Assembly (NCBI GenBank): GCA_025201345.1
Contig: JAIXMG010000009.1
Coordinates: forward strand, 1,054,001-1,118,000
From: Thamnidium elegans
Taxonomy: Eukaryota; Mucoromycota; Mucoromycetes; Mucorales; Mucoraceae
Direction of reading: 5' to 3'
DNA length: 64,000 bases
Shown here: piece by piece, positions 1 through 64,000 of the stretch
Layout of the letters: each line of letters begins with the position of its first letter
Position numbering within the stretch: position 1 is the stretch's first letter
The notes under the pieces: model-generated
What the model saw: only the letters and a program-made list of their open reading frames with translations
What the model was told of the DNA's origin: nothing
Databases searched by the model: none
Made by a program: the position numbers and the translations under genes

Positions 1-1022
1 AAGTTGTTGCGAAAATCGTTCGCTAAAGTACCGAATATTAACCTTTGTAAGACAAACATTGATATCCTTTGTATTTTTGTGGTTTTGATGGTTCCATTGT
101 TGAAATAAAGGTGTAAATAAAACGATCAATAGTTTATTCTATAGATTTTGTTCGTTTAGTTTTTTTTTTGTTTTTGTTATTTACTCTCTCTCTCTCAAAA
201 ATTTACATTTTTTTCTGTTTCTGTTTCTGTTAATCCGGATTTCTTCCGTGGTTGTAGCACTTTCGGTTTTTTAGGCGCACTATAGGACGAAGGAATCTTT
301 ACAGGAGACGCCATAGACATTGGCTGTGGCGTATTTTGTGTTTGCGACTGCTGTGAATTTTGTGATTGCGAAAAAGACGATAAAGGCTTTAAAAAAGGGC
401 TAGGTTTAACATTACGTTTCTGTTTCTGACTATCAGGAATTGTGCCAGGAAATGGTCTTTTTTGATATACATCGTCTTGTTCTTTTAATCTAGCCAATTC
501 TTGTCTTAGGCGTAATATATCTCTATCCTAAATAATAGTGTTAATTTTTTTTTTTTTTGAAGAGGGGGTGTGGGGGCAAATGAATACATGCTTTTTCTTT
601 TAGTATGCTTTTTGCTTCTTCTAATTCTCTTTTGCGATGTTCGTCGTCATTGTTCGCTTGCGTTAATTCTGATCGGTGTAAACGAAATCGTAAGTTTTCA
701 ATAGTATGTTCTGCCTAATTAAAAAAAAAAAAAGAAGACTGTCAAAAAGAGATAAAGAGAGAGAGAGAGAACACACACAAAAAAAGGTATTCATTACTTC
801 TAGTAAACTTTGACTTTTAGTTGACGTTCGTCCAATAGCAGGAATATGGGTAGGTTGTTCATTAGTTGAAGCATGTTCAATTGGAGGTACCAAATTCAGT
901 TGTGTATCGGTGGTTCTAACTTGCTGAGAACTAAGATATATTTCTTCTTTTTGCTGTAAAGCTAATAAGTCCTCTGAGCCTAGTTCAAAATCATCAAATT
1001 CTTGATCAATATCCATTTCCAT
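1..1022 (-). CDS. ATRIP/Rad26/Lcd1-like checkpoint protein, 5' portion (runs off the window)
   Basis: Probable subunit that brings the ATR/Mec1 kinase to RPA-coated single-stranded DNA in the DNA-damage checkpoint. The start at 1022 opens an acidic N-terminus (MEMDIDQEFDDFELGSEDLL). Proposed exons are 798-1022, 592-714, 207-527 and 1-22, all phase 0. Exons 2-3 give a charged heptad-like coiled coil (ENLRFRLHRSELTQ, DRDILRLRQELARLKEQDD) followed by a Ser/Gln-rich linker, as in fungal ATRIP proteins. The intron between exons 2 and 3 only works with a GC donor (GCATGT, 591-586). The last intron (23-206) is long and tentative; without it the protein would stop at 195. Only the N-terminal third is visible, so the name rests on architecture and weak similarity. 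Confidence 0.5.
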
Positions 1023-1443
1023 TTTGACATATATAATTTATTAAAAGAAAAAGAACAAAAAGATTTAAAGAGCAGCAAATACACGAAAAGAGGTTTTTTT
1101 TTTCTTGCACGCGCGTGTGACGTTGTCTTCGTGGTTTTAAATAAACACATTTTCATAATAAACAAGCTTTTTTTTTTTCCTTTTTCTTCTTTCTTTACTT
1201 TCTCCTTTTTTGTATTACAGAAAAAAAGACGTGTGAGTAACAAACAAAAAAGTAACATGTTGTAGTTCGCACAATTTTTTTTTTATACAGTTTATTCTAT
1301 TTAGTAATCCCTCCTTTGAAATACATATATATACCTATACGATTTCAACATTGCGCGAGAAAAAAAAAAAAAGAGACAGACAGAGAGAGAGAGAGAAAGA
1401 GAGAAGGACATATAAGAAATAGTCAGTCGATAATATATATAGG
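1023..1443. promoter_or_regulatory. Divergent intergenic region between ATRIP-like and YEATS genes
   Basis: About 420 bases separate two divergently transcribed genes, so it should hold both promoters. It contains poly-A/T tracts and a GA-rich microsatellite around 1374-1408. No defined element could be assigned. Confidence 0.4.
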
Positions 1444-2798
1444 ATGGTAAATATATAGTTTACAACAAAATTATAAATATATAATTAAAAAAAAAGGGTG
1501 ATGAATTAGAACGAATATACACAAGAGATCAAGATTATCTGTCAAAATCATATAATGAAAGGAAGTTTAAAGGCATCAGAAGGACATCCGTGGAGAAACT
1601 GGAAGATAAAAGTGGTAGCGGTAGATAATCATCGAGAAAAGAAGGGTAAATTAAGTTACTTGTTAGATCATGTTGAATATATGTTGCATCCAACCTTTGA
1701 GAACCCAAGAAGAGGTAGTTTATATTATATATATAAAAAGTATATATATATATAAAAAATAACAAACTAAATCTTTCTAGTGTTTATGAAGGAGCCTTAC
1801 TTATTACAAGAAAAAGGTTGGGGTGAATTTGATATGCGTGTAGTCTTATTCTTTACCAATAATTTGGCTGAACCAGAGAACATTTTTTTTGATTTACACT
1901 TTCGAGAATCAACTTATACCATTTTGCATAAAATTCATTTTCAAAATCCATCTCCCGAATTCATAAAATTATTATCCATCGAATTACCATCAACAGATAC
2001 ACAACATATATCAGATCACAGTCTAAAAAAGCGTAGAACGAGTCCTTCTTCTTCAACAACAACAACAACTAAAAAGATAAAGACTCCTCCTTCCATATCT
2101 TCGCCTGCTCAGTTTAGTGATGGCCCTTTAACTCCTTCTTCTTCTTATTATAACAACAACAAATACCCTTCTTCGCCTGCTATTATTAATAATCAATATC
2201 AGCAACAACAACAACAAGATCAGGATTTATTCTCAAATACTATAGTATCAGATGACTTGTTTCGCGCTATACATGGATTTAGACAAAATATAGATGAAGA
2301 TATCATTATTGACGATGTATATCAAGAAAAAGATTTAGATACTGTAAACCCAATACATGGTAAATCAATAGAGGATAGTATAAGAATAGCTTGGGGACTA
2401 CCAGAGGTAAAAAGCACCGGTTTTTTTTTTTTTTTTTCGTTTTCTTCGTTTTTTATTAACACACAAAAACAGGGTTTGGACATGTTAGAATTAGCAAAAA
2501 GACTTAGTCTACGAACACCAGAACAAACAGAGGAAATAGAAGCGTTAATTAAAAACCATAAAAGAGATGGCATCTATGTAGAAGAGAATGATGGTATCTA
2601 TGCTTATAAATTTAAATATATAGATAGAAAACTAATACACATATATTAGACGAATTTATTGTGGACCTTTATTCACTCGGTCCTGAATTACTAAATCAAT
2701 TATGGGATTATACAGAACGAAAGAAAATGTCCTTTCGTACAGCTTTATCACCATTTTCACTTGTGCAAGCAAACACGATCATGATTGAAGAAGATTAA
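1444..2798 (+). CDS. YEATS-domain protein with C-terminal AHD (AF9/ENL/Taf14 family)
   Basis: Nuclear reader of acylated histone lysines, a family found in TFIID, SWI/SNF, INO80/NuA4 and elongation complexes. Exons are 1444-1446, 1510-1714, 1781-2406, 2473-2593 and 2650-2798, giving 367 aa. The first exon is only the ATG, followed by GTAAAT. This start restores the β-strand NEYTQEIKIICQNHI that aligns with Taf14 RIKTQQHI. The YEATS core includes GHPWRNWKIKVV, MLHPTFENP and EKGWGEFDMRV. A Ser/Thr/Gln-rich low-complexity middle follows. The C-terminus (LDMLELAKRLSLRTPEQ to DEFIVDLYSLGPELLNQL) matches the ANC1-homology domain of AF9/ENL, which folds on binding partner peptides. YEATS plus AHD points to the AF9/ENL/Taf14 branch, not Yaf9. 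Very sure of family, less of complex. Confidence 0.88.
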
Positions 2799-2906
2799 GG
2801 AAACCATTATATATAACATATATTCATACATATACACATGCAAACATGCAACAACAACAAAACAAAAAAAAACAAAATGTATTATTATTAATTTTAATTA
2901 CAACTT

Positions 2907-5110
2907 TTATAAACCTACTCGGAATAAAACTTGCTTTCCCTTTTTCCCTTTTTTCTTCCTATTTATTGTATTTGCATCAGAGTCTTCAGGCTCAGTAGTA
3001 TTAGTAGACGAAGTTTCCCCCCAAGCATTTACATTTGATTTTTTTAACATGGCATTGATATCTGCTCTTCTAGAGGATGTAGCTGTAGGTAAAGCTGGAA
3101 ACAATTGTTGAAGGTCGTTTTGTGATGTATTTCTAGGTGTACTTGAACCACTCCAAGGCGTCGATTGAGCAAGTGGTGGTGGAAACGTAGGTTGAACTGC
3201 ACCTGCATCTACTGCGGCTGATGCAACTTTATCCCAAACACCTGCTTTTTTCTTTTGATTAGCTGTTCTTTTTCCATTAGGTGCCTTGACAACTAAAACA
3301 CGAGGCGATTCTTCTCTCTGATAAATATATATATATTAATATAAGTATCAATAATAACATGTCCGTACTTACAGGGTTCTTCTTTTGATTCCATGTACGA
3401 ACCATTTCTGATTTTAATGTTCTATTATCAACTAAATCCTTAGCACTCTTTAATACTTTGGCTGTAAATTCGGCATCTTTATCACATAAATCATATACCG
3501 AGTTTACATAGGTATCTGTATCTATGGATAAACTTGTAAAAGCATTTGTCAACTGACGAAACTTTACAACTTTACTAAAATTTTTAAGCATATCCGCAAT
3601 ACCATCTAACGCCGCCGCATGTCGAGATACAATACCGGTATCTGATTCATTAGCAGGTGAAGATCTTCCGCTGTTATTATTATCTTCACCTAATGTAGGC
3701 CAATGGTCTTGTTCTGTCAATTGAAGTGATCCCAATCTACCGTTTAAAAAGGAAGGTGAGGTACGGGTGGATCCATTCATATCAGGAAAATCTTCTGCAG
3801 TTAATCTAACAGATTGAGATTGTTGTTGTTGTTGTTGTTGTTGTTGTCTACTACTGCTACCATTTCTTGGTTGCCCGTAGTTCAAGTTGACATCAACACG
3901 ACGAGCTTCACTTTGCTTGGCTCTTTGTTGACGAGATAATCCATTACCATGCGTCTCTACCTTTATATATAGTATCAGCACACGGGTTTTTTTTTTCATT
4001 ATGTAATCTTAAAAAAACTTACCTCGTGTGCTTTTAAATCAATATCAGAATCAAATACAACAAACTTATTATCCAAGCATTCCTTATAAATACACAAATA
4101 ATGATCTTGTTTAAAATGTTTTTCCAGACTATCATAATTAGCATAATACTGTCTTTGAATTCCCTTTTTTAAGCACAAATGACACTGTTCGTGTTTATCT
4201 CTGCAATGTTCAAACAATTCATCAGCACCATAAAACCTAGATTGACAAAATACGCATTCAGGATGTCCCGAGAACCCAGTTTCGTCCTCTTTATTAAACG
4301 ATGCATCCCCTTGCAAATTATGTTTTTGCAATTGGTCTTTGGTATATAACGTATGTTCGTGTGCAAATATTTTCTTGTTTCGAATACACAAGTCACAGCA
4401 GTTACGTTTATGCGCTTGTTTGACATGACGCTTTAATTCTTGCCAGTTTTCAAACGCTTCTTCACAATCTGGTTCGGCACAATTGTGCTGTAAAAGAATC
4501 ATCGTGTCTTGGTACATGGTCTCTGTCTCAAACCGAATACCGTTTTTAGGATCGTAAAACGGTGTGTCTTCTCGTTTATAGTCGTCGTAAAGTTTTTCAG
4601 CATCAGTAGTAAATATAACTCTTTTAGATTCTGCCTAAAAGGGGATATATACATGTTGAGTATTTTTTTTTATTAGTGCAAGATGCCCCTGGTTTTTTTT
4701 CTTCTTACCTTGCAGTAAGCACAATTCTTAGTCTTATAAAGCACTCTTAATCGCAAGGTACATAAATGACACGTACGATGGTTACAAGGTCCAACCGCAA
4801 AATATTCTATAGGTCTAGTACAAATAAAGCATCCTTCGGCAGAGTCATCCTCCTCTTGATCTTTAACAATCTTTTTAAAGCCTTTTAAAGGTGCCTTGAC
4901 AGCCTTTTCTGTCTTTTCTGTCTTTTCTGTCTTTTCTGTCTTTTCTGTCTTTTCCGTCTTTTCTGTTTTTTCTGTCTTTTTGGTACCTTCAGAGGTAGAC
5001 GCGTCTGCATTGTCTGCTTTCTTGTTCTTGGGACGATGACGATAGTTCCTCTTCTTTTTATTGGTTTCGGAAGAAGAAGAAGATTGATTGACTGAATGAT
5101 TAGGTTCCAT
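2907..5110 (-). CDS. HEL2: RING/C2H2 E3 ubiquitin ligase Hel2/ZNF598
   Basis: Detects collided ribosomes and ubiquitinates 40S proteins to start ribosome-associated quality control; cytosolic. Four phase-0 exons (4709-5110, 4023-4634, 3373-3960, 2907-3317) give about 670 aa. The RING is complete: C94, C97, C109, H111, C114, C117, C130 and C133, with the family signature YFAVGPCNHRTCHLC. Exon 2 carries the Hel2-type C2H2 zinc fingers (CAEPDCEEAFENWQELKRH; CVFCQSRFYGADELFEHC). Exon 3 has a poly-Gln stretch and conserved LTAEDFPDMNG and DHWPTLGE segments. The C-terminus is basic (NRKKKGKKGK). An EKT tripeptide array lies before the RING. It ends about 110 bases from the end of the convergent YEATS gene. 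Length fits the family. Confidence 0.93.
4911..4976 (-). repeat. 9-bp coding minisatellite (Glu-Lys-Thr array) in HEL2
   Basis: A nine-base unit (GAAAAGACA on the coding strand) is repeated about eight times with few substitutions. It encodes (EKT)n at residues about 46-69, upstream of the RING. Reading frame is kept whatever the copy number. Confidence 0.85.
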
Positions 5111-5484
5111 ACTTAATTTTGAAAAAGATAAAATAAAAAAAAGCTTTTTTTTTTTTTTTTTTTTTTTTCTTACCTAAAAATAATAACTTGAACCGCAGTA
5201 CACATTAACCAATAAAAAAAATTTGTTTTATTTTCGAAAACAAGTTATTTCACATGCTATGAAGAACAAAAAAAGTTTAAAAATCACACACAGAAAAAAA
5301 AAGTTGTCAACATCATATGATTCTTTTGCAGTTTTCTTGTAAACAGTTACATCTCATTTTCGATTAAACAGCAAGTGTTTCAGTGCCCACAAGTTAAGGT
5401 ATAAAAGTATACATTTCTCTTTTTCTCTTTTTTTTTTTTTTTGGTTTTTTTTTTTTTTTATATATATATTTCTAAATAAGAAAA
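5111..5484. promoter_or_regulatory. Divergent promoter region, HEL2 / perilipin-like gene
   Basis: About 370 bases between divergent start codons. It contains long T tracts (5143-5168, 5425-5460) just before the plus-strand start. No specific factor site is recognised. Confidence 0.4.
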
Positions 5485-6567
5485 ATGAGTAGTATCTCTA
5501 GTAGACAAGAAGAAGATGATCAATTCAGTCATCCTTCAGGTAATAAATACACCCATACGAACAAAAAAGAAAAAACCCATTACTTATACAAATGTTTCTT
5601 TTAAGATGATGATTCTTATAGTACAGGTGCAGACTCAGGCTTTAGCATAGGTCCAGAAGAAGATGAAAAGTTACAAATGAAAGCCAAGCAAGAAAAAGAA
5701 GAAGAGCCTGTTATTGTCATAGTCCAAGAAACTACTCCACCCAGCTTCTTTTCTCGCCTTGTTTCCATCCCAATCATCCAAGATAGTTTTATGGGCGCTC
5801 AAAACATTGTACGACAACATGCAGTTGGTCAAAAGGCACTTGAATATGCTGAAACAAAGTTGCAGAGTATGGTAGTTCAAGCCCAACCCTACTTACCCAC
5901 AGACAATACTGGTCGCATGCTTTCTCGAGCTAATTCGTTTGGTAATCGATCACTTGATCTACTTGAAAAACAGTTCCCTTCTATTTCTTCTCCTACACAA
6001 GAATTGGTTCAACCTATTACGGGACGTATTGAATTTGCTGTATCCCATCTGAAGGAAAGAAAATCCAGTGTGGTTGATGCTCGTATTGAATCGCTTGCTA
6101 CCTCACTTGAATCTTTACTTGATCAATACCTTCCTGCTTCTGAAAAGGAACAAGAAGTTACGGAACAATCCGGTAGTAATCGTCTTTTGAACGTTATTAA
6201 CTTATTATCTACTCGAGCATCTAAGCGAATCTCTAAAAAGGTTTCCGCTACAAACGATGAAGAAAAAAAGATGAAACAAATTATTCATGCTTGGGTGCTG
6301 GAACAAGTCAACACAATGGCTCAACAACCACAAGTAGAGTCTCTTGTAACGAAATTCTTTCATGATAAATCTCCAATACAGGTCATGTATAACTTTACTC
6401 AAACAGAGTTTGATAAAGTACGTCAAGAACTAAATAAGCCAAACATCAGTCACATGGACAGAATTCGTAATATTTTGGTTTTATCTCAAACTGATATCTT
6501 GTTACCCTTGTATAACTCTATTTGGACTCGTCAACCCGCTAAAGTTGAACAGGTTCAAGTAAATTAA
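5485..6567 (+). CDS. Perilipin-family lipid-droplet protein
   Basis: Expected to coat lipid droplets and control access of lipases to stored triacylglycerol. Exons 5485-5539 and 5606-6567 (intron 66 bases) give 338 aa. After an acidic N-terminus, the PAT-like core runs from FFSRLVSIPIIQDSF through AQPYLPTDNTGRML and FGNRSLDLLEKQFPSI to PTQELVQPI. This matches the order of animal perilipins (NLPLV, PIIQKLEPQ, CKGLDRIEERLPIL, PSTQIV) and the fungal MPL1/LDP type. The C-terminal 11-mer-like amphipathic helices fit membrane or droplet binding. No signal peptide is seen. It belongs to a lineage that often stores much oil, which suits the role. Confidence 0.75.
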
Positions 6568-7038
6568 ATCATTTTTCTTACTGCTTATTTATCTCCACAC
6601 ACACATATATATATATATATTTTTATTATAAATAAATATCCATTTTTTTTTTGCAGAAAACCCTTTTTTTATTAAAAAAAAGTCTATATTTATTTGTTCT
6701 AGAGGGGCGTAAAGTATATTAACTTTTAGTTACATAATTTGTAATAAAACAAATAGAATGATCTGATAGTGATTGTCAAATTATAAACAAAAGTGATCAA
6801 ACGCTCTAGTGTTTCTTCTTTTATATATACACACATAAAAAAAAAGTGGTTTGTTATTATTATTACGCGTGTTTTTTTTTGAAGATGCACATGCTTATTA
6901 TAAAACATTCAAACATTTACTTTTTTCGTTCACACTCGAGAAAAAAAAAGGGAAAAAAATACTTCTATACATATACAGATGTACATAACAAATATAATCG
7001 ATTTTAAGAAAAAAAAGTATGCATGTTTTTATTATTAT
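6568..7038. other. Convergent intergenic region
   Basis: About 470 AT-rich bases between the 3' ends of the perilipin-like gene and the minus-strand membrane-protein gene. It contains TA-repeat and A/T tracts (for example 6606-6620). No gene seen. Confidence 0.5.
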
Positions 7039-8479
7039 TTATACATAAGTCAATTGAAGACTACCATTAGAAACTGATAAACGAATCGAATTCTTGGTGT
7101 GTTCATTATTACCATAATAACCAGATGTTTCACCCCATCGATTAGATTTGCGATGAATCTTTTGAGGAACAGAAGATTCAACTGTACGTCTTCCTGTATA
7201 GGATTTTAAACTAAATGTACTATCAAAGTTAGAAGGTACCTTGAGGTTAATATGACCATTGGAAGTTCTTAAATCAAGAGGAATAACTGTATCTTGAGTT
7301 AATGGTTTAATGCTCTTGATTGCGATATCTGTATGACCATTAGCAATCGATACATGAAGCTCATCAGATAAGGTATCAATAACACCCGATACATGACCAT
7401 TAGCTACAACAAAAGCAGTTTGACCAGAAGTAATGCCCTATTATTATTTTTTAACATAAAATTATTAATACATGTATAAAAAAAAAGGGGGGAGATTTTT
7501 TTTTTTTTTTAAAAAAAAACTACCTCTGAAAAATCAACATAACCATTGGCAACAGCAACAGCAACTTGATCAAATGTTAATCCTTTCTTAAGTGTAACTC
7601 CACTATTGGCTAAAGAGATATCAAGCACTTCAAGAGATTTAGCATTAGGTACCCGAATAGTGATGTCGATGGTAACACACGCATTCTCGATGTAAGAACC
7701 ATCAGACTACACAGAATAAAAAAAAAGTTAATTTTTTATATGAATATATAAAAAGGGAAACAAGGACTTACTCTGATTGTAAGTGCATAAAGTCCATTCT
7801 CAGCACTCTCTTCTTTTTCGATCCAGTAAACATCTTGTAACTCTTTATTGTTAAACTTTAAATCAAATTCCACAATCACTTTCGAAATATGTTTATCCTC
7901 TAATACAGTTGTTTCACCACCCTGTTTAAAAAAAAAAGTAAGGTTTCAAAATATACAATAAAAAAGAAAAAAAAAACTTACAGAGATACTGATTGATTTT
8001 CCGCGATGTTGATTTGCCTTTTGTTTAACAGATAATTCAGGGAATTGAGAAGGATTGAATTCGAACTTGGAAAGACCATCGTAAGGAATGGAAGGTTTCA
8101 CGCTACAGCCCAAGTTTACTTGAGATGACATCTACATATATAAAAAAAGGTTATTGTTATTGTTATTATTTTTTTAACGTTGTGTTTATATAATCACCTG
8201 ATTTTGATTAAACGCTAAAATATCACTTGTAGTAACAAGATCTTGTACAGTTTTAGTAGCTTGTACAGGCGCATCACTAAAGATCGAGTTATAAATATCT
8301 TGATGATATCCACTTTGTACTGAGAAGATGATGATCAAAAAGACAAATAAACACACTTGACGTCTATATTTCGATTTAAACACTCTGTTCTTGTAGCATT
8401 CTATTCTTTGGCATTCTTCTGTAGTAGTAGGAAGCAGTGGCATTTTTTCTTGTATATATATATTACCAGAAGCAGACAT
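7039..8479 (-). CDS. Type II membrane protein with DUF4097-like β-repeat ectodomain
   Basis: Five exons (8198-8479, 7982-8131, 7772-7921, 7524-7706, 7039-7437), all phase 0, give 387 aa. The N-terminal 40 residues are soluble and basic (KNRVFKSKYRRQ). One hydrophobic segment (VCLFVFLIIIFSV) then suggests a signal anchor. The remainder is a repetitive β-rich region with recurring short units such as VAVANGYVDF, FVVANGHVSGVI, VSIANGHTDIAI and LRTSNGHINLKV. This is the pattern of DUF4097-type putative adhesins, thought to form a right-handed β-helix. Function is unknown. A cell-surface or vacuolar-lumen structural role is inferred only from topology. The gene model is well supported by the open phase-0 joins. 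Confidence 0.7.
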
Positions 8480-8960
8480 TGTTGTTGTTATTAGTTTTTA
8501 ACTGATTTATTATTATTTTTTCCACGGCAACCCCCCCTTTATATATCTTTTTTTTTTTTAAAAAAAAAAGGTGATACTACGTGTAACTTGAGCCCTTGGC
8601 CCTTGGCAAATCAGCCAAGAAAACTTGACTTTTTTTTTCGTAGTCATATTTTCACTCTTTTAGGAATATAATTATAAATCTAGTAATAAAAAAAAAAAAA
8701 AAAATGGGTGCTGATCTCAAGTGACGATATAATATAGTTTTCTGGTAAATATATTACAGATATAGTAATATCTCAGAATATAATATAGTTTTCTAATACA
8801 CCGTATAAGATCTTGTATATACCTTTTTTAAAATATTTATTTTTTGCCTGTGTCACTTCTTTTTTGTTATTATTGTAAAAAATGCTAACGTGAAGAATAT
8901 GTCAAAAAAAAAGGTAAATTAAAAAGGGGATTTAAAAAATTCTATCAACTAATTACGACT
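8480..8960. other. AT-rich spacer at the edge of the accessory island
   Basis: No gene recognised. A short direct repeat (TATAATATAGTTTTCT, about 8729 and 8780) and A/T tracts are the only structure seen. It includes the upstream region of the membrane-protein gene. Confidence 0.4.
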
Positions 8961-9690
8961 ATGGTTAAACAAAACTGGACTACAGAAGACGAAGAACAAT
9001 TATGCTACTCTTATCTTGAGGTATCAATGGGCTCTATCGTTGGTCGTAACCAAAAACATGATATCTTTTGGAAACGTATAAGAGCTCATTACAATGATGA
9101 ATGCGATAGACCTGAACGTACATAGATAGATTTAAATAATCATTGGGCCATTATTGACGAAGCCGATTTAAAGTTTTTTGGCTGTTATCAACGGGCTCAA
9201 TATACAAATTTTGATGCTGTAAAAACTAATTATATTAATATATATATACATATATATCGAGAAAAAATAACTAGTATATATTATTATCTTTAGAGCTAAA
9301 AGGAGCAACCAGCAAGTGCCATGTATTAACAAGATTCAGATAAACCCTTTGATTTAACTCATTGTTGGAATATACTTCGTAAAAACACCTAGATGGGCCA
9401 CTCAGAGAAATATGATGAATATGTCTCGTCCTATTGGGACAAAATGAGCCAAGGTAGCACAAACAAACAAAAAAGCTTCGAAAGACTATGCAAGCTAGAC
9501 TTGCTGAAGTAACACAACGATTTATAGATTTGCAAGCTAGATTTGACGATGTGGCACAGCAATCTCCAGATATTTGAATTATTGCTGTGAATACGTCTGA
9601 AGAAAGTTTCTTGATCGTTTTAAAGCTTCCCAAGCCCTTGAAGAGAAACAAAAGAAGGTTGTGATGATAATAGAAGATAGTGATTAAAAA
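8961..9690 (+). pseudogene. Decayed NAM-associated/SANT-like DNA-binding protein gene
   Basis: The first fragment, 8961-9125, reads WTTEDEEQLCYSYLEVSMGS, IVGRNQKHDIFWKRI and AHYNDE, then hits TAG. This is the SANT/Myb-like helix set of the NAM-associated proteins found near Harbinger-type transposons in plants and fungi. The next 100 bases still encode NHWAIIDEADLKFFGCYQRA, the third conserved block. After an AT-rich gap, 9335-9570 encodes HCWNILRKN and, after a frameshift, TPRWATQRNMMNMSRPIGTK and a coiled tail (AEVTQRFIDLQARFDDV). Stops and shifts between conserved blocks show it is no longer functional. Its transposon link is by family only. Confidence 0.7.
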
Positions 9691-9924
9691 TATAATAGAC
9701 ATGTAAATATTGACTAGTTATACCCCGATCTGCTTTAAAAAGCATCAAAGTGGTATAGATGGCTAAAAGCCAGTAGAAAACTTTCTATTCCTTTACTCCT
9801 CTCTCTTCTTATCCCTTTACCAGCGGTTTAATTTATAGAAAATTGATTTTCAAAACAAACAAAGAAAGGTATACGGTCATCATAACGAGATTTGATATTT
9901 CGTTCTCTTATTTTAATAAGCAAG

Positions 9925-10146
9925 TAGCAAAAAACAATCGTCTTTTCTATTTTATCTGCTTCGGCCGATAAGCCATTTCTTCCCGATGACCGATTGTATC
10001 CAGCCGAATATAGCTCTGATGAATATATCAGTTGTGAAGACGGAATATCTTATGTACACACCTGTTCGGAAGGTTGAAAGTTTAATTATGTATACTGTGT
10101 ATGAAAACCTCCTTTGACCAGAGGGTTATGTACCTTTGAAGATTAA
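9925..10146 (+). pseudogene. Decayed CBM14 chitin-binding peptide, copy 1
   Basis: Aligned by eye with the intact gene at 10510. The signal-peptide region is recognisable (AAAACAATCGTCTTTTCTAT) but the ATG is lost. An in-frame TGA sits where the intact copy has LQ of GLQFN, and several frames are disturbed. The segment SSDEYISCEDGISYVHTC and the tail PPLTRGLCTFED are still readable. Flanking sequence on both sides also matches the intact copy, so this is a dead member of the same tandem series. Confidence 0.8.
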
Positions 10147-10261
10147 CGGATAACTAGTTTTTTTTTTCTTGCTAAAGAATAAACTTTTTTTTATACAACT
10201 TATATTTTTACTTATTAAACTTGGTTTATTGCTATATTATTTTTTAATACTAATGATGCTA

Positions 10262-10440
10262 TCTGATACACGATATACATAGAAAAGATAACGTTTAATT
10301 GAACGGGGCATTCAAAGCGAGAAAACGAGTGTGTGCATGCTGATCATATCACTGTTTTGCATGAATTTTCACAGAATATTCGCAGATGCGCCAGAAGTAA
10401 CGGACGCAGTTTGAGAGTTTTGAGCCCAGAAAAAAAAAAA
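10262..10440 (+). repeat. Conserved upstream block of the CBM14 tandem unit (copy a)
   Basis: Includes CATAGAAAAGATAACGTTTA, GCATGCTGATCATATCACTG and TTTTCACAGAATATTCGCAG. The same order of words returns at 10920-11110 and, more diverged, at 11820-12010 and 12940-13175. It marks the duplicated unit and may carry the promoter. Confidence 0.75.
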
Positions 10441-10509
10441 AAAACTATAAATTTCTCGTTACGAGATTTGATATTTCTTTTTCTTTTATAATTTATTACA
10501 TTGTTAAAA

Positions 10510-10755
10510 ATGCAGAAAACAATCATCTTGGCTATTTTATCCAGTTTATATCTTGCTTCCGCCGTTTACATTTCTGATCAAGTATGTCATACAGAAGAAG
10601 GATTGTACCCATCTGAAGACAATTGTGATGAGTATATTAGTTGCGAAGATGGAATACCTTATGTACACATCTGTCCAGAAGGCTTACAGTTTAATACTGA
10701 ATACAGTGGATGCGAGCCTCCTTTGACCAAAGGGTCATGTACCTTTGACGATTAG
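10510..10755 (+). CDS. Secreted CBM14-type chitin-binding peptide, copy 2 (intact)
   Basis: A protein of 81 aa without introns. The first 18-20 residues (MQKTIILAILSSLYLASAVY) form a clear signal peptide. The mature part has six cysteines spaced C-x12-C-x5-C-x9-C-x12-C-x8-C, the CBM14/peritrophin-A pattern, with aromatic residues placed as in chitin binders (DEYISC, YVHIC, LQFN). Such small secreted domains in fungi (Avr4-like) bind and shield cell-wall chitin; that function is inferred here. The start chosen is the ATG at 10510, after which the signal peptide begins. The 5' flank (GAGATTTGATATTTCTTTTT) is shared with the copy at 11390. Confidence 0.85.
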   Translation: MQKTIILAILSSLYLASAVYISDQVCHTEEGLYPSEDNCDEYISCEDGIPYVHICPEGLQFNTEYSGCEPPLTKGSCTFDD

Positions 10756-10919
10756 CCTATAACTAGTTTATTTTTCTTACTAAAGAATAAAGCTTTTTTT
10801 TTTTTTTTTTTTTTTTTACTAAAGAATAAACTTTTTATTTTATACAACTTATATAATTACGTATTATTAAACTTGATTTATTGCTATATCATTTTTAAAA
10901 AAAAAATAAGTTTTAATAT

Positions 10920-11130
10920 TTATGATGCTAAATATCTGATACACAACTATACATAGAAAAGATAAAGTTTAATTGAATGGGGTATTTAAAACGAGAAAAC
11001 GAGAAAACGAGTATATGCATGCTGATCATATCACTGTGTTGTATTAGGGGTCTATGGATTTTCACAGAATATTCGTTGATGCGTCAAAATTAGAGGACAC
11101 AGTTGAGAGTCTCGAACCCAGAAAGGAAAA
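10920..11130 (+). repeat. Conserved upstream block of the CBM14 tandem unit (copy b)
   Basis: Repeats the word order of 10262-10440 (CATAGAAAAGATAAAGTTTA, GCATGCTGATCATATCACTG, TTTTCACAGAATATTCGTTG), with a small insertion and an extra GAGAAAAC unit. It precedes copy 3. Confidence 0.75.
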
Positions 11131-11389
11131 AGACATAGAGATATACATTTTCATTTTTTTTTTATGCTTTCAAAGCAGTTAAGAAAACTATAATCGTTTT
11201 CGATCTACTCAGAATTATATAAATTAATTAACTAAAATCAATTTAATCCTTTACTTTAGTACTCCTTCCCCTCCTTCCCCTCCTTTTACTTATTAGAACA
11301 AAGAAAAAACTATTTCAAAAAAACTATAAAGACCTCTTTACGAGATTTTATATTTCTTTTTCTTTTTATAATTTATTACTTTATTAAAA

Positions 11390-11629
11390 ATGCAAAAATC
11401 TATCATCTTGGCTATTTTATCTACTTTATACCTTGGTTCAGTTGTTGCCCTTCCCAATTCATGCCCTACAGAAGACGGATTATCCCCAGTCGCAAACGAT
11501 TGTAATAAATTTATCCGCTGTAGTTTCGGAGTATCTTACGAATTCGACTGTCCTCAAGGCTTACAATTTGATCCTAAAGCGAAGTTGTGTAATCGCCCTT
11601 CCTCCAAAGGATCGTGTACCTTTGATTAA
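11390..11629 (+). CDS. Secreted CBM14-type chitin-binding peptide, copy 3 (intact)
   Basis: A paralogue of the gene at 10510, 79 aa without introns. The signal peptide MQKSIILAILSTLYLGSVVA is followed by one six-cysteine CBM14 module (CPTEDGLSPVANDC, NKFIRC, SFGVSYEFDC, PQGLQFDPKAKLC, SKGSC). Cysteines and the GLQF core are kept while surface residues differ widely from copy 2. That pattern suggests diversification under constraint. The bases just upstream of the ATG are nearly the same as in copy 2, so the two are probably co-regulated. A poly-A-signal-like AATAAA follows at about 11669. Confidence 0.85.
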   Translation: MQKSIILAILSTLYLGSVVALPNSCPTEDGLSPVANDCNKFIRCSFGVSYEFDCPQGLQFDPKAKLCNRPSSKGSCTFD

Positions 11630-11819
11630 TCAACCTAGCTAAAATATATAACCACTTTTTTTCTCTTTAATAAAGAATAAACTTGTTTATAAAACTTATA
11701 TTATTCTTTGTCTATATATTATATACTTTGTGTGAAATAGTATTTTGAATTATCGCAAACTGTTGTTTACATAATATATAAAACTTAAACTGTTATATTA
11801 TTCTAAAAATAGACTTCAT

Positions 11820-12010
11820 GTCTATGATACTATGTTATATCCGATACATTTAAAAATAAGGTTATAAATGTAGCGAGTATCGACTGCCATGTTGTTGTTA
11901 TGTATACTGCTCGTGTTACTGCTCGTGTTACTGCTCGTGTTACTGCGTCATGTGAACGCATCTGAGATATATATATAAAAAACCCCAGTTGAGAGTCTCA
12001 AAATCAACAG
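11820..12010 (+). repeat. Diverged upstream block of the CBM14 unit, with 12-bp tandem repeat
   Basis: Third, more diverged version of the upstream block. It ends in GTTGAGAGTCTCAAAATCAAC, as the other blocks end in GAGAGT(C/T)(T/C)CGA. Inside it CTGCTCGTGTTA is repeated three times at about 11909-11944. Confidence 0.6.
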
Positions 12011-12689
12011 AACCCCCCCCCCCCTCAAGAAGAGATACTTATATCGCCTTATTTCTTCTGAAGACGTATGATATACTTTAACTGAATGAGACGAAAGTAC
12101 ATAAATATCCTGATACTATGTATAATATAAACTGGAAAACAATGAAAGTTGGTAGAACAAAATAACGATGATCTAATTCAACGGGGGAAACATTAAAATA
12201 ACAATTATAGAAAGGAGTCTACAATATTTTAGTTGTATTTTTTTAAGGTCTATTAAGAATCTAATAATAAAAATGAGAAGCAATACAAGCAAAAATAAAA
12301 ATAGCTTGTATAACTAGTAAAGCATTTTTTTCTTGGTAATGTCATTATGTACTTGTTAAACACTTTGGTGAGCACTTTAGTAGATATTCTTAAACTCTTT
12401 ACTTCTAAATTCGCTACTTATAAAACTTCCTGATTTTCAGCTACTCGATACTATTATGTACAACCGATTTCTTTCGACTAATTAGGCTAACAAAGAACAA
12501 GAAAAAAAAAGGAACAAAGAGACCAAAAAGAATAATTAGCATAGCGTACTGGTAAAATTATATTGATATGTATAGGTTATGTATAATTATAAAGGCTTTA
12601 ATGTATATGCGCTAAAAACCACCCAAAAAATGAACATAAAAGATAATAGATGGGTACACCGATTATGAAATGCACAAAAATCTAAAAGC

Positions 12690-12816
12690 TATTTACGCAG
12701 AACCTCATAAATTAGACTGTTCTCAAGACTCACAGTTTAATCCTAAATCGCTGGAGTGTGAACCCCTCCCCCCTTCTCCCAAAGGACTATGTATCTTTGA
12801 AAACCAACCTAGTTAA
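12690..12816 (+). pseudogene. CBM14 remnant, copy 4 (3' half only)
   Basis: Encodes LDCSQDSQFNPKSLECE and SPKGLCIFENQPS, clearly the second half of the copy-3 module and its 3' flank (CAACCTAG.TAAAATATATAACC). The signal peptide and first three cysteines are not found upstream, so this is a truncated relic. Confidence 0.75.
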
Positions 12817-12939
12817 AATATATAACCTGCTTTTTTTCCCACTAAAGGATAAACTTGTTTATACAATTTCTTTGTCTATGTACTATATTCTATTCAAAAA
12901 AAGACCCCTTATTTTAAAAATAAGTTGTAGTCTTTTATA

Positions 12940-13175
12940 GTACCATTTGATATACAACACAACTTGTAACGATAAAATTTAATAGAAAGTGATATTCAAC
13001 AATCAGGTATATGATAAAACTGTAAGTATTGCAAGTAGCATTTATCAAATATCAGCTAGTACGCTATTGTGCATATTGATCGTATTACTGTATTGCGTCA
13101 GAGAACTAAAAATCATAATATCAGCATGATGATCGTGAGCGTGTCTGATATAGAGCGTCTCAAACTCAAAAGATA
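12940..13175 (+). repeat. Orphan upstream block of the CBM14 unit
   Basis: Fourth upstream block (GATATACAACAC, CATATTGATCGTATTACTG, TTGCGTCAGAGAAC, GAGCGTCTCAAACTCAAAAG) with no peptide gene after it. It suggests a further unit was lost before the UTP14 gene. Confidence 0.5.
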
Positions 13176-13459
13176 CTTCGCCAAAAGAAAAAGCAAGGAT
13201 ATTTATTATACCTACTTGTTTTCATTCTATGTCTTCATTTCGGTTTTTCCCCTTTATCCCATATTATAGATGTTACACTGTTACAACCTTTATCTAATGA
13301 TTAACTTAAAAGTGTTGGTGTGGAATAAACAACTATCGAGAAAAGACTGCTTTTCGTCAAATTACAGTCACGTAGTATACCTTAATTTTTTTTTTTTTTT
13401 TTTTTTTGGCATTTTCAGTTTTCTTTTGATTAACTTTTTTTTGTTAAAAAAATAACAGT

Positions 13460-16391
13460 ATGGCTCGCCCACAAAAGAAAGGAGGACAAAAGCCTTTAAA
13501 CAAAAAGAAGCAAGGTCCCAAAAGGACAGAACAAGATGAATTTGTCAGTAAAGTCATTAGCCGTGATGTATTTGAAGCAGTTGACGAACCTGGACGTCGT
13601 AAAGCCAACGATCTCGATGAAGTAGACAACTTGGAATACGATGCGGGAGAAATTGCTGAAGAAGACGATGAAGAAATTGATTCTGACGAAGCCTTTGATG
13701 AATCCGATGAGGAACGTTTTGAAGGATATAAATTTTCAGGTTCAACCAAGGTAAAAAAATATTAACACTACACACACATATATATATATATATATATAAG
13801 GTACTAATAAAAAAAAAAAATAGTCTACTGAAAAGAAACATTTAAAGAAGAAGGCTGCTACTGCCCCAGGAGAAATTGATTTAAACGAGAATTCAGATGA
13901 GGATTCAGAAGAAGAAGAGTCTGATGAAGGTGGTGAAGGATACATGGATCTTTCTCAAATGCTTACAGCCGATAACGACGAAGAGGAAGAAGAATTCCGT
14001 GGATTTAATGATATTGAAGATGAATCCGATGATGCATCAGATGACGAAAATATGGATTTGGATGATCAAGTTGTTAACTTGATTGATAGTATTGAGTCCA
14101 AGAAGCGTAGACGTGTCGGTGAAGAAGAAGGCAGCTCCACCAAAAAGCGTCAAATTAAGGAAAGAAATGAAGCTTACAAGGAAGGTGAATTTAACTTGCC
14201 TGTTCGTGACGATGATGATGCTTCCAAGAAATTGAGTTTGCAGGATTTAATGGGAACTGTAGATGACGAAGCTACTTTTGGTTCTTTAAAAACTAGTCTT
14301 GAAACTTTAGCTGGTAAAGGAAAGAACTTGAGTCGTCGTGCTTTAGATGCCCCACTTCCTAAGAGAGTTCAAGACCGTATGGAACGTACTGCTGCTGCTG
14401 CCGCTGCCAACGAAGAGATCACTAAATGGCAACCTACTATTAAAATGAACCGTGAAGCCGAACATCTTCAATTCCCTTTGCATAATAACGATGACGCACC
14501 CAAGGAATCCAAGACCAGTGCTGCCATGGTCAATAAATTCAAAGCTGAAACTACCCTTGAACAACAAATCTCAAAGGCACTTGCTGATGCTGGTATGAAG
14601 GATGAGGAATTAGAAGAATTTGAAGCATTAAAGTTAAACAAGCTTACGGTTGAAGAGGTTGAAGCTAAGCGTAAAGAACTTCGTATGATGCGTGAATTAA
14701 TGTTCCGTCATGAGATTAAGAACAAGCGTCTCAAGAAAATTAAGAGTAAGAGTTACAGAAAGTTGCAACGTAAAGAAAAGGACAAGTTGACTTCTCAAAT
14801 TAAGGATATGGCTGAGATCGATCATGAAATGGAGGATACTGATAAGATGGATGCTGCTATGAGTAGAGCTGAAGAACGTATGTCATTAAAGCATAAGAAT
14901 ACCAGTAAATGGGCTAAACGTGCCTTAGCTCGTGGCACTCAAGATGAAGGTACTCGTGATGCTATCATGGAACAATTACGTCGTGGTGAAGAACTTCGTC
15001 GTAGAATTGACGGTGATCAATCTGAAGATAGTGATGAAGCAGAAGACGATGAGACTTATGTTAACAACCAATTATCTAAATTGAATGATGAGATCGCTGA
15101 AGATACCCAACCCAAGAAGGGCTTACTTTCTATGAAGTTTATGCAAGATGCTGCCCAACGTCAATTAGATGCTACTAAGAACGATGTTGCTGAATTTGAA
15201 AAGGAATGGCTTGGTGCTGATAGTGATGATGATGTAGAGGAAAAGGATGAACATTATGCAGTAGTTGCTAATAATCCTGGTCGTATGGCATTTGGTGCCA
15301 AGGCCAAACAACCAAAGAAAGCTAAAGCAACTGAAGTAAATGAAGACATTAGTAACAGTGAAGTTGGTACTGTTTCTATTAACGAATCTGGACAAATTAA
15401 AAAGGTTGCACAATCTGCAGTACATAAAACCAGTACATCTACACCTATCAACTTGAAGAAGAACCAAAGTCCTTTAGCTGATTTAGATCAAGGTGAGTCT
15501 GCTAATCCTTGGCTTCAAGCTGATACATCTCGTCTTGCAAAGAAGGCATCCAAAAACAAGACTATTTCAGGTCAAACAGAATCTCGTATTGAGCACAGTA
15601 TATCCAAAATGAAAAAGACAAAGGCTGAAAAGTCTGCTGCTGAAGATACAACAGAAGATGTCGAACTTGATTTAACAAAGGTCATGACCGTCAAGACTAA
15701 AGAAACAAAGAAACAACAACCTAAGAAAACTACTACAACTACAACAACTACTACTACTAAATCAAAATCTAATATTGCTAAATCAAAACTTGCCAAGGGT
15801 GAATCTGACTCAGAATCTGATGATGGTAGTGATAACGAAGACGATCAAATGGTACACTCTGATAAGGTTTCTTTCAGTCAGCGTGAACTTGTTGCAAGAG
15901 CTTTCGCCAATGATGATGTTGTCGCAGAGTTTGAAGACGAAAAGATGGCTGAGATTAAAGAAGATGGTGATCAAGTTGAAGATTTAACATTACCTGGTTG
16001 GGGTGCTTGGGCTGGTGCTGGTGTAAAGAAGAACAAAAAGAAGAAGAAGATTCTCAAGGTGACAAAGGGTATTGATGCTGACCAAAGAAAGGATGCCAAC
16101 CTTTCTCATGTCATTATTAATGAAAAGTTCAACAAGAAGGTAAGATATATTATTATAATATATAAAGTAAATCTTCTTTTTTTTTTATTAATCTTATTTA
16201 TTTAGGCCGAGAAATACCGTGTTACTTCTGTACCATTCCCCTTCAAGACTATGGAACAATATGAAAGATCTATTAGTCAACCTGTTGGTAACGAATGGAA
16301 TACACGTCAAACCTTCTTGAAGATGACCAAGCCTAGAGTTATTACTAAACTCGGTAAGGTCATTGATCCCCTCAAGGCTCCTTTTGCATAA
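13460..16391 (+). CDS. UTP14: UTP14, U3 snoRNP / SSU processome component
   Basis: Nucleolar factor needed for 18S pre-rRNA maturation; Utp14 activates the helicase Dhr1. Exons 13460-13750, 13824-16139 and 16206-16391, all phase 0, give 930 aa. Signatures are LPKRVQDRMERTAAA, NEEITKWQPTIKMNREAEHL, LMFRHEIKNKRLKKIKSKSY (the conserved basic core) and the C-terminal GWGAWAGAGVKK. The last stretch, KVTKGIDADQRKDANLSHVI through VTSVPFPFKTMEQYE, is also typical. Long acidic Asp/Glu/Ser tracts separate the conserved blocks, as in other Utp14 proteins. Length matches the family. Confidence 0.95.
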
Positions 16392-16621
16392 ATATAGATT
16401 TTCTTTTTTTCATATATACTAAATAAAAACACACATACATTGTACCTTATAAAAGTAAATTAATGCATCCTGCCTTCTCCCTTTTAACGTTCCGCAGCAA
16501 GAAAGGAAAAACCGTCTAATTGACTATCTAAGCCTCCATCGAAGCGTGATGGCTGACTATTTTACAAAGTATACAGATACACTAACTCTATTTCTTTTTT
16601 TTTTTAAAAAAACAACTAAAA

Positions 16622-18828
16622 ATGGCAGAGTCAATTTCAATTGAAGAAACAAAGTAAGAATAAAACAGTACAATATATATTTGCTCCATTATAACTAAAA
16701 GAAAAACGTTTCTCTCTTTTTCATTAGTGCACTTCGTGAGAAGTTGGGGCTTCCTCCATTGGCTATAGCAGGTAGTTCTGATGATATTATCGATCCAGAT
16801 AAAGATGCTTATGATAATTACCAAAAGATAAAGCAAGAACGAGAAAAAGAAGCTAAAGCAGAAGTCATTAGAAAAAACATTGAAAAGTAACTAATTATAC
16901 AAATTATAATTCAGTTTTAATTAACCCTTTTTTTTTTTTTTACTCGTAGATCAAAAAACAGAAAGAGAAATTTAGCTAAACTTGAAGGTAAAGGGCTTGG
17001 AGAAGGAAGTGATGAAGAAGATGACAGCGCTTTGAATTGGATCAACAAAACTAGAAAACGTGAAAGAGAGTTAGCAGCTCGTAGAGCACGCGAATTAGAA
17101 GAAATGGACGATTCCTTCCAAACGTACGATGCTTCTCATCTGAAAGGACTCAAAGTCAGCCACTCCATGTCAGAATTTGAGGAAGGAGGAGAGACTATCT
17201 TGACCTTAAAGGACCGTAATATTTTAGGAGAAGAAGACGATGATGCAGACGAGTTAACTAATGTCAATATCGAAGACCGTGAACGATTAAAGAAAAAACT
17301 CGAATTAAAAAAGCAAAAGCCTGGTTACAATCCTTATGACGATGATCAATTCAATGGTAGTAAACCTAGTATTCTTCCTCAATATGAAGATGAAGAAGCT
17401 GAAAGTGGTTTTGTGATTGGTAAAACTGGTACCATTAAACCAGTTGTAGAAGCCGTAGATGAAAAGAGCGTATCTCAAAAATTAAAGGAACAGACCTTAT
17501 CTTATGAAAAGATGCAGGAAATTAAAGATTACTATACCCAAGAAGAAGTAAATGCTGCATTTAAAAAACCAAAAAATAAAAAAAAGAAGAAGACGACCAG
17601 AAGAAAGGCACAAGACGAAGACGATATCAATATTTCGACAACACAAGAAGCTGAGATTAAACCTGCGCAACCTAGATCTCGTACAATAGATCCTGACGCT
17701 AATTTTGTAGATGATGATGACCTTCAAGAAGCCCTTGCTCGTGCTAGAAGAATTGCAAACAAGGAAAAAAATAAATTATTAAAGAAAATGACACCGGAAG
17801 AAATTGCTAAACAAATCAGAGAAGAAGAAGGTTCTAAAATGGATGAAGATGAACAAGAGGGTGGTCTTGTTTTATCTGAAGCAACTGAGTTTGTCAATGC
17901 ACTTGGTAACAATATTCCCACATTTACTACTAGAGAACCTGCTCCTGCTCCTGTTGCTGCTCCCACTCCCACGGCTGCTTCTCCTTCTCCTACACCTCAA
18001 TCAAAAGAAGAAGTGCCAGTAAAGGCCGAGAAAGAAGACATCAAAGTTGAAACAGGAATGGATACAACTATGGAAGATGTTACAGATCAAAATGATTCTG
18101 AAGATATTGTTATGGAGGACGAATCAAAGACAGAATCAGAAAAGAAGGAAGAGATTTTAGAAGTACCTATTGTAGATGAACCTTTAGTAAGTTCCGGTCT
18201 TGCTGCCACACTTTCATTACTCAATCAAAAGGGTATTATTGCCAAACCAACTGAGGAACAACTTCGACGTGATAAGATTGCCGCAGAGCAAATTAGATGG
18301 CAAAACGAACAAAGAAAGAGAGAGTACCGTCGTGAGTTAGAAGAGAAGAGAGAAAAGGAGCGTCGTAAAGGAGGAGATAGAGGTAGAGATCGTAATTCAG
18401 ATAGAGTGCGTGAAGCAGAACGTGAAAGAGAAAGAGAAAAAGAGAGAGAAGAAGCACAGCGTATGCGTGAATATGAATTGGCTATGCAAAACTATAAGCC
18501 TGAAGTTCATTTGGAATATACTGATGATAATGGTAGAATTATGAAACAGAGTGAAGCCTTTAGATATATGTCTCACAAGTTCCACGGTAAAACTTCTGGA
18601 AAGACCAAGACTGAAAAGAGAATGCAAAAGATTGAAGAAGAGCGTAAATTAAATATGATGAGTAGTACTGATACACCACACAATTTAGCAAGTGCTTTAC
18701 TGGAAAGACAACAACTTACTGGTTCTGCTCATGTTGTATTAAGTGTCGGTAAACGAGGTGTAGTACCTCCTACTTTCCCCCCTGAATCTTCAAAGTCTGC
18801 AAAGCCTTCAAAGGCATCAAAAAAATAA
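16622..18828 (+). CDS. SNU66: SART1/Snu66, U4/U6.U5 tri-snRNP splicing factor
   Basis: Nuclear protein of the tri-snRNP required for spliceosome activation. Exons 16622-16653, 16728-16886 and 16950-18828 give 689 aa. The small first exon encodes MAESISIEETN, joined in phase 2 to ALREKLGLPPL, the classic SART-1 N-terminal motif (SIEETNxLRxKLGLxPL). Mid-protein has ALNWINKTRKRERELAARRA and KPGYNPYDDDQ. The C-terminus has the SART-1 signature VHLEYTDDNGRIMKQSEAFR, YMSHKFHGKTSGKTKTEKRM and TPHNLASALLERQQLTGSAH. A highly charged Arg/Glu coiled coil precedes it. It starts 230 bases after UTP14 on the same strand. Confidence 0.95.
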
Positions 18829-19309
18829 ATAATTATTCATTAACAAGCCGAAATTACTCTGATTATTTCTTCTCAATAAAACACCTATTTCATATGCGTT
18901 AATAATTATATATATATAGTTTCTGTCCTACTTATAATACATTTTGTATTTTTTCAAAAAGGAAAAAAAACATACTACATAGAGAATTTATATGAATTAC
19001 AAAAAATTATTTGAGCATATTTCCCACTCCCAAACGGTTGTTATGACAAGATGGATGGACCTAATCTTTACTTGTTACAATTGCCTAGTAGTCTAGGGTA
19101 ACCACTGCTTAAAAAAAAACAGATATGCGATTATGGTTTTTTATTAATCTTTTTAAGGGATAGAAATTTACAAAAAAAAAAAGTATATATAAGTAAATGA
19201 CAATAAATAATAAAAAAAAATTTGATTTGTGCTATGGAAGGAGGGGATATAAACGGAAGAAAGAGGTATAGTGAAATGATTTACAATAATGATAAAAAAA
19301 AAAAGGGAC
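18829..19309. other. Convergent intergenic region
   Basis: About 480 bases between the SNU66 and kinesin 3' ends. Contains AATAAA at about 18876 and A tracts. No gene seen. Confidence 0.5.
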
Positions 19310-22300
19310 TTAAACAAAACTACCTTCCGTGGCGCTAGAAGGACGCTTTTGATCTAACTCCCATCTTCTTCTTAAGTCATCTACACTTCCACTACTATGC
19401 CTGTAATTCATTTTGGCTCTGGACGCACGAGTAGGAGTCTGAGCTAACCGGTCAAAGACAGTGGGCGTACTTGGTCTTTCAAACGTGGATGCACTAGGCA
19501 TAATAGGAGGCAACGGTCTTTTTAACAATCTTTGTTGTTGACAAGAATTAGTAAACAGAGGTGAATTTTCTCTTTGAGGCGGATGATAATTTTCAAACGA
19601 TTCAAGTTCTGTTTGAATATTTTCATTGTTTGGTTGAATATGAGACAATAAAGGACTAATCATTGTTACTTCACGTCTAGCAACAGCGGGTGGCACATCA
19701 TTATGATGGCTACTACTAGGTCCACGCATCATTGTTTTTTGGTTCCAAGAGGATAATGAAGACATATCCGATTGAATAGAGGATCTTCTTAAATGGCTAC
19801 TACGAATAGAAGAAGTAGACGAATCATGATCAGTGACGTAATGACCAAACTCAGGTGGTACATTGGTATGGTTTGTTGTGGTTACAGTTGCTGATGTAGC
19901 CAAATCATCCAAGTAATTTGGTGTTTCATTTCCATCTACACTTTGCTGCCAAGATAAACGTTTCTGAATCATATTATAAAACCGATCAGGCGATGGGGTT
20001 GAATCACGCGCAGCAGTTACGCTAGGCTTACCCGTATTGTCAATTATTTGATTTGGGACTGGCAGGTTGTTGACAGTATGATTGGCGTATGGGGGAGAAG
20101 CCGCAGGAGAATTTGGTAAGCTTATTTGTTGATTATAAGATGATGAAGAAGGAACTATAGCGTTAGCCATTTCGACCGCGGCAGGAACATCACACAATAA
20201 GCCACGAACACCATCTTCGTATATTCTATCAAAGATAGTGTTTCCGTTATTCATATAATCTTCAATAGAATGATCTTGTTCATCATGAAGCATCATATCC
20301 ATCATATTTTCTTCACTGATTTCCAAGTGACGAATTCTTCTTTCGTTTTCAATCGAGTTTGTGATGGCGGCTCTCTTCATCACGATTAAAGTTCTGCGTA
20401 AATCAATCACTGTCTTTTCTAAATTCTGAACAGTTACTTGTCTATTACATTCACTCATGCGAAGATCCATGATATCATCCACTAAATTCTCAATTACTCG
20501 CTTGCATTCATCTGATTCCAATGATTTAATTAACTTGGATGTAATATCATATGCCATTTCAGGTGCTGCATTTACAGGTACACTGAACTGGTCATCAAAT
20601 GCATCAATATCATCCCATTCATCACATGCAACGGGTTCTGTAATAATTTCATCTGCAAATGTAACATGTTTAGCAGGACGAGGATTAGACGTCTTCACTA
20701 CAGATGCACCGCTTTCTTCTGCTCGTATAGCTTCTTCTACTGCTTCTGTTTGTAAAGCATCAATACGAGCAGACAAGTAAGAAATCTCGGCTGAAATCAA
20801 ATCAATACGTTCATCCATTAATTCAATAGCAATGGTATCCATGGGCTGTCCTGTAGCTTCTTCATGCTCCTGTTCATCAAACAAGACTTGTTCGCGTTCA
20901 TCTTCCATCTCAATCTTTTCAGCTACGAGACGTTCACAACGAACCAACAGTTGTTCCATTTCAACCACTGCTTGTTTTCCTTGAATATACTGGTACAAAG
21001 CTTTATCCAATAATTGTTTTTTACGTGTCACTCGAATACCTAACGGGATAGGATTCTTCTTTTTACTGGTACGTCTTGGGAATCCATGTCCACCACCACG
21101 AGCCATCACTGCAAAACTGCCACCCATAATCGGAATGACTTTAGTCAACATCTTTTCATCCAAGATACCACCTTCACGTACAGCTTTCTTTAAGATACTT
21201 GTCATTTGTTTTAATTGACTAGCGCTTAATAAGATCTCTTCGTTACGTTTCTTGAGTGTAGATTTTTGGACTTCGTGTTCTTGTTCTAACCGTTTCTTTG
21301 CCTGGTTAGATTTCGCATGTTGTCGTTGCAACTGTTGGATCTTTCTTTCCTGTCGATTGATTTGTTCACGTACACGGTCTGCTTCTAACTTCATACGATG
21401 TACCAACCTCTTCTTCTCGACCTTTAAAGTCTCTACATTTACTTTTAAAGACCTTAACAACGATTCATTTTGATTACGAGTAGACTGCATTGTAACTGTA
21501 GCTTGTGAATACTTTCTTTTTAAGTCTTGAATTTCAGTCAACAAATTCTTCATCTTGACCTCATACGCTTGTTTCACTTCATTGGGTTTGACATCTGCTC
21601 TTAAATTAGCAATATCCGATTTAATAGCTAAACCAGATTTGGTTCTCATCAGTACCATGTCTTTTTCCTTTTGTGTATCTGCTAATTGGGTCTGAAGATG
21701 GTTGACTTTCTCATCAAATTTCTTTCTCATAAACGTAAATTCCGTTTCGGATTTTTCTAAATGGGATACAAGTTCTTCCTTGACTTTAATATCAGATTGA
21801 ATTTGATGTAACATACGTGAGAGTTGAGAGTTATATGTAGATGATGTGTTACTGGTAGCTGTGTTAGAACGTGAGTGCTGGTTTGAATCTGTGTCATAAG
21901 ACAAGGCGGGATTGGAATCGTTTCCACGTTCATCATTTTTCCATGTTGGTACAGACTATATGTAAATAAGTATAAATGCGATTAAAAAAGGGGGGGGGGA
22001 TAAGAGACTTTTTTTTTTTACATACCACAGTATCCATATGAGCGTATTCTTCTTCGGCTGGCAAAGAGGACAATGAGAAACTACCTTCGTCAGACGGGTC
22101 TCTTTGCATTTCTTTACCATGCAAGCGTCTTTCTTCTGCTTCGAAAGCCTAATTGATGTATGATTTCAAGTTAGTAAAAAAAAAAACAATCAAAATTTAA
22201 GGGGGTAAAGTAGGTTAACAAAAAAAAAAAAGGAAGGGGGAGAGGGGACTTTATATAAGCCAACATTTCTAGTAAGTATTACCTTTAATTCTTCTTCCCA

Positions 22301-24733
22301 AGTATTAGCAGTATCATCTAAAGGCTTTTTTTTTTTAAAAAAAAAAAGAAGTTGTTAAAATAATATATACGGAGAGTTTTTTTTTTTTTTTTTTTTTTTA
22401 CCTTTACTAATTCAAGTACTTGCAGACTTTTTATAATATCTGCACGCACCTTTGCAATGCTCTCCTTGACCTCCTCATGTCTTACATCTTCTTCTTGAAG
22501 ATCATTTACGTATCCTTCATCTTCATATTCATCGTCTTGATACACATCTTTGATACGAACGTGCTTCTTTTGTTTGCTATTTTTTAAACTAGTACTTGTG
22601 CTTTTAGTAATAATTGGTCTTCTAGATTTTGTTGCAATTCTGGCTGCATACCCATTCGTTGTCATACTTGAATTAGCTGTTGCTCTACCTAATTTTCTAC
22701 GTCGACTACTATTTGATTTTCTTGGTTGATTAGAAAATTTTTGTAAGATACTGCTGCTACTGTTGTGTTGTATCATTGCTTTAGTTAATGCTGCTTGTAA
22801 TTTTGGTTGTGTTATTTCCATAACTTGTAATTTTTCTTTTGTATCGTGTAATTGATTTGTTAATTCTTGGATTGTTTTTTGGTATCTTTGAATAATAGGA
22901 TGTGTTTGAATAGGTCGTGCAGTACTGATATTTTCTAATAACGAATCACCACCGTCCATATCATCGTTTTGCATAAATTCACCTAATTCGCGTTCCATAA
23001 TCAGTGTATCTCGTTCACTTGTTACTTGAATAATTTGTTCTGACATATCTTGTAACCGCTCACGTAACCTACTAGATTCTTGACGTAAAGCACTTGTCTT
23101 ATCCTCTAAATGGTTTGATAAAGAGTTTACGGTTGCATTTGTAGTAGACGAAATGGATCCATCTGCACGAAGTGAAACAATTTCCATACGTAATCGAGAT
23201 ACTAGAGCTTTTAATTGATTCACTTCTAATGAAGAACCAGCAAAGTCTTGGTTTACAGTAACTCTATTTTTAATATTTCGTGCACGGTTAGCGTATTTAA
23301 GAGTATTTAAAGTTTCCATAAAATTAGTATCTGCTGGAGACACACAAGCCAACATAAGCGTTTGGCTGTTACCACCAAGAGAATCTTGTAATAGACGAGT
23401 GAGCTTACTGTCTCGATAGGGTATATGAGTTGCTCTCTTTGTTTCATCGCCTAGTGCAGAAATGACGTTTCCTAGAGCTAATAAGCCTGAATTAATAGCT
23501 ATACCTTCTTTGGCACGATCACCTTGTGCATGTGTTCGTTTTAACTAATTCAAAAAAAGATTTTTTCTTTTAGTAAGTATAAATAAATAAATAAATAAAA
23601 TATATATACAATATAGTAATTACTCGTTCAGAACCAGCTAAATCGACAAAATGGAATTTACTGTTCAGTGTTTTGACAACAGATTTACCATCTTCTTCTT
23701 CAGACTTGTGTTGTTTTAAAATGACTGAAAAGATAGCATGAGATCTAGAAGAGACTGAATTCATTTCAGTTGAACCTGTAGTACGACCTAAAGAACCTTG
23801 TGCAAGGTAACTAAAAAAAAAATTAAATGGGCTGGTTGTTTTTTATATATATTATTATTTTACCCTAAAAGTTCTTCAGGGCTATAACATATTTCTTCTT
23901 TTACACCACTCCAATAAATATTTCCAGCAATATCTTCTCTGATAGAGACTTCACTGGAGTTGGTATAATTAGCTGATCTACGTTTGGATCGTGTATTATT
24001 TAATAAATCAATAAATTCTTCATTATAAAGCTCAAGAAAAGAAACAAAAATTTCGTATTTAAATTCAGAGTCTTGTGCTTCACGCTTTTTTAATAGTTGA
24101 AATAGTTCAATGATACAACGAGGCACAATTCCTTGAATTTTTTTTTAAGGATTAAAGAATGGAATCACATATATAAAGAATAATATCTTACCTTCATCTT
24201 GTTCACTAACTGTATTGTCGATACTGGTACCCATACTAAATGTTTTACCCGACCCAGTTTGACTACAATCACAAAAAAAAAAAAAAAAATGAGTGATATA
24301 TTTTTTAAATCTTATTTTTTTTTTATATATATATAAATGTATACCCATAAGCTAAAATAGTTGCATTAAACCTAAATATTTATAATAAGTCTTTTTCCTT
24401 CTTCTTAAAAAAAGTATATATGACTTTTTTTTTTTTTTTTTTTACCCGTCTACAAATTTATGTAGTAGTGGAGAAGCAGCATCAAGATATACTTTGGCTT
24501 GGTCTGTATTATTATTAAAAACGTAATCGTATGTAAAAGATTTATCTGTTCCCATTAATATCTGAGGTTCGTTTGGTATAGAGGATAAGCATTCTGTGCA
24601 GTTATTAATTCGTTCTTTTTCTGTTAATGGTCGCACACGTAGAGCCACTCTGTTTTAATACTGTGTTAAAAAAAAAAAAAAGGGCAGTATATTAAAGATA
24701 TAATAATGTGTACCTCACTGCAGTGGAAGTCAT
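19310..24733 (-). CDS. Kinesin-4-like motor protein (KIF4/KIF21 type)
   Basis: Plus-end-directed microtubule motor. Ten exons (24714-24733, 24446-24649, 24345-24371, 24192-24262, 23864-24131, 23624-23810, 22402-23544, 22283-22324, 22026-22148, 19310-21955) give about 1576 aa. The motor domain is N-terminal: VALRVRP, the P-loop GQTGSGKT at residues 84-91, [13 protein letters not shown] (switch I), VDLAGSER (switch II) and the neck-linker region [15 protein letters not shown], a family-4 hallmark. Long coiled coils follow, with the kinesin-4-type segment [20 protein letters not shown]. The C-terminus is low complexity and there is no WD40 domain. Exon 3 is only 27 bases. The acceptor before exon 8 lies in an A-run and is the least certain join. 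Confidence 0.9.
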
Positions 24734-25192
24734 TCTATATATAAATTTATATAAATGTATATAAAAAGAAAAAGAGAAAAAGTTTATGTACAGAAAAAGA
24801 AAAAGAAAAAAAGAGGGAAAGAGAAAGAGAAGAGAAAAAGGGGGAAATGTAAGTTTTAAGAAACCAATAAAAAAAAGTGGTGACACACTTTACGGTTTTG
24901 CTTCCGAATGGATGTAGCACTTGATACAGTACTTTTTTTCTTCTTTTTTTTTCCTTCTCTTTTTATTTCCATGACGATGTCTTTATTTTTATTTACCTGT
25001 TTTTACATAAAAAAAAACTGTAGTAAACTTTAACTGATAAACTAACTGTACAGTGAATTTTATGTGCCACCCCCTTTTAACCTTTACAAAAAAAAAAAAA
25101 AAAAAAAAAGTTGTGATTAAAAAAAAAAAAAGGCATTTGGGTATTAGAAAATACTAAAGAGTATATAGTATTACTTTTTATTATATCATTAT
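24734..25192. other. Intergenic region upstream of the kinesin gene
   Basis: About 460 bases between two minus-strand genes. Purine-rich GAAAA runs (24765-24840) lie in the expected kinesin 5' region, and there is a 20-base A tract near 25090. No gene seen. Confidence 0.5.
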
Positions 25193-26179
25193 TTATTCAT
25201 CATCATCTGACTGATTATGTTGAACCTTCTTTCGTTTAATCTTCTTTCCCATTTTAAGCTTCTTTTGTTCTAACTGTCTCTTTAAAGAACCCTTAATACT
25301 ATTTTCATTTTCTTTATCCATAACTTCCTTCTTTACAAAAATATAAGTCTTTGGAGAAGCAGACAAGATTTCTGCATTAGCACCTTTACTGAGTCCTTCT
25401 TTAAAGCCCAAAGTACGACGATGTTCATATCCAGGGAAATCATCAGGGTAAAATGGTGCTGTACCTTTTATCGCCAAAACACCCTTTGCCTTTACTAGAC
25501 TTTTAATTGCCCATAAATTATAAGGGTGACAGGTCTTCATTGTCACATGAATCTCTCCATCCGGTACAATATCATCTTCGACTTGACGTGACTCGGATTT
25601 ATTTGCTGGAATCTCTCCTTGTGATGCCTTTGTTAATAAAGGTGCTGCTGAATCAAAGAATCCATTCAACAATCTTTGATTTGCAACTACATTACGATCT
25701 TGGTCTTTAATACCTAAACCAGCATGAGGAAAATTAAAGATAATCTTTGTGTATCTGTTCTTTTTGACTTCTTTAGATAAATCCGTTGCATCCACTTCAA
25801 ACAATACTGTTCCACCAAATTCACGTACAAACTCTACATTTTCTTTGGCTTCCTCGTACTTTTCATACAAGACCTTTTCGGTATCATAACAAGTAGCAAC
25901 TAAATTTTCGGAACCTTCTTCTAAATAGTTTTCCGCTAACGATCTAGCAAACGAAAAGTTTCCTTCTCCAACAAGTAAAATCTTGTCTTTGGAACGTAAT
26001 TGTGGTCGTGTACGAACTGTCTCGGAAGAGGCCTTCTTGGACTTTACTTGATTCTTTTTGGCTTTTTCTAAATTGTCTGCTAAGGCTTTGGATCTACGTT
26101 CATTTTCGGCTTTCCAGGCATTCTTATCTAATAAACGATCAAGCGCATTTGCCAACTTCTTTCTCTTCAATCTACCCAT
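25193..26179 (-). CDS. BMT5: BMT5-like 25S rRNA (uridine-N3) methyltransferase
   Basis: Single exon, 328 aa. SAM-dependent Rossmann methyltransferase of the DUF2431 family; yeast Bmt5 makes m3U in 25S rRNA in the nucleolus. Signature motif I is KDKILLVGEGNFSFARSLA, followed by LVATCYDTEKVLYEKY, the NFPHAG motif (IIFNFPHAGLGIKDQDRNV), EIHVTMKTCHPYNLW and a C-terminal GYEHRRTLGF. The N- and C-terminal tails are basic, as expected of a nucleolar protein. Plants have the same domain in other proteins, but the short, single-domain form is the fungal Bmt5 type. Confidence 0.9.
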   Translation of the reverse strand: MGRLKRKKLANALDRLLDKNAWKAENERRSKALADNLEKAKKNQVKSKKASSETVRTRPQLRSKDKILLVGEGNFSFARSLAENYLEEGSENLVATCYDTEKVLYEKYEEAKENVEFVREFGGTVLFEVDATDLSKEVKKNRYTKIIFNFPHAGLGIKDQDRNVVANQRLLNGFFDSAAPLLTKASQGEIPANKSESRQVEDDIVPDGEIHVTMKTCHPYNLWAIKSLVKAKGVLAIKGTAPFYPDDFPGYEHRRTLGFKEGLSKGANAEILSASPKTYIFVKKEVMDKENENSIKGSLKRQLEQKKLKMGKKIKRKKVQHNQSDDDE

Positions 26180-26291
26180 TTTTGTTATTTTTTTTTAAAA
26201 AAAAAGGTAATATTAAAATAGGGAAAAACGTCAAATTATTTTTTCTTTTTTTTTTAATTCGGCATGAAAAATAAGCCACTTAAAAAAATTG

Positions 26292-30661
<4,370 letters not shown>

Positions 30662-31174
30662 TTTATTTGTGTAAGAAAAGAGAGTTTTTTTTAGAAAAAA
30701 ACGCGAGAAATATGTATCGGAGTTACCATCAAGGAACCAGCTTTTTCGATCATATACACAAACGATATCCTAGTAGAGAGAAAGTATACTATCTAATCAG
30801 ATACGTTACAGTAGCTTTGGTTGCGTGCCGTGCTATCTATTTGTATTTTGACTAGCTTCTGGGGATCTCAATCTAACTAGAACTTTTTAAACAAGAGCTG
30901 TTACATAGTGCTCTTCAATTGTTTATATCTTAAAACGTTATGTTACAAGAATAAAAAAAATTATTTTTGGGTTGGTGCTTAATAAAGTATTCCTTGTTAA
31001 AGATAGACAAAGAGATGGGGCAAGGAGGTTCTTTTTTTTTTTTTTAGTAGTACTTTGATAATTCTGGTGAATACTAGTAAAGTACGATCTATATACCAAA
31101 ATATATATCAAAATTTAAAGGGACAAAGGATGTTTATTTAGATAGATGAGGTAGATAATTATTTATATGATGAC
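30662..31174. other. Intergenic region upstream of cofactor D
   Basis: About 510 bases, AT-rich, containing the cofactor D promoter and the 3' end of the copper-fist gene. No gene supported. Confidence 0.45.
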
Positions 31175-31792
31175 TTAAGGCTTGGTCAGATACTTATCCA
31201 GATCATTTTCTAAAAAGTGTAACAAATCCGAGACACTATCATCATTTGTTGGATTAAAAGCATGGCTATTAACTGGCGGATCAGCTTTTGGTTCAGCTTC
31301 AATTATATCTTCATTTGCTGTTTTGGGTGAAGTTGAACAGCATGACACCGAAGGACTGGGGTTGTACGCGCTACCATCCTCCTGTACGTCTTGAAGATGA
31401 TTAGCGACACATGTACAGGTCAAGAGCACTTCACAAAGACATCCATTGATAGGGTTGGGTGCTAAATTGGGAAAATCAATTTAAAATCAAGATAAAGATA
31501 TTCCCGTCTCTCTTTTAAAAAAATAAAATAAAACTTACTACTGGCAATGGCACAAGTACACTTTACATGCGATTGGTTAGTCTGCCTTAAATCACGACAG
31601 TGATTACACTGACTAACTTGTCTACCTCTTTTCACAAGAGGTATCATGGGCCGATCTTTATGATTACACTTTTTCACCCGATGACCTCTTATACATGCTG
31701 CACTATTTTGAATTTCCAAATTAACAAAAAAAAAAAAAAAAAAAAAAAGGACAACATATAGGTTACCATGCGTGTTTAACTCCATTAATCAT
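31175..31792 (-). CDS. Copper-fist transcription factor (Ace1/Mac1/Cuf1 type)
   Basis: Nuclear regulator of copper or iron homeostasis genes. Exons 31767-31792, 31539-31702 and 31175-31461 give 158 aa. The start at 31792 yields MINGVKHACAACIRGHRV, matching the Ace1 N-terminus. The zinc ligands C9, C12, C21 and H23 are all present. A start inside exon 1 would lose C9. The minor-groove GRP motif reads RGRQ, so the Pro is replaced. The copper-sensing half follows (QCNHCRDLRQ, HVKCTC), then a second Cys-rich stretch CLCEVLLTCTC and an acidic tail. The protein is short for the family (Ace1 225 aa), with little room for an activation domain. Confidence 0.88.
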
Positions 31793-31909
31793 AAAAACCA
31801 TATTCAAAAAAGTTTTATTTAACCATATGAAAAGCACCCAAGGAAAAAAAAAAAGCAGAATATATATGGTATAAAAAAAAATGCGGCGTCACGAATCAGC
31901 ATAAATTGC

Positions 31910-33055
31910 TCATCTTAACCTTCTAAAGACCACTCTTGCTATTTGTGCTAAACTCCTTTGCCCGTCATCATCAGTATTCTTCTGATCTCCCATAGGTTTG
32001 ATATTGTTCATCCTCATGGTTGGATTACCGCTCATCATCATACCTTGGTTGTTCATCATCGGGTTGTTCATCAGCATATTATTGTTATATCCTTGCGGTC
32101 CATACATACTCTCAAGTATTTGCTGCTCCATAATCATGAGATCTTGTGTATGACACCAGAAACAAAACGCAAAATGAATCTAATAATGTGTTGGTATAAA
32201 AATAAAGGATAATTGGAAGGGGATCAACTTACATAAAGTGTAAATAGAATGACAAATATAACTACCGAAAACTTTATTTCATCTTCCCATAACCTTGTGC
32301 AGTTATAAAGATCGGATCCTTCATGAATCGGCATAAACACAAACCCAGATATTTCGCTAATATTATACCCACTAATTGTACTTGTTGTACTGTTGTTTAT
32401 TGTAAGCGCTTGAACAGTTCGGCTTTGAGACTTTGATATACACCAATTGAGAAACTGGTCTTTTTGTACTCCAAATATTACCATATTTACAAAGTATATA
32501 ATTAAAAACGCGATAACAAAAATCCACGTAGAACGGTGAGACCTTCTTAATTGTCCGGGTTGATTCTAATATAAAAAGACGTAAGAGATCAAAATAACAC
32601 CCTCTTTTTTTTTCTTTTTTTTTTTCTTTTTTTTTGGTGTATCGTACCAGTGTAAATGAGTAGAGTGATATAAGTGCTGAAATTACAAATAAAAGACATA
32701 CAACGCCTTGAATAACTAAAGATGCATGATTTAGGTAAGAGTATATCGCTTTTTACATACAAAAAAAAAACTGGTTAGTAAACAAGTTAAGAAAAAAAGT
32801 CTAGTCTATTTTATAAATTTACGACTTTTATCTTGAAACGAAAGTACACATGCGTACATATTAATAACCTATACAAAAAAAAAAATATTCTATATATTAA
32901 CTTCTAAAGAAAGATTACGTAAAAAAAAAAAAAGTGTGTTGTACCATCCATAGAAGGCATACAAATGGACCACCATAAGACATGTCCATATATCCACATA
33001 TTCTATATCTACGCTGGGATAAAACGTTTGGGTTTTGGTATACTTCTTGTTGCAT
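31910..33055 (-). CDS. Four-transmembrane protein of unknown function
   Basis: Exons 32945-33055, 32823-32868, 32648-32748, 32233-32565 and 31910-32179 give 286 aa with consistent phases. Hydrophobic segments lie at GGPFVCLLWMVINMYACVLS, VIQGVVCLLFVISALISLYS, STWIFVIAFLIIYFVNMVIF and IKFSVVIFVILFTLYVIHFA. A loop of about 75 residues with several N-x-S/T sites (NNSTTS, YNIS, YNCT) lies between TM3 and TM4 and is probably lumenal or extracellular. The C-terminus is Met/Asn-rich (MLMNNPMMNNQGMMMSG). The layout recalls tetraspan/MARVEL-like proteins but no family motif is seen. The 46-base second exon is the weakest part of the model. Confidence 0.6.
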
Positions 33056-33225
33056 TATTTAAGATAAAGAGAGAGAGAAAAAAGAGCAACGAAGAACAGT
33101 AAAAATATATAGAGACCTTATGTACTACTGAAGCCCTATTACCTGATTTAGTAAACAGAAAAACAATTAAAAAAAAAAAGGAGCACCCCCTTTTTTTTTT
33201 TTTGAAGAAAGTTTATTTATATTAG

Positions 33226-34065
33226 CTAACGTTGATTAATTTCACTTGCCAACTCATCTACAACCAAAAATAATTATAAATTCCTACAGTTATACTTTAT
33301 ATATATCGAAATAATTTTACCTCGGTATGGTTCTCTTAATACATAAAGCCATCTACCTTTTGCACCTTTATAAACCGACATAAAACTAATAAAGTCGTCT
33401 TTGGTTATAATGGAAGAAAGCTTTGAGACACTTATTGAACCGATATTAAGATGACTTGTTATAATATGATACTGCATATTTGGAGTAACAAACATATAGT
33501 CATGACGGTAATGTTGCGGCTTAAGTAAAGAGAATATCGTTTTTGCAAACGATAACATTTGTTTCTTTGAAACTATAGGCTTATCTAATACAATAGAAAG
33601 AAAAGTGGCTATTGTTATTATTTTGACGTAATATGTACTTATAGTTTCAAAATTACCATTTATATCCTCATAATTTATACTTGCTGTACTTTCAGCATGA
33701 TTATCTGGATTTGATTTTTATGCACATATAAGAATATACACACGTGGAAAAAAAAACCGTTTTTTTTTTTTGCCCTTCTTACCATTATTATCTAATACTA
33801 TTTCTTCCTCATCAGATAATGAACCATCAAATAACACATCGTCATTAAACAGTATTCCTTCATCACTTGATACTTTTGTATGTGATAACGTTTGTTTATC
33901 ATGTATTTCTCTCTCTTCTAATTGTGGCGTTTCGGGGTAAGAAAAAGACAGCCTTACATCCTCATGAGTGGTATCCATCGAGTTTTCTGGCTCGTTTACT
34001 CTATTTGAAGACACGGATAAAACTAAAAAAGCTGCTTGTCCTAGAGTTAAACCACGACTATCCAT
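33226..34065 (-). CDS. Unrecognised protein, acidic N-terminus
   Basis: Starts at 34065 (MDSRGLTLGQAAFLVLSVSS). The first exon, to 33783, is rich in Asp, Glu and Ser (SSDEGILFNDDVLFDGSLSD). The second exon begins at about 33705 (DNHAESTASINYEDIN) and may contain a further intron (GTAATT at about 33655 to TATTAG at about 33588). It then runs KTIFSLLKPQHYRHDYMFV, SISVSKLSSIITKDDFISFM and GRWLYVLREPYRG to 33313, and a last exon adds DELASEINQR. No domain is recognised. The final part, with mixed β-strand-like hydrophobic segments, could be a small folded domain. The model is plausible because frames join, but function is unknown. Confidence 0.5.
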
Positions 34066-34507
34066 ATTTACTAGTTTTTTTTTAAAAAAATAAAAAAAGA
34101 GGGAAAGAAAAAAGGAATTAATTTTAAAAAACCGAGATTAATTCACTGTTTTTTTTATACGCATAGTATAGCTGACATCATTTTAATACAGCAAGTTTTT
34201 TTTTTGACAGCTAACGTTGTCTAGGTTTTACGAATTGATCTCGTTTGTTGTTACAAGAATTTTATCAAATAGTACCAGAATCATGCATCAGTAAAAGTCA
34301 TAAGGTTTATTTTATTTGTTTATGTGTTTGTTTATCGTGTTCTTCTTTAAAACCCTGTATGAGCATGTCAGAATATTGACGGATACGATTCTTTTCCTTT
34401 ATTCTTTGTCACCTCTTTCTCGTCTCCTTTTTTTTTTTTCAAAAAAAAAAAAAAGATTCGTCAGTTCCACTTTGTTAACAACTTTTCCTTTTTGTTTTTA
34501 CAGCACT

Positions 34508-34541
<34 letters not shown>

Positions 34542-34748
34542 ATTAGAATGCATCAATTCCTTGTAGCTAAAAAAAGAAACATACCTTATAAAAAAAACAT
34601 GAACATGTTTTCTTTCAAATCAAAAACGTGGGTTACGCTTAAAAAAAAAAAGGTCCTGAGTAACCACACAATCAAATGGGAAAATCATGATACTTTTTAC
34701 AAATTTGACACACTTGATTTGTCACTTTAATGGTGCAACCCTTCTTGC

Positions 34749-34791
<43 letters not shown>

Positions 34792-34884
34792 TGAGAAGGT
34801 GATGGAACACCAGAAATTTATTAATTGTAAAAAAAAAATAATAATAGTAATATATATATATACAAGTAATTGTTTAGAGAGTAT
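34066..34884. other. Gene-poor spacer with long homopolymers
   Basis: About 820 bases with several long tracts (A29 at about 34510, T39 at about 34750). Short plus-strand ORFs here consist mainly of translated homopolymer and are not credible. No gene seen. Confidence 0.5.
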
Positions 34885-36237
34885 TTAGTACCAGTTTTTT
34901 GCTCCAATAGAAGCATAAGAAGGAGGTGGCGGTGACTCTAGATCAAAAGTCCTTTCTTCTGTGGGACTAGGCGGTGTACTTGACTTCAACACCTCGTCTT
35001 GCACCTTCAACCAATCCTTGCGACTTCCATTCCTCTTCTTCTTGTACTCCAAATAACACGGACACACAAAGAACCCATGCGCATCCTCATCCTTCTCTTC
35101 CTCCTCCTCCACCACGGGATCCAGCAGTAAGGCCTGCTCATACGTCGGCAGCGTATTATAATCCTCCTTCAACCTGCAGTCCAAGATTGTAATGGGTGTC
35201 TCCAACCGAATATGGGTTCGTTCCGCCTGTCCATTTTCGGTAGTAGAGGTCAGCTCGATATGAATTTTGAGACAATGACTGATATCGATTTCGGAAAACG
35301 TGGAAGTGTGGTTCAGATGTACACAATTGGGCAGCGTAAAATTCAGCCTGTGCTGAAACGGGCCTACGTCCAGTGGGATATGTGCGTTCTTGACGCCTAG
35401 CGCTCTTCTCATCTCCTTCAACGAGAATTGCGAGACCAGGCCGTGTGTCGATGTGAGTGCCGGATCCACCAAGCTGGTCACTGACGACAGCGTGACCTTA
35501 AACCCGTGCAGTTCCACCCGCCGTGCCTGAAACTCTGGCAACCGATACACTCGTTTCTCAGTCAAGACAACCGAGATCGATTCAATATAGACGTGCTTCA
35601 TATTAGGCGTTAATGAAATGGAGATGGGGAACAGAGTCCCTGATGACCCATTTGATTTCTCAATGCAAATCACGGCATCGCACACTTTCAATTTGCGTTC
35701 GGAGATGATGGAGGTGGTTGGAAGTGAATTGGCGGTTAAGGCTGCATCAGACCAATGAGGCGTTCGAAGCAACAAGACATCGCGTCGAGCTCGCAGTTTG
35801 GCCACACCCATCCCGACCCTGTGAATGGTCGCCTGCACATAATAGTACACTTTGGCCATTTCGTCTTCGATCGTTTCAATCAGCTGGTTGGATATCAAGA
35901 ACTGGAAAGGCCACCGATGCAAGCCGGGAGATAAGATACCCTCTCCCTTTGGTGAATCAAAGAACGTTTGCAGCACCACGTTTTGCTCGTGGATCGTCTT
36001 TTCATGATACAGTTTGTTGTTGCGAGGTCCAATTCCCTCGGGCCAAAGCATGTACGATTTACCGATAAACTTGATCACTACTTGTGACGAAAGCACGGGG
36101 CGGGTGAGAACGATACTGACTTCGCCTTCAAGCACATGCGTCGTGTTGTCGACTGAACTGCCACGAAGGATAACTACTGGCTCTGCAAGGTCAATTGAAA
36201 GCTGCTTTGCTCCTGTTAAGAACGCAACCACTGGCAT
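34885..36237 (-). CDS. Arrestin-related trafficking adaptor (α-arrestin)
   Basis: Single exon, 450 aa. Adaptors of this type recruit a Nedd4/Rsp5-type ubiquitin ligase to plasma-membrane transporters for endocytosis. The N-terminal arrestin fold spans about 12-160 (LEGEVSIVLTRPVLSSQVVI, GEGILSPGLHRWPFQFLI) and the C-terminal fold about 190-350 (KLKVCDAVICIEKSNG, GPFQHRLNFTLPNC, SHCLKIHIELTS). LPTYEQA at the end of the C-fold is a common ART motif. A PPSY (P438-Y441) near the C-terminus is a PPxY WW-domain ligand. The tail is acidic and Ser/Pro-rich. GC and G/C-ending codons are clearly higher than in neighbouring genes, as in the P450 next to it. Confidence 0.88.
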   Translation of the reverse strand: MPVVAFLTGAKQLSIDLAEPVVILRGSSVDNTTHVLEGEVSIVLTRPVLSSQVVIKFIGKSYMLWPEGIGPRNNKLYHEKTIHEQNVVLQTFFDSPKGEGILSPGLHRWPFQFLISNQLIETIEDEMAKVYYYVQATIHRVGMGVAKLRARRDVLLLRTPHWSDAALTANSLPTTSIISERKLKVCDAVICIEKSNGSSGTLFPISISLTPNMKHVYIESISVVLTEKRVYRLPEFQARRVELHGFKVTLSSVTSLVDPALTSTHGLVSQFSLKEMRRALGVKNAHIPLDVGPFQHRLNFTLPNCVHLNHTSTFSEIDISHCLKIHIELTSTTENGQAERTHIRLETPITILDCRLKEDYNTLPTYEQALLLDPVVEEEEEKDEDAHGFFVCPCYLEYKKKRNGSRKDWLKVQDEVLKSSTPPSPTEERTFDLESPPPPSYASIGAKNWY

Positions 36238-36713
36238 TGTTTTTTATGTGTAAAAAATTAAAATTGTAGAATACAAAAGAAGAAGAAAAAAAAGAACTTG
36301 TTTTTTAAAAAGAAAATATAGCTTTATGTGTGAAACCTCAAAAGAGTTTTTTTCGCCTGTCAATTCACAGGTATTTTTTTAAGGATCCGAACATGTATGA
36401 ATGTGTAGAGCCCGACACGCCGGGAACAAAAAAAAGACTTTAAATAGAATTTCCAAAACTCTCTTACATAAGTTTGCAATTTTCATTAAAAATTGCATAT
36501 GAAATCTAGCTTGAAAACATTGCTATCATTTTCTAATCGTTGTAACCAATCGTTTAGTAGGGCGAATAAAGGGTCTATCACATCCACATATATATATATA
36601 AAAAAAAAAAAAAGTATCTAGAACAGTGGCTTATGATGTTCTATATTTATTGCCTGACACTTGCATCCCAGGTTGTGCTACCCCCCAATGATTTACATAT
36701 AAAAAAAATTTAT
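36238..36713. other. Spacer between arrestin and P450 genes
   Basis: About 475 bases, AT-rich again, unlike the genes on each side. It should hold the arrestin promoter. Nothing else recognised. Confidence 0.45.
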
Positions 36714-38413
36714 TTAAAAGAAAGATTGTACACCATCATGTCTAGGCACAAGTTTCACCCGATAATGCATCGGCGTCCACGTAGGCGCGCGAACGTCTCT
36801 AGCTGTGTCCGTATCAATCAGCTCGTCCGAGACTCTCTCAAGCCTAAAGCAGGCCAACAGCATGGACACCGCCATAAACAAGTTGCGTTCGGCCAAATGG
36901 ATACCTACACAGACACGACGACCTGTTGAAAAGCTGAGGTGGGGTCTATCGGTCTGCGCAACCTTCTGGCTCAGTACGTAATCGAAATGCCGGTCTGGCT
37001 GAAACAAGGTCGGCTGCGGGAACCGAGCCGCGTCGTTATGGACTGCATACAAGTTCATGACCACAATTGTATCTTTGGGGATCGTCCAGCTCTTGTAGAT
37101 ATCGGTTTGCGTGGTTGAGTGCGGGATAGCGATCGGCGCAGGAGGACGAAGCCGTAACGTCTCCAGGATGATACATTGAATGTACGGTAATCGAGATTCT
37201 ACAAAAAAAAAAAAAAATTACTTAAAAAAAAATGCAAATATATATATATATATGTGTATATATAATTTTACCATCCTGTGCGCCAGGTATCCTATCTAAC
37301 CCAACCGCATCAATAATTTCATTGTACGCCTTCTCCTGCACCTCCTTATGATTTGCCAAAAACGCAACCAACCACTCCAAGGTCGAGGTGGTTGTATCCG
37401 ACCCTGCGCCTACAAAGATGCCAATAAAGTTCCTAATCTGCAAGTCCGTCAGCTGTTGCAACTCTATGATATCCTTGACAAAGCAATCTTGATCACTGTA
37501 TTGCGATTTAAACTGCTCCAGCAGCCCGCCGTAGAACTCGCCAAAGTCCTTACGCACCTCAAAGTACTTTTCTCGTTTCACGGGCCAGATCCTTTTGAGG
37601 ATCGGGAAGAACTCGCGGATTTGGTCTGAGGGTCCCATCGTATTGGCTGCACGCTCTGTGATCGCAAACGCTTTATGGAGGGCGGGGTTGCCAGGTTCGA
37701 ACGAGCACATGTCGCCGTACGCAATAGCTAGGATACTTGTCATAGTGTAGTGCTCAAGCAGGTGCGAGAGACTGACCCCTTGCTTTGTCTGTGTTAATTG
37801 GTACAGGTGAGATAGTAAAACCGTACGGCGTTCATCAAGAATCGGTTGGTACGTATCTATTTTACTCTTGACTAAACCAGTGTGAGCTATATACAAAAAT
37901 GTTTAAGATGATGAAAATAATGTTTTCTCCTTTTATTTTATTTTTTACCGATGCGTCTTAATCTACGCCAACTAGCACCATAAGGAAAGAAAGCGAACCC
38001 CCCACCGTCATCTACAATAAATATGTCAATCCTTACGAAACAAAAACAAAAAAAAAATTGCCTGCAAAAAAAAAAAACTAACCGCCTTGCATAAAATCAT
38101 GTACCAAAGTATCAGGTAAATTCCTAGACGAATAAATCGCTCCACGATCTACGATCAAATCCTTGATGATATCTATCGAATTCAACACGATCCAGCGCTG
38201 ACTTCCAAAATAACAGGTGAATATGGGCCCTACAGATTGACTCCATTCAAAGAACAGTTGGTGAACAGGTATCGGCTTTATGATCTGTAAGAGATGGCCA
38301 ATGACCGGCAAATGTCCAGGAGCCCGAGGCGGTAACGTCCGTTGTTCCTTTTTCGACTTGTAATAAACATACGTTATTATAAGAGTCAATAACGTAACTA
38401 TATGTTTCATCAT
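36714..38413 (-). CDS. Cytochrome P450 monooxygenase
   Basis: Haem-thiolate monooxygenase anchored in the ER. Exons 38083-38413, 37949-38011, 37272-37886 and 36714-37198 give 497 aa. An N-terminal anchor (IVTLLTLIITYVYY) is followed by a Pro-rich hinge (TLPPRAPGHLPVIGHLL) and the C-helix FFPYGASWRRLRR. The I-helix VGAGSDTTTS carries the oxygen-activating AG-x-DTT. The ExxR is in ETLRLRPP, and FSTGRRVCVG holds the haem ligand Cys433. All hallmark residues are present, so it should be active; the substrate cannot be predicted. It resembles CYP2/CYP1-like clans expanded in Mucoromycota. High GC codon use is shared with the adjacent arrestin gene. Confidence 0.93.
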
Positions 38414-38655
38414 AATGAGAAATAAAAAAATAAAATGACTAAAACAGTTTTCTATTTATTTGTCAAGACCCTTTTGTTCGCTCAATTTGGGTAAGATAGT
38501 GGTACATGAAGGGGAGGAAGCGCATTGCATCACTGGCCTTTAAAAAAAAAAAAAAAGTGACTTATATTCTTTCAAAATAAGCGCACCCCCATTTTTTTCT
38601 AATTTTTTTTTTTTTTTTTTGCTCCCTGTCAAATTTACTAGGAAAAAAAAAAAAA

Positions 38656-39594
38656 ATGTCAACTTCACCTTTTCAATACCATATACCACAGCTATTTAAA
38701 CGCTTAGCCAACCAACACAACGCCACTGTCAAGCACCTAATCTCATTACGCGAGAAAAAAAAGTATCGGCTCGATCACCAGAGTGTTATAATCCAAGGTG
38801 CAAAGACAATCAAGGAATTGCGTGATAAAGGATTTCACTTCAACTCGATAGCCATCACGGCCAAAAAGAATCCTAATGTTGAAAGCGATATTAAATATCC
38901 GTCTATTGATGTTTTAAAGCACCCAGACAGTTTTTCTGCCGAAGCATACTATGTGACTGATGTTGATGTCACTCGACGCATATTGGGCACCTCGTCTCGA
39001 CCTAGCAACCACGAGGTATTTGCAGAGGTTCCTATCCCTGACTACAGCGAAGAAGAATTATTAAAGGAAAAGGACAGGCTATTGGTGTTTGATGGTATCA
39101 GTGATCCAGGTAATTTAGGTACCTTAATTCGAACAGCCAGTGCATTAGGTTGGGAGTCTGGACTGGTTGCTTCACAAAGTTGTGATTTATACAACGATAA
39201 AACGTTACGTGCATCTAGAGCATTATCATTAAGTTGGAAGCACAAAGAATTAGATATGGTGGACGCAATTAAATTTTTAAAGAGTAACGGGTTTACACCT
39301 GTGATTGCGGATATGATGCCTGCAAACCCTTCATCAGAAATTTGGTCGCCCGAACAAGGCACTAAGACCAAGATGGAGGTAAAACCAGGAACAGGTATTT
39401 GGTTTTGGAACTTTAATCAACAACCTAAAAAGATGCCCAAGAAGTTGGCATTAATTTTAAGCTCAGAACATCATGGAGTAAATGAATTAAATGAAGAAAT
39501 CAGGGTATCAATTCCAATGAGTTCGAATGTGGAATCATTAAATGTGGCTAATGCTGGTAGTATTATTATGAATGAGTTGAACAGATATTTATAA
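38656..39594 (+). CDS. SpoU/TrmH-family rRNA 2'-O-methyltransferase, MRM3-like
   Basis: Single exon, 312 aa. The SPOUT fold with trefoil knot shows all three SpoU motifs: GISDPGNLGTLIRTA (motif 1), LALILSSEHHGVNELNE (motif 2) and SIPMSSNVESLNVANAGSII (motif 3). The N-terminal 100 residues resemble the substrate-binding domain (VIIQGAKTIKELRDKG) of mitochondrial MRM3 (RNMTL1), which methylates a guanosine in the large mitochondrial rRNA. No strong mitochondrial presequence is evident at the chosen start. A role in tRNA instead is possible, but the substrate-binding domain favours rRNA. Confidence 0.85.
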   Translation: MSTSPFQYHIPQLFKRLANQHNATVKHLISLREKKKYRLDHQSVIIQGAKTIKELRDKGFHFNSIAITAKKNPNVESDIKYPSIDVLKHPDSFSAEAYYVTDVDVTRRILGTSSRPSNHEVFAEVPIPDYSEEELLKEKDRLLVFDGISDPGNLGTLIRTASALGWESGLVASQSCDLYNDKTLRASRALSLSWKHKELDMVDAIKFLKSNGFTPVIADMMPANPSSEIWSPEQGTKTKMEVKPGTGIWFWNFNQQPKKMPKKLALILSSEHHGVNELNEEIRVSIPMSSNVESLNVANAGSIIMNELNRYL

Positions 39595-39743
39595 ATAGAT
39601 TTTTTATCCAATAACAATAAATTTGTTTCTATAAATAAACTCACTTTTTTTTTTTTTTTTTTTTTTTCTTCCTTTTTTCCTCTTTTTCTCTCTCCTTTAC
39701 AATCTTAAAAAGTAAATATAATTTATTTTTTTTTAAAACGTAT

Positions 39744-39775
<32 letters not shown>

Positions 39776-39818
39776 TCTTTATAAAAAAAAGCAACTTCTT
39801 TATAAAAAAAAACCTTTT

Positions 39819-41320
39819 ATGGGACGTAAAAAGATTAGAATTCAGCCCATTACTGATGATCGTAATAGGCAGGTCACATTTCTTAAAAGAAAGCATGGTT
39901 TAATGAAGAAGGCTTACGAACTTAGTGTTCTTTGTAACTGTGAAATTGCCTTGATTATTTTGAATAATTCCAATAATAAGCTTGTTCAATATGCAAGTAA
40001 TGATATCGATAAGGTTTTAATGAGATATACGGAGGTTAGTTATATTATTATTATTTTTATTTTTTATTTGTATCTTACACACATATATATATATATATTA
40101 TAGTATGACGAACCATATGAAAGCAAAAGCAATGAAGATGTATGCAAACATATAATAAATATATGCTGCACACGCACTAATTTTTTTTTTTTTTTTTTTA
40201 GTTTACAAATGCTAGTGAAAAAGGTGACGATGATATCTCACATGACTTGTCCGATCACGAAGAAAGAGAAGCACATCATCATCATCAAGTAGTTCAGTCT
40301 CAACCATTTCAACCGAACCCTACACCGATGATAAATTATACACAAGCTGGTGGTCAAAATAATATGGTTCAACGTTCAATTCCTAATAACTATGAAATGT
40401 ATCCAGTATACATGGTAAATATATATATATATATATATATATCCATTCATAATAATATCTTTTACTAAAATATATTATGTAGCCTAATCCAAATTATGCT
40501 CAAAGACCAATCATGTATTCTCATACACCACCACCACCACCGCCACCACCGCTACAACAACAACAACAACAGCAACAACAACAAACTGTCATGGGCCATC
40601 ATCCACCACCAAACACAATGACTTATCCTTCACCGCCTCAATTAATTTATGTTCAACCAATGTCAAATAAAGATCATAACAGTATGCCTCCACCTTCTAC
40701 ACATCCCATATCTTCTCCTTCATCTGAATTTGATAGCACAAGCTCTAAATCTGATAAGCGACCGAATCTTCGTGTTCAAATACCAAATGAAAGTCCTGAA
40801 CCATCAAGCATACAACAGCAGCAGCAACATCAACAGCAGCAACAACACATACAGCAGCAGCAGCAGCAACAACAACAACAACAACAATCTCATCAGGTAT
40901 AATAAATAATAAATTTTATTTCCTTTTATCCTAAAATATATATTACTAGACTTCACAAACAAACAGACCACCGCCAGCAGGACCACCTTCTGCACTACCA
41001 TCACAATTCGCACAAAACCTTCCCTCTCCTTCTACATTTTACCCTGAATTCTACCAGCAAAATGAACTACCTAGTCCACTAAACTTTTCTGCTACACCTA
41101 CTAATCCAGGCGCCTTTCATTGGCCGTCCAATGCTAGAGATTATCGACCTTCACCTCTAAGTGTTCGTCCTGACGGGTAAGAAAAAAAAAAAAAAGAAAA
41201 AAACAAAACTCTTATATTAATTTTTTATTTAGACAACCTTCGTTAGAAAAGAGGCAGGCTTCGACACTATATGAAAATGCTCATTCAAAGAAAATCAAAT
41301 TAGAAACCTCAGCTGGTTAA
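39819..41320 (+). CDS. MEF2/Rlm1-type MADS-box transcription factor
   Basis: Six exons (39819-40034, 40104-40139, 40202-40414, 40483-40896, 40950-41176, 41233-41320) give 397 aa. The MADS box starts at Met1 ([39 protein letters not shown]) and runs directly into the MEF2 domain ([15 protein letters not shown] then [12 protein letters not shown]). This separates it from SRF-type proteins; yeast Rlm1 and Smp1 are the relatives. In fungi they act downstream of the cell-wall-integrity MAP kinase. The rest is low complexity: a His run, a Pro run (PPPPPPPP), poly-Gln of 20 or more residues and several SP/TP sites that could be MAPK targets. The nearby run of CT dinucleotides at 41396-41422 is in the 3' region. 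Confidence 0.95.
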
Positions 41321-41389
41321 AAAATCTTTTTTCGCCTTTTTTTAAATAGATGCATTCCTTTCTTTTTTCGTGTATAATAACTATATCCC

Positions 41390-41426
<37 letters not shown>

Positions 41427-41900
41427 ACCAAGCACCTTTGTATGAAAAAAAATAAAAAAAATAAAAATAGTCTACTGTCAAAATAAACTCTTAAAAAAAA
41501 CCTTGATGTGCTACATTGATAAGAACAGCTTGGCAACAAAAATTCCCAGCCACACATTTAAGCTGCACACGTCAAATTGTGCAACTTGTGTATGAAACCC
41601 TTAAAAAATCTATTTTTACAAAATGATTATATATTTTGTGCCACACAATCATTTTTATTTCCCATGGACACATAGAAACCAGCCCTTAATGTGGCGATTT
41701 ATTATTACAGTGCTCATGGCGGGTTTACTAACTCCCAATTTGCAGACAAATTTAAAGTCGCAAATTGGTACCGTGAACACTATACATTTTAGGAAGTCTG
41801 AAAGCATTACTTTGCAGCCTGCCTTTTCATTTAAATTTACTGCGCTTAGTTTTTGAAATTCCCGCCCACTTTGCTGATATTTAAAATTGCCCACAACACA
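41321..41900. other. Spacer before the inverted duplication
   Basis: Contains a (CT)13 microsatellite (41396-41422). Unlike the arm that begins at 41901, this flank has no clear mirror on the other side. Short ORFs on both strands are not convincing. Confidence 0.4.
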
Positions 41901-42661
41901 GCTGCAGCTACCGTTTTCATTTAAAATAATATTACAATCACATTCAGAGATTTTTTCACCATATAATAATAACAAATATGAAAAATTTAGAGGATTATCT
42001 TTTTATTGAATGGTGATAGTATGTTTTTCTTTTTTAAAAAAAAACTGGCTTTGATAATCAACTATTATAATATAATTACTTTAATAAAATTTGAAGATTG
42101 ATACTTCTGTCTTTTGTGGTTCATATTGATAGATGATGATGATGATGATGATGATGATGGTGTGGTTGGTGTGTTAGGCAGTGCTGGTCTTTCCAAACAT
42201 TTGATGACCCAAGAAGTATCATTCGGATTCTCTTCCTTATCAGATAAAATAATATCCAATATTTCTTTGATAATTTCACAACATATCCAAGAGGAGAGCG
42301 TAGCAGGTAAGACGGTAGAGCCAAAGTTCAAAACTGAATTGCTTATTTTAATCTTATTACCTCTAGAAACACGAGAGATATAAGATGTAGGTCTATCCAA
42401 CTCAACCATAGTGCATGAAAGCCCTGAGTGGATAAACCCAACAGTACGAAGAAAAAAAAAGAGATCATCATATCCAACCTTTTCGAGCAAGACGTCTAGC
42501 ATATCTTTCTGTATAAATGATAGGTTTAAAAAACCTTCTTGCAAGAATTTGGATCCGAAACCTCCTTCAATTATTAGTTTGGCTTCTCTTCCTCCAAATT
42601 CTAACGATGTATTATGTCCATTGTCGTATTGTCGGAAAACAAGATCACATTTATAACCGTA
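41901..42661 (-). repeat. Left arm of near-identical inverted duplication (~0.76 kb)
   Basis: Reverse complement of 43564-44328 with only a few differences seen: one TCA triplet in a Ser run, ATG/ACG within NMNHK/NTNHK, and the outer end. The arms include the 3' two-thirds of the gene plus its 3' flank. Similarity stops abruptly at TACGGTTATAAATG inside the ORF and near CTGCA(G/A)CTGTG outside it. Confidence 0.92.
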
Positions 42662-43020
42662 GGCGAGACGAGACATGTTGATTGCTGTTGGGATGCGGTT
42701 TTGATTCATTCTTATTTTGCTACCAAGGCTAGTGCTTTCGCCGGTTACAGCTTCGATCCCTTTGACCTTGTCGAAACATGACTCTGTCATCGACCAAATA
42801 TGAGATTGGTACCAGACTTCATTGTGATGACGATCCAAATTCTCGAATTCATATTCCCGGACTAACGAATACACCACATGGTTGACCCAATCTTCATCTG
42901 CATTTATATCTTTGTCGTAATTAGCATGAAATTGATGGTTTGTGCCTAATGCGGTACGAATCTTTTGTGAGGAGTCAAGATTATAACTGTTTAAAAAGAT
43001 TTTGAATTCTTTTGTCGCGA
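42065..43020 (-). CDS. Lineage-specific hypothetical protein, left copy (5' end unclear)
   Basis: An open frame runs from about 43020 (FATKEFKIFLNSYNLDSSQK) to 42065. No in-frame ATG is seen before conserved sequence, and upstream lie a 34-base poly-T (plus strand) and a repeat element, so the 5' end may be lost or spliced. Readable blocks are YGYKCDLVFRQYDNGHN, TSLEFGGREAKLIIEGGF, LLEKVGYDDLFFFLRTVGFI and PATLSSWICCEIIKEILDII, then a poly-Ser tail. The style matches large ORFan families in Mucoromycota. D-x19-E-A-K (CDLVF to REAK) could be a PD-(D/E)xK-type core, but this is conjecture. Confidence 0.55.
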
Positions 43021-43023
43021 ATG

Positions 43024-43054
<31 letters not shown>

Positions 43055-43176
43055 GGGTTAACTCTTGGTACACCACCATTTACACCACCAGCGCCAATTT
43101 AGCGAAATTCCTGCATCGACACCACCATATCATAAGGAAATATTTAGACATTTGATAATATAAAAGGTACTTGCTT
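43055..43176 (+). repeat. Solo copy of a dispersed repeat (related to element at 62054-62449)
   Basis: GGTTAACTCTTGGTACACCA through TTTACACCACCAGCGCCAAT, then ATTTAGACATTTGATAATAT and AAAAGGTACTTGC, matches the reverse complement of the 62333-62449 region. It lies in the spacer of the inverted duplication, right after a poly-T tract, near the 5' end of the left gene copy. Confidence 0.8.
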
Positions 43177-43422
43177 GTATATGAAACCTTAACTAACTGC
43201 TGCTTTGGTTATTTGATACTATTTCTATCTGAAGACACGCGAACGTCTCTTGGCAACTGAGATATGCTTGAAAGAAGCAGCAAATCTCGAATTGGTGAAC
43301 AAAATAAATGATATCTTTCAACAAGAAAATGTGTTAATAATGAATTATATATATTTGGACTTCAATGTCAAAGTGGTCATCCTAGCCAATCTCTTATACT
43401 TGATCCGTACGATAAAAATTAC

Positions 43423-44065
43423 ATGACATACAATGTGTTTACAAGAGATGAACTCAAAGAAATCATTGATTATAAAAAGAAAGCAACCGCTTGTTTAGGT
43501 AGTAAACGTCGAATGAATAAGAACCGTCATATCTCTGCCATTACTCCCATACCTCGTTTTAAATACGGTTATAAATGTGATCTTGTTTTCCGACAATACG
43601 ACAATGGACATAATACATCGTTAGAATTTGGAGGAAGAGAAGCCAAACTAATAATTGAAGGAGGTTTCGGATCCAAATTCTTGCAAGAAGGTTTTTTAAA
43701 CCTATCATTTATACAGAAAGATATGCTAGACGTCTTGCTCGAAAAGGTTGGATATGATGATCTCTTTTTTTTTCTTCGTACTGTTGGGTTTATCCACTCA
43801 GGGCTTTCATGCACTATGGTTGAGTTGGATAGACCTACATCTTATATCTCTCGTGTTTCTAGAGGTAATAAGATTAAAATAAGCAATTCAGTTTTGAACT
43901 TTGGCTCTACCGTCTTACCTGCTACGCTCTCCTCTTGGATATGTTGTGAAATTATCAAAGAAATATTGGATATTATTTTATCTGATAAGGAAGAGAATCC
44001 GAATGATACTTCTTGGGTCATCAAATGTTTGGAAAGACCAGCACTGCCTAACACACCAACCACAC

Positions 44066-44096
<31 letters not shown>

Positions 44097-44163
44097 TATC
44101 AATACGAACCACAAAAGACAGAAGTATCAATCTTCAAATTTTATTAAAGTAATTATATTATAA
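43423..44163 (+). CDS. Lineage-specific hypothetical protein, right copy (chimeric N-terminus)
   Basis: ORF of 246 aa from the ATG at 43423. Its first 47 residues (MTYNVFTRDELKEIIDYKKK; SKRRMNKNRHISAITPIPRF) differ from the left copy. From YGYKCDLVFRQY to the end the two proteins are practically identical. The frame remains open further upstream (LYIFGLQCQSGHPSQSLILD from about 43350), so the real start may be in an earlier exon. The sharp switch from diverged to identical sequence suggests gene conversion or a recent inverted duplication. Function unknown; see the left copy for the conserved blocks. Confidence 0.6.
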
Positions 44164-44328
44164 TAGTTGATTATCAAAGCCAGTTTTTTTTTAAAAAAGA
44201 AAAACATACTACCACCATTCAATAAAAAGATAATCCTCTAAATTTTTCATATTTGTTATTATTATATGGTGAAAAAATCTCTGAATGTGATTGTAATATT
44301 ATTTTAAATGAAAACGGTAGCTGCAACT
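43564..44328 (+). repeat. Right arm of near-identical inverted duplication
   Basis: Partner of 41901-42661. The arms are separated by about 900 bases, so any transcript crossing both would fold into a long hairpin. Confidence 0.92.
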
Positions 44329-45033
44329 GTGAAAACATGAAATATAAGGCCGTTCTAACTTTATTAAAGAATGGACAGGAGAGCTGCACTGTTGTAGGCA
44401 ATTTTAACCATGGAAACCACGTTTTTTATACCCCTTTTCCCCCCTCCTTTTCCAGTTTGTAATAAAACATGGACCGAGGTTCTATTTACAGCTAATTTGA
44501 AATCAAGTTCGCTTCTTCACAAAAAGAAAATCCTGCAAGTTAATGCGCTCATTAATTAGTTTTCCAATTTAACTTTTTTTGACAACCCCTTTTTACGTAA
44601 AACTGAAACCCACTATCTTGGTTTCGTGCATTTTTACTCTTCGCACTACAAAGTTCATTGACTAAACAAAGCTCCCTTTTATACTTTAATACACATACGT
44701 TCTTCATATTATATTCTTTTATTTTGAGTGATAGTACGTAACAAAAAAAAAAGGGGGGGGGAGGCTTCAACGATAAAAAGCTTTCTGTATGTTTGTAAAT
44801 AAACGAAACAACGATTTAGTGGTTCCAGTGCTGAACTTTTATTTTAGTAGCATCTTTTAATCGCAATAAATAAAGTTTGTTTCTAGTGAATACTATCTTG
44901 GCATAAAGCTTAAGCCTAAAAGTAAGTGATACAAATATGCAAAGTGACCATTTTTATCTGTGGATGTATAATTACCCCTCCTCAAAAAAACAACTAAATC
45001 TTTTTTTTTACACCAAAAAAAAAAAAAAAAAAA
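44329..45033. other. Spacer between duplication and Abraxas-like gene
   Basis: About 700 bases, AT-rich with A/G tracts near 44741-44761 and an A20 tract just before the next start codon. No gene supported. Confidence 0.45.
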
Positions 45034-46013
45034 ATGGCTTACTCTATCCGTATAAGTGGAACAGTTTTATCTTCATTACTCTACGAATGCGCAAACTCAA
45101 AATCAGACATTGTAATGTATTACTCAACATTGCTCTCGTTTTTGTAATACTCATTTGAAAATAGGAAGGTTTTTTCTTGGGTGTTTTATCTTTTCGAAAA
45201 GCATTAACTTGTGACGATTCTCATGACCATCCATTTGAAACTAGAGAAGACTACATAAGTACAAAAAAAATGAACCCCCCCCCTTTTTTTTATACTGTAT
45301 TAAAACTGTTTTTTATTAGTTATACATGGTTATCAAATCCTAACTGAAAAGCCTTATGATGATAAAGGCACCATGATGAAAAACTTGATAAAGTCTCAAC
45401 AAGAAGAGATAAGCTCTATCGTTGGATACTTTAAATTTAAAAGACAAGCCGATGTTACTCTTTCAGCCAGAGACCGGCTATGGATGAAATCATATGCCAA
45501 CAATGTACCACATGGCTGTATCGCTATCATTAATTCTGACCCAAATTTATTTGATGATAAATCGACACATACTTATAAATTTGCATTTTGGGATATGACC
45601 GATCCTGTAAAGTAAGTTTTTTTACGAATGAAAAAAAAAATAGACAGTATATTGATCATAATATATATAGTACATTACCTATACAAATTATAAATATGTC
45701 AGATGATACATCTAGTTTTAAATCATTCATGTCAAATGCACCTTATAAATTACCTTTATCTTCAAGGTACATACTACACACTTGTTGTAAACAAACATCT
45801 CGATATTTAAACCCTTTTTCATATATATATATATATACATGTAGTAATCTTCAATTAGTTCATATACCATCCGCTGAAACCATGATAGAACAATACGATG
45901 CTATGTACACTCAAGCCATGTCATCACTAAAAGAAGCTACAAACAAAGTCATTGATAAAGAACGAGAGTTACAATACCTAAAAGATAAACTTAAAAGTCA
46001 TAAAGAACGATAA
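45034..46013 (+). CDS. Abraxas/ABRO1-like (FAM175) MPN-minus protein, BRISC-type scaffold
   Basis: Likely scaffold for a BRCC36-type K63 deubiquitinase complex. Exons 45034-45111, 45165-45258, 45320-45611, 45644-45766 and 45845-46013 have compatible phases and give 251 aa. The N-terminal SIRISGTVLSSLLYECANSK and EGFFLGVLSFRKALTCDD correspond to the start of the Abraxas MPN domain. IVGYFKFKRQADVTLSARDR matches its conserved (Y)RFRRNT-type segment. No JAMM metal motif is present, as expected of the pseudo-enzyme partner. The C-terminus is a coiled coil (ETMIEQYDAMYTQAMSSLKE onwards) like that which pairs with BRCC36. The BRCA1-binding phospho-tail of animal Abraxas is absent, closer to ABRO1. 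Confidence 0.7.
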
Positions 46014-46149
46014 TTATAAGACGTAAAAAATGAATTAAAAGCGATAAAAGAATGAGAATTACCTAAATTAATGCAGAATTTCTGCGACTGTGATACCATC
46101 GATTTACTTAAATCTCCCCTTTCATTTCTAATAAATTTTTTACTAAATG

Positions 46150-46445
46150 TCTGCCCTATTTACCAATATACTCCCTTTACCTACTTTAGAAGTAAAAATA
46201 AAAATATCTTTCGATGATTACGAGACTTATATTAAGAAATAACCAGAGGTGCACGGTGTTAAATGGGTATATAAATCCTATCGTTGCACTTCTGGACTCA
46301 CGATTAAAGACATCATATTTAAGCCTGAGTCTTGGCCTAAGTATTATCAATGCCATCGTATTGTATTAGTTAGAAAAAGATCGTGGTAACGAGATGGAAA
46401 AAAAAATCGATTGTAAAGCTAAGCTTCAAGTTTCCTATGATCCTA
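46150..46445 (+). pseudogene. MULE/FAR1-like zinc-binding domain remnant
   Basis: Reads VKIKISFDDYETYIKK, then a TAA, then VHGVKWVYKSYRCTSGLTI, FKPESWPKYYQCHRI and, after a frameshift near 46380, KIDCKAKLQVSYDPTY. The YxCHR ... DCxAKL pattern is the FAR1-type N-terminal domain of Mutator-like transposases, also found in many Mucorales repeat families. Stops and frameshifts show decay. Confidence 0.55.
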
Positions 46446-46479
46446 CCTATTTATAACTTTTTTATATATCAATAAATAG

Positions 46480-46830
46480 AAGGCTATGGTTGCAATTACG
46501 AAGACAAATTTCGTACATCCATTACATTATTGGAACGTCACGGTATTTTGGATAATAAGTATAAAGAGTAAGTCTACAGATATTTAGCTGTTCCAGAAAC
46601 TAACTACTTTTTTTTCGTTAGAAAAAAAAGAAGGCGACAAAGCTTACGAATCTTTAAGTATGTTTGCCCCTAATAGTTATGTACATGTACTAATATCAAA
46701 TCTAGTTTACTATTTAAAAGTTTGTAAAACTTGTTTAGATGGTAAGAAGATTTGGCACAGAGATATAGACGCCGCATTACAAGACATCCATCATTATGCC
46801 AGCCCTACAGAATGTCATTTTACTCTCTAA
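46480..46830 (+). pseudogene. Transposon-like debris with a TnpB/Fanzor-type zinc ribbon (tentative)
   Basis: Two short open pieces: GYGCNYEDKFRTSITLLERH at about 46484-46570 and, from about 46625, AYESLSMFAPNSYVHVLISN leading to VCKTCLDGKKIWHRDIDAAL. The CxxC...W-x-RD-x-x-A-A pattern is that of the last RuvC motif plus zinc ribbon of OrfB/Fanzor nucleases. Nothing upstream confirms it. Confidence 0.4.
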
Positions 46831-46949
46831 AAGAAGTCACATTTTTTTTAGGGCGCACAAGGTCGATACTCTCTTTTTGAAAAAAAAATCAAATTTTTTT
46901 TTTCTTCAAAACTTTACTCTCATATTTAATAAAATTATATACATATACT

Positions 46950-49226
46950 ATGAAGAGAGTTATTAATTTCCAAGAACAAGATCCTTCTGCCGAAGAATGG
47001 GAGTTTAAAGATACAAAAACAGAAAACAAAAAGAGAAAGAATGACCATAGAGAAAAATTCAACGCAACAACAAAGCGTTTAGACCATGCCGAGTTTATTA
47101 AAAAGAAGGAAGAAATGGCAGCTTTTAGAAAGCAATTACCCATTTACTCTGGTAAGTTTTCCTCAAAAGTAAAATGCACACATGTACTTAACTTCTTATA
47201 TATATATAAAGGTCGTGAGGCAATTATTAACACTTTAGAAACAAGTGATACGGTTATTGTAATGGGTGAAACTGGTAGTGGAAAAACAACCCGTAAGTGC
47301 GTTTAAAAAGCAAAAAGAGGAAAGAACCATTTTTTTATTAATACTTTTTTGTGTGTGTATAGAAATTCCACAGTATTTAATCGAAGCTGGATTAGCGTCG
47401 AGTGAACTAGGCAGCGTCGCTGTTACACAACCTAGAAGAGTAGCAGCTGTCAATTTAGCAAAACGTGTAGCCGAAGAAACAATGACACGATTAGGATCCA
47501 AAGTAGGTTACACTGTTCGTTTTGATGACACATCTAGTCCACAAACCGTCATTAAATACTTGACAGACGGTATGTTATTACGAGAGATTTTATCAGACGA
47601 GTTATTACTTCGATACAAAGTGATTGTACTTGACGAAGCACATGAGCGTACATTAAGAACAGACATGTTATTCGGTATGATTAAAAAAATTCAAAAGATC
47701 CGATTAGAAAGACAAGGCCAAGACGGTATTTTACCTTTAAAGATTGTTATTATGAGTGCTACCTTAGATGCTGAAAAATTCAGTGAGTTCTTTAATAATG
47801 CTAAGATCTTGTATGTCTCTGGTCGTTTATATCCTGTTGATACCATGTTTACTGTCGAACCTCAAGCTGATTATTTAGACGCTGCTTTGGTTTCCATCTT
47901 TCAAATTCACGTTAATAATCCAAAGGGAGATATATTGGTCTTCTTACCTGGTCAAGATGCTATTGAAGGTTTGACTACTTTAGTAAACGAATATTCTAGT
48001 CAATTACGTCCTACACAACAAAAATTATTAGCCTGTCCTTTATTTGCTGCTTTACCTCCATCACAGCAACAAAAGGTATTTGATCCTGCCCCTGAAAACA
48101 CTAGAAAGGTTGTTTTATCTACCAATATTGCAGAAACAAGTATTACAATCCCAGGTATTAAGTATGTGATTGATTGTGGGTTAGCAAAGTTACGTGGATT
48201 TAATCCAAAGATTGGTGTTGAATCGCTTTTATTACACCCTATCTCCAAGAGTTCTGCTTGGCAAAGAACAGGTCGTGCCGGAAGAGAAGCTGCTGGTGTT
48301 TGTTATAGATTATATACTGAAGATGCATTTAGAGAATTAGAAGATGATACCGTGCCTGAAATCAGAAGATGTAATTTGGCTGCTGCTGTACTTTCTTTAA
48401 AGGCATCTGGTGTAGAAAACGTACTTGAATTTGATTATATGGATAGACCTTCTCGTGCATCTTTAGTACGTGCCTTGGAAGAATTATATGCTCTTGGTGC
48501 AATTGATGATCATGGCAACCTTTCTGAACTCGGTAAACAAATGGCTGAATTCCCCTTGGACCCTACTTATTCCAAGGTATTGATTCAATCAAAAGAATAC
48601 GGTTGTTCTTTGGAAGTCATTGCTATTATTTCATTATTATCTGTGGACTCAGTCTTTTTCACTCCCTCTGATAAACGTGAACAAGCTACAGAAGCCAGAA
48701 AGAAGTTCCTTCATCCTGACGGTGACCATTTAACTCTTTTGAACGTACTTAAATCATACTGGGAAGTTAAAGGTGATATTGAATGGTGTAAAGAGAATTT
48801 CATTAACAACAGAAACATCAAAATTGCCATGGTAACAAATTGATATTTTATTTGCCTACGTAAAAAGTTACTAACAAAAAAAAAAAATAGGAAGTACGTG
48901 ATCAATTAATCCGTTTCTGTGAACGTATCGATATGGACCCTAAAAGCTCTTGTGGCTCAGATACGGATAATGTACTCAAGTGTTTCTTGACTGGATTCTT
49001 TCAAAACACTGCATTGTTACAGCCAGATGGATCTTACAAGAGTGTTGCTGGCAGCCAAAACGTCAAGATCCATCCAGGCTCTGCCATGTTTGGTAAACGC
49101 GTTGAAGGTATCTTGTATAATGAACTGGTATTTACCACGAAGCATTACGTACGTGGTGTTTCGGCTATTCAATCTGCTTGGTTACCTTTGGCTGCACCAA
49201 AGTATTTTAATAATGTGCGATCATAA
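46950..49226 (+). CDS. DEAH-box RNA helicase, Dhr2/DHX33-like
   Basis: ATP-dependent RNA helicase. Exons 46950-47151, 47212-47292, 47363-48831 and 48891-49226 give 695 aa. Motif I GETGSGKTTQIPQ (split by an intron, residues 86-94), Ia TQPRRVAA, II DEAHERT, III SATLDA, V STNIAETSITI and VI QRTGRAGR are all present. The HA2 and OB-fold regions follow (SLKASGVENVLEFDYMDRPS; GSAMFGKRVEGILYNELVFT). The short N-terminus without S1 or G-patch modules and the total length fit yeast Dhr2 and human DHX33, nucleolar ribosome-assembly factors. Prp22/Prp43-type spliceosomal helicases are longer or have a different N-terminus, but paralogue assignment is by length and overall look. Confidence 0.85.
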
Positions 49227-49348
49227 ACAAGTCTAAATTTGGTAGTACTTTATTTTTATTTTTTTTGATAATAAATTTTTTTTTTTTTTTTTTTTTTTTT
49301 GCATATTTTTCTCTTTTTTCTCTTTTCTTTACAACTCAAAAAAAAACC

Positions 49349-49864
49349 ATGCAAAATAATCAAGTACCACCACAGTTTCAACAACAACAACGTATGTTTC
49401 ATCCTCAAGTAGCTTACCCTACCATGTCCAACATACGACCTTCAGAAAAGACACAAGGAGTATTTTCTACATACGCAGCTCGTTTAAAGAACTCCAAAGA
49501 TAACGCACTTTTACTTCCAGAATCATATATCACAAAAAAGACGCGTTTTACAGGAGAAGAATCAGAGGACGAATTTATGGAAGACGACGACGAAGAAGAA
49601 GAAGAAGAAGAAGACTCTGAAAAGGAACAGCAGGAAACCGTTGAAAAGGTGAAATCAAAGCCACTACCCGGTTCTGCTGTTGCTTTACCTCCGACTGTGG
49701 ACTACCCTAAAATTATTCGCAAAAAAAACCACTTGTTTTATTCCTTCACAGATTTACAACAGATATCAAATATTGATGAAGTTTTGGTACCCGTTCGGTT
49801 AGATATTGATATAGATTCTATTAAACTAAGAGATCGATTTTTATGGAATATGAATGGTAATATA

Positions 49865-49898
<34 letters not shown>

Positions 49899-50678
49899 AA
49901 AGATTTTTTTTTAATACATAATTCTATTCAAGAACAATTTTTGACACCAGAAAAATTTGGTGAAATGTTATGCGAAGATTTAGATTTATCTACACACAGG
50001 TTTGTTCAACCTATTGCTGATTCTATTCGTGCTCAAGTACTTGATTTTGAAAGTTTTACTCAGGTTCAATTACCTGCTACTTATACTCGCGTAGTAATAA
50101 ATGTAAACACTAAAAAAAAAAATCTATAAAAAAAACATTAACGATATTTCTGTAGCTTGATTTACAAATAGGTAAAGTAAATTACCGTGACCAGCTGGAA
50201 TGGGAATTACAAACAGAAAAGACCAATGCACCAGAAGTGTTTAGTAGACAGTTGGCTGCCGAGTTAGGTGTTGGAGGTGAATATATTGCTATTATATCTC
50301 ATGCAATTCGAGAGCAACTCTTTAAACATAAAAGGCAATTAGTAGAAGAGGTAAAATATATATATATATATTTCTATTGCATTTTTTCTGATTTTTATTG
50401 TTAGTTTTTGATTGATGGCGAAATTCGTACAAAGTTAGAAAGTGCGTTTCGACCTATTGATGACGCAAAGAAATGGGAACCTCATATGGATATGTTATCC
50501 AACGATGAACTGGAAAAGTTGTTGATCTCTCAAGAAAGAGATATTAGGCAAGTATTATTTTACTTATTTTGTTGGTTTTTTTTGGCATTAATAACCCTTT
50601 TTTTTTTTTTTTTGAACACATAGACGTATGCGAAGAGAAACTAGATTCAAAAGATCAACTCGTCGTAGTCAAGCCTAA
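49349..50678 (+). CDS. SNF5/SMARCB1-family chromatin remodeller subunit (Snf5/Sfh1)
   Basis: Core subunit of SWI/SNF or RSC. Exons 49349-49856, 49933-50102, 50156-50350, 50405-50547 and 50624-50678 give 356 aa. The first SNF5 repeat is VLVPVRLDIDIDSIKLRDRF, LWNMNEQFLTPEKFGEMLCE and DLDLSTHRFVQPIADSIRAQ. The second is LDLQIGKVNYRDQLEWEL through GGEYIAIISHAIREQL. The last intron uses a GC donor (AG|GCAAGT, 50548); this join gives ERDIRRMRRETRF, matching INI1 NTRRMRR, while the nearby GT would give a stop. The N-terminus TYAARLKNSKDNALLLPESY is like Sfh1. An acidic Glu run sits at about 75-95. Confidence 0.92.
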
Positions 50679-50917
50679 ATAAATAACAAACTACCCTTCT
50701 TTCTCACTGTATGTATGCTAGTATTACGTCCAAAAAAAAAAAGACTACCATTGCTAAAAACATCAAAAAAAAACTACCTATAAACATTTTATTTTGTCTA
50801 CTGTTTTTTCAAAAAAAAAAAACAACACAACAATAATAAAAGAGCTTTCCCCAGTATGAAAAAAAAAATTCTGACGTTTATTTTTGAATATATTGATCGT
50901 TTTCGGTATTGAGTAGT

Positions 50918-51180
50918 TTAATGGTGTTCGTCATGGTGATCGTCTCCGTGGTGATCCCAAGGATGTCTCCAGCCCTACAAAAAAGTATATACACGTTAGT
51001 TATGTATTATTATTTTTCTCCTCACTCTCTCTGCTATTTTACCAAAAGAACAGGGCCATCTTGCTTGGCACGATACATCATCCAAAACCACATGGTGGCA
51101 CCTAATGCCTTTCCAACAAAACGGTGAGTGAAACCAGCAAAGTGTGGGGTAAATCCTAATCCTCCTGCAGAACCAGCCAT
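50918..51180 (-). CDS. Complex I accessory subunit NDUFB2/AGGG-like
   Basis: A protein of 64 aa in two phase-0 exons (51043-51180, 50918-50974). One membrane helix (KALGATMWFWMMYRAKQDG) of the mitochondrial inner membrane is followed by the family signature GPVLLGWRHPWDHHGDD. The N-terminus MAGSAGGLGFTPHFAGFTHR also fits. A His/Asp-rich tail ends it. Its role is structural in the membrane arm of NADH:ubiquinone oxidoreductase. Short but with strong conserved features. It diverges from eL32, about 600 bases away. Confidence 0.85.
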
Positions 51181-51775
51181 TGTAATGATACTTTTTTCTA
51201 AGAGTGGGGAGAGGGTGTATTAAAAAAAAGACTTTTTTTTATTCGGAGTTGCTTAGGGTTAACTGTCTGTTTTGGACGAGGGCTACTAGAAAAAGACACG
51301 TCATCATATATAGACCTTTGTTACGGTCCGGACAGTATTGGTCTCCCGCTTTGCGATCGCAGAGTTGCTGTAAAATCGTATCCAAATTATATGCACAAGA
51401 TCTTCCTCTTCCAGCATCACTAAGAAGGTAATGAAATCATGTCGTATAATAGACATCAATCCATCCATTCAAAACGACACATGTTATCAGTCATTTTATC
51501 TACGATTCAACCTTCCATCAAATTATACAAGGATATCAACTTTTTTTTTTTTCATATATTGGCGAATTTTTTTCTTTTAAAAAAAAAGCATGTCAAAGTT
51601 GTTAATGAGAAACAACTTTATTTGGTGTAAATAAGAATAGACAAAAAGGAACTGTAGAGAATATGAAGATCTAATATTATGTCGAGTGGAATGGAAGATT
51701 GATGTCTTGTCTTTTTTTTAAAAAAAAAGCAACCGTGTTAACCTTTTTCTTTCCTTTACTTTATAGCTTTATAAA
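51181..51775. promoter_or_regulatory. Divergent region NDUFB2-like / eL32 with a GC-richer island
   Basis: Contains both promoters. Bases 51250-51440 are less AT-rich than the surroundings and are open in several frames on both strands (plus: RPLLRSGQYWSPALRSQS; minus: CAYNLDTILQQLCDRKAG). No start/splice model stood out. The pyrimidine-rich stretch ending CTTTATAG at about 51766 could be the end of a 5'-UTR intron of eL32. Confidence 0.4.
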
Positions 51776-52242
51776 ATGGTCACTCCTGCCGTAAAGCATA
51801 CTATCGTGAAGAAGCGTACTGCTACCTTCAAGCGTCATCAATCTAACCGTTTCATGCGTGTTGGTGTAAGTATTTGAGATTATGGATTTTGAAAGAAAAG
51901 AAACTAGAATATTAACTTTTTTTTAAAAAAAAATAGGAATCTTGGAGAAAGCCCAAGGGTATTGATTGTAACATGCGTAGACGTTTCAAGGGTCAAGCTC
52001 CTATGCCCAAGATCGGTTACGGTTCCGCCAAGAAGACCCGTAACATCTTGCCTAACGGTTTCCGTAAGTTCGTCGTTTCCAACGTCCGTGAGCTCAACCT
52101 TTTGTTGATGCACAACCGTTCTTATGCCGCTGAAATCGCCCATAACGTCTCCTCCAAGAAGCGTGTCTCTATCCTCGAACGTGCTGCTCAACTTAACGTT
52201 AAGGTCACCAACGCTGGTGCTCGTCTCAGATCTCAAGAGTAA
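51776..52242 (+). CDS. RPL32: Ribosomal protein eL32
   Basis: Large cytosolic ribosomal subunit protein. Exons 51776-51865 and 51937-52242 (phase 0) give 131 aa, the usual size. Sequence features are [59 protein letters not shown] and a conserved C-terminus ([20 protein letters not shown]). Codons in exon 2 favour C-ending forms (AAG, GTC, CTC, AAC), a sign of high expression not seen in neighbours. Confidence 0.97.
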
Positions 52243-52404
52243 ATTTTTATGTTTAATCTTTTTTGATTTACATAAAATTATATTAAAATATATTTACTTT
52301 ATTTGTATCCGGGGTAAATAGACCTTTTAATATCTCTTGTCTTTTTCTTTTTTTTATATAAATATAAGTGTGTATATTGGGAAAGGGAGGAACGCATTAT
52401 TGTT

Positions 52405-53190
52405 TTAAAGAGTACCACAATCTGTAATTGTAATGGTCTCTTGTGGTGTTTCTTTTACTTCGGTTACTTGATTGATTTGTTCTAATACTTGTAACCCTTC
52501 AACTACCTGTCCAAAAATAACATATTTGCCATTGATCTTATCAAACTGAGCATGTTTATCACCCAACGTTATAAAGAATTGCGAAGTATTGGAGTTCTTA
52601 CCAGAATTAGCCATGGCTACTAAACCTGTCTTGTTAAACTTTTTAGCAAGACCGGGTTTTTCATCATTAAACTTGCCATTATAAATACTATCTCCACCAG
52701 ATCCATCACCTTTTTTTTAAAAAAAAAGTTTAGTTAAACATATATATTAAATCCATATGATTATTTTACCTCTAGTTACATCACCACCTTGCACAACAAA
52801 ATCTTTAACAAGTCGAAACATACGAGTATCTTTAAAGAACAAGGGCTTCTTGGAACTCTTGCCTATTTTACCGCCTGTACAGAGCTGAATAAAGTTCTCG
52901 CAGGTCTTGGGACATTCTTTTTGGTTTAACTCGATTACAACTCTACCTCCCTTTAAAGGTGTAGGAGCGTCCACGATCCATTGTTCGCTAGTAGCTGTAG
53001 GATCATTGGAAAGAATGTCTCGTAAGGTTTCCTTGTTTTCGCAATCCAGTTCATCAAGATTATCTGTGGTGAAGCCATAAGTTGAGGACCATTGCTTTAC
53101 CCATGCTTTAGCACTGTTGTATCGGCTGGTGGCGTCGGTGAAAGCGGCAACGTCTCCGATTTTTATGTTGAGAAATACTTTATTTGACAT
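52405..53190 (-). CDS. Cyclophilin-type peptidyl-prolyl isomerase with N-terminal extension
   Basis: Exons 52770-53190 and 52405-52709 give 241 aa. The first about 75 residues (FLNIKIGDVAAFTDATSRYN) are not cyclophilin; the domain begins near GGRVVIELNQKECPKTCENF. Catalytic-site motifs FRLVKDFVVQGGDVTRGDG (with the key Arg of the F-x-R pattern) and ANSGKNSNTSQFFITL are intact. The usual W of the cyclosporin-binding W-L-D motif is replaced (AQFDKINGKYVIFG), so cyclosporin binding may be weak, as in several divergent cyclophilins. The acceptor AAAAAAAAG|GTGATGG restores the invariant GDGSGG. Location is probably cytosolic or nuclear. Confidence 0.88.
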
Positions 53191-53496
53191 TTTTTTATAA
53201 AGAGGCGTGTCTTGTTTTTATTTATTTTTATTTTATTTTTAAAAAAAAAAAAAAAAAAGCGGAAGGGTTTTAGTCGATGGTTATTGGACAGAAAGGGCTA
53301 CTCGTTATTAAACAGAATCAATACCAATAATCAGTTGAGACTGAGTATCTTGTCGTCAAACCTCTGACAATATTTATCTGTGTCCTTCATAATGAAACAA
53401 AAAAAAAGGGGGGGGGGGATTCGTTGATATAAAGGTATTTAAGGCTAATTACTTCTTTATCGTAAATCTTTCTCTCTTACATCTATATTCTAAACT
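53191..53496. other. Spacer between cyclophilin and the micro-ORF cluster
   Basis: Upstream region of both. Contains A18 and G10 tracts. No ORF of note. Confidence 0.4.
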
Positions 53497-53571
53497 ATGG
53501 GTTGCTGTTTTTCTTGTTGCGCGTCAAGTGGTCGTAGTACCAGATCTTACGATAGTTCGTCTACTTGGTAA
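53497..53571 (+). CDS. MGCCFS micropeptide, copy 1 (24 aa)
   Basis: Micro-ORF encoding MGCCFSCCASSGRSTRSYDS then SSTW and stop. Gly2 with Ser6 fits the N-myristoyltransferase consensus MGxxxS/T, and C3, C4, C7 and C8 are candidate palmitoylation sites. If translated, it would be a membrane-tethered peptide with a Ser/Arg tail. The ATG follows CTATATTCTAAACT. A donor-like GTAATG overlaps the stop, so a longer spliced form is possible. Too short for any family call. Confidence 0.45.
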   Translation: MGCCFSCCASSGRSTRSYDSSSTW

Positions 53572-53780
53572 TGCTACTATATAAAAGTCTTTTTTAAGTT
53601 TTTATACTTTCTATTTCTTTTTTTTCTTTTTTTTTTTTATGTAATAAAATCCTAACTTAAATGTTGTTAAACCCACTCTAACTTTTTCAACAATAAGAAG
53701 CACATATTTTTAATTTTATAAAGAGCGTACTATTATTTTTTCTTTTAAACCTAACTTTTTTTCTCTCCTTCTATCGCGTT

Positions 53781-54011
53781 ATGAATTGCTCTGCTTCTTC
53801 CTCTCTCGGCCGTGGTTTTAGACCAACTCAAGTCTCTTCTTGGGGTAAGTGGGTCCTGATTATAAACCGATTTAATAAAGGTGTTCCCCTAGTATAAAAT
53901 AATACAACCATTAGTTATAGCCATTACAAAAAATCAGTTAAATAAAAAGTCTATTTGTTCAAAGTAAAAAAAAAAGAAAAAATCAATTGTTGTCTGTTTT
54001 TAGGAACATGA
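53781..54011 (+). CDS. Ser-rich micropeptide related in position to the MGCC series (23 aa if spliced)
   Basis: ATG AAT TGC opens MNCSASSSLGRGFRPTQVSS, then WG. A good donor (GTAAGT at 53845) and acceptor (TTTTTAG at 54003) would end it as WGT. Gly2 is missing, so it should not be myristoylated. Its 3' flank (TTAAATAAAAAGTCTATTTG) resembles that of the copy at 55342. Tentative. Confidence 0.3.
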
Positions 54012-54118
54012 ACCGGTTACATAATGAGTTACTTTTTGTGAGTCGTATATAAATGTATGAACTTTATTCGATATTTCTTTATACAAATATATTTTTCAAT
54101 TTCGTAAAAAAAAAATCG

Positions 54119-54205
54119 ATGGGTTGTTGTTGCTCTCGTTCTAGCTCGGATAGTGCTTCTTGTCTAAGTGCTCTTGATCAATTCCCAATGCCACCTTCAC
54201 GTTAG
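54119..54205 (+). CDS. MGCCCS micropeptide, copy 2 (28 aa)
   Basis: Encodes MGCCCSRSSSDSASCLSALD then QFPMPPSR. The first six codons (ATG GGT TGT TGT TGC TCT) are the same, base for base, as in the copies at 55066 and 55342, while the tails diverge. MGxxxS plus three adjacent Cys is a textbook dual-acylation (SH4-like) signal. It follows an A-rich leader. Confidence 0.5.
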   Translation: MGCCCSRSSSDSASCLSALDQFPMPPSR

Positions 54206-55065
54206 AAGACTATATTTTATGTAGCTCCATAGTTTTCTTTTAAAAAAAAATGTATACTTCACAACATTTTTATAATAAATTTTTGGTTTCATTGATTTGC
54301 TTTATCCTAAAAAGAATAATTTGAATACATATACTATATTCTATACTTTTATATTCATACATCTGATTTTTTTAAAAAAAATTTTTACGTGGTATTGTTA
54401 CAACAAATTTTATTCATTTTCAAGTAATTATTTAATATGTATAGTACTTTATCCAATCATTCTTTTAAGCATTGTGAATACTGAAACCAATAAATTTCTT
54501 TGGTCCTTGAGAAACTGCACTCTGATTTTAAGATGGCGTAACGACATCTTCTAGTTCTTTAGGTAATATAATTCTACTCGGAAAGCTACAGTACTTAGAT
54601 CAAAGTTTCTTTAAGAGGTTGTAAATCGTGAACTTTTTAACAAAGGAGCGAAAGAGTATTGTTTACGTATTTTTTAGTCTTTTTTTATAAATCTAACAAA
54701 AAGCGTCATTTGATAACAACTTTGTACTAAAGAAACCTAATAATATGCTCAGAATTTTGTTGTCAGTATCAGTAAACCATACCCGACTCAGTACCATAAT
54801 AGACTCGTGAATAAAAAAAAAAAAAAAAGTCGCTAATTATTTTTAGAGCAAAAAAGTGTGTACCAGTATTCAGAAACAATGAGTTGTTCTATACTGAAGA
54901 CGCGCTCTAACTCTGGGTTCTCGGCGTAGCATATTGTTCAATACTTATGAATGAGTTTTGAATATGTTGCTATATACACAAGAAAACAAAACATATAAAA
55001 ACAAGCAAAATAATATACATTTTATCCTTCTTTTTTTTTTCTTTTTTAAAAATAAATAATCAATA
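54206..55065. other. Spacer within the micro-ORF cluster
   Basis: AT-rich. At 54879 a further tiny ORF (MSCSILKTRSNSGFSA) occupies the place where a unit would be expected and may be a diverged member. Nothing else recognised. Confidence 0.35.
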
Positions 55066-55128
55066 ATGGGTTGTTGTTGCTCTAGTGATAGTAGATCATG
55101 TGTCGACTCCGGTATAGACATATCCTAA
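55066..55128 (+). CDS. MGCCCS micropeptide, copy 3 (20 aa)
   Basis: Encodes MGCCCSSDSRSCVDSGIDIS and stop. It has the same start block as the 54119 and 55342 copies. The VDSGID end resembles FSDSGIG of the next copy, so similarity goes beyond the Cys run. It is preceded by a T-rich/A-rich leader (CTTTTTTAAAAATAAATAAT) like that of the next copy. Confidence 0.5.
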   Translation: MGCCCSSDSRSCVDSGIDIS

Positions 55129-55341
55129 AAAATCATCGTTAAATTGTAAGTATACTATTTGCTTTTATAGAATACAGAGTAATCATTAAACGTTTTTTAT
55201 TTACTATGTAGTGTTTGGGTCAAATAAATCTACACTTGCAACTTTTTTTTTATAAAAAAATAAAGGACCACAAATAAATAACTATAAAAGCTTACCTTTT
55301 TTTTTAAAAAATATATACTTATCTTTCTTTTTTAAAATAAA

Positions 55342-55413
55342 ATGGGTTGTTGTTGCTCTCGTAGTAGTCCTTTGTTCAGTGATTCCGGTATAGGTTTTCT
55401 CTCCAAGAAATAA
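55342..55413 (+). CDS. MGCCCS micropeptide, copy 4 (23 aa)
   Basis: Encodes MGCCCSRSSPLFSDSGIGFL then SKK. Basic and Ser residues follow the Cys block, as expected for a membrane-targeting SH4-like peptide. The 3' flank carries TTAAATAAAAGTTTATTTG, probably a polyadenylation region, shared with an earlier unit. Confidence 0.5.
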   Translation: MGCCCSRSSPLFSDSGIGFLSKK

Positions 55414-55531
55414 AAATATACAAAATACTTGTTTGTCATAAATATGTGCTGCTCAAAAGATTATTCAAAGCCGTAATTTTGTATCCATTAAATAAAAGTT
55501 TATTTGTCCTATTTAAAAAAGAAAACTAGTA

Positions 55532-55565
55532 ATGGGTTTTTGATGCTCTAGCGATATATATTATC
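55532..55565 (+). pseudogene. Degenerate MGCCCS unit
   Basis: ATGGGTTTTTGATGCTCTAG corresponds to ATGGGTTGTTGTTGCTCTAG of the intact copies, with the second Cys codon turned into a TGA context. It shows that the start block is an inherited repeat and that some units have died. Confidence 0.6.
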
Positions 55566-57114
55566 TTCTTTTTATAAAGGATGATGGAATTTATGCCATG
55601 TTATATGTATACACAATCATCTATTATAAAGCCGAGTTTTTTTTTTTTTTTTTTTTTTTTTTTGCTAAAGCTCAATTTCCCTGAATGTTGGATGTCATTC
55701 GTATATACCTGCATTGTAATTATTCCTGTGTGTATATATACCGAAATACAGAGAAAAAAAAACCCCTTAACGTCACAACTTTGGTTCCAAGTATCTGAGA
55801 AGATGACGAGAGCACGAATAGATCAAAAGTATTCAACAGTGTTGTCTTTAGTCATTCCTTATGAAAGAACGTGCGGTCTTGTTTGTTATAAAACTATAAT
55901 ATAGCGTGATATAACGGCGTGACTCAAGACATGATCAACTGAATAGGGTGACAACATGTTACCTCCCGAGATTTAGATATATAGTGCTTACTTCTGTTTT
56001 TTTCTACTTTCAAAAAAAACTATAAACTTTATTTCTTTTTAAACAATAAAATCATAATCGGATGGCTTGGTGTAACATAGAAATATCAATCTTAATATGT
56101 ACATACAACGGCCTTTATGTATTGATTGAACTTTCTTTCTTCTAAAAAAAAAGGCATAAATAACTTCCATAACCTTATTTGTAGTATACATGAAAAATGT
56201 ATAACCATGCATATTTCGGAAAAGTCGTACCCGTGATTTTATTTAAAGAGTAAATCTCTTTCTTTATTAGATATGAAGGGTCGGTGCAATAATGAAAGTT
56301 CCCCAGTAAAATCCTTTTTTCTTTTCATGTAGTATCTCTCCCTCTTTTTTTTTTCTGTCGAGATATTTAGTTCTTTTTAGCCACGCTTTTAGGAATGCTA
56401 TTTCTTTTTCTGCAAGAATTTCTCAAAAAATTTAGAAAATTATGATATCGTTACAGAGTGTCAGAAATAATTTTAATAATGAAATCATGTAGCTATGGTA
56501 ACTACGTTTCATAGATCATGTAGTTTTTTTTTTTTAAAAAAAAAAAAAGTAATGTCTGTGTACAAATTATTGTCCTTTTCGTTACTGCTACTACTTGATT
56601 AACCAGGTTAAAATATTTATTAATTTAGTGCACCATACGCGAATATATCGCATGTTTACCTTTTAAGGAGAGAGATATTCTTTTTCCAAAAGGAGGGGGG
56701 TAATATTTTTTTTTGCTTGGGAGCAGCCTTATTAAAAGAAAATTTCTTTAAAATGAATACATTGTAAATATCATGGTAAAAGGACACCTTATGGTTAACA
56801 AAACTCGTATATAATTACTTTTATTATTATAAGAAAAAAATAAAAAAAGTAATATTTTGTATTAGACCTTTTCGCATCTTTAAGCTGCTTGTGTCACTAT
56901 CGCCATTACATACTTAAATAACATTGTTGAAACATTTAAAGGAAGAGTGTTATATTTTTTATATATTAAATTAAAAAATATATATGAGGTAGTAGTTTTT
57001 TACTTCAAAAGATAAAAAATTAACAACTTTATATATATATGATACTAGGATAAACATAAAAGTATTTTATATAATGTAGCTGAAAATTTCAGTTAGAAGT
57101 AAGATAATGTAGTT
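55566..57114. other. Gene-poor AT-rich stretch
   Basis: No gene recognised. Contains a T24 tract (55637-55662), A/T palindromic runs (56526-56548, 56951-56985) and an A3G6 stretch at about 56690. Short ORFs have no features. Confidence 0.45.
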
Positions 57115-57690
57115 CTAAGGAAAGAAGATGCTACGCTGGTACTACCAGAAGAGCTGCATTCACAGAAAAGCTAAAAGTTCAGAATAGGAATCTGGTAAAG
57201 CAAAAGAAAGTAGTAAAATGGTCAAAAACTTTTTTTCAAGAATCTGATCGCATCCCTTTAATTTCTTTTGGTGATGAAGAATAAAGATACTATTCGCATT
57301 AAAGGCCATACTTCCGGTTGTATAGCAGTGCTGTACAAAGAGCTAAGACAGAGGTCAAAAAGATTTAGATCTGTTGTGGTGGATATAGATGAGTTTAGAT
57401 CCTCAAAGTTATGTATGTATTTAAATATTTTTTATAGACTTTTAATTCTATTTTTTTCTTTAAAAAATGCAATTAAGTCTGCAGAAGCTGTAAAAAAAAA
57501 AAGAGCTGTACTCAATAAAGCTTTTAGATGAAAGTTTTTCCATGGTATTTTAGTATGCAAAAACTGTAAAATACTTTGGAATAGAGATATTAATGTTAGT
57601 AAAACATGCTTGATATATATTTTTCTATCTGGAAAGAAGAAGGAATACCCTTGGCCTTTCAAAGAGATATCTCTGCAATGAACGCAGTTT
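57115..57690 (+). pseudogene. Decayed Fanzor/TnpB-like RNA-guided nuclease gene (C-terminal part)
   Basis: Readable pieces in order: ISFGD, then after a frame change MKNKDTIRIKGHTSGCIAVL, YKELRQRSKRFRSVVVDIDE and FRSSKLC. After an AT-rich insert or intron comes GILVCKNCKILWNRDINVSK. The DE-(F/Y)R-(S/T)S-x-x-C block with a later CxxC...WNRD-x-N motif is the RuvC-II/III and zinc-ribbon arrangement of eukaryotic Fanzor (OrfB-like) proteins. Several frames and in-frame stops are needed, so the gene is dead. The N-terminal half is not found. Confidence 0.65.
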
Positions 57691-58548
57691 CCTCTTCATG
57701 AGGATTAATGTATATTTACAATGTAGAATATAGACTAAACTACAAAAAAAAAAGCTCGCGCCATCTATTTTTTTTATTATTATTATTCTGACACATAAAT
57801 GCGTCCAAGTGCTGCAATGACTTCTTTATTTGGAGGACTCATGTTTTAAATGCGGTTTCCTACATACTTTAGCCTTAAATATATGCGCTAAAAAAAAGGT
57901 GCTGTATCTATATTAGCCAAGACATGTACTACACAGAAAGTATGAGAAAGTACATTTCGAACTAAATTGAAACCTTTTTCGTTTTTTGAAAAGCAAATCA
58001 CAAGTTAAAGGATACATATAACAATATAAAGATTATTTTTTCATGGAAAATAATAATTCTGCTTGCACTATTCTTAATCTAACCCTTAACTTTATAAAGC
58101 CAAGAGAATAGTGCTAACGAAACCATTTACTACAAACAAAAAAAACTTTTCAAGAATGCTTTTAAATTATTACAAATGAGACGACAATGAAGACAAGAAA
58201 AAAAAAGAAAGTTTCTTTATTTTTTATTTTCAACAATCATTCTTTATTAACTAGTAGTAACTATCACGCAAATTTTGGAATATATCTCAAAATGATAAAC
58301 AATTAAATGATGAATGTAAACAACAATTAAAGGTTTAGATATACTTTTTATATTTTCTTGGGATAGGGTTTTTTTTTAATTGGTTATCTGCTTTTGGGAC
58401 AGTACAGCTCTTGGCAAAAAAAAAGAAAGGGAACCAAACAAATAATAATGCAAAGAATTAAATTGACCTTTTATGGAATAAATAAAAAATAATGCTGATA
58501 ATACAAATAAATATACATTTTTAAAGGGGAGAGTGTGTTTAGAAGGGA
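57691..58548. other. Gene-poor spacer
   Basis: AT-rich, no gene recognised; may include the 3' region of the minus-strand gene that follows. Confidence 0.45.
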
Positions 58549-58776
58549 TTACAAATAGGAGAAATCACTATCATTATCATCATAAAAGTCCTCTTCATCT
58601 GAAGGTGTACGATCATATTCTGTAGAAGAATGTGTATAGTAGATGGTATCTATCGCGTAAAAGCGAACTGATTTTTTATTTGGGTATGATGTGGATGAGG
58701 AAGTAGACCTCCTTCTTGTCAGATTTGATTTGAGTTGAGTAGAAATACGGCGCCAAGTACGTGTAATAGAATTCAT
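58549..58776 (-). CDS. Small conserved-type protein with RVxF-like motif (75 aa)
   Basis: Single exon. Basic N-terminus (TWRRISTQLKSNLTRRRSTS), then NKKSVRFYAIDTIYYTHSST and EYDRTPSDEEDFYDDNDSDF. The KSVRF followed by YYTHSS.EYDRTP is a short motif seen in various fungal proteins and matches the PP1-docking RVxF pattern. A link to protein phosphatase 1 is inferred from that motif only. The start codon and acidic C-terminus are clear, and the ORF is more structured than the surrounding noise. Confidence 0.65.
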   Translation of the reverse strand: MNSITRTWRRISTQLKSNLTRRRSTSSSTSYPNKKSVRFYAIDTIYYTHSSTEYDRTPSDEEDFYDDNDSDFSYL

Positions 58777-60448
58777 TGTAATGTGTTTTATATTAATTAT
58801 AAAAAAGAAAAAGAAAAAGATTTAAAAAAAAAATTAAAGGTTTATATATACTTGCTGGAATAAAAAATATATAATCTCCTGCCTTTTTCCCTTTTGCAGC
58901 ATTAATTGCCCTAATTTAGATTCCAATAGAAACCGAAATGGTGTGCCGGTTTATTATATACTCTGAATTTGACACTTTCCATTTCTTGAACCGGTTTTTT
59001 TTTTTTTTTTTTTTTTTTGTCAACAAGGGTTATAATTTCAATTTCTATTCATATTATATCATATCGTCTCTATATCTCGTTTTTTGTCAATAAGAAAAAT
59101 GATTTGTCGTGTTTAAAATCATATTCTTTCTTATAGATTTTTGCATTAAAAAAAACCTCTCTCTCTCTCTTTAAACAAAATAGTATAGATTAGACAAACA
59201 AATAAATAAATAAAAAAAAAGCGAGGGAAAAATATTCATATTTTAGATGAGATATATAAAAAAGGGGGACGGGGGACAGTTTCTTATTGGAATAGATGTA
59301 TCAAACGTGCAAAACTTTTCAATGTTTGTGCAAGACATGTGAGCATGCCTTTTATTATCCAGTACACGCTATGCATGGCAGGTACAGCCTGTTGTACATG
59401 ATTGTTTCTTGTGACTATAGTAGCTGTTGAAATCATGAATAATTATAATAAATAAACATGCATTGGGATAATATAAAAGAGAGATGCTTGGGCAAAATTC
59501 AATCAACTTACTCCAGATTGCCGATATGTACTATTTTAAGCAAAATAGGAGTGAATTAGATATTTTTCCTATAGGTTTAAATTTATATTTCCTACCCACC
59601 AAGTCAAAAACAAACCAAACAATTATAATCTTCTCAGATTAGGTCGACTGATTTCTTTTACTGAGGAGCATGACCTCTCAGGTCCTTGCATTTATTTAGC
59701 GTTTCCGGCACTAATTTTTTATATACCATGACTTTCAGTCTTATTAAGATTTTACCTCGCTTCCCAACCCTCGTATATAAAGGGTTGATTCTCCTAACTA
59801 TATATAAAAAATATCTACTAATGCACCTACTAAACTCTAATCACTTTTTTTTTTCCGTTGCTGTTGTGATATTTGTTCGTATTAGAGGTTTACTAAAATG
59901 AATATTTCTTGTTTTTTATTGCTCCTTATATACACTATAGAAAATTGAACTTTTTGTACGGTTGAATTCAATACTCTTATAAGCATTTCAACCATGAAAA
60001 AAAAAAAACTTATCAAATTTGTTTAAAGTTTCCAAAGGTGTCACTGAAAAAGGAGTCTTTTTTTTGTATAACCCGGATCGAATTGGTTTTCTTTTGACAG
60101 GCCGTCATTTAGAGTATCAACACCCTTGACTTAGAAAAAAAATTTCCAAGCGGTTGTTCAAAAAAAATTTTTGTTTCGTTTACTTTTTATTATAAAAAAA
60201 TGTAAGAATCCCCAGCCCTCTATCGATTTGTGGATAACAATTCAACAGATAGGCATTAAGACATTCTAATCCCTCTCAACCTGGTTAGACACTCAGAACT
60301 AACTCAAAAGAATAATTAGCGAGTAACACTACAAGTTTTTTCAGGGCGCTCGCCGCACAGAGAGCGCCCGGTCCAAAGAATCATATTTGTTGGAAACTTG
60401 TGACCAAGAGATACATGATATTTTTCTACCATATCAACTTGTGGGTTT

Positions 60449-60479
<31 letters not shown>
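58777..60479. other. Gene-poor spacer with a GC-rich hairpin
   Basis: No gene recognised in 1.7 kb. A perfect 8-bp stem (GGGCGCTC/GAGCGCCC, about 60343-60368, 10-base loop) stands out from the AT-rich background. Poly-T tracts occur at about 58995-59018 and 60450-60479. Confidence 0.45.
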
Positions 60480-60482
<3 letters not shown>

Positions 60483-61300
60483 CAACCATTTTTAAAACTA
60501 TAAAACTGCGTATTCCTCCTAATGCAAGCCCAACTACTAATGGAAAGTTCATAATACTTCCTACCAAAGGCTTTGTTGCCATATTGTCTTGGGGCTGCCA
60601 TAAACACCAGGCTAGTTAACCACCCATTACTAACAGCGAAAGAATAGAACGGAGATGAAAAACACCATGTCGCTTCCGCTTCCGCTCATAATGTTTAAGA
60701 ACACCGGTATAAACAGCGTTCGTAACGCTGCACAGCCTAGCAACACTCGGCCAGACGAGACCTGGCACCACTTCCAAATAGGCAGCGTTCTTCCGATCCA
60801 ATCTCCAATATTAAACAGCAAAAAAATGAATTGAAATAAACACAGAAGGACCTATGCTATGCTACCGACCGAGATAACTTGTGTGGTAATAGAAGGGAAT
60901 AAAGAGAGTGTGATAATATAGATGTAGATCACGGTACATACATAGCCTGTAGATGTGTGTAACATACTATCCTTTATAGACACTAATGGAGAAGGTAGCG
61001 GCAAGTCATCATGAAAGGAGGTCATATCAATATCTGAATGCATTATCGCCCCCATAAGATGGTTGGCGATGCAATAAGAATTGTCCGACCATACTTGCCA
61101 TTGTCACTAAAAACGTACAAAAAAAAAAGAAGGAACCATCACCGCCAAGTGCAGTAGTCAAAAGTGAAAACAGTGCAACTGACACTCCTGCAATACCTAC
61201 ATATTAAATCTCTCATATTAAAAAATGCACTGCAGCTATAAAAAAAAATTAATTTATACCTTGGCCACTATATGCAATATACAAGTAAGTATCTTTATAT
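60480..61300 (-). pseudogene. Equilibrative nucleoside transporter (ENT/SLC29) pseudogene
   Basis: On the minus strand, in order: YIAYSGQGIAGVSVALFSLL (across an intron at about 61203-61258), VCTVIYIYIITLSLFPSITT, FNIGDWIGRTLPIWKWCQV, ALRTLFIPVFLNIMSGSG and FAVSNGWLTSLVFMAAPRQY, then PLVGSIMNFPLVVGLALGGI. These are the last transmembrane segments of ENT proteins, including the FNxxDxxGR and SNGxL signatures. Joining them needs at least two frame changes (near 60633 and between about 60540 and 60570), so it is not functional as read. The 5' half is missing: a TIR element starts just upstream at 61331. Confidence 0.75.
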
Positions 61301-61330
61301 TCTTTTAACGGCTTTCTTAGGGACCACGGT

Positions 61331-61800
61331 GGGCGCCCATAGGGATATTAAGGATCGGGCACCCCGTGGTCCGTAAGAGTTTGCCACACCACCACTGTCT
61401 ATAAAAAAAAATCAAATAGTAATTGATCAAAGTTTATAAATGAATTTAATAAAAAGTTTATTTTATATATAAATAGTAAATTATTCTTCATCTGAAGAGA
61501 GAATGTTCACATAATCTATATATTTTTGGATCAATTGGTACGTTTTCTTTATATTCATTGCGTAATCTTTAAGAAGATTTACTACGATGTCTTTTGTAGA
61601 ATTCTCTGGAATAGGTGGTAAAGGTACAGATACTTTTAAAAGTTGAGTTTTAGTGTTCATTTTATTAAGAAAAAGAAAGGTTTATTTTATTTTGGTACTT
61701 TCTCTTACAGACAGCGGCGGTGTGACAGATCTGACTGTGGTGTGACAAACTCTTACGGACCACTGGGTGTCCGATCCTTACTATCCCTATGGGCGCCCGC
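61331..61800. mobile_element. Terminal-inverted-repeat element A (~470 bp) carrying a small ORF
   Basis: The arms at 61331-61403 and 61710-61800 are imperfect reverse complements (GGGCGCCCATAGGGATA; AAGGATCGG(G/A)CACCC; TGGTCCGTAAGAGTTTG; CACACCACC). They are much more GC-rich than the interior. The outer edges and a target-site duplication could not be fixed by eye; the element may extend to about 61317 and about 61860. Size and structure are those of a MITE or a deletion derivative of a DNA transposon. Confidence 0.8.
61481..61660 (-). CDS. 59-aa ORF inside element A
   Basis: MNTKTQLLKVSVPLPPIPEN then a helical tail (KDIVVNLLKDYAMNIKKTYQ; KYIDYVNILSSDEE). It fills the interior of the TIR element. 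The VP(L/V)P...LL pattern and helical, acidic end recall the C-terminal exon at 63571-63763 (TYTAIPVPKTARLLKELF), so both may come from one element-encoded protein family. No function known. Confidence 0.45.
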   Translation of the reverse strand: MNTKTQLLKVSVPLPPIPENSTKDIVVNLLKDYAMNIKKTYQLIQKYIDYVNILSSDEE

Positions 61801-62053
61801 CTAGATTTAAAGCTTTGTCTCATGCTAATCCAGACGCACCTTAAGGGAACCCCCACTTTTGTCATTACATGTTGTCGATACCGTATACGGTCAATTTTAC
61901 ACTTCCGATTAAAAAAATGGGTTACTTTTCACTTACCTTTAAAGATATCCAAGTAAAGAAAAAAGAAAAGAACCAACCCGAGATAATAAGTATGAGGCGT
62001 GGATAAAAAATGCCATACATCTTAAGCCTCAATTCGATTATTTCAGTTTCGCT

Positions 62054-62449
62054 GAAATTTCGGTTAATCCTTGGTACACCACCATTTACACCACCAGTGC
62101 CAATTTATAACGTAATTTTTTGGTGCACTTCCAACAATAACAGGTTCTTTACATGTAAAAACGACTTTAATATCGTGAGAAAGGAGATTGTAATATAAAT
62201 ATCACGATGATTAAATAAATCCATTTTATCATAGTTAAATAAACCCCCATTTTATCATGATTAAAACCACCTATTTATTCCTTTCCTTTCCTTTCCTTTT
62301 TTTTAACAATGAATTCATATTCAAGCAAGTACCTTTTATATAATCGAATGTCTAAATATTTCAAAAAGAGCTTCCCTATGATAGGGTAGTGTACCTAAAT
62401 TGGCGTTGGTGGTGTAAATGGTAGTTTACCAAGAGTTAACCGAAATTTC
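62054..62449. mobile_element. Terminal-inverted-repeat element B (396 bp, 54-bp TIRs)
   Basis: GAAATTTCGGTTAA(T/C)(C/T)CTTGG and TTTACACCACCA(G/A)(T/C)GCCAATTTA occur at 62054-62107 and, inverted, at 62396-62449, about 90% alike. The interior is AT-rich with repeated CCATTTTATCAT(A/G) words and no ORF. A solo end plus subterminal part is at 43055-43176. No target-site duplication is obvious. It is a non-autonomous MITE-like repeat. Confidence 0.85.
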
Positions 62450-63763
62450 TAACTATGATGAAGGTACAACAAATACCATGTATATGAATTTTTTACACAA
62501 AGAAATAGGCATTATTAAAAGAAAGCAAAACCCATTAGTAGCCTCGGCTATAAATCATTTTAAAGTAAAATAAAAGGCTTGTACCTGTAAATAACTTCTG
62601 TCTAATATATTCTTATTTTATAGACGAAAAGTAATAAAGATAGCCCATTTTATAAAGAATATAAGTATTGGAATGATCGTTCTCAAAATATTATAAATTC
62701 CAAAATGAGAGCTCAAACAATGGAAGTAATCACTAATGTTCAAGTCAATTTTTTGAATCAATTGTCTAAAAAAGTAAGTTCAGCCTTTATCTATCAAACA
62801 AATAAAAACTAAGTTATCAACTTGTATTAGCTAAAAAGAAGCAATGAAATTATCATGGAAGAAAATGAAGAAAATGATAATTTCAATAAAGCTTTAGATG
62901 AAACTGTTGAAGAAGATACTGATGAAGAAGAAAACATCAATGTTCCAGAGATCATTGAAGCCGCTCCAGAAAAGTATAATCTGTAAGTGAAATATTTTTT
63001 AACACACACAAAAAAAGTAACTTGTTTTTTTAATTACAGTCTTACCGGATCGCCTCTGTTGAACACATAGGAGAAAATCCTACTTTAGATAGTAATAATG
63101 AAATGACAGTAAACGTCATTGAATCTATTGCAAATTACTAGTAAGTAAAGCTGGTTTTTTTTTGGTTGTATAACTATAATGAATTTTACTGATTGTATTT
63201 AAATAATTTAGATGGTAATTAAATAATTTAAAACAAGTGTAGATCAATTTCGACTAACTTTTTTTTTATTTAGGTTCGAAATTCAAGCTATCCATGACCA
63301 AATGGACTTCCGCTTAGACTTACGCTTAGGCTTAAAGTATATCCTCTTTTGGTAGAGTTTTCTGGGGATAGAATATAATAACAATGATACTAAGGAGTTA
63401 AAAGGCCTTAACAAACTTGTATCAGGAGCTATTAAATCAATTGAGCACGTTTGTGCCTTAACTGATTTAAAGCTTCCTATTCCCCAATTCATTGTTAGAT
63501 CCTATGGTAAGTTAATGCCATTTAATTATTTATTTATTAAGTGAGCTTTATATCTAATGCCAGTGTACTTTGTAGATGGTAAAATCAGGTTCGAATCAGT
63601 TATAAAGTTATCTGATAACACTTATATCAGAAGAACATATACTGCTATCCCTGTTCCCAAAACAGCCAGATTGTTAAAAGAATTATTTACCAAGATAGAT
63701 AAATTATATGAATGGCGAGAAGCCGTTATTTATCTTATTAAACAAGTTGTTACACCTTCTTAA
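62450..63763 (+). pseudogene. Multi-exon element-associated protein gene, apparently decayed
   Basis: Successive open segments: TTNTMYMNFLHKEIGIIKRK (62465 onwards), FYKEYKYWNDRSQNIINSKM and NVQVNFLNQLSKK, LKRSNEIIMEENEEND and NVPEIIEAAPEKYN, YRIASVEHIGENPTLDSNNE, FEIQAIHDQMDFRLDLRLGL, KELKGLNKLVSGAIKSIEHV, and DGKIRFESVIKLSDNTYIRR to the stop at 63763. Good splice signals join several pieces (62774/62829, 63508/63570), but some joins give stops (near 63045, 63135, 63350), so at least two lesions are present. The protein is of no recognised family; it resembles repeat-linked ORFans of Mucorales. It begins immediately after element B. Confidence 0.5.
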
Positions 63764-64000
63764 AATAAGAGTAACACAAACTCTTAATTTTTATATAAAT
63801 ACCCCTTCCTTTTTATTCAATAAAATGGAACGAAAGTTCTTGGTAAAATAAGTTTAGTAACTTCACTACTTGGTTTTCCTAAATATACATCTATAATTCC
63901 TCACTGATTGATTCCCATTTGTTTTAATACATTTCTTCGAGAACAACAGATCTAGGATTAATTGCAGATATTTCATTACCATAAGTCAAAGTAAACTTCA
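63764..64000. other. Window end, partial minus-strand open segment
   Basis: On the minus strand 63925-63999 reads KFTLTYGNEISAINPRSVVL, then EEMY and a stop. It could be the edge of another transposon relic. Too short to call. Confidence 0.25.

Follow-up and report, generated by a model that had tools for sequence, protein, structure and literature searches.

N-myristoylation is directed by a consensus with Gly at position 2 and a small residue at position 6, and Cys residues close to the N-terminus may additionally be palmitoylated. The SH4 domains of Src-family kinases and the N-termini of G-alpha subunits carry such a Met-Gly-Cys...Ser start, which fits both modifications and is linked to a protein with a catalytic or signalling role. 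Small acylated proteins devoid of a catalytic domain exist as well, such as geminivirus C4 and the small myristoylated proteins of trypanosomatids. Here, we describe a locus of Thamnidium elegans in which the same kind of start opens a series of very short ORFs. While the anchor of SH4 domains and G-alpha subunits is joined to a larger protein, the ORFs described here stop after 20 to 28 codons. Their predicted products would be lipid-anchored without an enzyme, as are geminivirus C4 and the trypanosomatid proteins, both of which are several times longer.

A tandem cluster of micro-ORFs

The window, i.e., the whole stretch of 64,000 nucleotides that was analysed (C64:1054001-1118000; genome of 34.1 Mb in 64 contigs), carries four ORFs of 20 to 28 codons with MGCC(C/F)S starts inside 1.9 kb of the plus strand. 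All four (O1, O3, O5, and O6) lie where the preliminary description of this DNA had placed them, as do the dead copy and a pair of looser relatives (O2 and O4) that it had also noted (Table 1). O2 has the gene anatomy of the family, while O4, lacking a TATA box, is a doubtful member. A gene for a cyclophilin-type isomerase on the minus strand precedes the cluster, and the surroundings are gene-poor, the longest stop-to-stop frame over ~7 kb (53.3 to 60.4 kb) being 108 aa.

Table 1. Features of the micro-ORF locus (window positions)
Feature	Position	Strand	Remarks
TATA box of O1	53428..53433	+	69 nt before ATG
O1 micro-ORF	53497..53571	+	MGCCFSCCASSGRSTRSYDSSSTW; AATAAA at 53643
TATA box of O2	53717..53722	+	64 nt before ATG
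O2, relative without Gly2 (MNCSAS)	53781..53897	+	MNCSASSSLGRGFRPTQVSSWG...; 38 codons unspliced, AATAAA at 53941
TATA box of O3	54046..54053	+	TATATAAA; 71-73 nt before ATG
O3 micro-ORF	54119..54205	+	MGCCCSRSSSDSASCLSALDQFPMPPSR; AATAAA at 54274
O4, doubtful relative (MSCSIL)	54879..54929	+	MSCSILKTRSNSGFSA; TATA box absent within 150 nt, tail GC 0.60
TATA box of O5	54994..54999	+	72 nt before ATG
O5 micro-ORF	55066..55128	+	MGCCCSSDSRSCVDSGIDIS; AATAAA at 55223
TATA box of O6	55283..55288	+	59 nt before ATG
O6 micro-ORF	55342..55413	+	MGCCCSRSSPLFSDSGIGFLSKK; AATAAA at 55491
Dead copy	55532..55558	+	start block, then early in-frame stop; nearest to O5

A pattern search with ATGGGNTGYTGYNNNTCN returned 16 places in the 34.1-Mb genome versus 1 for the reversed control, a density at which ~0.001 would be expected per 2.1 kb versus the 4 observed. 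These 16 places comprise the 4 copies of the window, 1 copy on another contig (C23a), 4 G-alpha starts, and 7 other starts or chance occurrences. The tandem ORFs at the locus look like genes, judging from their sequence, and are shorter than those that gene finders usually list.

A scan for this anatomy was run blind to the protein start, retaining ORFs of 15 to 60 codons with a TATA box, a poly(A) signal, and a GC content of at least 0.38. Seven of the 576 window ORFs passed, four of which were O1, O2, O5, and O6 (Fisher, 3.8e-8, with TATA and GC limits set when the copies were already known). O3 was missed because of its upstream ATG, and none of the minus-strand ORFs at the locus passed. 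With wider limits, 5 of 585 ORFs in the fetched loci were retained, 2 of these 5 being C23a in overlapping loci. The scan also retained a 19-codon ORF on the plus strand (57128-57187; TATA box at 60 nt and poly(A) signal) that has no acylation start. Further along, a 75-codon ORF on the minus strand (58549-58776) begins with a basic, Ser-rich segment, contains the stretch KSVRF, and ends in an acidic tail; it has no Pfam match.

Promoters, start block, and tails

A TATAWA box starts 59 to 73 nt before the ATG in six of six copies (O1, O2, O3, O5, O6, and C23a, at 68 nt in the last), O2 showing the same spacing as the MGCC copies. As background, such a box is found at 50 to 80 nt for 16.6% of positions and for 22 of 123 ATGs, copies included. 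The 150 nt upstream of O4 and of the dead copy lack a TATA box, and none of the 11 other MGCC-pattern places in the genome has one at 55 to 80 nt. Beyond the TATA box, no k-mer of 6 to 8 bases with at least two G/C was common to at least four of the six upstream regions. Downstream, AATAAA follows the stop codon by 72 nt in O1, 44 nt in unspliced O2, 69 nt in O3, 95 nt in O5, and 78 nt in O6. Candidate splicing of O2, from a GTAAGT donor at 53845 to an acceptor ending at 54003, would lead to ...SSWGT*, with no AATAAA within the 250 nt following the spliced stop. In O3, an in-frame upstream ATG at 54053 would open a 50-aa ORF; it sits 7 nt past the start of the TATA box and is thus probably upstream of the transcript start.

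The conservation of the copies is concentrated in the start block. Over codons 1 to 6, the five intact MGCC copies show identities of 100%, 93%, and 83% per 6-nt bin, compared to a mean of 32% and a maximum of 63% in flank bins anchored at the ATG. Among 21 pairs of gapped upstream alignments (O1, O2, O3, O5, O6, C23a, and the dead copy), one fell below p 0.05 (O2-O6, 0.04), and none of the 15 downstream pairs did so. Flanks are not homologous, and hence the copies are not recent duplicates. The common 3' flank with AATAAA put forward earlier therefore holds for the signal, present after five window genes, but not for the flanks themselves, which are not homologous among the 15 pairs compared. 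In O3, O5, and O6, the first six codons agree at 18 of 18 bases, as had been reported for three copies, and their third-position identity exceeds what coding constraint alone would predict given the codons used in 17 long ORFs (p 4e-4). Identical codons for G-C-C-C-S despite saturated flanks suggest either a role for the nucleotide sequence of the block as well or homogenization by short gene conversion.

Outside the start block, which was excluded from the calculation, tails were scored as log-odds from the codon usage of the same 17 long ORFs. In-frame scores were positive in seven of seven tails and summed to +20.6, versus sums of -68.9 to +4.1 for the other five frames; individually, the true frame scored best for just three of the seven. 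Without the start block, tail GC is 0.41 to 0.60 versus 0.28, below the 1% level for O1, O2, O3, and O4 and at the ~7% level for O5 and O6. The Ser share of eight tails ranks within the top 0.4 to 3.4% among 447 window ORFs. In pairwise comparisons, the tails resemble each other weakly (p below 0.05 for 4 of 28 pairs, with a minimum of 0.0105), a motif SCxxSG(I/R) is common to some tails, and the likeness between O1 and O2 (GRxxR...SSxW) was set aside as not significant (p 0.11). A profile search of the PDB listed 60 matches at E 0.28 or worse, nearly all nanobodies and one named only as an outer membrane protein; in the three alignments displayed, the match falls on the framework stretch SCxxSG, and the hits were taken as chance. 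The single-sequence PDB search gave no match. As for the micropeptide family initially proposed, these observations argue for its genomic part, that is, a family of micro-ORFs that appears to have promoters and coding statistics.

A fifth copy and the genome-wide search

The fifth MGCCCS copy, C23a, at C23:1004259, encodes MGCCCSKSSGASSCASSGRTL. Removal of a candidate intron of 74 nt (GTAAGT...TTTTTAG) would change the end of the peptide to ...LVG, and AATAAA lies 87 nt past the spliced stop and 167 nt past the unspliced one. A genome protein search with C23a as the query found C23a alone and missed the known window copies, indicating that such a search is insensitive; with a 48-aa MGCSTS protein as the query, the same search likewise returned only the query. 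Wider genome patterns were found at 77 places versus 55 for the control, 16 versus 6, 12 versus 0, and 59 versus 32, the last being MGCxxS. Translation covered all places of the 16-place pattern, 41 of the 59 MGCxxS places, and, for the 77-place pattern, those where loci had been cut or fetched. None of the 20 MGCxxS loci fetched looks like an additional microgene. Two candidates were rejected as microgenes: L100, with a TATA box at 62 nt, has only 8 codons, and L095 has an upstream AT repeat and a reading frame that continues open further upstream.

At C23:665895-666038 (L058 and L073), a 48-codon ORF, MGCSTSRNSSGSTSSRRTST..., is Ser/Arg-rich, with a possible acylation start (MGCSTS) whose ATG is preceded by a TATA box at 87 nt; it is perhaps a longer relative, its tail likeness being not significant. 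At C21:180328 (L006 and L022), MGCCSS opens a frame of 74 codons that has a sub-threshold match to a Pfam ubiquitin-binding domain (E 0.083); a longer acylated protein probably has its first exon here. Finally, C17:527264 and C19:35369 (L083 and L084) are near-identical stretches on different contigs, apparently owing to a recent duplication or a repeat.

Proposed free lipid anchors and competing readings

Gly2, Cys3, Cys4, and Ser6 are kept in five of five MGCC copies (O1, O3, O5, O6, and C23a), in agreement with the acylation signal that the preliminary description had read in the four window copies, and Arg or Lys occupies position 7 in three of the five. By the general consensus, these peptides fit good N-myristoyltransferase substrates with palmitoylatable Cys. 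Lipidation does not extend to the looser relatives, since both O2 and O4 lack Gly2; O2, for that reason, cannot be myristoylated. The genome has an N-myristoyltransferase family match on C14 (E 4.4e-38) and ~11 G-alpha loci by our grouping, four of which have G-alpha domain matches next to MGCCxS starts (MGCCQS twice, MGCCSS, and MGCCAS).

It could be argued that the MGCC blocks are ordinary membrane-anchor first exons of longer spliced proteins whose remaining parts lie downstream, as other MGCC starts in the genome open larger genes, e.g., those of G-alpha, and as GTAAGT donors lie near the ends of C23a and O2. Nevertheless, O1, O3, O5, and O6 have their own stops, with AATAAA 69 to 95 nt later and the next TATA box close behind, C23a and O2 would gain no more than 24 residues from their listed acceptors, and open frames around the cluster do not exceed 108 aa. 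We consider this reading very unlikely. Another reading concerns metal binding. Fungal copper metallothioneins are ~25 residues long and Ser/Gly/Cys-rich, with many Cys in repeated CxC. The micro-ORFs could be short tandem Cys/Ser-rich genes of this type, the CCC block and a fourth Cys binding Cu(I) or Zn; their size, tail composition (rich in Ser, Gly, and Cys), tandem arrangement, and TATA promoters are reminiscent of these genes, and 4 Cys are present in all but one of the five MGCC peptides. However, metallothioneins have more Cys, in repeated CxC, and no Gly2/Ser6 acylation consensus, whereas each peptide here has 3 to 4 Cys with at most one CxC and no repeated CxC, and Gly2 and Ser6 are kept in all five even though metal binding needs neither. 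Pfam and NCBIfam gave 0 families for five of five members, a weak test at such short lengths, and the single copper-response-like motif tried had one match, 220 nt upstream of O5, and none otherwise. Altogether, metal binding seems improbable to us.

The start block might also be kept as a DNA or RNA element, or for the opposite strand, the ORFs being a by-product. The agreement of third positions in O3, O5, and O6 points in this direction, as does an antisense frame of the EQQQPI type that no stop codon interrupts across the block in any of the five intact copies, and that contains an ATG in O5 and O6. O1 and O3 lack an ATG in this frame, as does C23a over the stretch examined, whose edge the frame reaches, and its openness follows from the low content of Tyr, His, and Gln in the peptides; the antisense reading of the block was rejected on these grounds. 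Moreover, the summed codon bias favors the sense frame, the spacing of the TATA boxes and the poly(A) signals agree with the plus strand, and Rfam had no match in 53000-56600, so that we hold this explanation to be unlikely. One dead copy, an anchorless O2, and a gene-poor stretch would suit relics, i.e., a decaying micro-ORF family of no present use. Against such decay, five copies retain an intact start block between saturated flanks, and a TATA box is found in every intact MGCC copy and not in the dead one, which makes relics quite unlikely.

We consider it reasonably probable, from sequence evidence, that the locus holds a tandem family of independent microgenes, whose MGCC products would be free SH4-like anchors, predicted to be doubly acylated. 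Saturated flanks, a dead copy, and an anchorless O2 indicate that this family is old and turning over. Each unit of ~0.2 kb would consist of a TATA promoter, an ORF of 20 to 28 codons (up to 38 in O2), and a poly(A) signal, and the TATA promoters suggest expression in regulated bursts. After removal of Met, N-myristoyltransferase would acylate Gly2 and palmitoyltransferases the Cys block, a double acylation predicted from the consensus for O1, O3, O5, O6, and C23a. The peptide would then rest on the inner face of the membrane, where its short Ser-rich tail may be phosphorylated. The peptides leave no room for a catalytic domain, and even candidate splicing would add at most 24 residues to O2 and C23a. 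The simplest use of such a free dual anchor would be to occupy membrane sites, acylating enzymes, or a binding partner reading the tail. Most likely, its action would be to occupy, in a regulated manner, membrane sites or the machinery for acylation and sorting, and full-length MGCCxS proteins, such as the G-alpha subunits of this genome, would be the natural targets of competition.

More tentatively, these genes may form a eukaryotic family that encodes nothing but a lipid anchor, with stand-alone SH4 micropeptides, expressed from TATA promoters, that tune signalling as competitors of G-alpha and other acylated proteins, either for lipid modification or for sites on the membrane, a possibility that we regard as doubtful. 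If translated, these ORFs would encode very small dedicated acylated gene products and provide a natural test of the function of a lone lipid anchor. Their translation would also imply that the length cut-offs of gene finders can miss whole multi-copy families, and the TATA-ORF-AATAAA anatomy may, therefore, constitute a route to finding more such genes.
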